Assembly: GCA_963377175.1 (NCBI GenBank)
Contig: CAUJNA010003288.1
Coordinates: 21,001 to 85,000 of the forward strand
Source of the DNA: Effrenium voratum
Lineage: Eukaryota > Sar > Dinophyceae > Suessiales > Symbiodiniaceae
Direction of reading: 5' to 3'
DNA length: 64,000 nucleotides
How positions within the stretch are numbered: the stretch's first letter is position 1; every line of letters starts with the position of its first letter. A program made the position numbers and the translations under genes. Below the pieces are notes generated by a model. That model saw only the letters and a list, made by a program, of their open reading frames with translations, was not told the origin of the DNA and made no database searches. Positions 1 through 64,000 of the stretch are shown here, piece after piece.

Positions 1-660
1 TTACTACCTTTTGCCACTACAGTAGAATTGATGAACAACAATGGTTTTCATCTACTGTCAATCCATGTTTTGCACTTCAGTTGAAAAGGTACTACAAAGA
101 CCTTTTAACTGAGGGGCCGCGTCAAACTACATGCTTCACTTCCTGCATTTGTGTTGCATGTATGTTCACTACTGCAGGCCTTGAGCTCACTACATCGCAT
201 GAGTTAAAAGGTTGGCAGCTGCAGACTACATTGGTTGACTGTTTGTTTGAACACTACAGCGCTTGCACTTGTGTGGAAAAGTAGCAACCGATTTTAACGG
301 GAGAGAGAGAGAGGGAGGGAGAGAACCCCAAAGGGGGCACGCAGGTATGTGGATCCCCTCGACGAAGCAGATGCCCCGCCTCAGAAATCATCGTCCAAGA
401 AGGTGCAGAGGGACTGGGAAATGTGAGCAGGACAGTTCTCTTTGTAACTCGTCTTCAAATGCTTCTTTTTGCATGGTTTTGCCAAATGCGCCACTTGGGC
501 AGAACAACCACTTGCTTCGAGTGGACAGATCAGCTTGACTATTCAAACCTGGACTTCCATTGTCATTGCCTGCAGTCCGGCCTTCCGTTCAGCAAACCCT
601 TACTCTTACTTTCCAGTTCTATTTTGTGTGTGTTGCGCCAACAAACATCAAACAGGTCTT
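1..660. other. Non-coding stretch, no gene seen
   Basis: Short overlapping open frames only, none with exon-like codon use or flanking splice signals. It holds a short GA-rich run (about 301-325). It is probably intron or intergenic DNA. Confidence 0.5.
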
Positions 661-662
661 GG

Positions 663-1122
663 TCACGCACCGATACACACACACACAAACACGCGCCTGC
701 TCGCGTGCACGCGCGCGCGAACGAGCGCACGCACGCGCTCACGCACACGGGCACGCGCGCGCACACGCGGGTGCACGCGCACGCGCGCGTGCACACGCGC
801 GCGCGCATCATCGCACACGCGCACGCACACGCGCACGATCGCACACGCACTCGCACGCTCACGCGCAGGCACACGCACACGTGTCAGCACATATGATCGC
901 AAGGACATACGCTTGCGCACACGCAGGCAGAGGCACACGCGCACGCACATGCGCACGCACACGCGCACGGACAGGCGCATGCGCACATGCGCATGCGCAC
1001 CCGGACGACAGACGCATGTGCGTGCGAACACGCACACACGCGCGCGCATGCCTTCGCACGCACATGCTTGCGCACGCGCCCACGCACGCGCACGCACACG
1101 CACAGGCACACGCGCCACACAC
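663..1122. repeat. CA/CG-rich microsatellite (CACGCA type)
   Basis: About 460 bases of alternating purine-pyrimidine sequence built from CA, CG and GCAC units. Every frame on both strands is open because the repeat lacks stop codons. The resulting His/Thr/Ala/Arg or Cys/Val/Arg 'proteins' are artefacts. Confidence 0.9.
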
Positions 1123-1172
1123 TATATAAGTATATAAATGTATATATGTATACATATATATATATATATTTA
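1123..1172. repeat. TA microsatellite
   Basis: Imperfect TATA/TATG dinucleotide run directly after the CA/CG repeat. Confidence 0.85.
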
Positions 1173-1188
1173 TATGTGAATATGTCCT

Positions 1189-1224
1189 TTTGCACACACA
1201 CACACACAGAAACAGACACAGAAT

Positions 1225-1279
<55 letters not shown>

Positions 1280-1320
1280 TGACACCGACACCGGCACCGA
1301 CACCGACACCGACACCCACA
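1189..1320. repeat. CA run followed by hexanucleotide GACGCC/GACACC repeat
   Basis: A short CA run (about 1190-1210) is followed by about 15 hexamers that alternate between GACGCC and GACACC variants. One frame reads an Asp-Ala/Asp-Thr repeat, without further support for coding. From 1321 to 1865 there is G/T-rich sequence with no supported gene. Confidence 0.85.
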
Positions 1321-1865
1321 CATCCAGTCCCGACACACAGACACACCCCGTGCACGATGCAGCATGTAGCGAGTCGTTTTTTGCAGTGGCCAGGGCGGTC
1401 GCGGGTCACCGCAACCGGATGAGGAGGAGCAGCGAGCTGTACGGATTGAACGTGTGTTTTGCGTTGGGTTGGTGGTTGGTGGCTTGGTGGGGTGCTGTGG
1501 CGGTTGGGTTTGGGGGTGGGCTGGTTGGCCGTCCTCAGGGCTAGAGCTAGGCAAAACCGTAGCCCAAAGCCAACAAAACGAGGCGTGAGCAGAACCTGGG
1601 ACGGACTCAAACTCGGGTGGGCTTGCTGGACACATGAACGGCCTGGGCGGGGCCTGAGGGCCAGGGACTACAGTTCCGGGGGCGGGTTTGGGAAGATCCC
1701 TATGATCCAAAAACGAATTTGACAGTTGACCGCTTCCGAGGCGAAATACCCATTTGTGATGTTTCATTCCATCTTCAATAGAATGTCTCTGTGGCGGACC
1801 ACATGCTTTGTTTCTATTTCTTCTTTGGTTGGGTCGTTCCCGCGATTCGCAGCGAAATCGTACAG

Positions 1866-1917
1866 GAGCCGCCGTTCCCAGGGCACGAGGCCATGGACGG
1901 GCAGATCGTGACCAATG
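1866..1917 (+). CDS. Candidate internal exon, unrecognised protein
   Basis: Between a TACAG acceptor and a GT donor (1918) one frame reads EPPFPGHEAMDGQIVTN with G/C-ending codons. I do not recognise the protein. The segment is only 52 nt, so confidence rests on the splice context and codon use. Neighbouring exons cannot be joined to it with certainty. Confidence 0.4.
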
Positions 1918-2703
1918 GTCGCTGCGTCGTTGGTGGTACGGCAGCTCAGGGGCCTAGCATGGGAGAGGGGCAAAACACAGCTTGACAGAGCAAGACATCT
2001 TAGCTCCAAAAGTCGGGCATCTCTTGGTGGCATTCCACGATGAGAATCACGCATCCGGCTGGGCTCTGCATAGCGAACATGGGCCATGGGCTATTCTTGC
2101 CCACTTTCCTCCAGGGCCATAGCAGCTTGAGGCGTGTATTGAAGCTGTAGGTTTGCTGATGATTGTTTCCAGTATGGCTTGTCCAACCAGCAAGTCAGTG
2201 CGGGCAACTGCTGTGTTGCACGTTCTTTTTTGTTGGTTTTGCCGAAGGCAGTGACCGGAACAGCTGCCGGAATCGGCCCATTTTGGTAAGGCAACGATGA
2301 GTGGCTTCTTCCCGTGCACTTGCAGCCGGCCATTTACTGGTTGAGGCAGGGGCGCAGAGCGTGGCTGGTGGAAATCCCTGTCAACTCATTCTGCTCAGAA
2401 TCGGATGCACTGTGGCCCGGACTTGCAAATTTCCACCGAACAAGTGCAGAGTCGAAAGTAGAGGCTCGGCATCAACCGCTTTCACTCGCAACATTTGCGC
2501 AACAGGGTATAACTCTGTGGCCATTTGAATAGCAATACACGCATGTGCTCTTCTGTCAAAGGGTATCACATTCCAATTCTGTGTTTTTTTGCTTGTGGAT
2601 TGTGTTTGTTGGCATTTTGCTGGTTGCTGGTTGCTTGTGGGCTGTCATCAAGTGTTTGGAGATTGGAGATTCAGGAACCCCGTCTCAAGCTTCCTCGAAC
2701 GCA

Positions 2704-3495
2704 CTACATAGTTGTAAGCGGTTCGAAGGGCATTGATTCCGTTTCTAGGCTTGAGGACATCACCGAGCTCGAGGGCAGCATCTGGTCGGCGCTGCCAGCG
2801 CTGGAACTGCCGTTCCGGGTGGAGGGCTGAAGGTCTGCCAAATGTTGCGACAACAACTCCCTGTTTGTGGCAAAAGACGTATCAACAAAGCTCCGTTTTG
2901 CTTGAAGATCAGAGAGACGTTTCCCCCAGGCTTTGCATCTCATTTTCATGGGCAACAACTCCTGGCAAAAGGTCAGGTCAGTCACCCAAAGGGATGACTC
3001 CCCGGATGCTGGCAAAGTTTCAGTAGACCGGACAACTCCTGCAGCCGGGAAAATTGCTGGTTGATGATTGCGGCTTGAAAGCGCATCGATGCATCGGGCC
3101 TGCATCTTCGAGTCTTGCTCAAGCATGAATGATGCTTCTTCGGCAGCTTCGTCACCAAGTATCACGTACCAGATCTGGAAGGGCAAAACGGTTAGGCAAG
3201 AGATACTCCGGCAAATGATTTGCATTTGATTTGCATTTGAAGCTTCGGCTAGTGCTTTGCTGCAGAAGCTTTCAAGCGGCAAGGACTTGCGGAAGCCACC
3301 AAGAATTCCACCGATTGCGTAATGATCTGGCAATGACATGGCCAGTCTGGAGGATGAAGTACGTCCTGCAGAGCCAGAAGAGGCGAGGACATGCAAAGCT
3401 TGTGATAAACTGGGGGCATGGAAGAGAGCTTGATGGCTTTGACACTTCAGCTTTGAGCTGGCTTGGTATGCGGCGCGAATGAGGCTTGCTGCCAT
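2704..3495 (-). CDS. 263-codon open frame on minus strand, unknown
   Basis: This is an uninterrupted ATG-to-TAG frame of 263 codons. The product would be Ser/Leu-rich with a helical middle (about residues 150-225) and a Ser-rich tail; there is no signal peptide and no recognised motif. It is one of the few long minus-strand frames not made by a simple repeat. Against it, the 3' end overlaps a + strand segment at 2749-2818 that has a better splice context, and all other supported exons are on +. It may be an intronless gene, a retrocopy, or chance. Confidence 0.3.
   Translation of the reverse strand: MAASLIRAAYQASSKLKCQSHQALFHAPSLSQALHVLASSGSAGRTSSSRLAMSLPDHYAIGGILGGFRKSLPLESFCSKALAEASNANQMQIICRSISCLTVLPFQIWYVILGDEAAEEASFMLEQDSKMQARCIDALSSRNHQPAIFPAAGVVRSTETLPASGESSLWVTDLTFCQELLPMKMRCKAWGKRLSDLQAKRSFVDTSFATNRELLSQHLADLQPSTRNGSSSAGSADQMLPSSSVMSSSLETESMPFEPLTTM
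2749..2818 (+). CDS. Candidate internal exon, unrecognised protein
   Basis: A pyrimidine-rich TTTCTAG acceptor precedes, and a GT donor follows at 2819. The frame reads LEDITELEGSIWSALPALELPFR with strong G/C third positions. The product is an acidic, amphipathic segment that I cannot assign. It lies opposite the C-terminal part of the minus-strand frame 2704-3495; both cannot easily be real. Confidence 0.5.
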
Positions 3496-4888
3496 CTCAT
3501 ATGAACGGAGTCAACCATTTGCGTCCAAGCCACATTATGGGAAAGGTAGAACTTGAATTCCGAGAAGCCGACCACGTTCCGATTTGGAATGTCTACTTTA
3601 CAGTCATCTACAGTTCAATACTGATCAGCCATGCTTTTGGGCAGTCAGGCAGACTCCAGAAAGCACTGCACGCCAGTGCTGTTTAGCCTTGATGCGCTGA
3701 GATCAACTTGACATGCCTTTCTCAGTACTCCAGGAAACCATGGCGTACCCTCACCCTTGGTCATTGGCGCAGTTGCGAATTGGGTACGTTGTGGGCAAGA
3801 CATTGCAACCTCACTTGATGTGAAATGACCTCGCACACACACACACACAGCATGCACACAATACACATCCCTACCCAATCGAAAATGGAATATTAGGGGG
3901 GGGGGAGTTGGGTTTTGGATTTATTTTCCCTTCCATTTTTGTCCAGCTTGGGGGGCGGGGGGGGGTCCCAAGTGGAGATTGGAGGAAAGACCTGATTCGT
4001 TTTGATTGCTCTTGCAGATCTAGGCTTCTCCCTTGTTGCTTTCATTAAGGGCAGGAGAGGGGAGGAGATGCTGATTGTAGCATTTTAGCATTTTCTACCT
4101 GTAGAACCCCCCCCCCCCCATTCCCTGTCCAACGTTTGGCTAGGAAATCTGGGCAGGGGAGTCAGGGAAATCCCCCCCCCCGTGCTCCATTTTCAGGCGC
4201 CGCAGTGTTTGCCCGAGTTTCCCTTGTGTTACTTCGTTTGAGACTTTTCCCTTGTTGTTTTCAAGAATGGGAGAGCTGGGGGAAATGCAAAGCGTGGCAT
4301 TTTTGCAGGTAGAACCACCTCCGTGTGGAAGGGGTACACAGTAGTCCCGTAAATGGGATTTGGTGGCTAGCATGATCTACCCCAGACCTCCCCTTTCTGC
4401 CAGGTTTCATTTTCAGCTCCCTTGTAATTCTCATGATTTTCTCAGCTTTTTGGTGAAATCTGGTTGGAGGAGGTAATCCCTCACAACCTCCCGCCCAGCC
4501 CCTTCCAATTGTTCCCCCCATCTCAGCCAGGGACAAATGGAAGCCGGGAGCAAAAGAAGAACTTGCTTTGCTATATGAGGTAGTCTTCCCGAGGAGTTTC
4601 CTTGGAAAGGGTTGCAAAGGTTGGATTTTGAGGACCCAATCTGCCAGCTACGCGTTGCAACTTTCCCCATAGCTAGCTGGACAGGGCAGTCTTGGATGCC
4701 AATGCGCTCCACGTGGTCGTCATAGTGATCAACATATACACGCAACATCCAGCTTTGGGGGGTTTGGCATTTTGGCACTGGGCTCCCTGGCTTGTTGCTG
4801 ACGTGACGACTGGCGAATCATTTTGTCGTGCCATTCACTAAGATACGACGTGCCGAAACGTGTTTGCGGATAGAACATTGTGCTTCAG
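3496..4888. other. Non-coding stretch with homopolymer G and C runs
   Basis: Contains G runs (about 3896-3906, 3956-3966), C runs (about 4107-4120, 4172-4181) and a CA run (3833-3850). Two diverged copies of a segment with the order 'CCCTTGTT...GGGAGAG...GGTAGAACC' or its close variant lie near 4027-4110 and 4235-4315. A minus-strand frame around 4640-4760 reads MLRVYVDHYDDHVERIG; it looks protein-like but has no second line of support. Confidence 0.45.
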
Positions 4889-4993
4889 GTAGCTTCCGTA
4901 AGAATCTATGTTAGGGGGCAAGGTGAAATGGTCTGGTTCACTCGGTACTCCTATGCGCGCCAGGCCTTTCGTGTGCAGGTCACAGAGGAGCGG
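4889..4993 (+). CDS. Internal exon, unrecognised protein
   Basis: A CTTCAG acceptor and a strong GTGAGC donor (4994) bound exactly 35 codons, phase 0 at both ends. The peptide runs from VASVRIYVRGQGEMVW to QAFRVQVTEER. Its alternating hydrophobic pattern and aromatic residues look like a beta-rich domain, but I cannot name the family. No partner exon could be joined with certainty. Confidence 0.6.
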
Positions 4994-5366
4994 GTGAGCC
5001 TCATGCTGATGTGTCTCAGTCACACTTGCAGACAATCAGCGACCACTTGCCCAAACTCGTCGCAGTTTTGCCACATCCCAACCTCCCCATATTTTGCCGA
5101 ACACTCTTATTTTCCAGTGTTCTTAATAACCCCCCCGTTCCGCAATGGTTCCCATTTGGTAGGCTCAACTGTACCTCTAGCTACCCCACATTCTCCCACA
5201 TGGCTGCTTCCTCCAGACCACCCGTGCAGCCTTCCTTTTTGCATGTTCTTCCTCGATGGAATTTTCCAGCTTCTTTTGCTGCCTCGGCATGACAGATGAG
5301 GACTGGAACTGTGTTGTTTCTGTGGCCCTTGCTTTCACTTCCACAACTTTGGGGCGCACGAGTTAG

Positions 5367-5640
5367 CACGTGCGTTGGTAGCATTGTTGTTGATGTCTTT
5401 TCGGTGGTCAAGCGGGGTTTGGGGATCGACCCCTTTGAAGTCCTCAAGCGTTTTGTGTTGCTGGCCAGAACGACTTCACTATTCTCAGCTACGAGGCAAA
5501 GTGAAGCGAAGCTGAGTCGAACCTTTGGCGGTCTTGAGAGGAGATGTAGGGAGCCAACCCTGGAAACCCAGGGGACATTTGCCCAGGTGAGCCCGGAAGC
5601 TGTTGCCTGGCTGGAGGCCTCGGGGAGTGAATCATTTTAA
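5367..5640 (+). CDS. Candidate coding segment ending in a stop, unrecognised
   Basis: The open frame follows a GTTAG acceptor and ends at TAA 5640. The middle reads VGSIVVDVFSVVKRG then DPFEVLKRFVLLA, hydrophobic and protein-like. The C-terminal part (EAVAWLEASGSESF) is also plausible. Codon use is only moderately G/C-ending, so it may contain an unrecognised intron. Confidence 0.35.
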
Positions 5641-5877
5641 TGGAGCAGGATCCGCGCAAATCTCTATTGCCTTGGGCGTGAACTTTGGCAAGTGCCTGAC
5701 CCATAGTGGTTGAGCCAGCTTTTGCTTGACACTTGCAGCCTGAGAGCCAGCTCATGCAACCCTTGGTCTTGGAATTTCGGAGTTGCATGCTTTTTCCCTT
5801 GTCTTGCTGAAGGCCGCAGCTCGTCAAGGGGCAGCAGGGCGCTCAAGCCGGCAAGCCGGCGTCCGAACATGATGTAG

Positions 5878-5955
5878 ATGGAGGAATTTTGCGAGCTGGC
5901 ACCGGAAAGCCTGCGCCAACGCAACGCATGCGCACTGAAACCGTCCGCCGACACG
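5878..5955 (+). CDS. Candidate first exon, unrecognised protein
   Basis: ATG at 5878 opens 26 codons starting MEEFCELAPESLRQRN and ends exactly at a consensus GTAAGG donor (5956), phase 0. An in-frame stop (TAG) lies directly upstream, which fits a true start. The complementary strand also has an open frame here (MFGRRLAGLSALLPLDE), which is the main alternative. Confidence 0.45.
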
Positions 5956-6342
5956 GTAAGGCTTCTTAGTATCCCAAGCCGACAGAATGAGTTGCTAAAT
6001 CGCGTTGGGCATGCGCAAGGCAGTGCAACACGGGACCGCCGCGGTGCCCAGCAGCCTTGCCTCGTGCTCAGAGGCTCAGAGGCTAGGTACGGCAGTTCGT
6101 TTGGTCTGTGGCCCGAGGCCCAAAAACCTCCCATTGGGGCGAAGGTCGACCGCCCCGAAGCTCAGCCGATGGGAGAGAGGGCATGTTTGTTGAACCTGCT
6201 GGTTTAGACTGACACCGCTTCAGCGTGTGCGTTTGTGTGTGTGTGTGCATCAGTGCGCGGGTATATGCTGGGGACTATCAAGCGGGCTTCAGACCGCAAA
6301 CTATTCTTGGCTTCCTTCAACGGAGAGTCCTATTTGGCTCAG

Positions 6343-6431
6343 GAGGTTGGGTTGCTCTGAGAGCTGTGCCCTACAAGGAGCAGGAGGAGGCGGGCTTGCA
6401 AGCATCTGAATCGCTCTGGAGATTACCCTGA
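6343..6431 (+). CDS. Candidate terminal exon, unrecognised protein
   Basis: A GGCTCAG acceptor precedes a frame reading GWVALRAVPYKEQEEAGLQ and continuing to ESLWRLP and TGA (6429-6431). Third positions are mostly G or C. It could be the last exon of the gene that starts at 5878, but no linking exon is seen. Confidence 0.45.
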
Positions 6432-6937
6432 AGCATCCGGTCTGGATCAGCACATAAAGCCAATTGAAGGGGCACTTGCATCATGCCAATTCCCCCTGTT
6501 TCAGCTGCACGCGGCTCAAGCCGCAGGCGAAGTGCGTGCCATTTCAATTCGGCGCGGCGAGCAAATGGCAGATCTTGAGAAAGTTGCTGAGAAAAAGTGA
6601 ACCAGACAAACGCAAGCCTCTTGGTGCCATTTGCTGCGACCATGGACAGTCTCGCAAAGCTCGAGAGCTCTGCCATTTACAGCTCCTCTGTTCGCCGACT
6701 TCATGAGAGGCGGGTGGCTCATGGGATTTGGGCGAGAACCCATTCGATGCTGCTACTGGAATGCCAGTCGCTTGAGCAATTAATTTGGCTCATTTGAGAT
6801 TGTTGGTCACTCCCTAAAGGGATGAAGACGTGGAGTGGGGTGAAACACTGATGCAATGCTAGAAACGAGTCAGCTGAAGCCACGTGCAGTGAAGTTGCAC
6901 TGCGTGCAGAGCGGACGTTGTTCTCCCTGGGAACCCA

Positions 6938-7130
6938 ATGGCACAGCTTGAGCTGAGCCTTCGGTCTGCGTCCTTGCGGTCCTTCGGTCCATTGCGTCAA
7001 CGCTTAGATTCGGTCGGGTCCACGGATCGCAGGCCCGAGCTTTTGGCGCGGCTCCGGGTCCCAGCGAATCCGCCCAGCGGCATACCGCTGTCGCGGTCTA
7101 GCGCCGAGGCGCTGCGTGGCCTGGCGACGG
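6938..7130 (+). CDS. Candidate first exon (Arg/Ser/Leu-rich N-terminus)
   Basis: ATG 6938 begins MAQLELSLRSASLRSFG; the later part reads RPELLARLRVPANPPSG and RSSAEALRGLATEG. The first ~30 residues are rich in Arg, Ser and Leu and nearly free of acidic residues, like an organelle transit peptide. The 3' boundary is unclear (GA/GT/GC donors all lie within 7126-7150). It could be the 5' end of the SET-domain gene downstream; that is inference from position only. Confidence 0.4.
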
Positions 7131-7582
7131 AGGGGAGGGGGTGGTTTGGGGTGGCTTGCTTTGTACAGGTGTGATGAGTTGATTTCGCAATTTGCCGATG
7201 TGAGAGATCAAGGTCATCTATGTTGAGGGTGGGGGACATGAGGGATAACTCTGGCGACTCGAGATTGCCTGCGGAGCTGTTTTTGTCCAGCTGGATGCTG
7301 GATGTTTCGATTTGCAGCTTACAGGACCTCTCTGAAGCAATCTCCCTTGCTTGAGGTTCGGTGGTCGGCAACAGAAGCACTTATTGAGTGACCGCAGAGA
7401 ACCTGGGAGGGCTTTTTTGTTCGGACAAGATCCGTTTGAACAGGGCTTGTGGTTTGGTATCGATCCTGCCTGGTTCGGCCAAATTTTGCAGAAGAGGAAA
7501 AGAAGCTCCAGTGCAAGTTTGAGCTACCTGCAATGACAATTTTACGAGTTTCGATCGGTTTTGGTTTGTCTGGCAGCTTTCC

Positions 7583-8100
7583 TTGTCGGGTAGCTTTTGC
7601 ACTCGCATGACAATGCAGCAGACCAGTCAATCGAGCAAAGATGCCAATCACGTCAACAATTTGCCTTGGCAAAAATACCTTGCATTCTTTGCTTTCTTAG
7701 GCAAGAGCTGCGGACATTTACACTTCGACCTCGCAAACTGTTCGGTGTCCCGGAGGAGTACATTTACTACTCTGAGAGCAACCAAGCAGATTTTCCGTAT
7801 TGGGAGAAACCTAATCTTACTCAAGGATGTCATCGTGCCTGACGATTTCAAGCATCTGATGGAACTTGTTCCCTTTGTCTCCCCGGAGATTGAAGCCGGC
7901 ATTTGTCGGGCCGCGAACTGGAAGCTTGCACGTGGACTCCTTGGGTGGAACATCTGCTTCGGATGCAAGCGATGTGCTTGGCCCAGAGGCGGCTGTGAAG
8001 GCTTTGGGGACCGCTCTGAGGGCCCAGCCTCAGGAGAAATCCAGGTTCAAGACGGCATGCGGCATGGTGCCAGGCGGTGGATGTAAACCATGTCCCCGGG
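7583..8100 (+). CDS. Coding-like sequence in three successive frames
   Basis: Three protein-like stretches follow each other directly in different frames. They are KLFGVPEEYIYYSESNQ (about 7737-7826), DVIVPDDFKHLMELVPFV (about 7831-7935) and SDVLGPEAAVKALGTALR (about 7960-8052). The gaps are too short for introns. Either it is a frameshifted remnant, or the exon boundaries have been misread; one frame alone is open from 7583 to 8086. The family is not recognised. Confidence 0.3.
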
Positions 8101-8344
8101 CCCTTGCGGGAACTCTTCTTTTGCGCGAGGTCCAGGGTGGGCGACACCTGCGTGTGGCCGGAGGAATTGCCGGCCGTGGCGCCCACACTACGCCAGAGGC
8201 ACCCGACCAGCAATGACTCCCCTGGCACCCGCTGCCGCCATTCGACGACTCCCAGCTGCCGCAGCTTCCCATTTGCCACCAGACATTCACATCACACACC
8301 TTGGGCTGTGTATGTGACGCGAGCACCGTCGGGTTGGCTCCGCA

Positions 8345-8440
8345 GGCTACTGTAGCTGCGTGCCGAGGGTTTGGAGGATGTGGAGAAGTTGGAGAAGTTG
8401 GTGGTGTTCCACGAGCACATGCACGCTCTAGCATGCTGTG
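8345..8440 (+). CDS. Candidate exon, helical segment
   Basis: One frame reads AEGLEDVEKLEKLVVFHEH then MHALACC. It is Glu/Leu/Lys-rich, likely alpha-helical, and codons end mostly in G or C. It lies just upstream of the SET exons and may belong to the same gene. Boundaries are uncertain (possible GC donor near 8432). Confidence 0.35.
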
Positions 8441-8939
8441 TGCCTCGCGTTGATAGGGGAGGCACCGGAAGCTGAGACGGCTGCATTGGAGGAGCTTCGG
8501 CGGTCAAGTTTTGGCTTGCTCCTTGTTGGCTTTTGGCATCCTGCAGCCATTTCCTATCCAGCATTTCGCTTCAACTTTTCTGACCCCCAAGCGCATCTCC
8601 ATCCACCTAGTCCCTCCCTCGCTTCCCTCCTTTCCTCCCTGCCCACCTCAAGAACAGCGAAGGAGTATGGCCTTGAAGTCGACATGTTGCCCAGAAGCAG
8701 CTTGCAATCTTGAGCTCTCCGACACAACGCCACCCACATGGCCGTGGTTTGCGGTGATCATGATCGCACCATGCTCCTGGATGGCAGCTAGCACAGTTTG
8801 CTACATCCTCATGATTCATGCCTTTACCATGAATCAGTCAGGTGGAAGCTGCAAGCACTTGACAATCTGTTCACGAACCAGAGACATGCGTTTCTTTCTG
8901 AGGTACTTGGCATCGTTCATCGCTTCTTATTCGAGCCAG

Positions 8940-11900
8940 CTGGAGGTGTGCGGTTCTGCGTCCAAGGGGTCATTCCTTCGCCTGACGCAGCCCTGCACAA
9001 AGGGAAGTGTCCTGCTCTCAGTGCCTTTGGCTTGCGTTCACAATCTGCACCTGCGGCTAACAACAATCAAATTACTTGATGGTTCTCAGCAAAACATGGG
9101 GAATGACCCCTTTCTCCCAGAAAGGTTTCCTTCAAGAGAATCCCTGGGTTTCTTCCCAAGACCTTGGGTCATTCCCTACTGAGCACCAGCCAGATTATCA
9201 CATTGGAGTTTGGTGGTTCAGAAGCTCATAAACGACTTGAACACAAGCACCCTTTGATTTTGAGCTAGATTGCTTTTGATTGAGCCCACCATGATCCACC
9301 ACAGCTTCTGGGACATGACTCAAGAGATTGGATCATCCGGAAAGCCGCCTTCCACAGCTCCATATGTGCCATGGTCAAACCACTCCTTTAATTCGGGTTG
9401 GTAGAGATGGTCATGGGCCTCTTACACAACTAGGGATTTTAAACGCTGCCTGGGTTCCTCTAACGAATCCATGACCTCAACCCACATAAGGAGTCTTGAC
9501 CAGCCACCGGCTCAAAGCCCCTAATTGCCAGCGGGGTGGTGCGGGTCAAGCATCGCTTATGTTGTCGTGTCAACATTTTGGTGGAGGTCTTCACGGGAGG
9601 AAGCCGGCATGTGGTGGAGTTTGTCCCCATAGGGGTGGCGGTCCACCTGCGCTCCATTTGCGTTTGCAAAGCCGAAGGTCTGCTGACGAGCCCACGCTAA
9701 ACCAGCCTGAGACACTCTCCAGTACAATCAGCAGACTTGGAAGCACGGGCAGCTGCGCGAAATGCTGGAGCGTATGAGCACCGCCCATCCTCTAAGTTCA
9801 GGCACCTTGATTTGTTGAACTTTTGTGCTCAGGTAGCGTAGTCCTTTGAGGTGCAGTGTTGTCCTTGGCATTGCAAAGCGGCGGTTCGTCCCTAATGCCC
9901 CAGGAGAGGCCTATGTATTTTCAGTAGCAAGATTCGCCGCTGTATTATTTGTTGGCTGCGGAGGTTTTGGGGCAGCTTCGCGGTGGATGGCGCGTGGCCA
10001 GCGTGTTGCTTTCCCTGCTAGGGCCGGACTGGGCAGGAAGATCAGTTAAAAGGAGTCACAAGCAGTTTTGACCCCAGGCGTGTGGCGCTCAAAAGACTGT
10101 CCTCAATGGCAACGTTTTTCGCTGCTGGCCACGTTGGGGATCTTCAGGCTTCAGCATGTTAAGATGATCCCGCAACGTCCAGATTGATTTACGGACATTC
10201 CTTTAGCAAGCATTCGTCACTCGCCGAAGCAAAGCTGTTCGCCCAGGTGCCCATGTCGTCGTGCCTCTGCTCGTGGGACGTGAGCGACAAAGCCCTGGAG
10301 GCCTTGCATCCTGAGCCCATGGCGCCCCTCAGACTGGCATTGCTGACTGCCGGCTATTCGCGAACGGAGTACTTCTCGCGGGCCGCGCCGCTCGAGGCAT
10401 CTGCTTGGGTTTGAGGGGACATGGGTGGTAGCGCAGGAGATTCGATCAACAGCCAACACCGGGAGTATGTTTTTTTGCCAGGTGCACCAGGGCTGCCAGG
10501 GTCAGCAGGGTGGTTTGTGATGCTGTTGTTCCGGGCACAAAGTGAAATCGGCCTTCTTGTCCATTTACTTGGATTTCTCATTGCCCCCTATGATTGGAAA
10601 CTCCCTGCAAACACATAGGTCTTCAGCTGCCACATGGCCAGTTGGCCAGACGCCTCGGTCGCGGCGGAGTGGGCGGGGCCCAGCCTGGCGTGGCGCCGCG
10701 TGGGCGGCTGGCGCCAGGAGCTGCGGAGGGAGTGGCAGCGGCTCCGCCAGGCGGGGATCGAGGTGACGGAAGAGCAGCCGCGCGACGCAAGCGTCAGGCT
10801 GAATGCTGGGAGGTGTGGGGGTGTGGTTGCGGGATGTGCTGCGGAACAGACGACATGTGCAAGGAAAGTGCGGAAGTATAGTTTGTATCTCCTAAAACAA
10901 TCCTGGAGCAAAGCTGGCTTGATGATTGAATGGGGGTGTCCTAGAGCCGGACAAGACAAGTTTTGGGAGTTCACGTGGAGGGACAGACATAAACCTTTTC
11001 AGATTCCGATTTGCAAGCTTTTGCGGAAGCGACGGTCTCTTTTGCCTGTAGTGATGCGTGGGCAGAGAGTTGGATGTTTTGAACTTACAATGATGCAGGG
11101 TGGCAGGGTATCCTGGTGTTTGTTGCCAGAGCTGTTGGCCTTTTGCACTGCTGTTGCTGGGCACATGTTGGCACGAGCCGGCATGTCTCCTTTTCGGTTC
11201 ACGCGCAAAAACGTGTTCCAAACGAATGGCGCCTCATGCGGCCGGCAACTGTCTTTCCAATCTGTCACAAAGCTTTGCTTTGGCGTGGATCTGAGGCATC
11301 TTTGGGCAGCGCTGGTGGTGCAAACGCGCGCCCTTGGCGGGAGCGGGGAGAACCTCACTCTTTGCCCGGGCATCGATCTTTGCAATCACGTGTCCGTGGG
11401 ACAAACTGCTCGGGTCAAGATTCAAGAGCATGCTGTTGAGCTTGTGGCCGAGTACAGCATGGAAGCGGGGCAGGAGGTGACCATAAACTATGGGCCGGAT
11501 GCAGATTTCTTGGATCTGTTCGAGGCCTTTGGCTTCTTCGATTCTTTGCTGTGTTGTGTCGGTGTTGCAGTGGTTTTCGAACACTCGTCATGTTGCCGAT
11601 GTTGCATGCTGCCAAGGTTTTCCTCTTTCCTGAAGACCTGACCCATGGGCTTGCCCGCAGTGTCCCACTCAGGATTCCACTAGCGTCATCCACACGGTCG
11701 AGGTGGAGATCCCACTCAGCACCATGTTGTCAGACCAGGAGTGGCGGAGGGACATCATCATGGCCGCGGCAGAGCAAGGCTACGATGAGGTCTTTGAGGT
11801 GGGCCGAAGTTTCAGAGTGTTTTGCGGCTCGCGAAACAAGGTTACCGAGATCTTAACGTGAAACTACAGAGCCTCAAAGCGTTCAAGCATCTCATTTTCA

Positions 11901-12497
11901 CCACTTTGTCAGCCCCGTGAAATGCCCCCCTCGTCAGCTTCAGCAAAGCGCGCGCTTTTTGACCAGGCCTGGTGGGTGCCCGACTTCGCTGTCACCGGCT
12001 GCCCGCTTTGGGTCGCTGCCCGGGCAATGTTTGTGGACCAGAAGGAGCTGCCCCAGGGCTCGCTGGAAGAGCAGAGGCGGGGTGAACCACTGACAGCGTG
12101 GGCAATAGTTGCCTTTTTCGTACTCCAAATAGGGCATTTTTCTAAGGCCGGATTGTATTGTGCAACGCTATCTCTGCCATGTCATGATGTCATTTCATGT
12201 TATGAAACGTTACATCAACTATGTATATCCACCCACAAATGATTGTACATATTATGGAGCTCCAGGCTGGCGCTGAAACGCCCCATCCGCCGGGAGATTG
12301 ATGTGAGAGCCTGGCTGGCGCAGATCCTCCGGCAGCAGCTGGAGAGGTACCCGGACTTGGGCAAAGGGCAGTCGGAGCCGGGGTCACCAGAGGCGGCTGC
12401 CAGGAATCTGGTCGAGTTTGAGACGGGGCTGCTGAGGACGCATCTTACCATGCTTGAAAAAAAAGAGAAGCGCCGGGGTTGTGTACGGGGGGCTTGA
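8940..12497 (+). CDS. SET-domain protein, Rubisco-LSMT/SETD3-like (multi-exon)
   Basis: Predicted protein-lysine (or histidine) N-methyltransferase using S-adenosylmethionine. Exons read: 8940-~9057 (SET start: KGSFLRLTQPCTKGSVLLSV, matching the G.G...A...I..GE.LL.VP pattern); ~10640-10790 (EWAGPSLAWRRVGGWRQEL, helical insert); ~11271-11540 (LRHLWAALVVQTRAL, then PGIDLCNH at 11369-11389 and INYG at 11483-11494, the two conserved SET signatures); 11673-11798; 11967-12076; 12266-12497 with TGA. The last three read STVIH-type substrate-binding-domain helices (QEWRRDIIMAAAEQGYDE, FAVTGCPLWVAARAMF, VRAWLAQILRQQLERY). The 11967-12076 and 12266-12497 exons join in frame across a GC-AG intron. Exon-like pieces at 9561-9681 (VNILVEVFTGGSRHVVEFV) and ~9736-9795 (TWKHGQLREMLERMS) lie inside but do not match SET. 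The 5' end is unresolved and may reach 6938. Substrate unknown. Confidence 0.75.
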
Positions 12498-13036
12498 GCC
12501 TTGAGGGGCTGTGGGGAGATGAAGCATGCTTGCAGGAGAACCGCCTGTGGCTGTTGATCTGGTGGATATAACGCAGAAGATGCCAAGCTCAGGGAAGTTT
12601 TGTTGGTGGCAGTAGGGGGCTAGGTATACTTCATTTTATTTGCATGCGCTGTGAGGCTTTATTGGAATTGAGAAGGATGCTCTTGTGTAAAAATCCTGGT
12701 GTGCAAGTGGTGCAGGGACGCATTCCATTGCTGATTTGATAATGGTTTCGTCTTGAAGCCTCTTCGGAGGCTGTCTTTTGGATATACAGTTGCATGAAAA
12801 GGGCAAGCCTCAAGGGCTGCGCATTGATTGCTGGAGGTCGCGCGTGATCTGGTGGTTGCCTGGAACCCAGCTGGCTTAGGACGCCGATGCAAACATGACA
12901 AGGTGGAAGCAGATGCTAAATAGTACGTGCTGGACAGGTACCGACCCGCGTGTTTTTTTTCCATCGTGTCAGATGATGTCCGATAGTCAACGTTTGCTTC
13001 TTGTATTTGTTGGGTTCCAGCACGTGCTCTTGAGAG
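12498..13036. other. Non-coding stretch after the SET gene
   Basis: No exon-like frame on either strand. It is presumably 3' UTR and intergenic DNA. Confidence 0.45.
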
Positions 13037-13345
13037 CGTGTGCTCTTGAGCGGGTGTGCATATCATGGGCAAGCATGTTTGCAGTGCCAGCTGAGCGTGT
13101 GCTGTTGAGCGGGTGTGCTTATCATAAGGCAAGTGTGTGTGTGTGTGTGGAGCGCTGAGCGTGTGCTCTTGAGCGGGTGTGCTTGTCATTTGGCAGGCGC
13201 GTGCGTAGTGGTTAGCGTTTGCTCTTGAGCGGGTGTGCTTGTGATGTGGCAAGCGTGTGTGCAGTGGCAGCCGATCGAATGCTCTCGAGCGGGTTTGCTT
13301 ATCACTTGGCAGGCGTGTGTGGAGTGCTGAGCGTGTGTCTTGCGC
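13037..13345. repeat. ~60-bp imperfect minisatellite, about five copies
   Basis: Each unit contains GCGTGTGCTCTTGAGCGGG followed by TGTGCTT(A/G)TCAT and GGCAAGCGTGTGTG. Units begin near 13037, 13097, 13157, 13215 and 13274, and a partial copy begins near 13329. Copies differ by substitutions and small indels. Confidence 0.8.
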
Positions 13346-15923
13346 GCCTGCACAGAGCTTCAGCAAAACCAAACCCGTGATATGCGCCGCGGCGGGTCAG
13401 GACCAGTCCAGTACCAAAGAGTGAGGGGGAGTAGCAGCAGCAACCTCTGGTTACAGTTTCAGCAAAGACTCAATAAGGACATTGTTCGCCCGCTCAGCCC
13501 TCTCAGGTCGCCACTCTTGGGCACTGCCTTGCCCAAGAGGGTGTGCCTTGGCGCATGGGTCCAGAGGCGGGCGCGAAGGATTGGGCTTGGGTGGGTTGAG
13601 TCCTCAAGGGAAGTTGGTAGAAGCGTGGGGAGCTGCAGCTGATGGGTTCTTGATTTGTCTTGGGCCATTCTTGAAGTCATCTATTTGGGCTGCACGGGTA
13701 TTGAAGACGCAGGAGCGCAGCAGGAACGGCTAGCGGGTTTACTTCGTTACTGCTGGCCGCTGGCGGCAAGCCACCCCCACCTTGTTGGAGCCTTCAACTG
13801 AGACAAGATTTGGCAGGCAGATGTTGGCACAACATGCAATGGGCAAACGTGACAAGAAGCCGCGCACAATCAACATGGTCCACCTCGCAATTGCGGCAGG
13901 AAAGCAGCAAGAGTTGCATCAGGCATGGATGCCCCCGACAGTCATCTATGAATGTGCTGTTGGAGCTCCAAAACAACCATCAACGAAATCTCAAGTCGTC
14001 AAAACATTGTCGACTGAGATCATCGTGCGACTCATCTCTGTATTTACCAGCTATCGTGTGAACAACCAAACACACACACACAGATACAAACAGGATTGAC
14101 TTCACGTGCCCAGGAAAGCCCGTGCACAGGTCCGACGCCTTGCTTCATTCGCCAGTCGCACTGCACGACAGCACTGCTTGGATTTGGTGTGGTCTCGTGA
14201 CGGATTACGGAAATTCTAGGCGTGCTTGTACATGATGTTGGCGGGCAGCTAAAGCCCTACTCATTTGCTGGACTACTTGGAGTGGCTGAAATGTTTTTAC
14301 ACCGTTGACCGGGAGCGGGGCACATGAGCAGATGTACCTTTCTGGCGGGAGACACATGCACCTTTGTGGCCATAGCGCATGCTTTGCTTTGCGGCACATG
14401 TATGACTACTTGCTGGGTGAGGCATCCGTCAACAGAATGAAATGAAGGAGAGACCTGCCTTTGCAAGCTGCAACTTGATACAAATGACACAAACTGCAGC
14501 TATTGCCTTTGGCTTTCGCCAAGGCTCTGCGGGGACTTGATGCAGAACCTTGACCTTCCGATGCGCCGCCATGGTGTTTCGTCTCGCCAGGTTCTTCTTG
14601 TGCGGCGCAGGGATCTTCCGGCGGCTGCGAAAGCGCACGGGGTGCCCAGTGACAGATCCGTTTGAAAGGCATATGTGTTTGTACAGTCTGCATATTATAA
14701 TATATTCGTACGGGTTTACATATGGGCACTCATGTCTGTTTGGGATGTGCATCATTGGGATTTAAGTGCCAGATCATCCAACGATCGCTTCCACGCTTTT
14801 GTGTTTACCGCAACATGATTGGCTTAGCAGACTTACGCCCAAGTGAGCGAACACTATGTTAGGGAACGAGCGACATGAACATACGCCGGTCGACAGATTC
14901 AAGCAAGGCAAGCTGAAAGCTTTCGCTGGCAAGAGAACTGAGTCTTCGAGGGCTGGCTCCCCGGTTGAAGGGTTGGTTTTGGCGAACACTTGCACCATGG
15001 CGTGGCGGACAGTGCAGCGGAGCAGGGGTCTTAGACGAAGGTAGCTGAAGCTTGGGAAGCAGCTTCACCCGAGGTGATTTTGGTCACTGAAACGAGGCAG
15101 CCTGTGGGTGGCGGAGACATAAATCAGCACGGGACGCAGGATTGGGGAGATGACTGGCCAATCGGAGAGGGCATTCTGACTCCCTTCCTGCTTTGTTCCA
15201 GTCTGGCTTGCTTGCCTTGGCAAGCGTTTTGCCAGCTGGTTGCGGATTTCTGAGAACAACACTGCCCCTTGGTGCAGCGCCCATCAATACTGGACCAAGC
15301 CTAGGTAAGACCTTGCTGGGCCCGCTGCTGCTTGCGTGTGCCTGTTGGGGGTCACTGACAGCCACTTGGACTGCACCCTTGGATTCGCTGCCGAGCGCAG
15401 TGATGTCACGGTGTGTGTTTGGGTGTGTCTGTATATTATATATATATATATATGATATATGATATATGTGCCTACACACACACATTGCCATCGCTGCATG
15501 GCACGGCACTGTTGCACGGACCGGGTGTCTATCAAGGATCGTTTCACTGAAAATCGTGTGCCACGTTAGCTGGATCCGAGCTGAGGCATTTGCAGGCCTG
15601 GGACGGATGTGCAATGCATTGACATGCCTGGCTGGTCGGTGGTGTCAGAATGCTAGTGCAAGTTCCTTGACATGCGCTGAAGCAGTCTTAGCAGTTGACG
15701 CAAAGAGCCATGATACAGAAAATATTCATGTGAGCCACTGCAGACTCACCACAGGGATTGACATTGCGGTGTTGAGAAGGCATCTAACGATAACTCCATG
15801 ATACTGACATAGTTTCAATGGAGGTAGCCATGTCCGCGAAGCCGTGTGTTCCTCATAAGGCTGAGCTCAGGTTGCAGGCTCTCGTTGTCACGCTTCTCCC
15901 TTGCTAGGCTCTTCACTCTGCAG
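13346..15923. other. Mostly non-coding; two weak coding-like patches
   Basis: No supported gene. Weak patches on + are at about 14571-14668 (MVFRLARFFLCGAGIFRRL) and 14995-15041 (MAWRTVQRSRGLRRR). Neither has a convincing splice pair. A TA microsatellite lies at 15432-15472. Confidence 0.4.
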
Positions 15924-15996
15924 ATCTTTGAGGCCAAGTGCCAGCCCTCGCCTGAGACCCTGGGAGGGGACGTTGCCGCCCAAAGCGGAGAAGTTT
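15924..15996 (+). CDS. Internal exon, unrecognised protein
   Basis: A CTCTGCAG acceptor and a consensus GTGAGT donor (15997) frame a 73-nt exon reading IFEAKCQPSPETLGGDVA then AQSGEV. Codons end in G or C almost throughout. It may belong to the gene that ends at 18121. The stretch 15997-17174 between them shows no other supported exon. Confidence 0.55.
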
Positions 15997-17174
15997 GTGA
16001 GTGGGGGGGCGCTGCCTGAATGGTGATGGCGACATAGCATGCTCCCAGGCCTGGCAGCTGTGACCGAGGCGGGAGCGGGCGGAACATGGCCTATAGTCAT
16101 TAAGGGCTTGCTGGCCGAGGAGTGATCTATGCCCTGGTTGGCCGGGATGCGATTCTATGTGGCATAGCAGATAGGCTGTTGCATTCTGTGTGAAGATAGC
16201 TTTCTTTAGGAGGCACAGAGCCTCGCAAGGCGGTCGAAACGCGATGCTTCTTGAGCTTACCGTGTTTTTTGCAGAAAACATGAAAAGTCAGTTCTTGTTG
16301 GAACCACTTACAATTTGGTGACTTACTGCTTCAGCGAGTGCATGAGAGTCGATACGGCCATACTGGCACAGTGCCTCCGGTCACGTGACTCAATTCCTCC
16401 GGTCACGCTCCAGTTGCGATCCAGGCAAAGGTGGACTCCAAGGCCGCGACTGAGGGAGACTTTTGACTGAAGCGATCGCTGATTTGACCGAGCCGATCTG
16501 ATGCCACATGAAGATCAACTGGAAATGAAACCCGAGCTGGCACCCGACCGCATGGCTCACATAAACGGATGGATTTTCGGCGCTCTGTGTTTGTGAAATC
16601 TGCCAGTGAGTGCGCCTTCCCAGACTTAGGATCCTGCCAAGCTTGAGTTCGAAACTTACAAGTTCAACTTGGCGTGGACCAAAATGAAGCAGGCGCTTGC
16701 AGTGCACCAGCAATTAGACTTCAGCCCGTGTGCGGTGGGTAGTGTAGAGGCAAAGCCGGATGGAACCAATGCCAATCGAAAGGGCCAGTGTAGTAGAGGG
16801 ATGACACAGAAATCGTGACCTGTGAATCTTGTGGCAGAGCATGCAGTATTTTGGCAGCGATGGATGGGAGGCGGAGGAGGAGAATTCTCCCGAATATCCG
16901 AAGCTCAAACAGGAGGCCGGGGTTGCGTGACTTCGTTGTCGTGATCGGCGAGTCGACTGAAGAGCGTTCCGAGTTTGGATTTCTGGATGTTTTGCCTTTG
17001 TTTGATCAATGTATGTGCTTGGCTGTCGGTGATTGACTCGGCAAGTGTATTTGCTTCCCAGCCCCACCTCTTCAGCCCGGCTATTTAACCCCTGTCCTGC
17101 AAGTTGTTTGGGGCTTGCTCGAGTGCCGACCATCTTGCCGAATAAGATCGACTTACTCTTCTCTACTTGCTTCC

Positions 17175-17433
17175 AGCAATGCTTTTTGCCATTGTTGGTG
17201 CGCCAAGTCAACGCTCTTATCTGGCTTACATATTTCATAGCTTGGCCTGCGCCACTGCCTCAAATCTTCTCACATTCACTGAGTCTACATGTGCCATGTG
17301 TTCTTTCACAAACCCGAACAGAAGGGATCTCGCGTGGAGTTGTTTCTATAGGATCGTCTCCCCCTTTGGGATGGTCACAAGGCCCTTCCCAATCCGGATG
17401 GACTCTTTGCAGAGCTTAGACTTAGGGTGGTGA
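17175..17433 (+). CDS. Coding-like segment, possible membrane protein
   Basis: The frame follows a TTCCAG acceptor and is open to TGA 17433. It starts MLFAIVGAPSQRSYLAYIFH, followed by a hydrophobic stretch and NPNRRDLAWSCFYRIVSPF. The content looks like a folded protein with one or two membrane-compatible helices. It is unusually long for an exon here. Codon use is less G/C-biased than in neighbours, so it may be an older remnant. Confidence 0.4.
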
Positions 17434-17706
17434 AGTTTTTGTAATTGGTGGACGGCATGGAGTCAAAGGATGGCGGATTCCCACTCTGGAGTTCCTGTGA
17501 TCTCGACATGTTCTGCATCATTTCAACTGCATCGATGTTTTCCATGCCCAAAGCAGTCAACTGCGATCTGGGTGGGGCTCAAAATTGACCAGGAGGAGTT
17601 ACGCAGGTTTTGGTCCATGTTTCCACTTACCAGGGTTCCATTTTGGTACCGGCTTTTTGAGCCACAGCCATCTCTTCTCCCGAGAGCTTCGGAGAGTCGT
17701 CGCTAG

Positions 17707-17798
17707 GTGGAGGACTTAGCCAAGGTGGTCGAGTCCCTGGGCGGCTCCAAACCCGCGGAGATGATGACCCTGGATGAGGCGGAGCGCAAGGTCCGCGA
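17707..17798 (+). CDS. Internal exon, helical protein, unrecognised
   Basis: After a CGCTAG acceptor the frame reads VEDLAKVVESLGGSKPAEMM then TLDEAERKVREVREA, strongly helical and acidic/basic, with G/C-ending codons. GT donors occur at 17791 and 17800. The exon is followed by a TA repeat inside the intron. It is probably part of the gene whose last exon is 18027-18121. Confidence 0.6.
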
Positions 17799-17829
17799 GG
17801 TGCGAGAGGCACGGGCTGCGATTCATATT

Positions 17830-17935
17830 TATATATACATATACAAGTATATATATATATATACACTTGTATATACATATATACTTGTATATATATATAT
17901 ATATACTTGTATATATATATGTATGTATAGACATG
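17830..17935. repeat. TA microsatellite with TATACTTG interruptions
   Basis: Imperfect TA repeat punctuated by TACTTG/TACAAG blocks, probably within an intron. Confidence 0.85.
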
Positions 17936-18026
17936 TGTGTGAGTATTTTTTTGAGCTGGTACCCTTCTTGGAGTGGATTTCAACAGAAATGAATGGGACA
18001 GCCCAAATGCAATTTTGTTTTGCAAG

Positions 18027-18121
18027 GACCCACGTTGGGGTTCGAGAAGCGTCAGGATTTGAGCTTCGAGAAGCTCATGCAGATGTCCAATGAGGAGAGC
18101 TCCTCGGCTTTCGGCATGTGA
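18027..18121 (+). CDS. Terminal exon, unrecognised protein
   Basis: After a TTGCAAG acceptor the frame reads TLGFEKRQDLSFEKLMQM then SNEESSSAFGM and stops at TGA 18119-18121. The Glu/Lys-rich helix and Ser-rich tail look like a normal C-terminus. Upstream partners are likely 15924-15996 and 17707-17798. The phase match is not proven. Confidence 0.6.
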
Positions 18122-18432
18122 GGCGACAGCTTGGCCCAGCTTGTGCTTGAAATAAGGTGCTTCGGCGCTTGAGACTGGACTCTGATTTGTGGCTCAATGG
18201 GTCAATGACGGCACTTATGTGTTGTTCCCCTTGGGTTTTCGGTTGGACTGGGAGTTTAGGCAGCTGCTGCCATTGAGCCATGTCGAGATTTGTTTGAGAG
18301 TCACCAAAAGCTTAAACGGACCTTTGTGCGCAACATAGCCAGAGGAGAAGTGTCGCTTGGAAACTACCATGAGCTACCATGAAACCACAGTGAAGGCAAC
18401 CATCTGGAGGCACAAAGCCCAACTTTGAGCAG

Positions 18433-18789
18433 GCTTCTCCAGTTCGCTGCCATCGGGTGGGAGTGGGAGGGGGATGCGGCCCAGCTGAGGATGGTTGCTG
18501 GCGCAGGGCCTGGGCCCAGCCTTCCCTATCTCCCTGATCCTGGCGCCTTGGCAGAGGCTGAAGGCTTGGGATTGGTAACCTTTACTGAAATGGGCCCAAG
18601 GGGTTCCCGAACATGCTGCCTTGTCTCGAAGAAATCACACCACCAGAAGTGCTAGAGATGGGCAGGCAGGAGCTAAGCTTACAGCTGGTCAAATTTGCAT
18701 ATAACTTGGCGAGCTTATTGGACCTTTGCATGTTAGGGCAGGCTGTTCGAAGCCCCCACCAGCTGTCAGGGCTTGTCGGCCCCCTCTGA
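18433..18789 (+). CDS. Coding sequence in two frames, unrecognised protein
   Basis: Part 1 (18433-about 18574) follows a GAGCAG acceptor and reads LLQFAAIGWEWEGDAAQL and then GPSLPYLPDPGALAEAE. Part 2 (18601-18789, TGA) reads MLPCLEEITPPEVLEMGRQ then LVKFAYNLASLLDLCML. The two frames are separated by only 26 nt that begin GT and end AG, just before a run of four G. Either a very short intron or a one-base frameshift at the G run explains it. Confidence 0.5.
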
Positions 18790-19133
18790 CCACATAAAGC
18801 GCCGAGCAATTGCGATCGGTGGAGTCTTTGCAGGTCAGACCATTTAGTTCAGTACAACCTGGTCGCTAGATACATCTTTTGAGTATGCCCTTGAGTGGGT
18901 ACCCCTGATATAATATGCCTGCATGTAGCCCTCATATACCCCATAGGTTGATACCCCTCATCTAAAGGGAGTCGATCGCTGGGGCACGTCCTGCATCATT
19001 GATCCGAATTTCAATGTTTCTGCATCTTGGGCGAGCTCCATCTTTATGCGTCACATGTTTGCAGTGTAAAAAAGTGATTTTCTAGAATCACTGCTTTTGT
19101 TTTCTGCATGCGAACGATTTCTGGCATTCCATC

Positions 19134-19703
19134 TTGACAATATTGGCTTTGTGGAGAGCAGTATCCCTTGTTTGCCGATACGCCAACATTTTGATGCATT
19201 CCGAGTCCTACACCCTCTATTGGACCCTGAACGTCCCTTTCATCACCTACGCGTACTACACCAGTGTTCTCTCTGGCGCTGCAAGCATGAGTCTGGTGAT
19301 GGCAGGCGCTTTTGGATGATGGCAATTCAACTTGTGCGCAATTCGGCTGTAGAGTGGGACTTCATGTGCCGAGTATCGCAGGAGCCTATGCAACATCTAT
19401 CCCCTTCAAACCGCTGATCTACATTGGTGCGATCCTGTTCACGCCGTGGGTGGCAGATAATGTGACCTGGCGCATGATAGCTGTGATCCGTTGACTGCAA
19501 ACTGTTCCAAGAGAAGCTTTAGCTTGGGCATGATTGTCCGCTCCCTGGCAGCTGTATTTTTTGGATTACTGAGCGGTAGTATTCCCCAGACAGCACATTT
19601 CGGTTCAGCACATTTGGGTTCAACTTGCCAGATCATGCCGGCGATCAGCAAGTTCTTCAAGCTCTTCCGACTTCCTGATGAGCAGGAATTGAACCAGCTC
19701 TGA
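19134..19703 (+). pseudogene. Frame-broken multi-pass membrane protein remnant
   Basis: Three protein-like stretches follow in different frames with almost no room for introns. They are LMHSESYTLYWTLNVPFITY and VLSGAASMSLVMAGAF (to 19319); AGAYATSIPFKPLIYIGAIL and DNVTWRMIAVIR (to 19494); and GMIVRSLAAVFFGLLSG with a C-terminus IMPAISKFFKLFRLPDEQE ending in TGA at 19703. Several segments are hydrophobic enough to span a membrane. The pattern resembles transporter transmembrane helices, but the family is not certain. Confidence 0.5.
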
Positions 19704-21455
19704 GCCTTGTGGAAAAAGAACAAACCGCTCACAGTGAAGGCACTTCCTGCTACTGGTAGCGGTTTTTAACTTTGCTGATAGGGGTATTCTCCAGTGCAAT
19801 CCCAGTGTAGAGATGTATAGACCCCTAAATTGGAAGCTCCGCTGGAAACCTCACAGAATACAAAGATGTCTCTCCGAAATGGGAGCCATACTCAAGTCTG
19901 ATCCCTTGAGGTTGGTGCGTGCAGGGCATGTGGTTTGGCCTGCCAGCGCGGTTCTGCCTCCTGCGGTGCAAGGGGAGGCGGGGCCAACATGGGGCGGGAG
20001 ATCAGAGAGACTGGAGGATCATCCAGTTTCGCAGACACTTATGACGCTTACTGCATTGATTTCGTCTTTATACCGGGATTAGCCCCTTGCAGTGAGCAAC
20101 AGGCATTGAGCCATGCAACTGCGCGTACTCACTCACGCAGTTTGGTGACGCATTTTGTTTTGACTCAAGATGGCTGAAGACTGGCAGGTTGCTTCTTGTT
20201 CTTCTGGTTTGTGTTTTGCGCATTGTGGGGGATCCCCAAACCGAAGTGCCAAGCTCTTAGGACCCTCCTGGCTTTGGTGCCTGGCGGCTTGAGCGGCGAG
20301 AGGAGCCGGTGCGGAGTGCCCAGGGCTAGAGCCGGTGCAGAGTCGCAATTGCTCGCCTAGAGAAATCTCGGTTCAGTGCTTGGGTGCTTGGGCGAGGTGG
20401 TTTGGCAGTTTGTGGATGTTGCCTTAGCTGCATGCTTTTCCGCATTGTTTTGTGGGGACGGGTGCTTCACGTGACTTCCGGCCTTTTGGAATGCGGCACA
20501 AGGACGTCTGGATTTGTAGAGTTTGTGGAAGATGTGAAGGACAGTTTGCTGTTGCTGTTTGTGGCTGCTGTACGCGTTTTGTTGCTGCTGTTGACCCTGC
20601 AGCCGCCACCAGTTTTGCCCGTGCCTCTTTTGCTGGAGGTATTTGGATTCCTCTGTGGTACCTTGAGCTTTGACATCCAGCCACACCTCTCTACCACGAA
20701 CGTAGTCAGGTATTTCTTTCCATCGTTTTGACTTTGATTAATACTTTATCTTCTTGTTGCCTTCCATGCGATGCCATCCTGCAAACAAATCGACAGTTCA
20801 GCATTGCCAGGTTGGGATAATCCGGCAGATGTACAAGGCATCAGAGGCGTGCATCCTGTGTGAGTGCACACGTGCATGTTCCTGAAGGTTCAATGTGCTC
20901 AGCTCCAAAGTGGGAGGGTGAGTTTATCAGAGGTGAGGGCAGGGCCCAGCAATGAATTCTAAAGGCACAAGTCAAACGGAATACATGGCATCGCTTCCTC
21001 TCGCTAGGGCCCCCTGCGGTTGCAGAGCCGCTGCGGGTTCTATGCAGAGGTGCCGCGAAAGTGTCAACGACCAATGATCAATGCTGTCTTTATCTGATGT
21101 GTTGGATTCAACTCACTGACAGGTGGCTAAGCGTTTTACAGCTACTTGTTTTGCCCCGATTGACCACGCTACAGGCCCAGGGCCCTTTTGTCAGCTTCTT
21201 GGAGTCTCATGGCAAAGTCGCTGAAGCGGCTTGAGGTACGCCCTGGTGATGACTTGACCTCGCAGGCCAGGCAGCCTCGAGGCCGTCGTTTCGGTGTCTC
21301 TCCGTATTGCTCGCCCCTTCAATTGCAATGCAAAAACGTTCCCCGAACACACACGAGGTGGAATGAACGCGAACATACCTGCTGGGTGGAGTGCTTTGGT
21401 TGTCAGAGAAAAGGCGCTGGAAATCCCTCTATAGAGCAATGCTCTTTGCATTCAG
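19704..21455. other. Sparse region with weak exon candidates
   Basis: Weak + strand candidates are at about 19990-20090 (MGREIRETGGSSSFADTYDA) and about 21190-21234 (FLESHGKVAEAA or, in another frame, MAKSLKRLE before a GT donor). A 115-codon Leu/Val-rich frame at 20384-20728 and a Gln-rich frame opposite it look like compositional artefacts. Nothing else is supported. Confidence 0.35.
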
Positions 21456-21708
21456 GTGCTGATGCAGGAGTTTTTTGATGGCATGTTTGCCTCCAACACT
21501 TTGGCCAACGATCTTGGGTGGCAGAGGTGGTCCAAGAAAGAGCAAGGCCCTTTTCCTCTTTGCTTGGCATTCCTTTTCGTCAATCTCGCTGGAACACGTA
21601 AGTCAAGTTTTCTAGACGTTGCCGGAGCGCCTAGCCAACAGCCAGGGTCAGGCGTGCGGCGTGCGGGGGATAGATGGCCGACAGGCGAGCTCCTGTGGGC
21701 GCTGCAGG
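21456..21708 (+). CDS. Two exons joined by a GC-AG intron, unrecognised protein
   Basis: Exon 21456-21546 follows a TTCAG acceptor and reads VLMQEFFDGMFASNTLAND then GWQRWSKKEQ. It ends at a GC donor (21547). The 69-nt intron ends TTTTCTAG. Exon 21616-~21708 restores the frame (split Asp codon) and reads DVAGAPSQQPGSGVRRAG then RWPTGELLWALQ. Both have G/C-ending codons. A further short exon-like piece (VLPGLDRIDGTRQLD) is near 21789-21848. I do not recognise the protein. Confidence 0.6.
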
Positions 21709-22139
21709 GCCTCTCGGTTTGAGTTGAGGCTTCGGGGCTCCTGTCAAAGGTCCAAAAGGAGAACCCAGGCAGCCCTTTGCATAAGTGCCCCGCTTTTCAT
21801 TGCCAGGGTGCTGCCGGGGCTGGACAGGATTGATGGAACCCGGCAATTGGACAGGTCGGTCCGGGTATTCCTAACAAGCCCCCCCCCCCACCCCAACACA
21901 TGTTTGTTGCTGCCACACTAGCGCGAGCCTTCTCAAGATGAATATCATCAGAAGAGTTCCGATGTTGACATGTTGCCGGTTACGTCAAAATGAGGTGTGC
22001 GCTTCCTGCTACGCTCATTTCGTTCACCCATTTGCAGATGGAGTTATTCTTGCATTACCATTCTTCTTGTGCCTAGAAAAACAGCATGCTTGCTGCTGAC
22101 TCTGCCAAGGACACGCATCCCCACTCAAACATGCAGACA

Positions 22140-22420
22140 TAGGAATGTTCCTTGTACACATTTTCCCATTTCACACCTTTACACATCTACACACATGCAC
22201 ACATTCACGTATACAAAGTACACACGCAACACATATGTTGCACGCATGTATTGATATATGAGCATAGACGTGTCCATAGACACATGTACAAATGTGCAAC
22301 CATGCGCATGCACGTGTACACATACACACATATACAAAAACCCACATAGAGGTGCATATAGACAAGCACATATACATATTTCCAAATTGCAGTACACCTA
22401 CACATGTAATCATGTCAGGG
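22140..22420. repeat. CA/ACAT-rich low-complexity sequence
   Basis: Degenerate ACACAT and CACATA units on + open several spurious frames on both strands. Confidence 0.7.
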
Positions 22421-22617
22421 CGATACACACAGAAGTTTGGCCCACAGAACCTGCCAACAACCCAACATATGGGCTTGTCCTTTTTGAGGTGCCTTGTTTG
22501 GAGCTGCTTTAATAGGCCGGGGACACATCACTTACCAACTTTACCTCTCTTCTTCACTTTCAATCCTTCGCCCACCCTTTGCCCTGTGCGCGCGGCGCCA
22601 CCGGGCTAAGCCTCGCC

Positions 22618-22650
22618 ATGGACACATCGCAGACCGCCTGGTACTTTGAG
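22618..22650 (+). CDS. Candidate exon end, possible translation start
   Basis: The frame reads MDTSQTAWYFE and ends at a GTGACC donor (22651). Sequence just upstream (22570-22617) is G/C-rich and open in the same frame, so the exon may begin earlier than the ATG. It may be the first exon of a gene whose next exons lie beyond the repeats. Confidence 0.45.
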
Positions 22651-22854
22651 GTGACCCTTGTTGCACGCTGCACTCACACACACACACAAGGTGCGCATGC
22701 GCACAAGCGCACATACGAAAGCACTGCAGGAGTTGTCTGCTTACGTGGGGGTTGGGCAAATTCTATCACGGCATTCAGCAGTTCTGAGCAATCTTGCGCA
22801 TCTTCCAGGCACGGTTGTATGCTCGATTCGCCTTTGTCACCGTCCACCGTGCCA

Positions 22855-23018
22855 CTTGCTTGCTTGCTTGGCTTGCTTGCTTGCTTGGCTTGCTTGCTTG
22901 CTTGGCTTGCTTGCTTGCTTGGCTTGCTTGCTTGCTTGGCTTGCTTGCTTGCTTGGCTTGCTTGCTTGGCTTGCTTGCTTGCTTGGCTTGCTTGCTTGCT
23001 TGGCTTGCTTGCTTGCTT
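22855..23018. repeat. 13-bp minisatellite (GCTTGCTTGCTTG)
   Basis: About 12 copies of a 13-bp unit made of CTTG blocks. Because 13 is not a multiple of 3, the frame rotates each unit and all frames stay open on both strands. The Leu/Ala/Cys and Ser/Lys/Gln 'proteins' are artefacts. Confidence 0.9.
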
Positions 23019-23071
23019 TCATGTTCACATGTACCGGTAATCATGCGTACGCATGTAGACATTTATGTGCA

Positions 23072-23545
23072 CACACCCACACCCACACCCACACCCACAC
23101 CCACACAAACACACACACACACACCCACACCCACACCCACACCTACACCCACACCCACACCCACACCCACACCCACACCCACACCCACACGCACACGCAC
23201 ACGCACACGCACACGCCCACGCACACGCCCACGCCCACGCACACGCACACGCCCACGCCCACGCACACGCACACGCCCACGCCCACGCCCACGCCCGCGC
23301 GCACGCGCACGCGCACGGACACGCACACGCACACGCACACGCACACGCGCACGCGGACGCCCACGCGCACGAGCACGCGCACGCGCACGCGCACGCGCAC
23401 GCGCACGCGCACGCGCACGCGCACGCGCACGCGCACGCGCACACACGCACACACACGCACACGCACACGCACACGCACACACACACACACATTCACACAC
23501 ACACATTCACACACACACACACCCACACACACACACACACGCAGG
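23072..23545. repeat. CACACC/CACACG microsatellite
   Basis: About 470 bases. The 5' part is mainly CACACC, the middle becomes GCACGC/CCACGC, and the 3' part returns to CACA. This is a graded change of unit rather than random mutation. Confidence 0.9.
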
Positions 23546-25531
23546 ACGTGCTTGAGAAAGACCAGCACTCTTTGCCTCCTATTTTCCCAAAGGGAACATC
23601 ATCCAACTTAGAAGGAGTCAGAGGGGCAGTTCAATAAGTTTTGAGACCCCAAAGTCAAGAAGAAAAGAATCGGTTTAGGCATGGCTTCTTTCAACAAGGG
23701 CAAACAGGAAGGACTTCGGCGTGAGTCATGGTGAAGGTTGAGGCAAGCTGTTGTGTTGCCTGTGAGGTTAGTGTTTGTCAATGGCCTCCTTTTGTCTGGT
23801 TTTGCTGCATAGGTTCTGGATCGTCTGATGCGGGCTGTGTAGTCCATGAGCAATATGTCATTGGCTTGGTTGAGGTTGCAGCACCGATCGTGGCATTGGA
23901 GCTCCTGTTGAGGGGAGGCTTAAACAGATCTTCGTCTTACATGTTTGGCATTACCATGACCCTGAATTCTTTGCCGAAGGCGTGCATGCTTTTGCCTTCG
24001 CATATCCGGGCTTCGGCGTAGGCCACCGCCCCAGGCAGTGACTCACCTGGGCAAGTCGGTCATTGTGTCTCAGAGCCGCTGGGCTGGCACTGGGCTGGCA
24101 CCGGGCGCTGGGGCTTTCAAAGAGTAAAGAAGGTCCTGAGGTAGCTTGTTGTGGTCCTCTCTCAGGCGAGGCTAGTTTGACTTCTTTGGGGCAAGTGGTG
24201 ATGTCGATGGCCTCGTGGCATCGGTGCATTTGCGACGATGACATTGCCCGGCTTTGCAAGGCGTGAGTTGCGGTGGGCATGGGTCAGGATAGTACGGGTT
24301 GTCCCTTTTGGGGCTGTCTTGTCTTTGTCAGAGTGATATAATCGCTGTGCCCAAATTCTTCCCGCTTGAAGAAGGAACTCTTCAAGGCCCAGGCCCTGCA
24401 TTGTTTCAACGGCAAGTTGCGGGAATGCTTGCTGCATGAGACAGAAGGCCTCTGGCCGCCTACGCGGGTTGTCCAAGGACCAAGTTACTTGGGGCTTAGG
24501 GACATCTCCCTCCGGAAATCAGGATTGTGAGCATGGGAGAAGGGCCCTTGCCGAAGCATCTTTCCCTTTGCCAACTTGGGGACCTTTTTGGCTGGGGCCT
24601 TAAGGTGAAGCAGAGAAGCCCTCAGCTGTACTCAGGCTTCGTGGACTTTCGGCCCTTCTTGGGCGCCTGGTCTTGGCCTCAGGCAAGATGCTGGCACCGT
24701 GCTGCCAAAGGCCAGTCGGTTTGAGCGGCCGCATGCACAAACACTTCGAAGAAGGGTAGCTTGGATCTTTTTCAGAAGCAGAACACCCACCAGGCATGGA
24801 AGTCTGATTTTGTATTCACACCTGGACATTACCAATCACTGAGCGTCTTGCTTCGGAAGCGGGGAAACAACTGCTCCACCCATCTTTCCGCTGCGGGATG
24901 GAACTGCGGCCCAGTCCCAGAGCCATGCCTCAGGCCGCGCCACTGCTTTCATGTGTCTGAAGACACAATGGAGGCATCCGAAGCCGCACGCTGCCGGCGT
25001 TGTTAAGATTGATGGGGACATGTTAGGACATGCTCCAGTTACATCCCAGGACAGTGTGGAGCGCTGTTGCAGGAGGCCTCTTTGAGGCAACCTATTGTGC
25101 TGGTGTACCAATCCAAGGCCTGCCTCGACCAATGATACACTTGGCACAATCCTTGCTGTGGATGTCTGGAACAAAAGCATCCATAAAGCCATCCAAGAGA
25201 TTCTGCAAATGGAAATAGTCCCTTCTCCGCTTTGCCAGTGTAAGGACCCATGCATGCGCGGCCCGCAAAAACCTTAAGTGCTAGCTTAAACCCCACCTGT
25301 AAGCGTTAAATCCTGCGGACATCAACCGGACAACATTGAGAAGGCCTCAGGGAAACAACAGGACCCAGAAACCGGAGCCTTGAGAAAGGTTTGAAACGAG
25401 CTGCCCATCACGGTGACGAGAACCTCTGTCAGAAGTCCTTGAGTGATGGCGCAAACGTCGCATTTGCCAGGAGCCATCAAAAAACAGGGGGGAAAACCGG
25501 GAAAACCCTTGCCACACTTTGCAAGTCGAAG
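23546..25531. other. No supported gene
   Basis: Only short frames. The best patch is about 24575-24660 on + (GDLFGWGLKVKQRSPQL), without clear splice sites. It is probably intron or intergenic sequence. Confidence 0.4.
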
Positions 25532-25669
25532 GGTTCACGGGGAGTGCGCACCTCGCAGGTGGTGGGCGACCTGCCGCGCTTCGGGGAGCGCTGGAAGAGC
25601 CTCGGCGAGGGGCAGGCGCCCGCCAGATGGCTTGGACTCCGCTTGGACAGCAGGAGTGGTAAACAATGA
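25532..25669 (+). CDS. Candidate exon, unrecognised protein
   Basis: A G/C-rich segment reads SRGVRTSQVVGDLPRFGER then WKSLGEGQAPARWLGLR with strong G/C third positions. The open frame extends upstream to 25391 with weaker content. Boundaries are uncertain. Confidence 0.4.
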   Translation, partial: GSRGVRTSQVVGDLPRFGERWKSLGEGQAPARWLGLRLDSRSGKQ

Positions 25670-26270
25670 CAGACTTTATGGAACAGCGACCAAACATGTA
25701 TAACACTGACAATCTTTAATTTGTTCATCCCCACAGCATGTCTATTCAGGCTTTTCTTCCACAGGTCTGTCTATTGAGGTTTTTCTCCCATATTGAACAA
25801 AGTGGAGCCGGAAGAGAACCAGAGGCGGCCAAAAATGGAACGACAACTAATGTGTTTTGTTCAAAGTGAGATGCCTGAGATGCCAAATTGATGTTTATGC
25901 CCATGTGGTCAGAACGCTCGGCTGTCACCAGCTCGATTTGGTCACATCTCCCTGCCGGCTGCCGCCAGGCAGTGGTCCTCGAGCTTGTGGACGAGAAGCG
26001 CGCTCGCAACTGAGCCTCCATTTCCAGCCATTGGGTGATGCAACCTGACTCGAGCCTTCATTGGGTGATGCAAAACATGTGCTCACCTGCAGGAGATCTG
26101 CAAAGCACTTTGCGAGGGATGGAAGACCCTTTGCAAAACCCACACTGTCAGAACAAAGCTAATTTGGGCTTCCTGCGATAACAGCCGACATGCCGAGCCA
26201 CCAACATGAATTGGCACCCACATTTTCTTTTGTTGAATTCTTTTCACTGGAACCCTAGCTGGACTCTCAG

Positions 26271-26383
26271 CAGGCCGACATCTCCCGGCACAGGCTGGGC
26301 TTTGGCTCTTCTGCGGCCACCGCTTCGCGCGGGTTGTGGGGGGCCGGGCCGGGCGCCCTGGCGGGATGGGCAGGACTGCAAAG
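26271..26383 (+). CDS. Candidate exon, Gly/Ala-rich
   Basis: A CTCTCAG acceptor and a GC donor (26384) flank a frame reading QADISRHRLGFGSSAATAS then GLWGAGPGALAGWAGLQ. It is very G/C-rich; codon use supports coding. Family unknown. Confidence 0.4.
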
Positions 26384-26836
26384 GCCATCGCCGGAATTTG
26401 GCACCGGATAGCCCCCAACTTTGCATGTTTGTAGGAAACCATAAAGCACCCAAGCGCTTTTGAACCTTGGTGCATTAAGAGGTTGGGTCGCAAAAGCATT
26501 GATATCTATGCACAGTGTATATATGCAACATCTCTGGCCTGGGAAGGTGTTCCTGTCTCGAAGAATTCACGGACTTTTCACAACTTGGGGTTCTTTGCAT
26601 AGTTCCCCCCTCCAGCCCTTTGCTTCTTCAAATTCAGTTGAAATCAAGACCCCGACTCGCGGGTTGCCTTTGTTTTCTCAGAGAACCAGACTGTTGAGCA
26701 AGCCTCACAGGGGGCTGAGGCGGACATGTATAGGTTGCGGCTGGTTCTCGGCCATTTCAGCAGAATGCGCAGAATGAGTGGCTCTGACTTTGTGTAAATC
26801 CGGGCCTCAAGTCAGCTGGGCTCCTTTGGGCAGCTT

Positions 26837-26930
26837 AGGTCGGCAGCTGCTGCAGTTCCTTGGCCCGGCTGTCCCGCCTGGACGGTAAGCTGGAGGAGAG
26901 GGACACTTGCGAGGGTGGAATTGGGTCAAG
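26837..26930 (+). CDS. Candidate exon, helical segment
   Basis: After a GCTTAG acceptor one frame reads SLARLSRLDGKLEERDTCE with G/C-ending codons. A GTAAGC lies inside at 26885, an alternative donor, so the 3' end is uncertain. Confidence 0.4.
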
Positions 26931-27247
26931 TCTTGGTTCCGCGTAGAATACACATCCGGGCAGAGAATCTGTCTCTTGGCCCTCTCCAAGGGATTTTGCG
27001 CTGGTATCTTCAATTGGGATCCATATGAATTTGTGGAACAGTTCATGCGCTGCTCCCCTGAGCATGCCTTGCTCTGGATTGAGCTGGCTGTGCCGCCGCT
27101 CACATCAAGCTTCACTAGTCATTTCAGGGCTGGTGGGCGGAAGTGCTGCAAATTTGCTCGGTGCTCCCAACCCCTTGGCATCTTGGCATGGCCCGAGGCC
27201 TCGTTTGGAACTGTCGCACATGCAGCTGGACCGTTCACTGACTGCAG

Positions 27248-27310
27248 GAGCTGCAGAGATACGAAGCCATGGAAGGAGAGGTTGAGGCACGCTGCAGGGA
27301 GAGACCATGA
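27248..27310 (+). CDS. Exon ending in a stop, unrecognised protein
   Basis: An ACTGCAG acceptor precedes a frame reading ELQRYEAMEGEVEARCRERP with TGA at 27308-27310. The Glu/Arg-rich peptide looks like a coiled-coil C-terminus. It could end the gene with exons at 26271 and 26837. From 27311 to 28279 no exon is supported, although a 163-codon frame (27726-28217) is open on +. Confidence 0.55.
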   Translation, partial: ELQRYEAMEGEVEARCRERP

Positions 27311-28279
27311 GACGAGTCGAAAAGCAAGCACGTCATACTATCATGCTGTCTAATTGCAGTCATTGTTTTGCCAAACAGATGACTGTACACAAGAGCAGGC
27401 TCTCATAGAATGACAAGCCATGGGCAACTGGCTCATCCAGACATGGCATTGAATGACATGCAAGAAGCGAACGACTTGGGAGTTGGCAGAACTTCAGAGC
27501 CTTGAGCCCCGGCAAGGCGCCAGGCGAGCTCAGGGTCACGCGGAATGCTTGGAAGCTCTGGCTGATTTGAGGCTGCTTGCATTGGCTGCTTACTTCCGCT
27601 TTCAGTGCTTGATGCATGGACTTGCTTCGTTTGCGATCTGGAGCATTTTATTTGTTTGTTGTCTTTGACTCAACCAACACTATCTTGATGTGTCTTCAAG
27701 TGCGGCTCTGGCATGAGCTTCCTGTTTGGCAATCAGAAGGGCTTGCACCGTGTCGTGCACGGGCAATGACCTTTTGATGACCCCTGCCATGACGGGTGGC
27801 AGGTGCGAGAGCGGATTTCGGCTTTTCTCTTCCAATGAGAGGCGCACTGCAGAAAAGACTATTTGGACCGGGTCAGCTTGGTTGGGGCGGCTTTTTTTGA
27901 TATCTGTCCCCCTTCTGTCCATGTCGTCAACTGGCAGCGATCTGATTCAATTCCTTGTGGCAGACGGCTGGTCCACAAGCTTGAAGAAGCAGTGCGCTGT
28001 CACAGGATGTTTCCTCAGCAAGGACCCCCCCGCCCCCCCCAAATTTCTGGGCATTGGTTGTCAGGTACTGCCAGTGGTGCGGGGAAAGCATGGGCAAGTG
28101 TGGGCAAGGGCAAGCAAATGCCTAAAATCTTCCAGTTTTGTTTCACTGCAAACTCCCCAGATCCAGTGCCCAGCTGAAGCGGACGGAGGGCAAGGCGTGG
28201 GGAGAGATGGTGACTAGATCCTGACGTTGTTTGTTTCTTTATGCAGGTGGCAATTGCTGATGGTTGCCATTTGGAAAAG

Positions 28280-28418
28280 GTCTCCGTATACCCAACCCAA
28301 ACCACATCACTGAGCGTATCATATTTGAAGCTGCGCGGAAGCGAACCATCCCCGTGATCCGCTGTCATTTTCGGGGCTTCGATGGGGCATTTGTTCCGCA
28401 GGCCTCCCTTCCGGGCAG
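28280..28418 (+). CDS. Internal exon, unrecognised protein
   Basis: An AAAAG acceptor and a consensus GTGAGC donor (28419) bound a frame reading RIPNPNHITERIIFEAARK then RTIPVIRCHFRGFDGAFV. An in-frame stop just upstream supports the acceptor. The basic helix followed by a beta strand looks like part of a globular enzyme, but I cannot name it. It is probably the exon before 28634-28720. Confidence 0.6.
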
Positions 28419-28633
28419 GTGAGCAGACTGCTGCTGCGATTGCCCACTGGCATCGGCGAGGAATGGAAGGTGGGCAGTGCAGTGAAAGCTGTGGGGTTGT
28501 GGGGACGCATGTTCGAATTCAGGTAGCCAGGTTCTATCAAAGGAATCCAAGTTGTTTGGGGGAGAGTGGGCAAACAAGCCATGTGGCGATGCGGTTTGTC
28601 CTATGTCGGCGTCCTCTTTGGCTGTCGGTGCAG

Positions 28634-28720
28634 GTGCACCGATGGGAGTTTGACCCATTCGATGCAGAGGATCCGGAGGCATCAGCGGCGCAGGGCCAAT
28701 CTCGTGTCGAGAGCTCTTGA
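28634..28720 (+). CDS. Terminal exon, acidic C-terminus
   Basis: A GGTGCAG acceptor precedes 28 codons (VHRWEFDPFDAEDPEASAAQ then GQSRVESS) and TGA 28718-28720. It is likely the last exon of the gene that includes 28280-28418. Confidence 0.6.
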   Translation: MHRWEFDPFDAEDPEASAAQGQSRVESS

Positions 28721-28848
28721 GTGTTCCACATGCCTTCGGGAGTTTGTTCTGGACAATTACAGCAAGCCTAACCCCATCCGGTTTCCGGTTTTCCAAGTGG
28801 CTTTTCCTTCGTTCTGCTTGCTTCCGCCCATTCTGCTGTGGGTTCAGC

Positions 28849-28946
28849 TGGGCTCCACAGGGCCAGCGACCTCAGCAGCGCTCGCGGTCGAAGAGCCCAA
28901 TGCAGAGCAGGACGGGAGCTTGCCATTGATCATGCACCTCAGATGA
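28849..28946 (+). CDS. Candidate terminal exon, unrecognised
   Basis: A GGTTCAG acceptor precedes a frame reading LGSTGPATSAALAVEEPNAE then GSLPLIMHLR and TGA at 28944-28946. It follows the stop at 28720 by only ~130 nt, so it may be an alternative 3' exon of the same gene or chance. Confidence 0.35.
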
Positions 28947-29185
28947 GCATTTGCTGAAAGTCCCCAGCCCAATGTTTCTCACATTTGCAGAGTGCCATCA
29001 AGCTTGACGCCTTGAAAAGATCGTCGACCGCTTGGAGCCTGCCAGAATAGTACTGCAAGCGTCAGCGAGAGGAAATGTAGCCAGTCAAGCCAAGGGGCCC
29101 CGTGATCCATGATCGGTGGGGCAACCCCAGGGCCTTCTCTTTGGGACCAACAGCCATTTGAGTGCAGGGCCAGTGCACCGGTGCC

Positions 29186-32100
29186 ATGGCGAAGCCGTTG
29201 GGGCCGCTACCGCGGTATGGGCTGATCGGGGGGAGCGGTGTGCAGGCGAGCGGTGGGGTGGATGGTGCAGTGCTCTGAGGGCTCATGTACCGGCTACGCA
29301 AGAATACTTTCTTTTCGTGGATTGGCATCAACTCTCAGACAAACATTAGGTCCAAGTCATGTTGCTCGGAAAGAGGGCCAGGTGCTTGAGAAGGATAGAC
29401 AGACCTGTCAGTCAAATGCAAGAAGGTGTTTGACTGGCCACATGAACAACTGTGACTCATCAAGTATTGGGTCTATGATGCCCCTGCCCAGGGCTCTATC
29501 ACGCGCACACACCAACATGGCTGTTTCTCAAAAGGGAACAACAGGCACATTCTTTCTGCGCCATTGCGCACAACCTGCACAACATTGACCCGCACAAGTT
29601 CTTGCAACTTGAGCTTCATCAACACACTTTGCACATTGCGAGCTTGTGCGCAATCCAAAGTGAGGCGCCTAAGTTTAGACAAGATGCGCCTATTGATATG
29701 CGGTAGAACTTGTTAGCATCATCAGATTGAGCTACTCAATGTGGAGACCATTGGGAACAAAGTTGAACCCCTTGAGTACAACCATCTTGACCCAAAACAG
29801 ATGGTTGCTTTCTGCCTGAATTGACATGCGCTGTTTCTTGATTCACAGCATCTTGGATGCCGCAACAAATTGTTGTTCCACCATGATATCTGAAAGTGCA
29901 ACAATATGCTTAGTGCTCCCGTTTTTGTAGTTTTAGAGAGGGGGTAGATGTGAGAGTTTCCAGAAGACCTTCAGAGCTCACAATCGCCGTAAGGCTTGAT
30001 CTCAGCCTCCGCTTTGTTCCCACCGCTCGCCATTCGCGAGAGGTGCGGGGCGAGGACCGCTGGATCGTGGACACGCCCTTCGGGCCCTGCGTCCTGGCGG
30101 CCATGGACCCCGAGCGGCGGGTGCTCTTCGCCAACCGGCACCTCTGCACGGAGGTCAACGCGGAGACCGGGGAGGCCGAAACTTTGGGAGAACCTTTTTT
30201 GGGGCCTGGGAGGCCGTCCTGGCAGCTGTTTTACTTGAGATCAGCGTAGAGTAATGCTTTCGCTGGTTTGCCTAGTGAATGTTTCTGTTCGCGTGTGTTT
30301 GCAGGGCGTAGGTGCGCAAGCTGACCCGAGCCAGCCACTAGTGAGGTGGAGTATGCGCCGCCGCACATGGTGAATTACCGGGCGCTGGTCTGGGCGCTGT
30401 CGAGCTGCGAGTGCTCCGGCGTGGTCTCATTGAGCAGCACTGGCACACTGCACCCGGAGGAGATCCCCATTTGCTCCATGGTGGCTGCAGAGGCGCAAGA
30501 TGGGATTTGCGTGCTCTTGTTTGGCATTTCCAACCTTGGGCCTTTGGGGAGTTTGACAGCCAGCAATGATGAGGTGGTGTTCCCCGTCAGGGATCTAGAT
30601 CAATGCTCACGTGTCAGCGCAGGACTACTACATGGTCACTCCCCAGCCGGTGACGTTTTGGGGGAATCCGAAGATCGGCGCCTTCGAGAAACCAGAGGGA
30701 GGCCGGACCTCGTCACGCATCGTGGCCTTCATTTGTGCGGGGGTGCCCCCCAGCGTCATACTGTGGCGTCAAGTCAACACCTTTCTTTGCATCCCTTGCG
30801 GTCCCTTGCGCGAGAAACTGATCAGGGCTTTTGGCCGGTGCGGAGGCTTGGGGCGCATCCACTACTCCCCGGCGGACCCGGCTTCGCGGGCGGAGTGGGT
30901 GGCGAAGCTGCAGCGGATCTTGCAGCCCGTCCTGGCGAAAGTCAGGGACAAGGCGGCCGTGTCGTGGGGGTTGGGCCCCATGGGGAAGGTGGGATTGGTC
31001 AGGGCGGGAACAACTTCGAGACACCAGACTTCAGGGTTATTCATCCTCAGTCCTTGCATGCCAACCCATTACCAGTGAAGGGCACTTCAACAATCAAGCT
31101 TTAGTTTGAAAAAAACCCAAAAAGCCACTTCTGAGTCTTCTGAGATTCTGCAGACTCATGAAATTAAATACAATGTTAAATTTGTGGGCCGGATTTGTGA
31201 TCATAGCCATGATTCCTTCAGAAACAAGCATTGCGCAATGGCGATACCCTCTACTGCCCTGTACTGGTGGCAAGTTATGCGCACAATACTTGGTGTTTAG
31301 CAGACGGCCACAATCTTGTTGTTTGAGCCAACCGACTTACGCCAGGTGAAGTTTGCTAAGGGCCAGACGGCGACCAGCTGGCCATTGGTGCAGGAGGAGG
31401 AGATGGCTCCTCGTTTGAGCTGGGATGGCAGTAGGCATGAGAGTGGCCTTCATTGTCTTGCACGTCTTGTGGTTTTTTTTCTCCCCCAAGTGACTTGACA
31501 GACCAAGCCGTCGGCGCGTTGCAGCCTCCTCAAAACTGGGAGGAGGTGTTGCGCATCTGCGATTTGTGCCCTCGACTGGGAATGAACCAGTCTTCCAAAT
31601 GTCTCTACATTTTACACATATGTTCACAAATCCCAGTGGCGAGCGGATCACTCTCCTTTTCCGAGCTGCAGATTCACACATCTGCGACTCGATCATCTCA
31701 GCATTCCCCACTTAAACTCATTCACTGATTCGCAGTGGTCAAGTCTCCAGTGACGGTGGATTCCGATCAAGCACTGTCCAATTGAAGCTGGATTAATGGC
31801 CCCTACGCGCAGAGTTCTGACTGAGGTGTACGTGAACACGGTGGGCCCCCGCTTTGAGACTCGAGCAGAGATCCGCAGCTACCGGCCCATCGGCCACGTG
31901 GTGGGCATGACTGCGGGTAACGAGTGGATGCTCTGCGAAGAGCTCCATATACCCTACTTCGTGTGGCCCGGCAATTCAATCAGGAAGGTCCAAAGGTCCC
32001 CCGGCGCCTTCGCTTGGCTGTCCTGTTTCATTGGGCACATCTCAAAGCGAAGCCCAGAACCTGATGGTTCGGAAAAGGAAGAGCCAGTGATTTAGAATCA

Positions 32101-32750
32101 CACCCACATCTGATGGACACATCAGGGTGTCAACCTCGCAACAGTGGCAATAATGTCAAGCCAAGCAACACACTGTCAATGCAACCAAGCTTTGCTCAGA
32201 AGGTTGGCACAATCCACGGTTGGCAGAACCCTGCAAGCTGAAGTCAATCTCAGTGAATTGCAGGCCTTGTATGATGGCTCAGAATGTTTGCAGGATGAAA
32301 CATGCCTCCCGCCGGCTTTGTGTGTGAGTTACCCGGCCCAACATGGCTAGCAAGGATATGCAAGCGATGAAGGAGGTGACGCATTGAATCCTTTCCTCGC
32401 AACACATGTTTGCATTGACCTTTCATTCTGTGCGCATTCTAGTGCTAGTGCTTTTTCACCTTGTCTTCACTGCTGTATTGCACTCGGACATAAAACCTTG
32501 TGTTGCTTTAACACAAAGAACATGGTTTCCTCGGGGATTCCTTCATGTTCCATAAAATCTAGCATATTAGTGGAAGGGACGGACTCTGCTTTTTCTTGCC
32601 AGGCTGTGCTGCTGTGACAATGCCTGCAATGGCCTGAGTCAACACCCAGGGGGAGCTTTGCAGGAGTACCTCGAAAACAAGCAGGCGGTCTCCGACGTCA
32701 CCGCTGCGGTGGTGTACCAGTTGGTTGAGGGCTTAACGCAAGATGCTTGA
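29186..32750 (+). CDS. Methylthioadenosine / purine nucleoside phosphorylase family enzyme (multi-exon)
   Basis: Phosphorolysis of a purine nucleoside or 5'-methylthioadenosine (methionine salvage or purine salvage), cytosolic in known relatives. Exons: 29186-~29257 (ATG; RYGLIGGSGVQASG, the N-terminal phosphate-binding G(G/T)SG loop); 30043-30174 (WIVDTPFGPCVLAAMD, then ANRH); 30346-30480 (APPHMVNYRALVWALS, then SLSSTGTLHPEEIP); 30623-30701 (DYYMVTPQPVTFWGNPK); 30846-30958 (GRIHYSPADPASRAEWV); 31826-~31960 (VYVNTVGPRFETRAEI and GHVVGMTAGNEWMLCEEL); 32664-32750 (EYLENKQAVSDVTAAVVYQL, TGA). The VNYRA, GPRFET and VVGMT motifs are family hallmarks. Introns 30175-30345 and 30702-30845 have GC donors and join the frame exactly. 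One exon between 31960 and 32664, and perhaps one after 29257, seem to be missing. RHL replaces the usual RHG. MTAP versus PNP cannot be decided here. Confidence 0.82.
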
Positions 32751-32755
32751 GAGGT

Positions 32756-32812
32756 TCCTCGCTCTCTCTCTCTCTCTCACTCTCTCTCTCTCACTCTCTC
32801 TCTCTCTCTCTG
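32756..32812. repeat. CT microsatellite
   Basis: CT dinucleotide run with a few CACT interruptions, just after the stop codon of the phosphorylase gene, probably in its 3' UTR or flank. Confidence 0.9.
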
Positions 32813-33425
32813 TCTGAATCCGGGCTTCTTGTCTTCGCAATGCAAGTGCCTGATTTTGGGCCTGGCATTCCAGGGAACTTAAATAAGCGGGATGTCTGTG
32901 TATGTTGGACAAGCCACCCACCTCCAGTCAGCGATTTTTCTCAAAACAGGTTTGCGCTTTACTGAGACTGCCCAAGTGATTGGTTGAGCCATCAAGCAGG
33001 ATGAGGATCAGGCTTTGCATTTGCTTGGAGTTACGTGCCATTTCAATCAATCAATGATGCCACGGCAACACCCAAAGTACACGACCCCTCGCTGTGAGGC
33101 TGGGACTAGCCCAGCCAAGAGAGACACGCGTGTGCTTTGCTCTGGCTGACTCCAGCCGACTCTGGCCGTGTCGTGGACCCACCAGAGAAAAACAGACAAG
33201 TGCGCATGTGTGGGACCGGAGCGTGAACTGACTGCTGGAAATGATACCTGCCCATCGTGTAAGTCACGGAGCCACTCCCATAACCTGAGGGGAGAAAGGC
33301 AACTCACAGAGTTGCATCACCCTGGCCACCATGCATCTTTTGGGATGTGCTGGGCAGACTTGCTCTGAACATGAACAGTAAACAGAGCGCTCGAATTGCA
33401 AATTGCCTCTGTCAGGGTTTTCCAG

Positions 33426-33660
33426 GTCATCCCTGCCACAAGGGGCAGACCACAGCGCACCCTTTTGGTGAGGGGCATTTTTGTTATTCGAGCAGACGCC
33501 AGAATGAAACGAGCCACTCGCTCGGGGGTCACACAGCCAATCGACGCCGCAGGAAGGCTGCGAAGCGGGCGGTGCCCAAGGTGCCCAAGGTGCCCAAGGT
33601 GCGGGGTCCGGCCTTGGGCAGCCTTGGGCATTTCCAGGGCCCAAGCCACAGATGAAGTCT
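33426..33660 (+). CDS. Weak coding-like segment with a 9-bp triplicate
   Basis: After a TTTTCCAG acceptor one frame reads VIPATRGRPQRTLLVRGIF and FVIRADARMKRATRSGV. It then runs through a tandem triplicate of GTGCCCAAG (33575-33602). Competing frames exist on both strands, so this is only a possibility. Confidence 0.25.
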
Positions 33661-34019
33661 TCGAGACGGAAGGAGTCCTCTCTTTGAGGAGCCACCCAAC
33701 TTGTTCTTGTTTTTTTTTTGGTTTGTGTCTTCTCCGATGTTTTGAAGAGGTTCTTCATGTAGATACATACCACACCGGCGACACGACACGGCTTACCAGG
33801 CACTTCCACAGCCAACTACAATCACTTGCCCAGCTTCGAGCAGCAACCGTTTGCTTTTTCATCTCTTCGAAACGGAGCCAGACAAAGGCAACAACAATTT
33901 CTGTACCCATTACAGTTTTTCCTTACGTGGCCGAAAGCGTCAGCATGACAATCCCGATATGCTTCGGTATTGGCTGGTTTTGCCTCCACAGACCGTCTTG
34001 GCATCGGCACTCGGCACTC

Positions 34020-34105
34020 CATTGGCGCTTCCCAGAGAGGTGACTGCCGCCGCCAAGGCCGCTGCAGAGGCCAAGGCGTGCCGAACAGCGAGTAGGCGAG
34101 TGTGA
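34020..34105 (+). CDS. Candidate terminal exon, Ala-rich
   Basis: The frame reads LALPREVTAAAKAAAEAKAC then RTASRRV with TGA 34103-34105. The helical Ala/Lys/Glu tail has G/C-ending codons. From 34106 to 34900 there is a G/C-rich patch (34305-34440) open in two frames, and nothing firm. Confidence 0.35.
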
Positions 34106-34979
34106 GCAGGGCTGAAGCCAGCATCGGGGACCGTTTTGCCAGGCATAGGATTCTCATTCTTCTATCATTGTGATGTACATCATTTGTTCATTGCTATATC
34201 AGTACAATGTTTTTTCAAGACCAGCCGCTCACGTGCTCCCATGGAGCCCGGGCATTTCTGACATAGGACCCATGTGGCACCCCACCTTCAAAGAAAAGCT
34301 CCCAGGGATCAGACATCAGACGGCTCCGGAGGCTTCCAAGTTCGCCTCCGCCTTCGCTGCCGCTGCCGCCGCGGTGGCGGCCGCCACTGCCGCGCCAGGG
34401 GGTCCCGGACAAGCGACGGCTGAGCCCGGATGTGAAGCTCGCAATTGGTCGCGTTCTTTCGAAACATGTACTCTGCTGCATCACCACGACCCTCTGGCCA
34501 CACAGCGCGGTAAAGCAAGTAGCCCCCTTCCAAGAGTCTGCGAGCTTCTTTTTTTTTGGAACGTTAATGGACATTGTTCATTGTCATCTCCGAGAAGGGG
34601 CAAGGACTTGCTGATGAGCAAGGCTTGTTCAGGTGAGCAAGGCTCGTTCAGGTTCTGCCTGAGTTGGAGGGCTCATATTCCATTTAGTTTTCCGCGGGCA
34701 CCAACTGCAGCCAGCAGGCACAATGCCATCCATCCAAATTGGTGCAACGAGCCATGCTTCTCCCTGAGGCCGGCGTCAGGCCGGGCCGATCCCGCAGTGA
34801 CGTATTCAACATGTTTTAGTTGAAAGGGCCGCTGTTTACCTGCGTCTGGATCAGCCTAAAAGGTACTTGTTGAGTGTATATGACACATTATATCTCTATA
34901 TATATATGTATATGATGTAACGCCCCGGTATGTAAAGATGAATTAGGTTTGCGTTCCGCCAGATTTCGGCTTGCGGGTT

Positions 34980-37414
34980 ATGGCCACTGGCCACTCCTCC
35001 GAAGGAGTGTGCCAGTGCGACTTGTGCCTGACCCTTAGCAGGGTCAGGGACCTGTGCCGAGGGTCTAGCTCCTACTTTTTCTGGAGCCGGGCCCTCGAGC
35101 GTGTGAGGTTGCTGCAGGGGGAGATCCTGGACCTTCGGGATCGGGATCACTGGTTGACAAACCAGCCCCCTGCAGCAACCCCTCCTGGGACGGGAGGGGT
35201 AGGAGGTGCTCCTTCCGAGGGAGCATCTCCAGCGGGAGCTCGAGCTCCTGAGGGAGGATCGGGGGACCTGGCAGTCCCCCCGGCCTCCGACACAGGGTCA
35301 GCGGCAGAGGCTGCTGGGGCCAAAGAGGCCGGTGAGGAGAGAGTGAAGGAGAAGAAGAAAAAGAAGAAAGAGGAAAAGAAGGAGAAGGAGAGGAAAAGGA
35401 AGAGGTCTAGGTCATCGAGGGGGAAACGTGAGGATAGTCTGGAGGTCACCAGGAGTCCGGGAGGAAAGGAATTGAAAAGAGGAAGCGAAGAGTTTCCGTG
35501 GCACCAGGTCGGAGGGTCTGTGGGGGTCAAGGAACCCGCCGCGAGCGAGGAGGAAGAGGAGCGTCCAAGGGAAGCCAGGCATCGGACCCCCACCTCTCCG
35601 GTGTCATCAAGCAAGGAGGATCAAGCGAGGAGGCATAGGAGCACTTCGAGTGAAGGGCACATCAGGCGGCTTATTGCAAAGAGCAAGGAGGCCACTGAGG
35701 AACGGGCTGAAGGTGAAGAGAGGAGAGAAGAAGCATCAGACAGCAGGGAGAAGGAGGAGATCAAGAGGGACCTCAGCCGGTCCCCTTTGCGGAGGCTCCC
35801 GGGGGTACAGAGGTGAGGACAGGAGAGGTAAGAACAAAGGGCGTAAGAAAAGAGAGCAGCAGAGGAGGTTCAGAGAGCGCTTTGGTGGAGGAAAAGGAAA
35901 AGGTGGTGGAAAGCGCTGGGGAGGCCGAGGAGATTGATGCCTCCGAAGGTGGGCGGAAGACGAGGAGCTGCTAAGGCTAAAGCAGCTGCGAAGGGGAGAG
36001 CCAGAGCCCTTGCCCGGCTGCCGGTAGCTCCTCCTAGGGTCCGAAGGAGACCAGCTGGGGAGGAAGAGAGAGAGGACCCTGCCGTGTTGAGGAGGCCGGC
36101 TGGTAGAGAGGTGGCTCCAGTTGAAGAGAGGTTTGAGAGAGGGGAGAGTGTGAACGTTGTGGAGTTGCCAAGACATTTGATTAGGCCAGGCCAGAGCTTG
36201 ATCGTGGTTGAAGGCAACTACTGGGAAGCCCCCGTGACGCTATGTGGAACAGTGGAGAGAGTCGAAGAAGGACGGAGCAGGGGTCGTCGTGGAGGTTCGG
36301 CTGTTGGGCACGGAGAACAAGTGGTCGACAGGGAACCCAGCGAGCCGATGCAAGCTACACATGTGCGGGGACGGTTGCGTGGCAGGCCTATGCGAGGACG
36401 GGTTGGTCCACGTGAAGAAAGTCAGGCTTCGCCTCCCAGGCGCAGGGGAGGCGTGGCTGGACAATCTGGTGGGGCGTGTGCCGATTCAGGTGGACGACAT
36501 GGCGGCCTTGAGAGAGAGGGGCAACGAGCTGGACAAGGAGGATTTGAAGGCTGGAAGAAAGAGCACAAAGGTAAAGGAAAAGGAGACAGGAGGTATGGAG
36601 AAGAAGAGGGCGAGAAGCGAGTCAAGCTCTTCAACCAGCTCATCCAGCCGGAGGAGAAAGAAGAAGAAGAAAAAGAAAATCAAGGCGAAGAGAGGAGTAA
36701 AGGTCGAAGCAACAAAGGAGCTGAGCGCTGTGGTTGGAAACACCGGGATGGACCCGGACGTCAAGGTGAGGAGACAGGTGGTGAGGAAGGTAAAGAAAAG
36801 CCTGAGGCTGTTGCGGGAGAGGAGTCGACAGAGGAGGAGGACGCGGGGGTGTTCGAGGAGGCGCAGAGGATCAGGAGAGTTGGAGTAAGAGGCCCAGGAG
36901 TTTTGGCGGCGGCGTCCATCAACGAGATGAAGAAGTCGTTGGTCGCGGCTTCAGGGCAGCTGTGGGGCCAAAACAGAGATTTGGCGCCGGTGGGAGTGCA
37001 CTATTTCAGGACGGTGCTTCAGCTGAAATTCATGGCGCGATGGCCCGAGAAGCGTTCACCCTGGCCTATGGTGCGGACCTCCTGGCCCAAGGGAGGGTCG
37101 CCGAGGAGATCGACCTGTTGCTGCAGCGCCTGAAATCGTTGGAGCAGGTCTCTCAGGGGATGCCGTGGCAGACTGCTCAGAAGATGGAGCTGTGCCCCTT
37201 GGAGACAGCTCAGGTAGCAACCCGGGCGGAGGCTGCGATTGCGATAAAGGAAGCCCGCGGAGAAGGTGCCTGGCAGAACCCTGGAAAAGGTGCTCCTGGG
37301 AGGGAGCAGCAACCGAAGGGTGGTTGGCGAGAGCCAGGAAAAGGACGAGACGGCAAAGGCAAGAGCAAGAAAGGCAAGGAGGAGAAGGGATCAAAAGGTG
37401 CGGAGAAGAAGTAA
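34980..37414 (+). pseudogene. gag: Gag-like region with several frameshifts
   Basis: ATG 34980 starts MATGHSSEGVCQCDLCLTL and continues FWSRALERVRLLQGEILDLR, then a long Lys/Glu/Arg/Ser-rich, disordered region. The protein-like reading moves between frames near 35790, 35935, 36270, 36820 and 37030. Key pieces: YWEAPVTLCGTVERVEEG (36217-36270); VRLLGTENKWSTGNPAS and LHMCGDGCVAGLCEDG (36290-36410); PGVLAAASINEMKKSLVA and YFRTVLQLKF (36894-37030); AREAFTLAYGADLLAQGRV, then MPWQTAQKMELCPLE (37040-37210), and a Gly/Lys-rich tail to TAA 37414. It would bind element RNA and form the particle; no CCHC zinc knuckle is obvious. Five frame changes argue for decay, although assembly error is possible. 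Confidence 0.75.
35027..35048. other. Perfect 9-bp stem, 4-nt loop
   Basis: CCTGACCCT (35027-35035) pairs with AGGGTCAGG (35040-35048) around TAGC. It lies about 45 nt inside the Gag frame near the element's 5' end, where a packaging or priming structure would be plausible. Function is inference. Confidence 0.5.
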
Positions 37415-39564
37415 GGAAGGCAGGAGTCAGCCAAGAGGAGGAAGTGTCAGCCTGGAGAGCTCCTAAGAATGGGAGAGGTGAGGACCGGACTATGACAGAG
37501 GAGGATGAGACCTTGGACCACAGCGTCCCTCGGAAGATGACAGAGAATGGTGGAAGAATTGAGGTACTGCCGTGCATGATGGGAGCCAATAGCGCTCCTA
37601 GCCAGGGGATGGTGCCTCTGCCCTCGGGCCGACCCGAGGTAGAGGCGCAGAAGGGAGTAGGAGAGATGCTGGGGGGCCTTACTTTTGGCGAGGGAGCAGT
37701 TCATTTGGGAGCATCGCTGTTTCAATATTTATCTTCAAGCTGCATGACCAAGTCCATTGGCAACATCTTTCCCTTGCCATCAGCCTTTTGCTCCCTCAAG
37801 AAACTATTCCCGAACAAGAAGGACGAGGAGTTGAGGATTCTTCAGAACATGGTTTGGTCATTGAATCATCTTAATGGCTCCCCAGTGTCTATGTTTGGAG
37901 ATGGGACCCCCTGCCAACAGCGGCTTTTGGGGGGTCTCATGGATGAAGCGTGCGCCGGTCGGTGGCTGGAAAAGGCGGAGTTCCTGGACTGGGGTGAGTT
38001 CTTCAGAGTCAAAGGGGTTGATTATCAAGGAGAAGAGGTCAAAGTTGCACGTGCGGTTTTTTGGGAGATGTTATCCCCTGCGTTGCCCTCGGAAGTTGGG
38101 ACGGTCGCCCTTTCTGACGTTTGTGATGCAGGGTGCAAACATTATGTTGAGAACTTCGAGAACTATCTTATCCCGGTTGAGGACCAGGTGTTCACGAAAG
38201 GGCCCAAGGTCATGGTTCCTCCCGGGGATTGGGAGGAGCTCGCAACAAACCTGGTTCAACAAGGCATTTGCAAAGTTATTGAGGAGTCAGAGGTTTATCA
38301 CGTTCAGGACAAGCCCTTGTTGAATGGTCTCTTCGGGGTTTCGAAGGGCGACTGGTCAGGCGAGATTGAGGTCCACCGGCTCATCATGAACTTGATACCC
38401 TTGAATCGTATTTGTCGGGGTATTGAGGGCGACATTGCTACTCTTCCTTCGTGGAGTTCCATGGGACCACTGTCGCTGGATATCGATGAGGACCTTCTCA
38501 TTTCAAGCGAGGACGTGAGATGTTTCTTTTATATTTTTAAAGTACCCGTTTCTTGGCATAGGTTCATGGCTTTCAACCGCCCTTTGCCTAAAAGCCTCTG
38601 TGAAGGGAAATCTGGTACATGTTACCTGGCGGCGACTGTTCTTCCGATGGGTTTCAAGAATTCTGTGAGCATTGCCCAACATGTACATCGGTATGTTTTG
38701 CGGCAGGGCTTGATGAACTCAGGTCGCCTAAATGGAGGGGATCAGGAGTTGAGGCGTGACAAGCCTTTCCCTTCTTCTAGCAACATGTTCCGTATTTATT
38801 TGGACAATTTTGACGAGCTCACAAAGGTGAACACGGACCTAGCCGCCACGTTGAAGGGAGAGTTGACTCCTACTGTGTTGGCCCTTCAGGAGGCGTATGC
38901 AAGATGGAACATCCCAAGGCACCCCAAGAAAGCTGTGGCCCTCCAATCTCAGGCAGAAGTACAGGGAGCTGTGGTTGACGGGGTGCGTGGCGTTGCCTAT
39001 CCCAAGGTGGACAAGATCCTGAAGTATGTGGTTTTGGGGCTGAAATTAGCCAGTTCTACCTTTAGCACGCAACGACAAGCTCAGATTGTGGGAGGGGGTT
39101 TCGTTTATATGACTATGTTCCGTAGGCCCCTCCTTTCGGCGCTGAACCACATATGGTCTTATATCAAGAGCTTCGAAGGTCTGAAAGAAGGATCCGTCCT
39201 ACGTACTCCTGAGTTGGTCAAGATGGAGATCTTGAGGTTTGTGGGTTTGGTTCCCCTTGCACATTTTGATTTCCGTACAGAGATCCAGGGGATGGTTACA
39301 GCAAGTGACGCTTCGTCGACGGGGGGAGGCGTAACCCGGAGCAAGGGCCTGAGCCCGTGGGGAGTTATAGCCTCCCAAAGGCCACAGCGAGGTGACCTTC
39401 CTGAACCCTTTGATTTTTGCGGGGTGGTGACCATTGGGCTCTTCGATGGCATTGGTGCACTTCGAGTTGCGGCGGAGGCCTCGCGGCTGCCATTGCTGGG
39501 TCACATTGCTGTCGAGAAGAACGCAGAGGCCAGGAGGGTTACAGATTTTTGCAGGCAAGTTTGA
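37165..39564 (+). CDS. pol: Pol part 1: reverse transcriptase, RNase H start, methyltransferase start
   Basis: This 799-codon frame overlaps the end of Gag; real Pol content starts near 37420. Fingers/palm signatures: EVHRLIMNLIPLNRIC (38368-38415), SSEDVRCFFYIFKVPVSWH (motif A, 38503-38559), LAATVLPMGFKNSVSIAQ (motif B, 38629-38682) and FRIYLDNFDEL (motif C, 38788-38820). Motif C reads YLDN where most reverse transcriptases have YxDD. After the RT comes FRQ-type connector sequence, then TASDASSTGGG (39298-39330), the first catalytic Asp motif of RNase H. From 39433 IGLFDGIGALRVAAEA is methyltransferase motif I (SAM binding), followed by IAVEKNAEARRV (motif II). The frame stops at TGA 39562-39564, and the methyltransferase continues in the next frame. 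It would act in the element's particle on RNA templates. Confidence 0.88.
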   Translation: MADCSEDGAVPLGDSSGSNPGGGCDCDKGSPRRRCLAEPWKRCSWEGAATEGWLARARKRTRRQRQEQERQGGEGIKRCGEEVRKAGVSQEEEVSAWRAPKNGRGEDRTMTEEDETLDHSVPRKMTENGGRIEVLPCMMGANSAPSQGMVPLPSGRPEVEAQKGVGEMLGGLTFGEGAVHLGASLFQYLSSSCMTKSIGNIFPLPSAFCSLKKLFPNKKDEELRILQNMVWSLNHLNGSPVSMFGDGTPCQQRLLGGLMDEACAGRWLEKAEFLDWGEFFRVKGVDYQGEEVKVARAVFWEMLSPALPSEVGTVALSDVCDAGCKHYVENFENYLIPVEDQVFTKGPKVMVPPGDWEELATNLVQQGICKVIEESEVYHVQDKPLLNGLFGVSKGDWSGEIEVHRLIMNLIPLNRICRGIEGDIATLPSWSSMGPLSLDIDEDLLISSEDVRCFFYIFKVPVSWHRFMAFNRPLPKSLCEGKSGTCYLAATVLPMGFKNSVSIAQHVHRYVLRQGLMNSGRLNGGDQELRRDKPFPSSSNMFRIYLDNFDELTKVNTDLAATLKGELTPTVLALQEAYARWNIPRHPKKAVALQSQAEVQGAVVDGVRGVAYPKVDKILKYVVLGLKLASSTFSTQRQAQIVGGGFVYMTMFRRPLLSALNHIWSYIKSFEGLKEGSVLRTPELVKMEILRFVGLVPLAHFDFRTEIQGMVTASDASSTGGGVTRSKGLSPWGVIASQRPQRGDLPEPFDFCGVVTIGLFDGIGALRVAAEASRLPLLGHIAVEKNAEARRVTDFCRQV

Positions 39565-40919
39565 TCGTCGTGGGAGCTGGGCCACCGTGCCAAGGTGCCA
39601 GTGGACTCAACGCTGACCGTAAAGGGGCCCTTAAAGACGAAAGGTCGTGCTTGTTCGCCCATGTTCCTAGGATACTGGCACTGGTTAAACAGGCTTTTCC
39701 CTGGTGTCAAGTTGGTCTTCTTATGGAGTCAGTTGCCTCAATGGACGACACGGACCGTCTCCTTATGTCAGCATCTGTGGAGCTATCACCCGTTCGAATT
39801 GATGCAGCAGGAGTTTCAGTCGCACATCGACCTCGACTTTACTGGTTTGATTGGGAGGTCCCTGACATGCCAAACGTTCATAAGAAAGACGGAGCCGTGG
39901 TTGACATCGAGCTTGACGCCTCTATTGACCCCAGTACTTATTTGGAACCTGGATGGTCCATGAGGGGAACTGAGAAACTACCGACCTTTACCACATCTCG
40001 ACCTCGAAATTTCCCGGGGCATAGGCCGGCGGGACTCAACAAGTGTTCCCCTGAAAACCGTCAGGGATGGGAAGACGATTCTTTTCGTTTCCCCCCTTAC
40101 CAGTACAGGACTTGTTACTGTCTTTTCAACAAGGCTGGTGAGGTTCGTTTGCCCAATGTGCGAGAGCGAGAGGCAATGATGGGGTTTCCCATCAACTACA
40201 CTGAGAACTGCCTCCCGAAAAGTGGTTCAACTCCCACACAAAAGACTGATACGCGGCTCACGCTTATTGGCAATTCGTGGAACGTGACAGTCATCACTTT
40301 TCTTTTGAGCTGCTTGGGATCAGTATTGGGTCTATGCCCGCAATTGACCCCTTCAGACGCAGTGGAGGCTACAAAGCCTGGCACAGGACGCAACTTTATG
40401 GATTTTTTGCAGCGACCCCCCCTATCGTTTTCCCGAAAAAGAGGGTCGAAGGAGGAGGAGCTCACTCTCGCCAAGAAATTCCTCAACCATGTCAGTTTGA
40501 AGGGAGAGGATATTTTAGTTCACTCGTCCGCTGAGGAACAGTTGAAGTTTCATAGGTTGCGGGCTCGCATCCCTTCGCAGTGTTGGAGGTGGGTGACTGT
40601 TGCTGGCTGGGGTTGGAAAGGAGACCCCGAGCACATTAATTGCCTGGAACTCCGGGCCATTTTAACCAGTGTCAGGTGGTGGATTGAAAAACGCAAAGTG
40701 GCTCGTGCCAAATTTATTCACTTGACGGACAATTTAGTATGCATGCATTCCCTTGCCCGAGGGCGTACCAGCAGTCGCAAACTTCGCAGAACTTTGACCC
40801 GCATCAATTGTCTTCTTTTGGCCTCCCGTTGCTTTCCGGTGTGGGCGTATGTCCACACGTCTCAGAATCCAGCCGACCGACCGAGTCGGCGTAGTGTCCG
40901 GAAGAAATGGGTAAAATGA
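39417..40919 (+). CDS. Pol part 2: cytosine-5 DNA methyltransferase and RNase H C-terminal part
   Basis: Real content starts near 39555, after an indel relative to part 1. Methyltransferase motifs: VVGAGPPCQGASGLN (motif IV; catalytic Cys codon 39588-39590), GLLMESVASM (motif VI, ESV in place of ENV), RIDAAGVSVAHRPRLYW (motif VIII), LPNVREREAMMGFP (motif IX) and LTLIGNSWNVTVITFL (motif X). The spacing and the 'AHRPRLYW' and 'GNSW' forms resemble DNMT3-type enzymes more than bacterial ones. After a ~70-residue linker RNase H resumes: PEHINCLELRAILTSVRWW (Glu motif), IHLTDNLVCMHSLARGRTSS (Asp motif) and YVHTSQNPADRPSRR. The product would transfer methyl groups to cytosine in DNA, plausibly the element's own cDNA. 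The stop overlaps the recombinase start. Confidence 0.88.
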   Translation: MRGGDHWALRWHWCTSSCGGGLAAAIAGSHCCREERRGQEGYRFLQASLIVVGAGPPCQGASGLNADRKGALKDERSCLFAHVPRILALVKQAFPWCQVGLLMESVASMDDTDRLLMSASVELSPVRIDAAGVSVAHRPRLYWFDWEVPDMPNVHKKDGAVVDIELDASIDPSTYLEPGWSMRGTEKLPTFTTSRPRNFPGHRPAGLNKCSPENRQGWEDDSFRFPPYQYRTCYCLFNKAGEVRLPNVREREAMMGFPINYTENCLPKSGSTPTQKTDTRLTLIGNSWNVTVITFLLSCLGSVLGLCPQLTPSDAVEATKPGTGRNFMDFLQRPPLSFSRKRGSKEEELTLAKKFLNHVSLKGEDILVHSSAEEQLKFHRLRARIPSQCWRWVTVAGWGWKGDPEHINCLELRAILTSVRWWIEKRKVARAKFIHLTDNLVCMHSLARGRTSSRKLRRTLTRINCLLLASRCFPVWAYVHTSQNPADRPSRRSVRKKWVK

Positions 40920-41938
40920 GCCCTAAATGCGTTGAAGGGAGAGCCAAAGAAGACAGGGTCAAAATTCGCAAGCGACTTGGAAGTTTAAAACAAATCACAG
41001 TTCAGCCAGCTACTCGTGTCCGGTATGACCGAGCTTTGAAAGGATTCTTTTCCTTCCTCAAATTTAATGGGAAGGTTCTTCCGACTGATCAATCCTTCTT
41101 GGATGAGTTGGTCGGCGAATATTTGGAGCTTTACTGGGCAAATGGTGAAGGCAGGGCCCTGGGGTCTGATACTTTAGCCGCCATGCAAGATGCGCAACCC
41201 CAGGTACGAGGCAAGCTCCAGCAAAGCTGGAGACTTATGAAGACTTGGGTTTCTAATGAAATGCCAAATCGTGCGCCTCCAATTTCCGAAGATATCCTTC
41301 ACGCGCTAGTTGGTCTGGCGCTTTTCCGGAAGGATCCGCTTTTTGCCCTTTCACTCCTTGTCGGCTTCTATTCCATGTTGAGGACTGGCAAAATTTTGGG
41401 TATTATGAAATCCCATGTTTCTCCGGGAGTTGGATTTACTCCCGCAGTCATTTCACTTGGTCTTACCAAGGCTGGTAAGCGGCAGGGTGCCGCCGAACGC
41501 GTCACCGTGTCAGTCGCTGATGTCGTTCGTCGACTCTCACAGTGGAAGGAGTCTGCGGTGACTCCCGTCAACTTGTGTCCCGCGCCCCATAAGTGGCGTC
41601 AGAAGTTCGCGCAATATCTCAAGGATCTGCACTTGGACGCTTTTGAATTTCGTCCATACAGTTTAAGGCGCGGTGGGGCAACCTTTTGGTTTCGTAAACA
41701 TGGGTCTTTGGATAAGATTCTTGTCCAGGGACGTTGGCAGGCGCAGAAGACCGCCCGTATTTACCTTAATGAGGGGTTAGCCATTCAGGCTGAAATGAAA
41801 ACACCCAACCAGCCGGATGTGGGGGGGTTCAACAACCAGTATCTGGCCGCGGTCAAAGCATCGTTGCCGAAATTTGAGCATGCCAAAGGCAGGACTGGGG
41901 GACGTGGAAAGAAGGTCAAAAGTGAGGTCGAGGGGTAA
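40907..41938 (+). CDS. Tyrosine recombinase of the retrotransposon
   Basis: 343 codons, intact. ATG 40907 lies 13 nt before the end of the upstream frame, in an overlapping AAATGA-type junction that would suit coupled translation. The N-terminal half (about residues 25-135) is a helical core-binding domain (TRVRYDRALKGFFSFLKF). The catalytic half has FYSMLRTGKILGI (first Arg), FRPYSLRRGGATFWF (second Arg in the HxxR box, with Tyr or Ser where His is usual), LVQGRWQAQKTARIYLNEG (Trp in the H/W box, nucleophile Tyr codon 41762-41764). It would integrate circular cDNA by site-specific strand exchange. Being frameshift-free while Gag and the methyltransferase are broken is notable. Confidence 0.9.
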   Translation: MGKMSPKCVEGRAKEDRVKIRKRLGSLKQITVQPATRVRYDRALKGFFSFLKFNGKVLPTDQSFLDELVGEYLELYWANGEGRALGSDTLAAMQDAQPQVRGKLQQSWRLMKTWVSNEMPNRAPPISEDILHALVGLALFRKDPLFALSLLVGFYSMLRTGKILGIMKSHVSPGVGFTPAVISLGLTKAGKRQGAAERVTVSVADVVRRLSQWKESAVTPVNLCPAPHKWRQKFAQYLKDLHLDAFEFRPYSLRRGGATFWFRKHGSLDKILVQGRWQAQKTARIYLNEGLAIQAEMKTPNQPDVGGFNNQYLAAVKASLPKFEHAKGRTGGRGKKVKSEVEG

Positions 41939-42109
41939 TCCGACCCTTTTCAAAACCGCCCTGAGGGAAGACGGCGGTTGGAGTTTTAAGGAGTCGAGGG
42001 GTAATCCGACTCGAAAGACTCAACCCCCTTCTAGTTTCTGGGCTTGGCCAGACAAAGTGGGGTGGTCTTTAATCAAGGCTGGGGCTGGGGCTTACCTGGG
42101 CTTGGCCAG
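41927..42109. repeat. Split direct repeats and hairpin at the element's 3' end
   Basis: GTCGAGGGGTAATCCGAC occurs at 41927-41944 (overlapping the recombinase stop) and again at 41993-42010. Between them AACCGCC (41954-41960) can pair with GGCGGTT (41983-41989). A second direct repeat, CTGGGCTTGGCCAG, occurs at 42038-42051 and 42096-42109. Repeated blocks of this kind are typical of the ends of tyrosine-recombinase retrotransposons, where they are used to form and integrate circles. Confidence 0.75.
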
Positions 42110-42110
42110 G

Positions 42111-42126
42111 AAGACCCCGGGGTCTT
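42111..42126. other. 16-bp perfect palindrome
   Basis: AAGACCCCGGGGTCTT is its own reverse complement. It follows the second CTGGGCTTGGCCAG copy and may mark the element end or a recombinase site. Confidence 0.55.
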
Positions 42127-42233
42127 GAACAACCTACTGGGAAGAGGTGTTGGTATTTAATGCAGGTTTCAAGTTTCAATTTTTCAGACAAATCTGGTCT
42201 TGCAGCGCGGAAAAGAGCAAGCCAGAATGAATC

Positions 42234-43600
42234 TTTATATATATATATATATATGTAAACATGCAAGCCCCCTGCTCACAGCCCGCTGAGCCCTTTCTGC
42301 ATGGGACATGGCGCCCTGCGAGAAAGTCAAAACGTGTTGGACTTTTCGACTTTTCGACTTTCCGTTCTTTTTGAGAGCAGGACGCTGCGAGACTGCACAA
42401 TTTTTTTGTACAGTTCAAGCTTTCTGACGCATTGTTCGCATGGACTTACAAATTCCAAAACAAGAGCGGGACGCTGTGAGCGTGTGCTTTTTTCACGTTT
42501 TGAGTGGACATTTGAGTTGACCTATGCTTTAATGATTTGTGACAATTGATTTGTAAATCACTTCGATGGGAAAGACACTATGTGGTTAATTCCAATTTAA
42601 AATATAGCCAAGTTGAGTCTAAATCATGATATACCATAGACACTATGATTGGATTAATTACTTCTCAAATTCTGCTTAAACTCTAATTGAATTGTAAAGT
42701 TCTATTTGGAATGGAATTCTATCCAAATTTACATTCAAGATATCATTTCAAGCAGGATTCTGATCAAGCATTTTCTTTATCGAGTCCCATTTTAGTCCTA
42801 TTCAAGCTCAAATTGAATTCTAGAGAGCGGCTGTTAGTGGAGATGTGAATTGAGTACTAAAAATGCTACACAACAATGTGTTTCATGGTACTTCCTGACC
42901 ATGGTAGTGATGGGGCTAGCAAAAAATGAGCCCGATAATTCTACTTTCTATCTTTGTTATGTTCTACTCAATTTCTATCTGACATTAGATATAGTATGTT
43001 AATAAGGAACGCCTCTAATCAGGATTTCCATTTTAATTTTGGATCTTAAATAAGTTATATTGTTTTTCAATTTTACATGTTACATAGGGTTTCCTTTCCA
43101 ATAGACTTGTCTTTACAAACTAGTAAACATGATCACATTTTATTCAACAATTTCGGGACCGCTGGATTCTACCGTGTATATGTATCAAGTTCTAAAACAT
43201 AATCAAACTAAACATGAACAGAATTGAAGAAGGAACGACTACAAACAGAATTGTTTTTATTTACAGTTAAAACTTGAATAGTGATCATTCTATTTCAGTT
43301 TCAATATTTCACAAGCTTTCGTTTCCAATATAATGTGTTGTTACACATCAGGGCACATTCAAACGCAATTTATTCAGCAAGTTTGGGACCGCTGAGTTCT
43401 TTATGAATTCTGCTTAGTGCATTTGTCAAGTTCTTAGTTTCTAAGGAACGATTCCCATCGTAGAAACCGTCTCCAGCTTTCTGTACTGGGGCTTGGATGT
43501 GAACTAGGCAAGTCCACTTGAACACAAATGCTCTTGCAAACAGGCCGGAAACAGGACAATGCCAATAATGCAGAACAACTCGGAAAAGAGTCACGAACTT
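42234..43600. other. A+T-rich stretch without genes
   Basis: Composition changes sharply after the retrotransposon: a TA run at 42234-42255, then about 1 kb rich in A and T. Stop codons are dense in all frames and no exon-like segment is seen. The change in base use suggests sequence of different origin or a region under different mutation pressure. Confidence 0.6.
43080..43440. repeat. Two diverged ~230-bp direct repeats
   Basis: The order 'TTTCC(T/G)TTCCAATA ... TTATTCA(A/G)CAA(T/G)TT(C/T)GGGACCGCTG ... TCAAGTTCT' occurs at about 43090-43200 and again at about 43318-43435. The copies have diverged by substitutions and indels, consistent with an old tandem duplication. Confidence 0.6.
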
Positions 43601-43624
43601 GGAATCACGCCCCCCCTCCCCCCG

Positions 43625-43945
43625 CCCCCCAAGTCAGGATAGCTGCATAGTAGTTTTTTTTTGTTTTCTCGAGGTTTTTCATACTCTTCCAAAACCATGC
43701 AAACACACCTCGAGAAGCACACAACAATAGACAAACACAACACTATTATGCAGGACAGCTGACATAGTCTTGTTTTCTTTTGATGTTTTTGTGGTTTTCT
43801 GGAGGTTTTGCACACTTTTTCCATGAATGCAACAAATCGATAAAACCAAAACAACAAGACTGTGCCCCAACCCAAGTCAGGACACCTGACATAGCCTTGT
43901 ATTTTGTTTGTTTACTGCTTTGTTGGTTTATCGAGTTTGTTTGGT
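43625..43945. repeat. Three imperfect ~120-bp tandem repeats
   Basis: Each copy starts with 'GTCAGGA(T/C)A' or 'GCAGGACA' followed by 'GCTG/CCTG(A)CATAG(T/C)', then a T-rich stretch ending near 'CTCGAGG/CTGGAGG/TATCGAG'. Starts are near 43632, 43750 and 43875. No coding sequence is supported from 43600 to 44600. Confidence 0.55.
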
Positions 43946-44619
43946 TTTCTGACTACTTCAGAAAGCACAATATGTACAAACAAGTGCACTCTCGGGGCGT
44001 CCTGTTTTGTTCTTCTTCAGGTAGAACATCCCGGACTGAAGTCGGACTCAAATGTGCAGACGGCTAGGTGATGGCTCGGAGGCGGGAGGGGCTTCCGACA
44101 GTGGCCTTTTGTTTCAATGGCTCAGCCCAAGATTTGGCCTGCACGGCCCATTCAAAATTATTTGTGAGGTTATGGTTGAGCAATTGTTTGTCATCAAGCT
44201 TGGGGTATTGGAGATGTCTCGCCACTTTTGTAGCAAGCCTGCACAGGTTTTGATTGCGCCAGCTTTTCAGAAGAGTCTGATGGGCACCTTCCGCACATTG
44301 ATTGCTTGTTCGACTGCAGGCAGTTCTGTCGCTCACGCGCGCGGAGCCTGAAAGGAATCAACAAGCCCACCCACTGATCAACCAAATACACAAGTTGCTC
44401 ATCAGGGAGATGGCGGGAGGAATAACCACTGGAACAGTTGCATCCTGCGATTATTCAGTAGGCATCAGAGGTTCTCTCCTTGTGCATTAAAGACCATGCA
44501 CAAGTGACAGGGCAATCATAGATGTTGCTTAGACAAACAGATTCCGGCTGCTCACTTCTTCGCGAAGCCACGTTGAATCTTTCTTTGCGAACATATTCAG
44601 CCCACGTGTCATTTGATTC

Positions 44620-44958
44620 ATGGTCCACTGGTACGCAACATGCGGCTATTGGATTCCTGTACTTCACCCACAGTGGAAGCGAGCAACCGCTGTTCCAGTC
44701 TTTCCGTTCATTTTGTGTTGTGTAATGTGGTCCCTGCCAATACACGTCTCGTTCGGAGGGAAGCTGGCTCGTTTTGTGCCTTCACGCTTTTGGGGTGCCA
44801 GCTGTGTGGTACTGACCATTCATCAGGAGATGGGCCAAGACGGGATTCTGATTGCCGCCTCACGGCAGCCCGCCTCACGGCAGGTGCAGGCGGATGCAGC
44901 TCCAGTGGCTGGTGGGAAGCCCAGTTCATCTTCGGTTGTGCACCGAACACGAGCATGA
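44620..44958 (+). CDS. 112-codon open frame, possible membrane-anchored protein
   Basis: ATG 44620 to TGA 44958. The frame has a hydrophobic segment (AVPVFPFILCCVMWSL), then GGKLARFVPSRFWGASCVV and a polar tail with a short duplication (13 bp, 'CGCCTCACGGCAG' twice). The opposite strand also has an open frame (44708-45019), so this may be chance. Confidence 0.25.
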   Translation: MVHWYATCGYWIPVLHPQWKRATAVPVFPFILCCVMWSLPIHVSFGGKLARFVPSRFWGASCVVLTIHQEMGQDGILIAASRQPASRQVQADAAPVAGGKPSSSSVVHRTRA

Positions 44959-45876
44959 CCCCTGGCGTAAAACAAACCACGGTTGCCAGCGCGGTTATGT
45001 TGCCTGCCAGATAATTCATTCTGCCCCCGAACTATAGAGCCAGCTACGAATGGAAACCAATGAGACACACACACAATATGTTCGCGGTTTTAACCATGAT
45101 GTATTTATTTGGGTGGATGACCCTAGGGAGCCAATGAAGCATAGACTAAGGAAGCAGAACACATGCTGACTAGCAAGTTCACAGTTTGCATGGATGCTTC
45201 GTGCATGACTCGCACTAGAAACCTAAGGATTTGGCCAACATTGCCTGTTTGGGTTGGTTTTGTGTTGCGGTCCAAGACCATTGTGCCTTTCCGTATTGAC
45301 CCATGCATGGAACTTCCAATGTTTGTAGCGAAGACGGGAGCGCAGCTTTGGCTGCGTGCCACCCTCTCGGGCCCTTGCCCGCGCCTAGGCGCAACGCCGG
45401 AGGCGGGGTAGGGAGACGCCAAACCACAAGTTGACGTCAAGACTATGCTTGAAGCCTCCTGTGCGCAAAGAAGGAACCTTTGCCCAGATACATGTGATGA
45501 CTGGAGGCTGAAAGACTGGAAGAGAATTTGGAGGAGACACATCATAGTAATAACAGCAACAATATGAAACGGACAAAGGAAGCAAGGAAGACGAGGACGG
45601 ATACTACTCATAACAAGGACCATATTAATATCGATAATAGTAGCAACATTAATAGTAACCGTAAACATAATTGACTAGCAAATGAATATACATATACACA
45701 CATATATATATATATATACATACATATGTATATATATATATATGTCAATGGTCGCCCCTGGAATACTCAGGTTGTTGTTCACAAATCAGCATCTTTGCTG
45801 TAAGAAAGCACGTTAGTGCCCTTTCCGGCTTCTAAACATGATGCATACTTAAATTATAGAATCAGTACTCAGTGCG
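44959..45876. other. No supported gene; TA microsatellite
   Basis: Short frames only (for example 45163-45408 on +). A/T-rich trinucleotide-like sequence lies at 45545-45665 and a TA repeat at 45690-45742. Confidence 0.45.
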
Positions 45877-45982
45877 ATCCAGGACGTGCTAGCATGTGCC
45901 ATCACATCCCGGATTAAAGATTGAAGACTGAATATTCTCTTAGAATTCCGGATGTGCCAGCACGTTCTAGCACCTCCTGGAT
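45877..45982. repeat. Small foldback: 33-bp imperfect inverted repeats
   Basis: The left arm (45877-45909, starting ATCCAGGACGTGCTAG) matches the reverse complement of the right arm (45950-45982) at about four of five positions, with a ~40-nt loop. The size and form fit a MITE-like foldback. Confidence 0.65.
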
Positions 45983-46163
45983 TGCCCGAAGTATGGATGT
46001 GAAGATACAAAAAGGCAGACAAGGAGCGCACGTTCCAAGAATCAAGTTATGGATGCGCACTGCCTGCATTTCGCCAGGGGGAAAAGATGTTTTTTGACAG
46101 CTTTACAGTTTTTGGGGGCTTGAGGGCTGGCCAGGATGTAAGATTCGCAAAAAAGCAATTCCG

Positions 46164-47420
46164 GGAGATCTTGAATCTTCAATGTAGGTGGGAAAACCTT
46201 ACAGTCTAGCAAGCACTGTCAAGCATTTTGGGGGCCAGGATTGAGGATGTTCTAAACAGATTTATGTGGAATCTTGCATATTCGACCTTCGATCCAGGCA
46301 GCAGGATTTGAGCAAATGCTGAAACTACGTTTTGCAGCATTCATTGCCAACAATGAGATCTATGTTGGAACAGCTTTTTTGATATTGGCTTGGCTCAGTT
46401 CTTGCTTGGTTAAAACACATGAAGTTAGAGAAGGACTATAATCCTATGGCAATTGAGCCTGATTCCAGGTTCAACTGGCCATGATGAAAGTTGTTTCTCC
46501 AATTGTTTTTTGACAGGCGCAAGAAACTGCAAAAAGGGTAAAGTTGAGTTTGATTTAAACTCAAGTATTTTTAATTGGATATCCTTCCTATATTTGATTC
46601 AGGGGCTGTTATTGACAGTGACTGAATCGAATTAGACAAGCGACGCACAACTTAGATAGTTGTTTTGCAATCTTGATTTAAACTTAGTTAGAATGTATGA
46701 ACTTATGCACATAAAATTGACTTATCATGTAAATGCACCTGCGCAAGCACATGACGCGCTGTTATATTTGATTTGGATGTCAGTTGCACGTAGGAATGAG
46801 TTCCTTTCCCCCAAGCACCTCACACTGGCGTGCGCAAAGTGCAGTTAAAGTCACGTTGGCGAAGCGCACTTTGGCAGCTCCAGCTCAAAGAGCGCAACTT
46901 CCAGCACAAGAGTAGTACGCAAAGTTCGCTTTGGCACACTTCTACCTACATGCAACTGACATGTGCATAATATATGCATTCTAACTAAGTTTAAATTAAG
47001 ATTGCAAAGCAATTATCTCAGTTGTGCGTCGCTTGTCTAGTTCGATTCAGTCACTGTCAAGAACAGCTATTGAATCAAATATAGGAAGGATATCCAATTC
47101 AAAATGCTTTCGAGTTTAAACCAAACTCAACTTGAACCGGTTGCGTTTTTGAGAAACCAGTTGAACCTGGAATCAGGCCCAATTTCAAAAGGATTTTAGT
47201 CCCTACCAAACTCCATGTGGTGTTTATCAAGCAAGTACTGAGTTGAGCCAATAACAGAGCAGTTTTTCAATCATAGGTCTTACTCTTGGCATTTGCTGCT
47301 GCAGTTTTACGCATTGTTTCACAGCAATTGCTCAAGTCGTGTTGCCCTGGATCGAAGGCCGAACATTCAAGAGCTTGACAGTTTTTTCTTCCCACCTACA
47401 TTGAAGGATTCATGATCTCC
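46164..47420. repeat. Large foldback: ~1.26-kb imperfect inverted repeat
   Basis: Sequence from 46164 to about 46696 reappears as its reverse complement from about 46976 to 47420. Checkpoints: AATGTAGGTGGGA (46181-46193) with TCCCACCTACATT (about 47390-47402); TGGATATCCTTCCTATATTT (about 46576-46595) with its complement near 47077-47096; CTTAGTTAGAAT (46683-46694) with ATTCTAACTAAG (46978-46989). An inner block also pairs (46777-46796 with 46943-46963), leaving a left-arm insertion of ~65 nt. Arms differ by many substitutions. No transposase is present. Confidence 0.85.
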
Positions 47421-47997
47421 AAGACTGCTAACACAAGGAATCAATGAATAGATAATTATTAGATAGACCGATAATTAAGTAAGCAAAGAAGCTTAACCAA
47501 TGAAGACACACACACACACAAATACACAGTTGATAACACATTTGAAAATAGCAATGGTTGTAGAACACACAACATACAAAACACATGTAAGTACAATGTA
47601 ACTAGATATGATAACATATAGTAGCACAGAATGATAATAAAGAAGTAAATAATGACAGTCATAGTAATGGTATTACGGATATGAGTAGTCATAATCATAA
47701 CACACGCATCATGCTACTAATAATCATGACAACATAGTAAACATCATTCATGATGATGAGGAAGAGTAGGACGATGATGGTGGTGGTGGTGATGATGGTG
47801 GCGATGGTGGTGATGGTGATGGCGATGACAATGACAACCATGGTCATGGCGGTTTAAAAGCGAACCAGCGGACGGGCAGAGTTTGGCGGTTGTGCCACAG
47901 CGCGAGTTTCTATAATATGGCACTTTGGACAGTTTTCCTCCCTGGTACAAGGGATTAGCCATTGAAATCCTGTTCGCAGGCTGATGCAGCCACTCAG
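47421..47997. other. A/T-rich non-coding sequence and GAT/GGT trinucleotide repeat
   Basis: There is a CA run at about 47507-47525. Then a GATGGT/GGTGAT repeat lies at 47752-47845; on the minus strand it gives a poly-His frame, an artefact. Confidence 0.6.
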
Positions 47998-48070
47998 GCG
48001 AGCGATGTTTGTCGCGGAAGGGAGGGAGAGTCAGATCATTATGGTTGACCATCATACTGACTGGAAGGTG
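47998..48070 (+). CDS. Candidate exon, unrecognised protein
   Basis: After an ACTCAG acceptor the frame reads AMFVAEGRESQIIMVDHHTD then WK, followed by a GT donor near 48068. It looks like a normal globular segment. It may be the exon before 48334-48420. Confidence 0.45.
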
Positions 48071-48333
48071 GAGACTTGCAGCTGTCATGCACGGTACCGC
48101 GGCTTCCTATTACCAATGCTTCCCATTGCAGATGCTTTGTCATGGTGTGCGCTTGCACGGCCGTTGCAGACTATAGACTGATGGGGTCAGAACGTGTCAT
48201 ATAAGACAAAAGCAGGTTTCATCATGGGCTTCTGCTTCTCCACTGCTGCTCTGAAGGTGGTTAGGGGTTCACACGTGGCGTGCACACCTACACACAGAGA
48301 CAGTCCAGGGCTGCCGGCGCAAGCGCCGCTGAC

Positions 48334-48420
48334 AGCAGACACAAGTTTGGCGATTGGTCCACGCACGCAACCCGAGAGGCCTCGGTTCTGCGCCAGATCC
48401 TCAGTGGTCAGGCCCGCCGG
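48334..48420 (+). CDS. Internal exon, unrecognised protein
   Basis: The frame reads RHKFGDWSTHATREASVL then RQILSGQARR and ends exactly at a GTGCGT donor (48421). G/C third positions are strong. It probably belongs to the gene ending at 48780. Confidence 0.5.
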
Positions 48421-48537
48421 GTGCGTTCATGTCAGCCTCTGAATGTGTCAGGATTTGCCAGGCTGATCCCATGCAGACACAGGGTGTTCAACTCCTGTAA
48501 AAGCGCTGGAGGATGAGATCCTGCAACCCATCCTCTT

Positions 48538-48780
48538 TTGGCAAACACGCGGAAATATGTCTACATGCGTCCAGCCGTGCAAGCGCTCCCCAAGTCTCCT
48601 GCCTTTCAGGCTCAGGATGGGCCCACGCCAGTGCCGCCAGCGCCAGCACAGGCGCTGCCGGCGCCGGCGCCGGCCCCGAGTGTGCCCTCCCCCGGGGCAG
48701 CGAGCGCGCATGCGGTGCCACCGTGGAAGACGCCGCCGCCTGTCAAGCGCGAGCTGGGAGCCCGGAGCAAATCGGCCTGA
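48538..48780 (+). CDS. Terminal exon, Pro/Ala-rich C-terminus
   Basis: The frame reads TRKYVYMRPAVQALPKSP, a Pro-Ala-Gln-rich stretch, then AVPPWKTPPPVKRELG and TGA 48778-48780. Of the three open frames this one has G or C in nearly every third position. The tail is probably disordered. The exact acceptor is uncertain, within about 48510-48545. Confidence 0.55.
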   Translation: MANTRKYVYMRPAVQALPKSPAFQAQDGPTPVPPAPAQALPAPAPAPSVPSPGAASAHAVPPWKTPPPVKRELGARSKSA

Positions 48781-50051
48781 GTTTTAAAGTGTGTGCAAAT
48801 AGCTATATCAGACCATAAGTTAGAGTTTCGTGCTGATAGTATGGCACCACAGCGCTAGGGGCAGCTCGCTCTGGCCTCCCCGAAAAACGTGCACCTTTGA
48901 GAGGTATACGATGGGATCCTCTTCATGGCAGGCAATCCCGGAGCTTGATGCTTGTCCTTCGAACAATTTGTTGAGCGCTATCCCCCGTCGTCAGTGCTTG
49001 CTGTGGAGTGCCTTCGCGCTGCTTTGCGTAGGACACGAACTTAGCACTGGAAATCATGAAGACTTGCCAGCTTGGGATGCCACTCTGGAAGTTTGCCCAC
49101 ATTTGAATGTCCACAGAGGGCAGAGCTGGGTCAAGCTGAATTCAGCTAATTAGGTCTTGCAGCGGGGAGTGGTTGGGTTTGCCGCGTTGTGCGATGTGTT
49201 TGCTGCTTCATTTTTGCCTGTTTTTCGCCAGTGCCGGTTGAGGCTTGTAGCCGTGCAGATTTGTTCAAACAAACTCACCTCTATGTGGCCCTCAACCCCA
49301 TTTCAGTTTCCACGCATTTACAATTCCCGGGTTGAAGAGGTTACTCAAAGTTGAGCCCGGCATGATCCGGTTCCGATCGCTTCAGGCCTGGAGCCTGAGC
49401 GCGGCGCGTTGGCTGAAGCGATGAATGAAAGGATGGCCTCGGGCAGTTGGTCTTGACGCTCTCACTATGATTGCCTGTTGTGCTCCACAAAGATGTGAGA
49501 GGTGCTACAATCAATCGATTGTTGTTTTTCGCGTTTGAAACGCATGGAAGCAGCCACTTTATGTGTGTGCGTGTGTGAGTGTGCGCGCTTTGTTTGATGC
49601 CGGGTATTGGCAAGGTGCTGTTTATTCTTAGAGTGGGTGCTGGAGCAGGCTGCGAGCTGTGCTCTAGGTCTCAGGGGCGAACCTGCACGTGATGTGAGCG
49701 CCAAAATGCCGCCGACCTGGCTCAAGTGAAAGCCGTCCCTGTGAGAGTGAGGAAGGTGTCGGAGAGTTTTGGACTGTGATATGGAGCAGGGATGTAGAGG
49801 GATTCAAATTCGGGACAGCCAGACTTTGTTGATGTGGGGTTACCAGAAACCAGGGGGGAGGTTGTAGGGTGGAGGGATTTTTGCAGTGTGGAGCAACGTG
49901 GCCTTGAGAATTTCTTGATATCTCTCACTTGACCACTGACATTTGTTTTGCTCACGGCTGCTGCACAAAGGCAGCGCGTACAGGTCTTCTTGGCTTTTTC
50001 GTTTTATGGGATGGGCCTGCTTTCCCCCATATGTTTGTTTGGTTTTATTGA
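48781..50051. other. No supported gene
   Basis: Short open frames with neither splice context nor biased codon use. A GT/GC-rich patch lies at 49560-49590. Confidence 0.4.
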
Positions 50052-50140
50052 TTGCCTATGCCTCTGTCTGTGGAGGCCATGGAGTTTCACGACTTGGAGC
50101 AGGGCATTCAGCTGGGGCGCCTGGGAGCGGAGGCATCCGG
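50052..50140 (+). CDS. Internal exon, unrecognised protein
   Basis: The frame reads PLSVEAMEFHDLEQGIQLG then RLGAEASG with G/C-ending codons. A GT donor follows near 50140. From 50141 to 51418 nothing firm is seen, except a CA/TG repeat (51140-51300). Confidence 0.5.
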
Positions 50141-51139
50141 TTGGTTATATCAGTCTGGAGAATTGTTTTGGTAGCCGAAATAGGGTGAAGCCGGAAGTGT
50201 TCAAACAGCAACCAGATCAGTTTTCTTCTGGAGGCTGTTGGGAGATATTGTTGACTGTATTTGGCCAGCGCCAGCTTGGCTACACTGCTATTTGACACCT
50301 CACCAGGCCTGTTGCGCCGAGTTTAAGGTACGCTGCCTCTGGGGGCAATGTACTCAACTGCCAGGACGGGAAGGGATTCGTGACACCGCCCTTTTTGAAG
50401 AGGTGTAAAATATGCTGGGCGAGATATTCTGATTCGGTGTGGATGCCTCTTTTCCTCATGCTGCTGGGGAGTGGCGGGAGCGAGAGATTTGCCGTGGAGT
50501 TTGCCAAACGGCCATTGGCAAGTTGTTCCATCAGGCTTCAGATTGCCAAGCTGTTCGAATCATACCGCCAGTCAATTGGAGCCTTCAACAAGTGATTGAT
50601 GCAGCAGTTGAAGCCAACATGTTGATTTCAAGCCAGCAGCGAATAAGTGGTGTTCTAATCGTAGCATTCATTGCCATGTTGGGATGTAAGACATGGCAGG
50701 CCTGAGCCTTGCAAGATGCGCAGAGAGAAATTCAGCGTCCAGGAGCTTACTGCTCTTCAAGCCGGGCCGGCAACTCAGCACTGGCTTGGACCCAACTGGG
50801 GGGACAACTGCGCATGACAGAATTCAGGAGCTGCTCTCTTGGCTGCTCTGTGCAGCGATCTGCGCAGTTAAGCATGAACATTTTACCATATGAACACAGA
50901 GGACTCAGGGCATGCTGCATCGCAGAGAGAACAATTCGCAATTCCGAGGCTGGCCTTGCTGAAAAGCAAGGAGAAGTTTCAGAGTGTTTGCTTCTGGGGC
51001 AAGGCCCGGCTCGCCAAAGAAATGCCGATTCTGCGTTCGACTTGTGCTTCGACGGTCTTCTTACACAGCTATTGGTCCCTTTTGCTGAGTGTCCATTTGT
51101 GGCTACATGTGTATTTACCTTTGAATGTCACTGTCCATG

Positions 51140-51300
51140 CACGCACGTACGTACGTACACACACTGTACACGCATGTACACGCATGTACACGCTTGATGT
51201 GTGCATGTGTGTACATGTGTGTACATGTGTGTACATGTGTGTGTGTTTACAATGTGTGTACATGTACACCCACACACACATGTACACACACACACACCAT
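51140..51300. repeat. ACGT/TGTACA microsatellite
   Basis: Short runs of ACGT, CGCATGTACA and TGTGTACA give alternating purine-pyrimidine, partly self-complementary DNA. Confidence 0.85.
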
Positions 51301-51418
51301 TTCAACATGTTCCTGCCTCCCAACTAACACGGATCCCAGTTCCACAAGTCCAAACACCTTAAGCTGATCCCTCTAGATCCCTTGGCTGGGACGGGGCACC
51401 AGGGTAACATTGCAGGTC

Positions 51419-52485
51419 TTTGGCTTGGCTGCGGATTACTACGTGGCCCGGGCCCTCGGACTTTGTGAGAGGTGCACAGCAGCTCTGCGGCCATGCCTAA
51501 CGTTGCTTTGGCTTCAAGCCAACTGTTGGCGCATCTTTGGAACCGGGGAACCGACATGTTCTATCTTCATGCCTGGCGAGGCTGTGCCTTTTCAGATCCA
51601 ATCGCACGTGCCAGAATCGACGTTTGATGCTTCAGAGGGCGTATCTTTGCGTTTGGGCTTCAGGCCTTCGGAGTGCGCAGCGGAGACTTCGAGTTCCCCT
51701 CGAAGCACTTCTTCTTTGCGGGCAAGGACTTCGCGCGTCCTGGCTGAGCAGGTGGAGTTGTGAGGTGGCGCTTTTAATGGTTCGACGGGGTGGACAGGCT
51801 TAGATTTGAGGTTTCTAGTTTACTATATCGAAGCAGCAGCACTTGGAGCAGAATCAGGTGCAACAAGAAGCCAGACCGACTGGAAAGCTATGATTGGTTG
51901 GCGGGTGTGGCGTTTGCAGTCATGCTATGAAACCATTGAGCATTTCAGCTTGGTCATTATACGCTGATACGCAGAGGAGCATGCAGGCCGCTGGTGAGTT
52001 GATGAGCTCAGGTTTGCACCTCTGCAAGCGCCGACAGCGGAGGCCGGGAAGCGCGTGCGAGCTCCTGACAGGCAGAAGCCAAGGCTTGCACTCGCGGCCA
52101 CGGGACCTCCGGGTGTGTATTGGGTATGCCGCCCGCGAGAGGCTGCTCTTCTGAATACTCAAGAATTCCCAGAGAGGGCCATGAGTGCATCTCTCGTCCG
52201 AGCCACACACCTCTCTGATGTAGGCATCTTGAGTTCTACCAATTTGCATTCGTGTTGGTTTGCTTTGTGTTGTGAGAGGAGGTGTTTCACTTTCCAACTT
52301 ACCCACCACTTCACTGGATGGTTCCGCCTGTTTCACAGGGCGAAACCTGTCAGTTTTCCATTGGCTGTGGGGAGGGCGTACACCAGGAGGCTGCGCGTAT
52401 TCTGGAGCTCTGCGGGGAGAAGCCTTTGACGGGCCTCGCGAGCCAGCGCCCCAAATTCCCGTCAAAACGGCTGGCAACCGTTTGA
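51419..52485 (+). CDS. Multi-exon gene, unrecognised (faint radial-spoke-like motif)
   Basis: Exons read: from about 51418 (ATTGCAG acceptor; VFGLAADYYVARALGLCE); 51664-~51738 (GGCTTCAG acceptor; AFGVRSGDFEFPSKHFFF then AGKDFA, donor GT before an in-frame stop); ~52029-52190 (PTAEAGKRVRAPDRQKPRL, AATGPPGVYWVCRPRE); ~52337-52485 (CACAG acceptor; GETCQFSIGCGEGVHQEA, ILELCGEKPLTG, ending KRLATV and TGA). The 'GLAADYYVA' piece recalls flagellar radial-spoke head protein 9, but the later exons do not obviously fit, so I leave it unnamed. Phases were not all verified. Confidence 0.5.
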
Positions 52486-53442
52486 GTCAGGGAAGCATCG
52501 CATGAGGTCCATGTTGGTGCGGCTAATGACTAAGAATATAAGGGGATCTTGTTAAAACCCTTGTCCAGGCGCGCTAATTGAATTTTGCACTTGTCATCGG
52601 CCCGCGCATGGGCCCGTGTACTTGTTCTGGCTTGACTGATGCACGAATTCAAAAGCTGGCTGGTAGTCATACTCCTTTGTTCTAACTATGGGAGAGCTAG
52701 GGAAGAGCAGTTGGGAAAGGATGGGCCAAAGGCAGGCTGCCCGTGTGGCGTCTGCCAGACAGATGGTCTTCCTTGTCGGTTGCGAGAGCATATTTCCCAG
52801 ACGAAAGACCCACCGGAAATCGATTGCACAGAAAATGAGGGGGAGCACCCAACGCAACGCAGCTTGATTGTTTTGGGGGCCAGCCCCCGGATCACTTGGT
52901 GGCACCTCAGAGGGCACCTTTCCCGAGGCAAGGAGCTGGAGCCGCCAAAGGAGGAGGCCCGTCGAAGACTGCGATGCCAATCGCGGGGGGGGGGGGGGGG
53001 GGGGGGGGCGGCAAGGCCTTTTCGGTTGCGCAGTAATCCAGCATCGGCGAATTCATGCTGAAAATTGAGAAGCTGCTTCATATTCGGCTTGGGGAAGGGC
53101 GAACCTGAGCGAACGGGGCTTCAGCATGGGGCCTGGCCCCCTCCGGTCAATGAAGCAAATTTACGTGAGGGTGGCCCTATGGCTTGCTGGGGCATCAGTG
53201 CTCATTATCATGGGGTCTGCATGAGCTGGTACATTAGACCGACCTGTCCTGTGGCAGAGTCACACCTCTTTGGACCATTGTGAAAAGTCTTTGTCACATC
53301 TGCCATTTTGCTGGACCGCAGTTGAAACAAGCACAACAAGCTCATTGTTCAGGATGTTCAGGGTAAACTGGCCGCCATGGGCCAATCACATGCAGGAATT
53401 GCTCCTTTGCTTATCGATTTTGTCAAGGCCACGTAAGAAACA
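52486..53442. other. Sparse region with a 24-nt poly-G run
   Basis: A poly-G run occupies 52985-53008. A weak + frame (about 52862-52985: ASPRITWWHLRGHLSRGK) precedes it. No gene is firmly supported. Confidence 0.4.
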
Positions 53443-56400
53443 GGTTCAAGTTGTCCAGGAGCCGCCTGCGGACGATCCTCCAGATGGTGAGCCGGGAGCT
53501 CAAGACATTGTCGCTTCTCAGGGGGCTTGCCGTTGAGAAGACCTTCACTCCAGCAAATTTGGGGGCTGATGGGTTTCTCGAAGGGTCTTCTTTTCAAGAG
53601 CTCCTGGAAACCTCCATGGATAGACAGGAAGCAAAGGGCCAATCGGTGCTCATTTCTTCGCCAGGCCGGTGGAAGGCCCAAAGAAGCTCACGGAGGTGGG
53701 AAGCCATGGAAAACTTTGATTTGCTGATGCCTACTCGATGCATCTCGCTTCTAGTTGAGAGGGGCACTCTTCCCAAGCTGGAGCTGTGTTTTGGCGCGTG
53801 GCTTTCAAGAGTATAGTTGACGACTGGCTTTCAGCCCTTTTGCTTCACACGCACACACATCTTCTCCGGCCGCATGAACACCGGAACATGTCCTTTCTAC
53901 CACAGAGACACACACACACACACATCTACACATCAAGTGGCTGATTCTTTGACATTCCTCCGACAGATGCGGCGCTCTGGATTCAATGGCCAGGTCGACC
54001 GACTAGCGCAGCTTGTGCTGGAGATCGACTTCGACACCTCTTGCGTTCCAAGAGGCGCTGAGAGGAAAGTGGAGCAGGATGAATCGACGAAGCATTGGAG
54101 TGGCAGGATGAGGTCTTGTAATAAAAGTGAGTCACTGGCAAGCGCGTGTTGCAGCGACACTGCGACGACTGTGTAGTGGCTACCGGGTAAGCATGAGGTT
54201 CCTTGCAGGTTGACCTGTTTCAATTTCAATTGTGAATCTCTTTGTTCGTCGCCTGTGATCTCATCCGCTTGGACGTTGACTGATCGAAACGCTTGCAATA
54301 TGTTCAAAAAATCCCCCACGCATGTGAGTTATGCTGTTGGCCAGCAAGGGCATACAATTTTTGATTTTGGTCGCTAGGTTTTCCATTCCGCCAGCGATCC
54401 AGGTGCCTACTGCATTGACGAAGCCCACTCCATCAAGTCCTCTAAGGACTTCAAGGGCGAGCGTCTCAGGTGCAGCGGGGCAATGTAAATCCAGCTGGAT
54501 GCAGCTCAGGCCTGGGCTGCATGGATGCCCTGGCACTCACCAGTTACGTGCACTTCCGGGCCCCGGTGAGCGCGGGCGCCCAGGTAGTCACCAAAGCAAC
54601 TGCTGGGCAACATCAATCCCATCTAGAGAGCGGTTTGCATGTCCCAAACCGCTCATTGGTTGCATGGGTCAGGTCCTCAGGCCGTATCACATTGTGAATC
54701 GGATTCTCCCCAGCTGCGCTGCTTACCACTACACAAAACAAGTTTCAGCTTGGACGATGCTGAATGTTGTAAGGTGTGTTACACAAATTAGAAGAAGTCT
54801 TTCCGGCTCAAGATTGCCACTTGTGCACGCCAGCATCACGTACTCAACGATGGGGGGGCGGGCTTGCTGCGCAGAGGCCAGGTGAAGCTTGCTGACCTCC
54901 AATTCATCCAGCTGTGAAGTATGACGTTCAGTGCAGCCCATTTCCTTTTGTGCCACAGCTGAGCGGCTCCCACAGTCCCTGTTAGATTGCATCTATTGCT
55001 TTTCCTCAGCTGGTTGAAGATGACCAGGCATAAAACTTTTCCCCACGAAGCTTCTCCAAGATCACCATCACTTGCAGCCAAAGACGCCAAAGCTTCAAGG
55101 CATCGCGGCGCTTCGCAGCCTAGCCCGCAAGGATGCCCAGGCACGTTCCCGACGGACGAAAACGGTCCAGTTGTTGAGCCCCGACTGGGGCTGTCATGGC
55201 AGGCAGGCCGAGTTGTCCATCCAATGTCTGAGCACAGCGGGTCCCCTTCTAAAGAGAAATGCGACTGAGTTAACAGCGGCCATCTTCGCAGGTCTACAGT
55301 CCTCACATCTTGGACGGCCTGGACAGCGACCAGCCGAAGGGCTGCTGGGCCTTGCGCAAGGAGCGGTCGGCGGTTTTCGGCTTCCTGGGCGCAGGAGTCG
55401 CCAGCAAAACGGAACAGCCAGACTCGTCCGTATGGCCCTTCAGATGCTTTTTGGCAAAGGGTCGAATGTCTGCTTTGGGTCTAGATCTGCTTTGGGTCTA
55501 GAGGCCTTCCGTCATCCAATTTGGCGTTGCTTTGGACCCGTAGAAAGGCTCATTTCTTTGGGATCTCGCTGCAAGTCACTCGGATGGTTTCAGGTGCAAG
55601 ATGTGTTTTTTGGGCCTGGACAAATCTTGCGGTGATTGCCCCAGGGCATGCCTTTGCATTGAGCCTGGCCGTGCGGAGGACCCCACCCAGAACTTGGTGA
55701 CCCTCAGGTCCTTGAGCTGGCCTGGTTACATTGCCTACCACGTCATGGACTGAGAAGACCCATGGGTGGTCACATGGGTGGTCAAGGGCGACATCCATCA
55801 TTTTCTGCCTGAGCCCTCCAGTCGGCACAAGCATGGGACGGACAGCATGACAGGAACTTGGCAATTCGCAGCTTCCCGGCTCAGGTGTCGGGCACAAAGA
55901 AGTTCGGCGGTGCCTACTTTGGCTATGCGCAGAAGGATCTCTCACTGCATCAACCTTGGTTTGGCCGCCTGTTCACTCTGCCCCGCAGTGTTCGTTTCTT
56001 GAAACTCATTTCCGACATGCAAACTGTGCGTGATTTTGCAAAATAGTTTTCGGGGCTTCTTGAGGCCGCTGATTCAACCGAGGCCCTTCGTGCTGTAGCC
56101 GAAAGGACAGCGGCGCCTTTTTGCAGCATTGTTCACGCGCGACTTGAGTTTAACCCTTGGCTAAATTCTAGATTCATCGAGGACCGCTGCAAATCTATCA
56201 AAACAAGCGCCTCTTCGTGCAATAGGGGTCGCTCATTGCAAGCCCACTATGGATGTTGCATCCGTCCGTGAGGCGGCCGGGGAAAACAAGTCAGGAAAAA
56301 GGCTTCGAGTGCATCTCAGCCTTGAGCCTCCCTTCCTTCTGCGGCCTGCGCAAACCAAAGCGGTTGCTTTGTGTTGGGAGCCACACCTTGACGGACCCCT

Positions 56401-56831
56401 GCAGTCAAAAAAGGAATTGCGGGCAAGGGGGTCTTCATGGCATGGGCGACGATGAGCGGAAGGAGTTCGGCTTTGTCGCAGATATCCTGAGGGGCGCGCT
56501 GGGTTTCACCCAAGTCGGGATGGAGAGGAGCACTGGGGGCTGCAAGGTTGCAGCTGACGCTCCTTGGCCGCGTGACGAGTTGGCAAGGGATCCTGTTTGG
56601 TGACCATCACGAAGCTTTGGCTAGGCCAGCAAGATATCGTTGATTTTGGATGTGTTAGTGTCAGACCGTGTTGCAGTGGACATTGGCCGGGCACATTTCT
56701 GTGGGCCTGGACGGTTTCACCCATCACACCAGAGAATCGCTCGGGTGTTTTGACATCCACTGGAATTGACTTGACCTCGTGGAAAGCCGCTGTCAGATTC
56801 TTTTTGGTTAGAGAGGTCAGAAAGAAACAAC
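53443..56831 (+). CDS. Run of well-formed exons, unrecognised protein(s)
   Basis: Exons: ~53443-53560 (FKLSRSRLRTILQMVSREL); 53967-54112 (CGACAG acceptor; MRRSGFNGQVDRLAQLVLE, DFDTSCVPRGAERK); 54378-54462 (CGCTAG acceptor; VFHSASDPGAYCIDEAHSIK); 54510-54583 (LGCMDALALTSYVHFRAPV, GTAGTC donor), which joins the previous one in frame; 55292-~55393 (TTCGCAG acceptor; VYSPHILDGLDSDQPKGCW, KERSAVFGFLGAG); 55885-~55975 (GGCTCAG acceptor; VSGTKKFGGAYFGYAQKDLS); 56428-56513 (GMGDDERKEFGFVADILRG, GT donor); ~56745-56831 (LTSTGIDLTSWKAAVRFF, GTATGA donor). All are G/C-ending. They may be one gene of several hundred residues continuing beyond 56831. The 'IDEAHS' string resembles a helicase box, but no other helicase motif is seen. 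Another open piece (55100-55268, FPTDENGPVVEPRLGLSW) is uncertain. Confidence 0.6.
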
Positions 56832-57378
56832 AGGTATGAGCAAGTCAGGTCAAAGAAGAAGCCCAATGAGAGGTTCTTTCTATGATTCGGCTCTTTTCAT
56901 ACTAGTCTTTCTACCGTGCTTTTGGAGTGTCATCTCGCTGGGATACAAACAGAGATACTGGCAGAAAGGGTCAGGGTCGAATTGGTTTGAAGCAGTCCTC
57001 GTGTTTTAAGGGGCCTAGCGCACTGTCATTCTGGTACTCGCATGGCTGTTGCCCATGAGGCAGTGTCATCATGTTCTCTCGGTGAACAGCTGTAGTATGC
57101 CAGCTGTTGTCTGTACACTATTCACCAAAGCTCCTCTCACACTGACGTCCTTGAAGCTGGCTCAAAGTTACCAGCACATGATTGGTTTTCATAGCAATGT
57201 TTATACAGTTTATATGAACCACTTGTGTCTAAGGTACTCAACTAGTAAACTGGAGGCATCAAGGAGGCATATTGCAGTTTGCCTGCCAGCAGTACTCAGG
57301 AGGACAGTTGGTTTTGAGATTTGTTTTCACTCGTTGTACTTGGATCTCGGCCACTGCGAACTCACTGCGCGCCGCAAT
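56832..57378. other. No supported gene
   Basis: A/T-moderate sequence, short frames only, probably intron or intergenic. Confidence 0.45.
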
Positions 57379-57500
57379 GCCGGCCTGCTTTGCCCCGCCT
57401 CCCCGGACCGCGTTCTCGGATGCAGGCACGGCGAATCGTTGGCCAGGAGGATTGGGTCTCCATCTGGCCCGTGGGATTGGAATTGGGTTGTGGAATCGTG
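57379..57500 (+). CDS. Candidate first exon, unrecognised
   Basis: At about 57379 an ATG-led frame reads MPACFAPPPRTAFSDAGT then NRWPGGLGLHLARG with strong G/C third positions. The frame is open upstream (RAAMPACF), so the start could be earlier. The 3' border is unclear. From 57500 to 58126 nothing further is supported. Confidence 0.35.
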
Positions 57501-58126
57501 GCATGGGAAAACATCTTGGCCTGATTTGGCCCTTGAATTGTGCTGGGTCAAGCTGCATGCAGGTGAAGTGCATCCAAGGGTGTTGAAGGGTGTCGAGGGA
57601 GGTGTCGAGAGATGCATGCTTTCTACTCAAAGAAGGCGCCTATTGGTCGAAGATATTTGATGCTTGCCCTTGCATGCCTGGAACATCTATTGGAGTAAAA
57701 CACAGTGGTCTTTGTCCTATGTTGTGTTCAAATTTGCAAAGGTCCTGGGTTGTAGTAGGCATAGCCTTACTGGCTTTGAGTGAGGAAGGGCTAGCCAACA
57801 ACTTACACCAAGGTCTTGGTCTGCAAGAGAACTGCAGACATCGGGCAATTCACAAACAAACTCGGTAATTCATTTGGACTCTTGATTGAAATGCTTCGGT
57901 AGATTGGCCCCGCTAAAAGTACAACTGATCCTCAGCTGCACCTTTGCAACGCGTTGACACATAGCAATTGTCGGCGAGGATGACCTGTAGAAAGAGAACA
58001 CTTGTGGGCGCCAGCCCACACTGTACCATCCAACTTTGGCAACATGTGGACTGCCAACTTGGGGGTGAAAGAAAAAGGCCCACACAACTTGCATCATACC
58101 GCACGGCTCATCGCCTGCTGCATAGT

Positions 58127-58300
58127 TATTCTTATCATTCTTATCATTCTTATCATTCTTATCATTCTTACCATTCTTATCATTCTTACCATTCTTATCA
58201 TTCTTATCATTCTTATCATTCTTATCATTCTTATCATCCTTATCATCCTTATCATCCTTATCATCCTTATCATCCTTATCATTCTTATCATTCTTATCTC
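58127..58300. repeat. 9-bp minisatellite (TTATCATTC)
   Basis: About 19 copies, with TTATCATCC and TTACCATTC variants grouped rather than scattered. Because the unit is three codons long, a minus-strand frame (57870-58442) reads a Lys-Asn-Asp repeat and the + strand reads Ser-Tyr-His. Neither has other support as a gene. Confidence 0.9.
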
Positions 58301-58399
58301 TGGCTTGTTGTAAACATATCATACCAATGACACATACAAGTTTTCCGTCAACGCTTTTTTTTGATGTGTTGGCTGCATGTTTTGCATGCGCCTTCGCAG

Positions 58400-58485
58400 G
58401 CCCCAAGCTGCATGACTTCAAGGCTCGAGCTGGAGGTGACAATCATGTGCCCTTTGAGGAATGCATGACACTTCTGCGATCTGGG
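58400..58485 (+). CDS. Candidate exon, unrecognised
   Basis: A CTTCGCAG acceptor precedes a frame reading GPKLHDFKARAGGDNHVPF then EECMTLLRSG. The content is charged and soluble. The donor is uncertain (possibly GA or GC near 58480). Confidence 0.45.
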
Positions 58486-58879
58486 GAGGGGGGAATGAGA
58501 CACAGCAGGTTTTGAAATTGACAGTCTCCCTACATTTCATGGACGGAGTCGCACAGGGTCGTTGAAACGACTTTCTCGCACAGCACCTTGTGCCACCTTC
58601 CGTGCTCATTCTGCGTTCTGGCGTGCTGCCCTCTTTGGATGTAGCGAGCCGGCTTCCACTGGCTGCCGGATTCACTCTGCTGTTGGCTTGCTGGCGAATA
58701 CTAAGTGAGGGGTGCAGCTGGGTGGTTTGGCAAGGACTCCCCGTAGACACATTTGTGCGATGCATTTGCCACGCTTCGCATCGGCTATCTAGCCCCCCGC
58801 CCTGTGCCCCCCCCCCCCCCACCAAAGGCTCAAGGGCTCAATCGCCCTGCAACTACCATGTGTGCGTTCGCCCCTGTCC

Positions 58880-58995
58880 AGGCCAAAGTCTGCCCGTTGC
58901 AAATCCGCCAAAGCGCCTGCCCAATGCCAGGCTGCCCAATGCCAGGCGGACGCGCAGCTTGCCACCTGCGGGGGCCCTCGGGGGTCGGAGCTGGG
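58880..58995 (+). CDS. Candidate exon, Ala/Gln/Cys-rich
   Basis: A GTCCAG acceptor precedes a frame with G/C-ending codons reading AKAPAQCQAAQCQADAQLA then PRGSELGFTNSLELLH. The duplicated 'GCCCAATGCCAGGC' gives a short internal repeat. A poly-C run lies just upstream (58809-58820). Confidence 0.4.
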
Positions 58996-59639
58996 GTTTA
59001 CCAACTCGCTGGAGCTGTTGCACTTACATATTTGCTTACGAGAGGGAGTATACTGGGAGAGCAAAGAAAGGGATTGTGGCAGCGCCCTCGGCTACTCTCC
59101 GCCGCAAATGCGGCAGTCTTTTGGCGAGTGCCAGGAAGAGAATGAGCTTTCAATGCCTTCGTGCAAAATGTCAAGTCCATGGCCCATCCGCGTGCCAAAT
59201 GGCGTTACAGCCAGCAAGATAGGGTATGCACTTATTGCATAGTTTGCCAACATCATGTTGGTTGAGGCTTGTGTCGTGGCTTATATACGAATGATTATTA
59301 TTCAACCAATGTCATGTTTTTGCTTTTCAATATGTAGTTGCTGTGAATTCAGATGCTGGGAATCCAACTATTTGCAGTTCTTGATCATATTGTAAAATAG
59401 AGTCGAACTAGCAATCATATTATGGCATACGGTCCGTGGTCTTCTAACCCTGCAGGCAGGCAGGCTATTATCCTCCGCAACTGCACCAATTTTGGTTCCT
59501 CGTGGACTGTTCTTTTTTGGTGTTGACTCTTGTGCACTGCTCTGACTCGAGTCCTTTTGTTTCGCGAACAATATTAAACTCGAGACTTGTTTTCTGTCCA
59601 TTCGATCCTTTTCGGGAGTTTTGCTTTGAGAACTCGAGG

Positions 59640-59725
59640 CGGGCTCCTGCTGCAGTGCGCCCAGCGCACGGCGGAGGCGCTGAACAGCGCCGGGGCCGCC
59701 CTGCAGCGGGAGGCAAGCGGGCGGG
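59640..59725 (+). CDS. Candidate exon, Ala-rich helix
   Basis: The frame reads LLLQCAQRTAEALNSAGAAL then QREASGRE, a heptad-like Ala/Leu pattern with almost all third positions G or C. The same frame stays open to 59988. It may be part of the gene that continues to 62396. Confidence 0.45.
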
Positions 59726-60345
59726 AGGCGGGAGGCGGGAGGCCTTGCGGAGCCTTGGCTTGGGCTTGGCAGAGGCGTGGCACGGAGGTGTGTCGATCCC
59801 GGGTCGCAATCGGAAGAGTTGAACTCCGTGGCCGAAAGCTGGGTCAAGATGTTGAGCACCTGTTAGGGATCCTGCTTTGGGATCGCGACATGCCGTTTGG
59901 GCGCCAATTCAATATCCTGAGAACATTCCTGCATGGGTTCTTCCTTTGCTTTGAAGCGGCCAAGCAGCACCGGAGAGCAGCGCTGTAGCAAGCGCTTGAT
60001 GGCAAACTCTGGCGGAACAAACTGTCACCAGTTTCAAATCACACAATACTACATCGGTGGAAGAATGCAATCCAACACTTGTACCATGCTTGAGACAATG
60101 CAAGATACGCGTTTAAGTCAGGCCCAATGGTGAGCTCCGACAGCAATGATAAGATCCTTTGAAGCTTTTTCATTCACATTGAATTTCCTCAAGTTTCCTC
60201 CTCTTTCCTCCACATGACCTCCTTTCAAGAATGCCACCAGACGAGCTAGGGAAAGGTTCTCATAGATTGACTCATGGAAATGGCATTGGAATCCTTCAGC
60301 TAACAATTGCAACCCGCCGCAATTCTGATTCATCCCCAGATGCGA

Positions 60346-62396
60346 AGGTCATGGGCACCTTGCAGCCGCTGGCTGCCAGCTTTCGTGCAGAGGGCATGGG
60401 CCGCCCGGCTCAAAAGCAGGATGCCAACTGGGTCAACAGGTTCCTCTCTTGATGAATCTTTCTGCAATTAATCGTTGCGTAACATAAGCCTGTCTTCCTG
60501 CCCGTAACAGAAGGAAACATGCGCTTTGCAGGTCTTCACTCCGTGCTTTGTTCACGTTGGAGACTTTGTGCGTGCTTCACCTGGTTCTCCCATCCAGCGA
60601 GTCCTCCAGACCAGCAGAGACTCGGAGCTGTGCGTGCCGCGGCTGCGCTGCACTGAGGTGAGACAGAGGCGGAAGGTAGCAGCAGGCGCAGAGGGATGCT
60701 GCCCTGAAACTACTTGGCCGGGCCCACCCGGTGCAATACCCTCAAATGTGTTCTTTGTCTCTTTGAGAGGATCGCTTGATGTCGATTCGGCGATGGGGTT
60801 CTGCGGCCCCCAGCACTTGGGCCATCGACGCTTGCTTTCTCCTGCAGCCGATTCGAAGCATGACAAGACCATCTGATCTGTTTGCAAGGTGCCTACTGGC
60901 TGCTTGCGAAGGCCTGGGAGCCACGCTGCTGACTCTTGCGGCGGTGCTCACAGGCGGGAAATGGAATCGGTGGCAAGGGCTGAGTGCTTGACCAGAAAAG
61001 TGACCGACTGGTCTTGAAGTATCTCCGTTGATCACTCTTTTGCGTTCTCATTGACCAATTGTGCGAACATCCTGGTTTTATCTTTTGCTGGTGGCATCAT
61101 GGACTTGTGATTTTTCTCTGGTCGATTTGGAAGGTTCAGGAGTCAGATGGACACCGCGTTTTCCTTGAGGTAATGCGTGTTCTTTTGTGTGCTTGCTTTC
61201 TTGCTTGCTTGCTTGCTTCTTGCTTGCTTGCTTGTTTGTTTGTTTGTTTGTTTGTTTGGGTTGTCTGTCTTTTTCCTGTATTTTTATTGTTTGTTTGTGT
61301 TTGAGCGATTGTTCGATTGCCTCATTGGCTTTGCAGCGGCCCTGTCAGCAGCCGTTTTTTGGGATGTGCCACTTCGCAGTCATTTGCAGTCTAGTTGCAT
61401 ACAGTGCTCTCGGGGAGGAGGTTTGACATCTGTTACATTCCCGGTGCTTGCTGCAACATCCCTGTTTCGTAAGGAGCTTTCGGCTGGGCTCCGGAGCATG
61501 TGAAGTGGCTGTTTCGTTCAGCGCAGAGCTTCAGAATGACCTCAAGATCTTTGGAGCGCAGGTGAGCTGTTGACGCCGCTGGTGGAGCTGCGCAAGAGCA
61601 CCTCCCAGGCGCATTCGTGTCTGGGCGGAGAAGCCAAGGCTTTGTAATCATTCAGTCTCCACGTATGTATATTATATATATTTTTTTATACATTTCTATA
61701 TATTTGCACATAGACATAAATATCGTAAGTGTATGTGTAGCTGTGAAATGTGTACACACGCATAAACTCATCCTTCGAGAGGAAATTTGCTGGAAGCTTC
61801 TTTCCACGAATCAGATGGTCACATGCTGTATCCCAAACCATTGCCCTGGCCAGGCTTGGCCCCCAAACGAGTTTGGCCCCACGGCGCCAAAATGCGGCGA
61901 TGGCACGGTGAGTGCAATGTGTGCAGGCACAGCAGAACCTGCAGCAAGAGCTCGAGCGGCTCGAGCAGCGGGAGCTCCGTGAGCGTTCGCGCCCCGCACC
62001 AGGTAGCTTCAGAAAGTTCCACTCCGCACCAGGTAGCTTGATAAACCGAGAAGAGGCTGCGGCTCCATTCCAAAAGACTTCATGCGAGTGTGGAATCATG
62101 AGACCGTTCTTTCTGAGTCTTTTGCCTTGACTGACATTAAGGCGCTGGCATCAGAGATTATATATGGAAGGGTGAATGGGTGAATGGATGAATGGGTGAA
62201 TGGGTGAATGGGCAAAGTTTGAAGCAATCATTTTCTGACTGACCTCTCACGGGGTGTAACTTCACATTCCCTGCCCTTTTTCCATACAACTCGCCAAGAT
62301 CGTTCTTGGGCTCTCTTGCAGGAGCTGATGTGCTGCGAGGCTCTGGCGGAGAGCGTTGCGAGGAAGGAGAAGGTCTCCGGGGAGTTGCAGGACTGA
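60346..62396 (+). CDS. Multi-exon gene, coiled-coil C-terminus, unrecognised
   Basis: Exons: ~60346-60452 (VMGTLQPLAASFRAEGMGR, ending in an in-frame stop unless spliced earlier); 60532-60657 (TTTGCAG acceptor, GTGAGA donor, 42 codons, phase 0; VFTPCFVHVGDFVRASPG, LCVPRLRCTE); 61134-61169 (VQESDGHRVFLE, GTAATG donor); ~61502-61561 (EVAVSFSAELQNDLKIFGAQ, GTGAGC donor); 61927-~61999 (GTGCAG acceptor; AQQNLQQELERLEQRELRE, GT donor); 62322-62396 (TCTTGCAG acceptor; ELMCCEALAESVARKEK, then TGA). The last two are strongly coiled-coil. Splice sites are the cleanest in the window, mostly phase 0. I cannot name the family. Confidence 0.6.
61187..61260. repeat. CTTG/TTTG tetranucleotide repeat
   Basis: CTTG units change to TTTG units towards the 3' end. 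It lies in the intron after the 61134-61169 exon. Confidence 0.85.
62166..62212. repeat. 8-bp tandem repeat (GGGTGAAT)
   Basis: Five to six copies of GGGTGAAT with one GGATGAAT variant. Confidence 0.85.
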
Positions 62397-62683
62397 CTCG
62401 CAATGGCTCGCCCATTGCTCATTCACAGGCCAAACAAAAGGGAATCACGGAGCATTTTTTTTGGGATGCTGCTCAGGGCATGTGGGAATACCCAGATAGG
62501 CACTCACGTACTCATCAGCTAGTCCGCCTCATCATGACAGACATCGCGGGTTTCACGCATTGAGGTCACTGACAGATGGAGGCAGAGAAACAAGCTGCAG
62601 AGCCAGTTTCCTGGTCTAGCTAGTTTGCTGGGTGTCAGGCCACCTTCATAGCAAAATCCATTTGAGCCTGTTTAGGATCGGTT

Positions 62684-64000
62684 ACACACAGACACACCCA
62701 CAGACACACACACAGACACACAGACACACAGACACACACAGACACACACAGACACACGCAGACACACACGGACACACACACAGACACACACACAGAGACA
62801 CACACACAGACACACACACAGACACACACACACAGACACACACACACACACAGACACACATACAGACACAGACACACACACACACAGACACAGACACACA
62901 GACACACAGACACACAGACACACAGACACACAGACACACACAGAGACACACACACACACACACAGACAGACACGCGCAGACACACACACACAGACACACA
63001 CACACACAGACACAGACACAGACACAGACACAGACACACAGACACACAGACACACAGACACACAGACACACAGACACACACAGAGACACAGACACACACA
63101 GAGACACACACGCAGACAGACACGCGCAGACACACACACACAGACACACAGACACACTGACACACACACACCGACACACCGACACACCACACACCGACAC
63201 ACAGACACACAGACACACAGACACACAGACACACAGACACACAGACACGCAGACACACAGACACGAGACACAGAGACACAGAGACACAGAGACACAGAGA
63301 CACAGAGACACAGAGACACAGAGACAGAGAGACACAGAGAGGCAGAGACACAGAGACACAGAGACACAGAGACACAGAGACACAGAGACACAGAGACACG
63401 GAGACACGGAGACACAGAGACACAGAGACACAGACGCACAGACGCACAGACGCACAGACGCACAGACGCACAGACGCACAGACGCACAGACGCACACACA
63501 GACACACACACACAGAGACACACAGAAGAACACAGGGAGACACAGTAACACACAGAGACAGACAGAGACACATTGAGACACACAGAGACACACAGCGCAG
63601 AGACACGCAGAGACACGCAGAGACACGCAGAGACACGCAGAGACACGCAGAGACACGCAGAGACACGCAGAGACACGCAGAGACACGCAGAGACACGCAG
63701 AGACACGATACGCAGACACACGCAGACACACGCAGAGACACGCAGAGACACGCAGAGACACGAAGAGATACGCAGACACACGCAGAGACACGCAGAGACA
63801 CGCAGAGACACGCAGAGACACGCAGAGACACACAGAGACACGCAGAGACACACAGAGACACACAGAGACACACAGAGACACACAGAGAGACACACAGAGA
63901 CACACAGAGACACACAGAGACACACAGAGACACGAGAGACACACAGAGACAGAGACACGAGACAGAGACACGAGACAGAGACACGAGACACGCAGAGACA
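62684..64000. repeat. Large CACAGA microsatellite running off the window
   Basis: Over 1.3 kb. The unit changes in blocks: CAGACACA (62690-63255), ACAGAGAC (63262-63430), ACGCACAG (63433-63490), mixed, then the 10-bp AGAGACACGC (about 63600-63840), and CACAGAGA to the end. All three minus frames and one + frame stay open, giving false 'proteins' of up to 449 codons rich in Cys/Val/Ser/Leu. Confidence 0.95.

Follow-up and report, generated by a model that had tools for sequence, protein, structure and literature searches.

Retrotransposons bearing their own DNA methyltransferase have been known in principle since 2018, and the published family SymbioDIRS-Dnmt3 of the dinoflagellate Symbiodinium (de Mendoza et al. 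2018) is one example. According to the text of PMC5890265, the elements of this family carry Dnmt3 in the Pol ORF together with reverse transcriptase (RT) and RNase H, encode a tyrosine recombinase (YR) in a separate ORF, occur in two architectures that differ in domain order, and possess an RT that aligns badly with Pfam. The same text reports purifying selection on the SymbioDIRS methyltransferase and de novo CG methylation in yeast by two isolated methyltransferase domains, and it proposes that the cDNA is methylated upon reverse transcription. Later mentions of the family are brief (PMC6338049, PMC12344493, PMC9998398). In a retrotransposon of the charophyte Klebsormidium, KnitGypsy-Dnmt3, a Dnmt3 was captured into Pol independently of the SymbioDIRS capture (PMC5890265). 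DIRS1-like elements encode RT, RNase H and a methyltransferase in pol, the latter being a Dam-like N6-adenine enzyme listed after RNase H; their YR is the second ORF and precedes pol, lying between gag and pol, and their terminal repeats are inverted (PMC3266345, PMC3783388).

Here we report the analysis of a 64,000-nucleotide stretch of Effrenium voratum DNA (the window), which between positions 37621 and 41938 encodes RT, a Dnmt3-like C5 methyltransferase, a predicted RNase H and a YR, all on the + strand. With a probability of about 0.83, we interpret this locus as a decayed YR retrotransposon of the SymbioDIRS-Dnmt3 kind, in whose relatives Pol comprises RT, RNase H strands 1-2, a complete Dnmt3-like CG methyltransferase and the remaining RNase H, with the YR as a second ORF. 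The domain content and order, the Dnmt3 class of the methyltransferase, the conserved catalytic residues and the break in the window copy were all seen directly. The copy fits a damaged member of the published family, an assignment at family level that singles out neither of the two architectures. One broken copy of a class known since 2018 adds little; what is new is the probable nesting of the methyltransferase in RNase H and the YLDN motif of the RT, both of which come from the relatives. Their anatomy gives a concrete reason to suspect that the methyltransferase serves the cDNA of the element, because it seems to be lodged in RNase H, which completes cDNA synthesis, and residues and domain borders are now available for testing the self-methylation idea.

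The element shares with SymbioDIRS-Dnmt3 a Dnmt3-type enzyme within a Pol ORF that also holds RT, a predicted RNase H in Pol, a separate YR ORF and an RT too divergent for Pfam; it differs in that the window copy is broken and in that the A-coding-B-A-B repeats published for the family were not found in it. DIRS1-like elements resemble it, with its predicted RNase H, in combining RT, RNase H and a methyltransferase in pol with a tyrosine recombinase, but membership of that group in the narrow sense was rejected, the enzyme here being a C5 cytosine methyltransferase, probably inside RNase H, instead of a Dam-type one, and the YR lying 3' of Pol. The gene order gag-pol-YR is that of Ngaro elements, as in the window with its putative gag; Ngaro pol, however, is described without a methyltransferase, and no counterpart of its A-pol-B-A-B repeats was recognized in the window element. 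KnitGypsy-Dnmt3 is an LTR Gypsy element and is not known to have a tyrosine recombinase, whereas the window element is a YR retrotransposon. The homologues found include EukProt 'Skav' models, which we take to be from Fugacium (formerly Symbiodinium) kawagutii, and a Cladocopium goreaui protein. In viral contigs, 37 pattern matches were found, with no relative encoded by any of them.

The first-pass annotation had described one continuous + strand block with limits at 34920 and 42190. The activities that it named do lie on the + strand at about 37621-41938, but not in one reading frame: the 5' part is spread over several frames, Pol is cut at about 39546, and terminal repeats did not confirm either limit. 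Its recognition of a methyltransferase-bearing retrotransposon of the kind described by de Mendoza in 2018 agrees with the Dnmt3 class of the enzyme, the Pol ORF that it has in common with RT in the relatives and the separate YR ORF, and its remark that the principle had already been published is borne out by the fit to SymbioDIRS-Dnmt3. On this strand, the ORF list has an open frame at 37027-39564 for RT and the start of the C5 methyltransferase (FDGIG at 39442), one at 39414-40919 for an RNase H-like C-terminus preceded by the rest of the methyltransferase (PCQ at 39585), and one at 40895-41938 for the tyrosine recombinase (Table 1). The region upstream of Pol is probably a degraded ORF, and its position and composition suggest a gag-like nature; three of its five open stretches were scanned, with no Pfam match above the cut-off. 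Across the six window ORFs in the Pfam scan there was no match for RT, RNase H or YR, and besides DNA_methylase weak unrelated families alone appeared; in the five relatives scanned, RT and RNase H had no Pfam match either.

Table 1. Positions of the features of the element in the window
Feature	Position	Strand	Remarks
5' region, Lys/Glu/Arg-rich	34947..37414	+	open stretches 34947-35816, 35476-35937, 35847-37133, 36238-36888, 36806-37414
Pol N-terminal region and RT	37621..39276	+	frame open from 37027; alignment with relatives starts at 37621 (P0128, tblastn) and, for P0121, at 38017 (90%)
RT motif A Asp	38512-38514	+	invariant in 100/100 aligned rows
RT motif C YLDN	38797-38808	+	Asn instead of the second Asp; 100/100 aligned relatives
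Predicted RNase H, first part	39277..39396	+	strands 1-2, catalytic Asp 39307-39309; P0121 E422-432 and E436-445; Asp431 in 73/73 rows covering all four segments
Methyltransferase, first part	39412..39546	+	frame 1; motif I FDGIG (Phe 39442-39444), motif II Glu; DNMT3 match of P0121 residues 463-801
Deletion/frameshift junction	39546..39547	+	26 codons and one base absent relative to P0121 (residues 511-536 without counterpart); Pol frame 1 stops at 39564
Methyltransferase, second part	39546..40340	+	other frame; PCQ motif IV 39585-39593, ESV motif VI 39726-39734, RPR motif VIII, GNS motif X
Linker, methyltransferase to remaining RNase H	40341..40574	+	placed by means of the P0121 model, in which residues 863-865 and 867-874 have low confidence
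Predicted RNase H, second part	40575..40892	+	strand 3, helix A Glu 40647-40649, strand 4 Asp 40728-40730, strand 5, NPAD Asp 40875-40877
YR ORF	40907..41938	+	open throughout; Arg 41381-41383, Tyr 41762-41764
Exact 18-bp direct repeat pair	41927-41944, 41993-42010	+	YR stop codon within the first copy; a small inverted repeat in each copy
Exact 14-bp direct repeat pair	42038-42051, 42096-42109	+	
16-bp perfect palindrome	42111-42126	+	just after the YR stop codon

The N-terminal part of Pol has a predicted RT-type palm in which the motif A Asp is kept and motif C reads YLDN rather than YxDD. Motif C of reverse transcriptases is usually YxDD, and the second Asp is normally needed (the two-aspartate rule), so that YLDN, if real in active copies, would be a natural exception to it. 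The motif C pattern matched 137 of 240 fetched proteins, all with YLDN; the motif B pattern LPMG was present in 117 of the 240, with YLDN downstream in 116 of these and absent in one. In the structure model of P0121, YLDN occupies a hairpin turn (strands 256-261 and 264-272), where motif C belongs. Amid matches to methyltransferases, Foldseek matched this model to the RTs of MMLV (E=1.7e-13, rmsd 15.6 A, TM by target 0.51) and HIV-1 (E=1.1e-12, rmsd 18.5 A, TM by target 0.45), with poor whole-chain superposition in both cases. The passages of PMC5890265 covered here make no mention of YLDN as RT motif C, and neither a YLDN or YxDN motif nor YxDD in the context of YR retrotransposons led to papers that looked relevant.

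Motifs I, IV (PCQ), VI, VIII and X of the methyltransferase, as listed in the first-pass annotation, were all located in the window; the motif numbers, II included, follow the usual labels. The earlier reading was meant to fall if the DNA_methylase profile gave no hit, and the window comes close to this outcome, with E=0.0045, below the Pfam cut-off, for a domain split by the frameshift; the five relatives scanned, on the other hand, lie above the cut-off, with E values from 4.1e-11 to 3.8e-6. A profile built from 84 relatives matches DNMT3A at 6.8e-23, and DNMT3A/3B ranked first both by profile and by fold. A bacterial methyltransferase was rejected, since DNMT3 is a better match than M.HhaI in profile and fold comparisons alike. 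Of 100 aligned proteins, 73 extend over all four segments, and at least 72 of these rows keep the catalytic residues of the methyltransferase, with the exception of Asn/Ser in motif VI. The usual form of this motif is ENV and that of the window is ESV; in the middle position, 60 of the 73 relatives have Ser and 13 have Asn.

Self-methylation of the cDNA is a published and plausible hypothesis, backed by the yeast assays of two family members. Most likely, the RT would copy the element RNA and RNase H would remove the RNA; from its place in the RNase H domain, the methyltransferase would methylate the newly made double-stranded cDNA at CG, and insertion of the (circular) product would fall to the recombinase. 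We infer the cDNA methylation itself, its timing and its use, which would be to resemble the heavily CG-methylated host DNA. Alternatively, the methyltransferase may act on the host, either by spreading genomic CG methylation or by reducing retrotransposition, from which the host would gain; both versions are discussed in the text of PMC5890265, and the window element, which is without CG depletion, is in line with them. We consider an action on the host rather unlikely, in view of the purifying selection reported for the element's own enzyme (PMC5890265), the retention of its catalytic residues and the joint divergence of RT and methyltransferase, whose pairwise identities correlate at 0.78 in a Mantel test on 73 sequences (p 0.001 to 0.002 for all comparisons of this kind). 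Conserved residues and joint divergence are as expected if the enzyme serves the element's own cycle. The observed/expected CG ratio is 0.69 in the element and averages 0.67 (range 0.61-0.80) in 85 tiles outside it; the element thus resembles its surroundings, its sequence bears no trace of self-methylation, and the text of PMC5890265 likewise reports no significant CG difference for SymbioDIRS.

The RNase H named in the earlier reading is probably encoded in the block, as judged from predicted topology and conserved acidic residues, but it appears to surround the methyltransferase. RNase HI is characterized by a five-strand topology and the catalytic set Asp-Glu-Asp-Asp. In the structure model of the relative P0003, a strand at 12-16 (Asp15), a strand at 20-29 and a helix precede the methyltransferase (about 49-387), which is followed by a strand at 470-479, a helix at 487-505 (Glu491), a strand at 511-517 and then Asp518, helices, a strand at 553-558 and Asp567. 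We take this order, which the P0121 model repeats, to be the RNase HI topology and catalytic set, interrupted after strand 2. The predicted secondary structure and the four acidic residues match the RNase H scheme, and the sequence libraries give no RNase H match. The Glu, Asp and NPAD Asp of the second part are kept in 72, 71 and 68 of the 73 rows, respectively. Both halves were recognized by pattern in 142 of 240 proteins, at a spacing of 462-499 in 139 of them and of 326, 422 and 434 in the other three, and a PCQ-type motif is present in 136 of the 142.

The methyltransferase is therefore probably placed inside RNase H, not beside it, with strands 1-2 and a catalytic Asp before it and strand 3 and the other catalytic residues after it, and the two RNase H parts are predicted to form one domain. 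We lean towards Dnmt3 being a domain inserted into RNase H after strand 2 and before strand 3, adjacent to an RT that functions with an invariant YLDN; this would create an interlocked module for RNA removal and CG methylation; if true, cDNA methylation would be physically tied to cDNA synthesis. A methyltransferase within RNase H is not mentioned in the passages of PMC5890265 covered here, nor was it found in further literature searches.

In a different reading, the two RNase H-like pieces would be separate: the one at the C-terminus would be a divergent but complete RNase H, or some fold of its own, and the hairpin at the N-terminus (DAS..GGG) would be part of the RT connection. Such a reading gains from the Pfam search, in which three relatives had no RNase H family match even with their pieces joined, and from the structure search, which yielded no superposition with an RNase H (the 50 structure matches listed are methyltransferases alone, and speak neither for nor against RNase H). 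It also gains from the low Mantel correlation of the two RNase H pieces with each other (r=0.22 on the 73 sequences), unlike the expectation for one domain, which counts against nesting. In the same comparisons, RT correlates with the N-terminal piece at 0.61 and with the C-terminal piece at 0.44, and the methyltransferase correlates with the C-terminal piece at 0.31. The value for the two pieces lowered our confidence slightly; we place little weight on it, because a minimum identity of 0.14 signals badly aligned rows in the C-terminal piece, and the N-terminal piece is short (40 columns). Separate pieces are quite improbable in our judgement: by the usual topology, the C-terminal piece is without the first two strands and the first catalytic Asp of RNase HI, and it is the N-terminal piece that provides strands 1-2 and the invariant Asp431. 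Moreover, both pieces occur in the same 142 proteins, and strands 2 and 3 of P0003 are both 10 residues long, which suggests a pairing but does not show it.

The break in the window copy was located by tblastn alignment with P0121 (993 aa), the closest relative found in the RT search. Residues 1-510 of this protein correspond to 38017-39546 in frame 1 (90% identical), and residues 537-993 to 39546-40916 in frame 3 (85% identical). The stop of Pol at 39564 and the out-of-frame position of its downstream part are due to the missing 26 codons and one base. As a result, the stretch between methyltransferase motifs II and IV is missing from the window copy, in which RT up to the break and the YR are still open; because its methyltransferase is broken, this copy cannot self-methylate as it stands. 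A single uninterrupted frame leads from RT through the methyltransferase to the C-terminal region in both P0124 (1206 aa) and P0128 (1263 aa), and the methyltransferase shares the Pol ORF with RT in P0124, P0128 and P0140; the window has the same order on the same strand, with the frame broken at 39546. A methyltransferase gene separate from that of RT, which the first-pass annotation had named as grounds for abandoning its reading, is thus contradicted by the single frame running through both in P0124 and P0128. That the window methyltransferase is the remnant of a host gene beside an unrelated retrotransposon is hardly credible and was rejected: RT and most of the methyltransferase do lie in different frames in the window, but the frame change coincides with the gap, and the ORF of the relatives is uninterrupted. 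The next closest relative, P0122 (571 aa, 89%), departs from P0121 within the methyltransferase, where it has neither the PCQ triplet nor the region of motif I, owing to either decay or a faulty gene model.

The identification of a tyrosine recombinase is upheld by a separate ORF with a conserved active site. A Phage_integrase match, with E 0.0026 at best, also appears in 9 family members out of an alignment of 48, but not in the ORF of the window itself. The search for YR homologues yielded 1071 at E<=0.001. In the alignment of 48 sequences, which includes that of the window, no row departs from the Arg, the Lys, the YxxR Arg and the GRW Trp, and 47 rows have the Tyr, the active-site positions being assigned by motif. 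Comparison of the YR profile with solved structures gave six weak matches, with no recombinase among them. By eye, the same eight contig sizes (216617, 256077, 371534, 383178, 409949, 509856, 835477 and 16677) occur among the Pol and YR matches listed (best 120 each), and the EukProt models s76_g25 (Pol) and s76_g27 (YR) have a scaffold name in common. The equal contig sizes and the shared scaffold name agree with one element carrying both. From its ATG on, the YR ORF has its first 13 bases in common with the end of Pol (40907-40919), which may matter for YR translation.

The direct repeats and the palindrome at 41927-42126 may be terminal sites or sites for the recombinase. No A-coding-B-A-B arrangement was seen in this single, possibly truncated copy, the short pairs at its 3' side having no 5' copy. 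The only other repeats found near the ends are AT-rich stretches on the two sides (34892-34920 against 42231-42258). Folding of the 3' region is slightly better than that of shuffled sequences (z -1.78; 6 of 200 shuffles were as good). As judged by eye, the short inverted arms of the two 18-bp copies have G:C in one and A:T in the other at the same outer pair. Directly after the element, at 42001-44000, the GC content drops to 0.39, compared with 0.503-0.575 in 29 of the 32 tiles of 2000 bases.

Elsewhere in the window, long simple-repeat arrays are found at 23072-23540 (CACACC-like), at 58128-58298 (ATTCTTATC, 19 copies, 96% matches) and at 62684-64000 (ACACACAG-like). Finally, an open frame of 340 aa at 10619-11641 contains an INYG stretch and, to the eye, resembles a SET-type methyltransferase.
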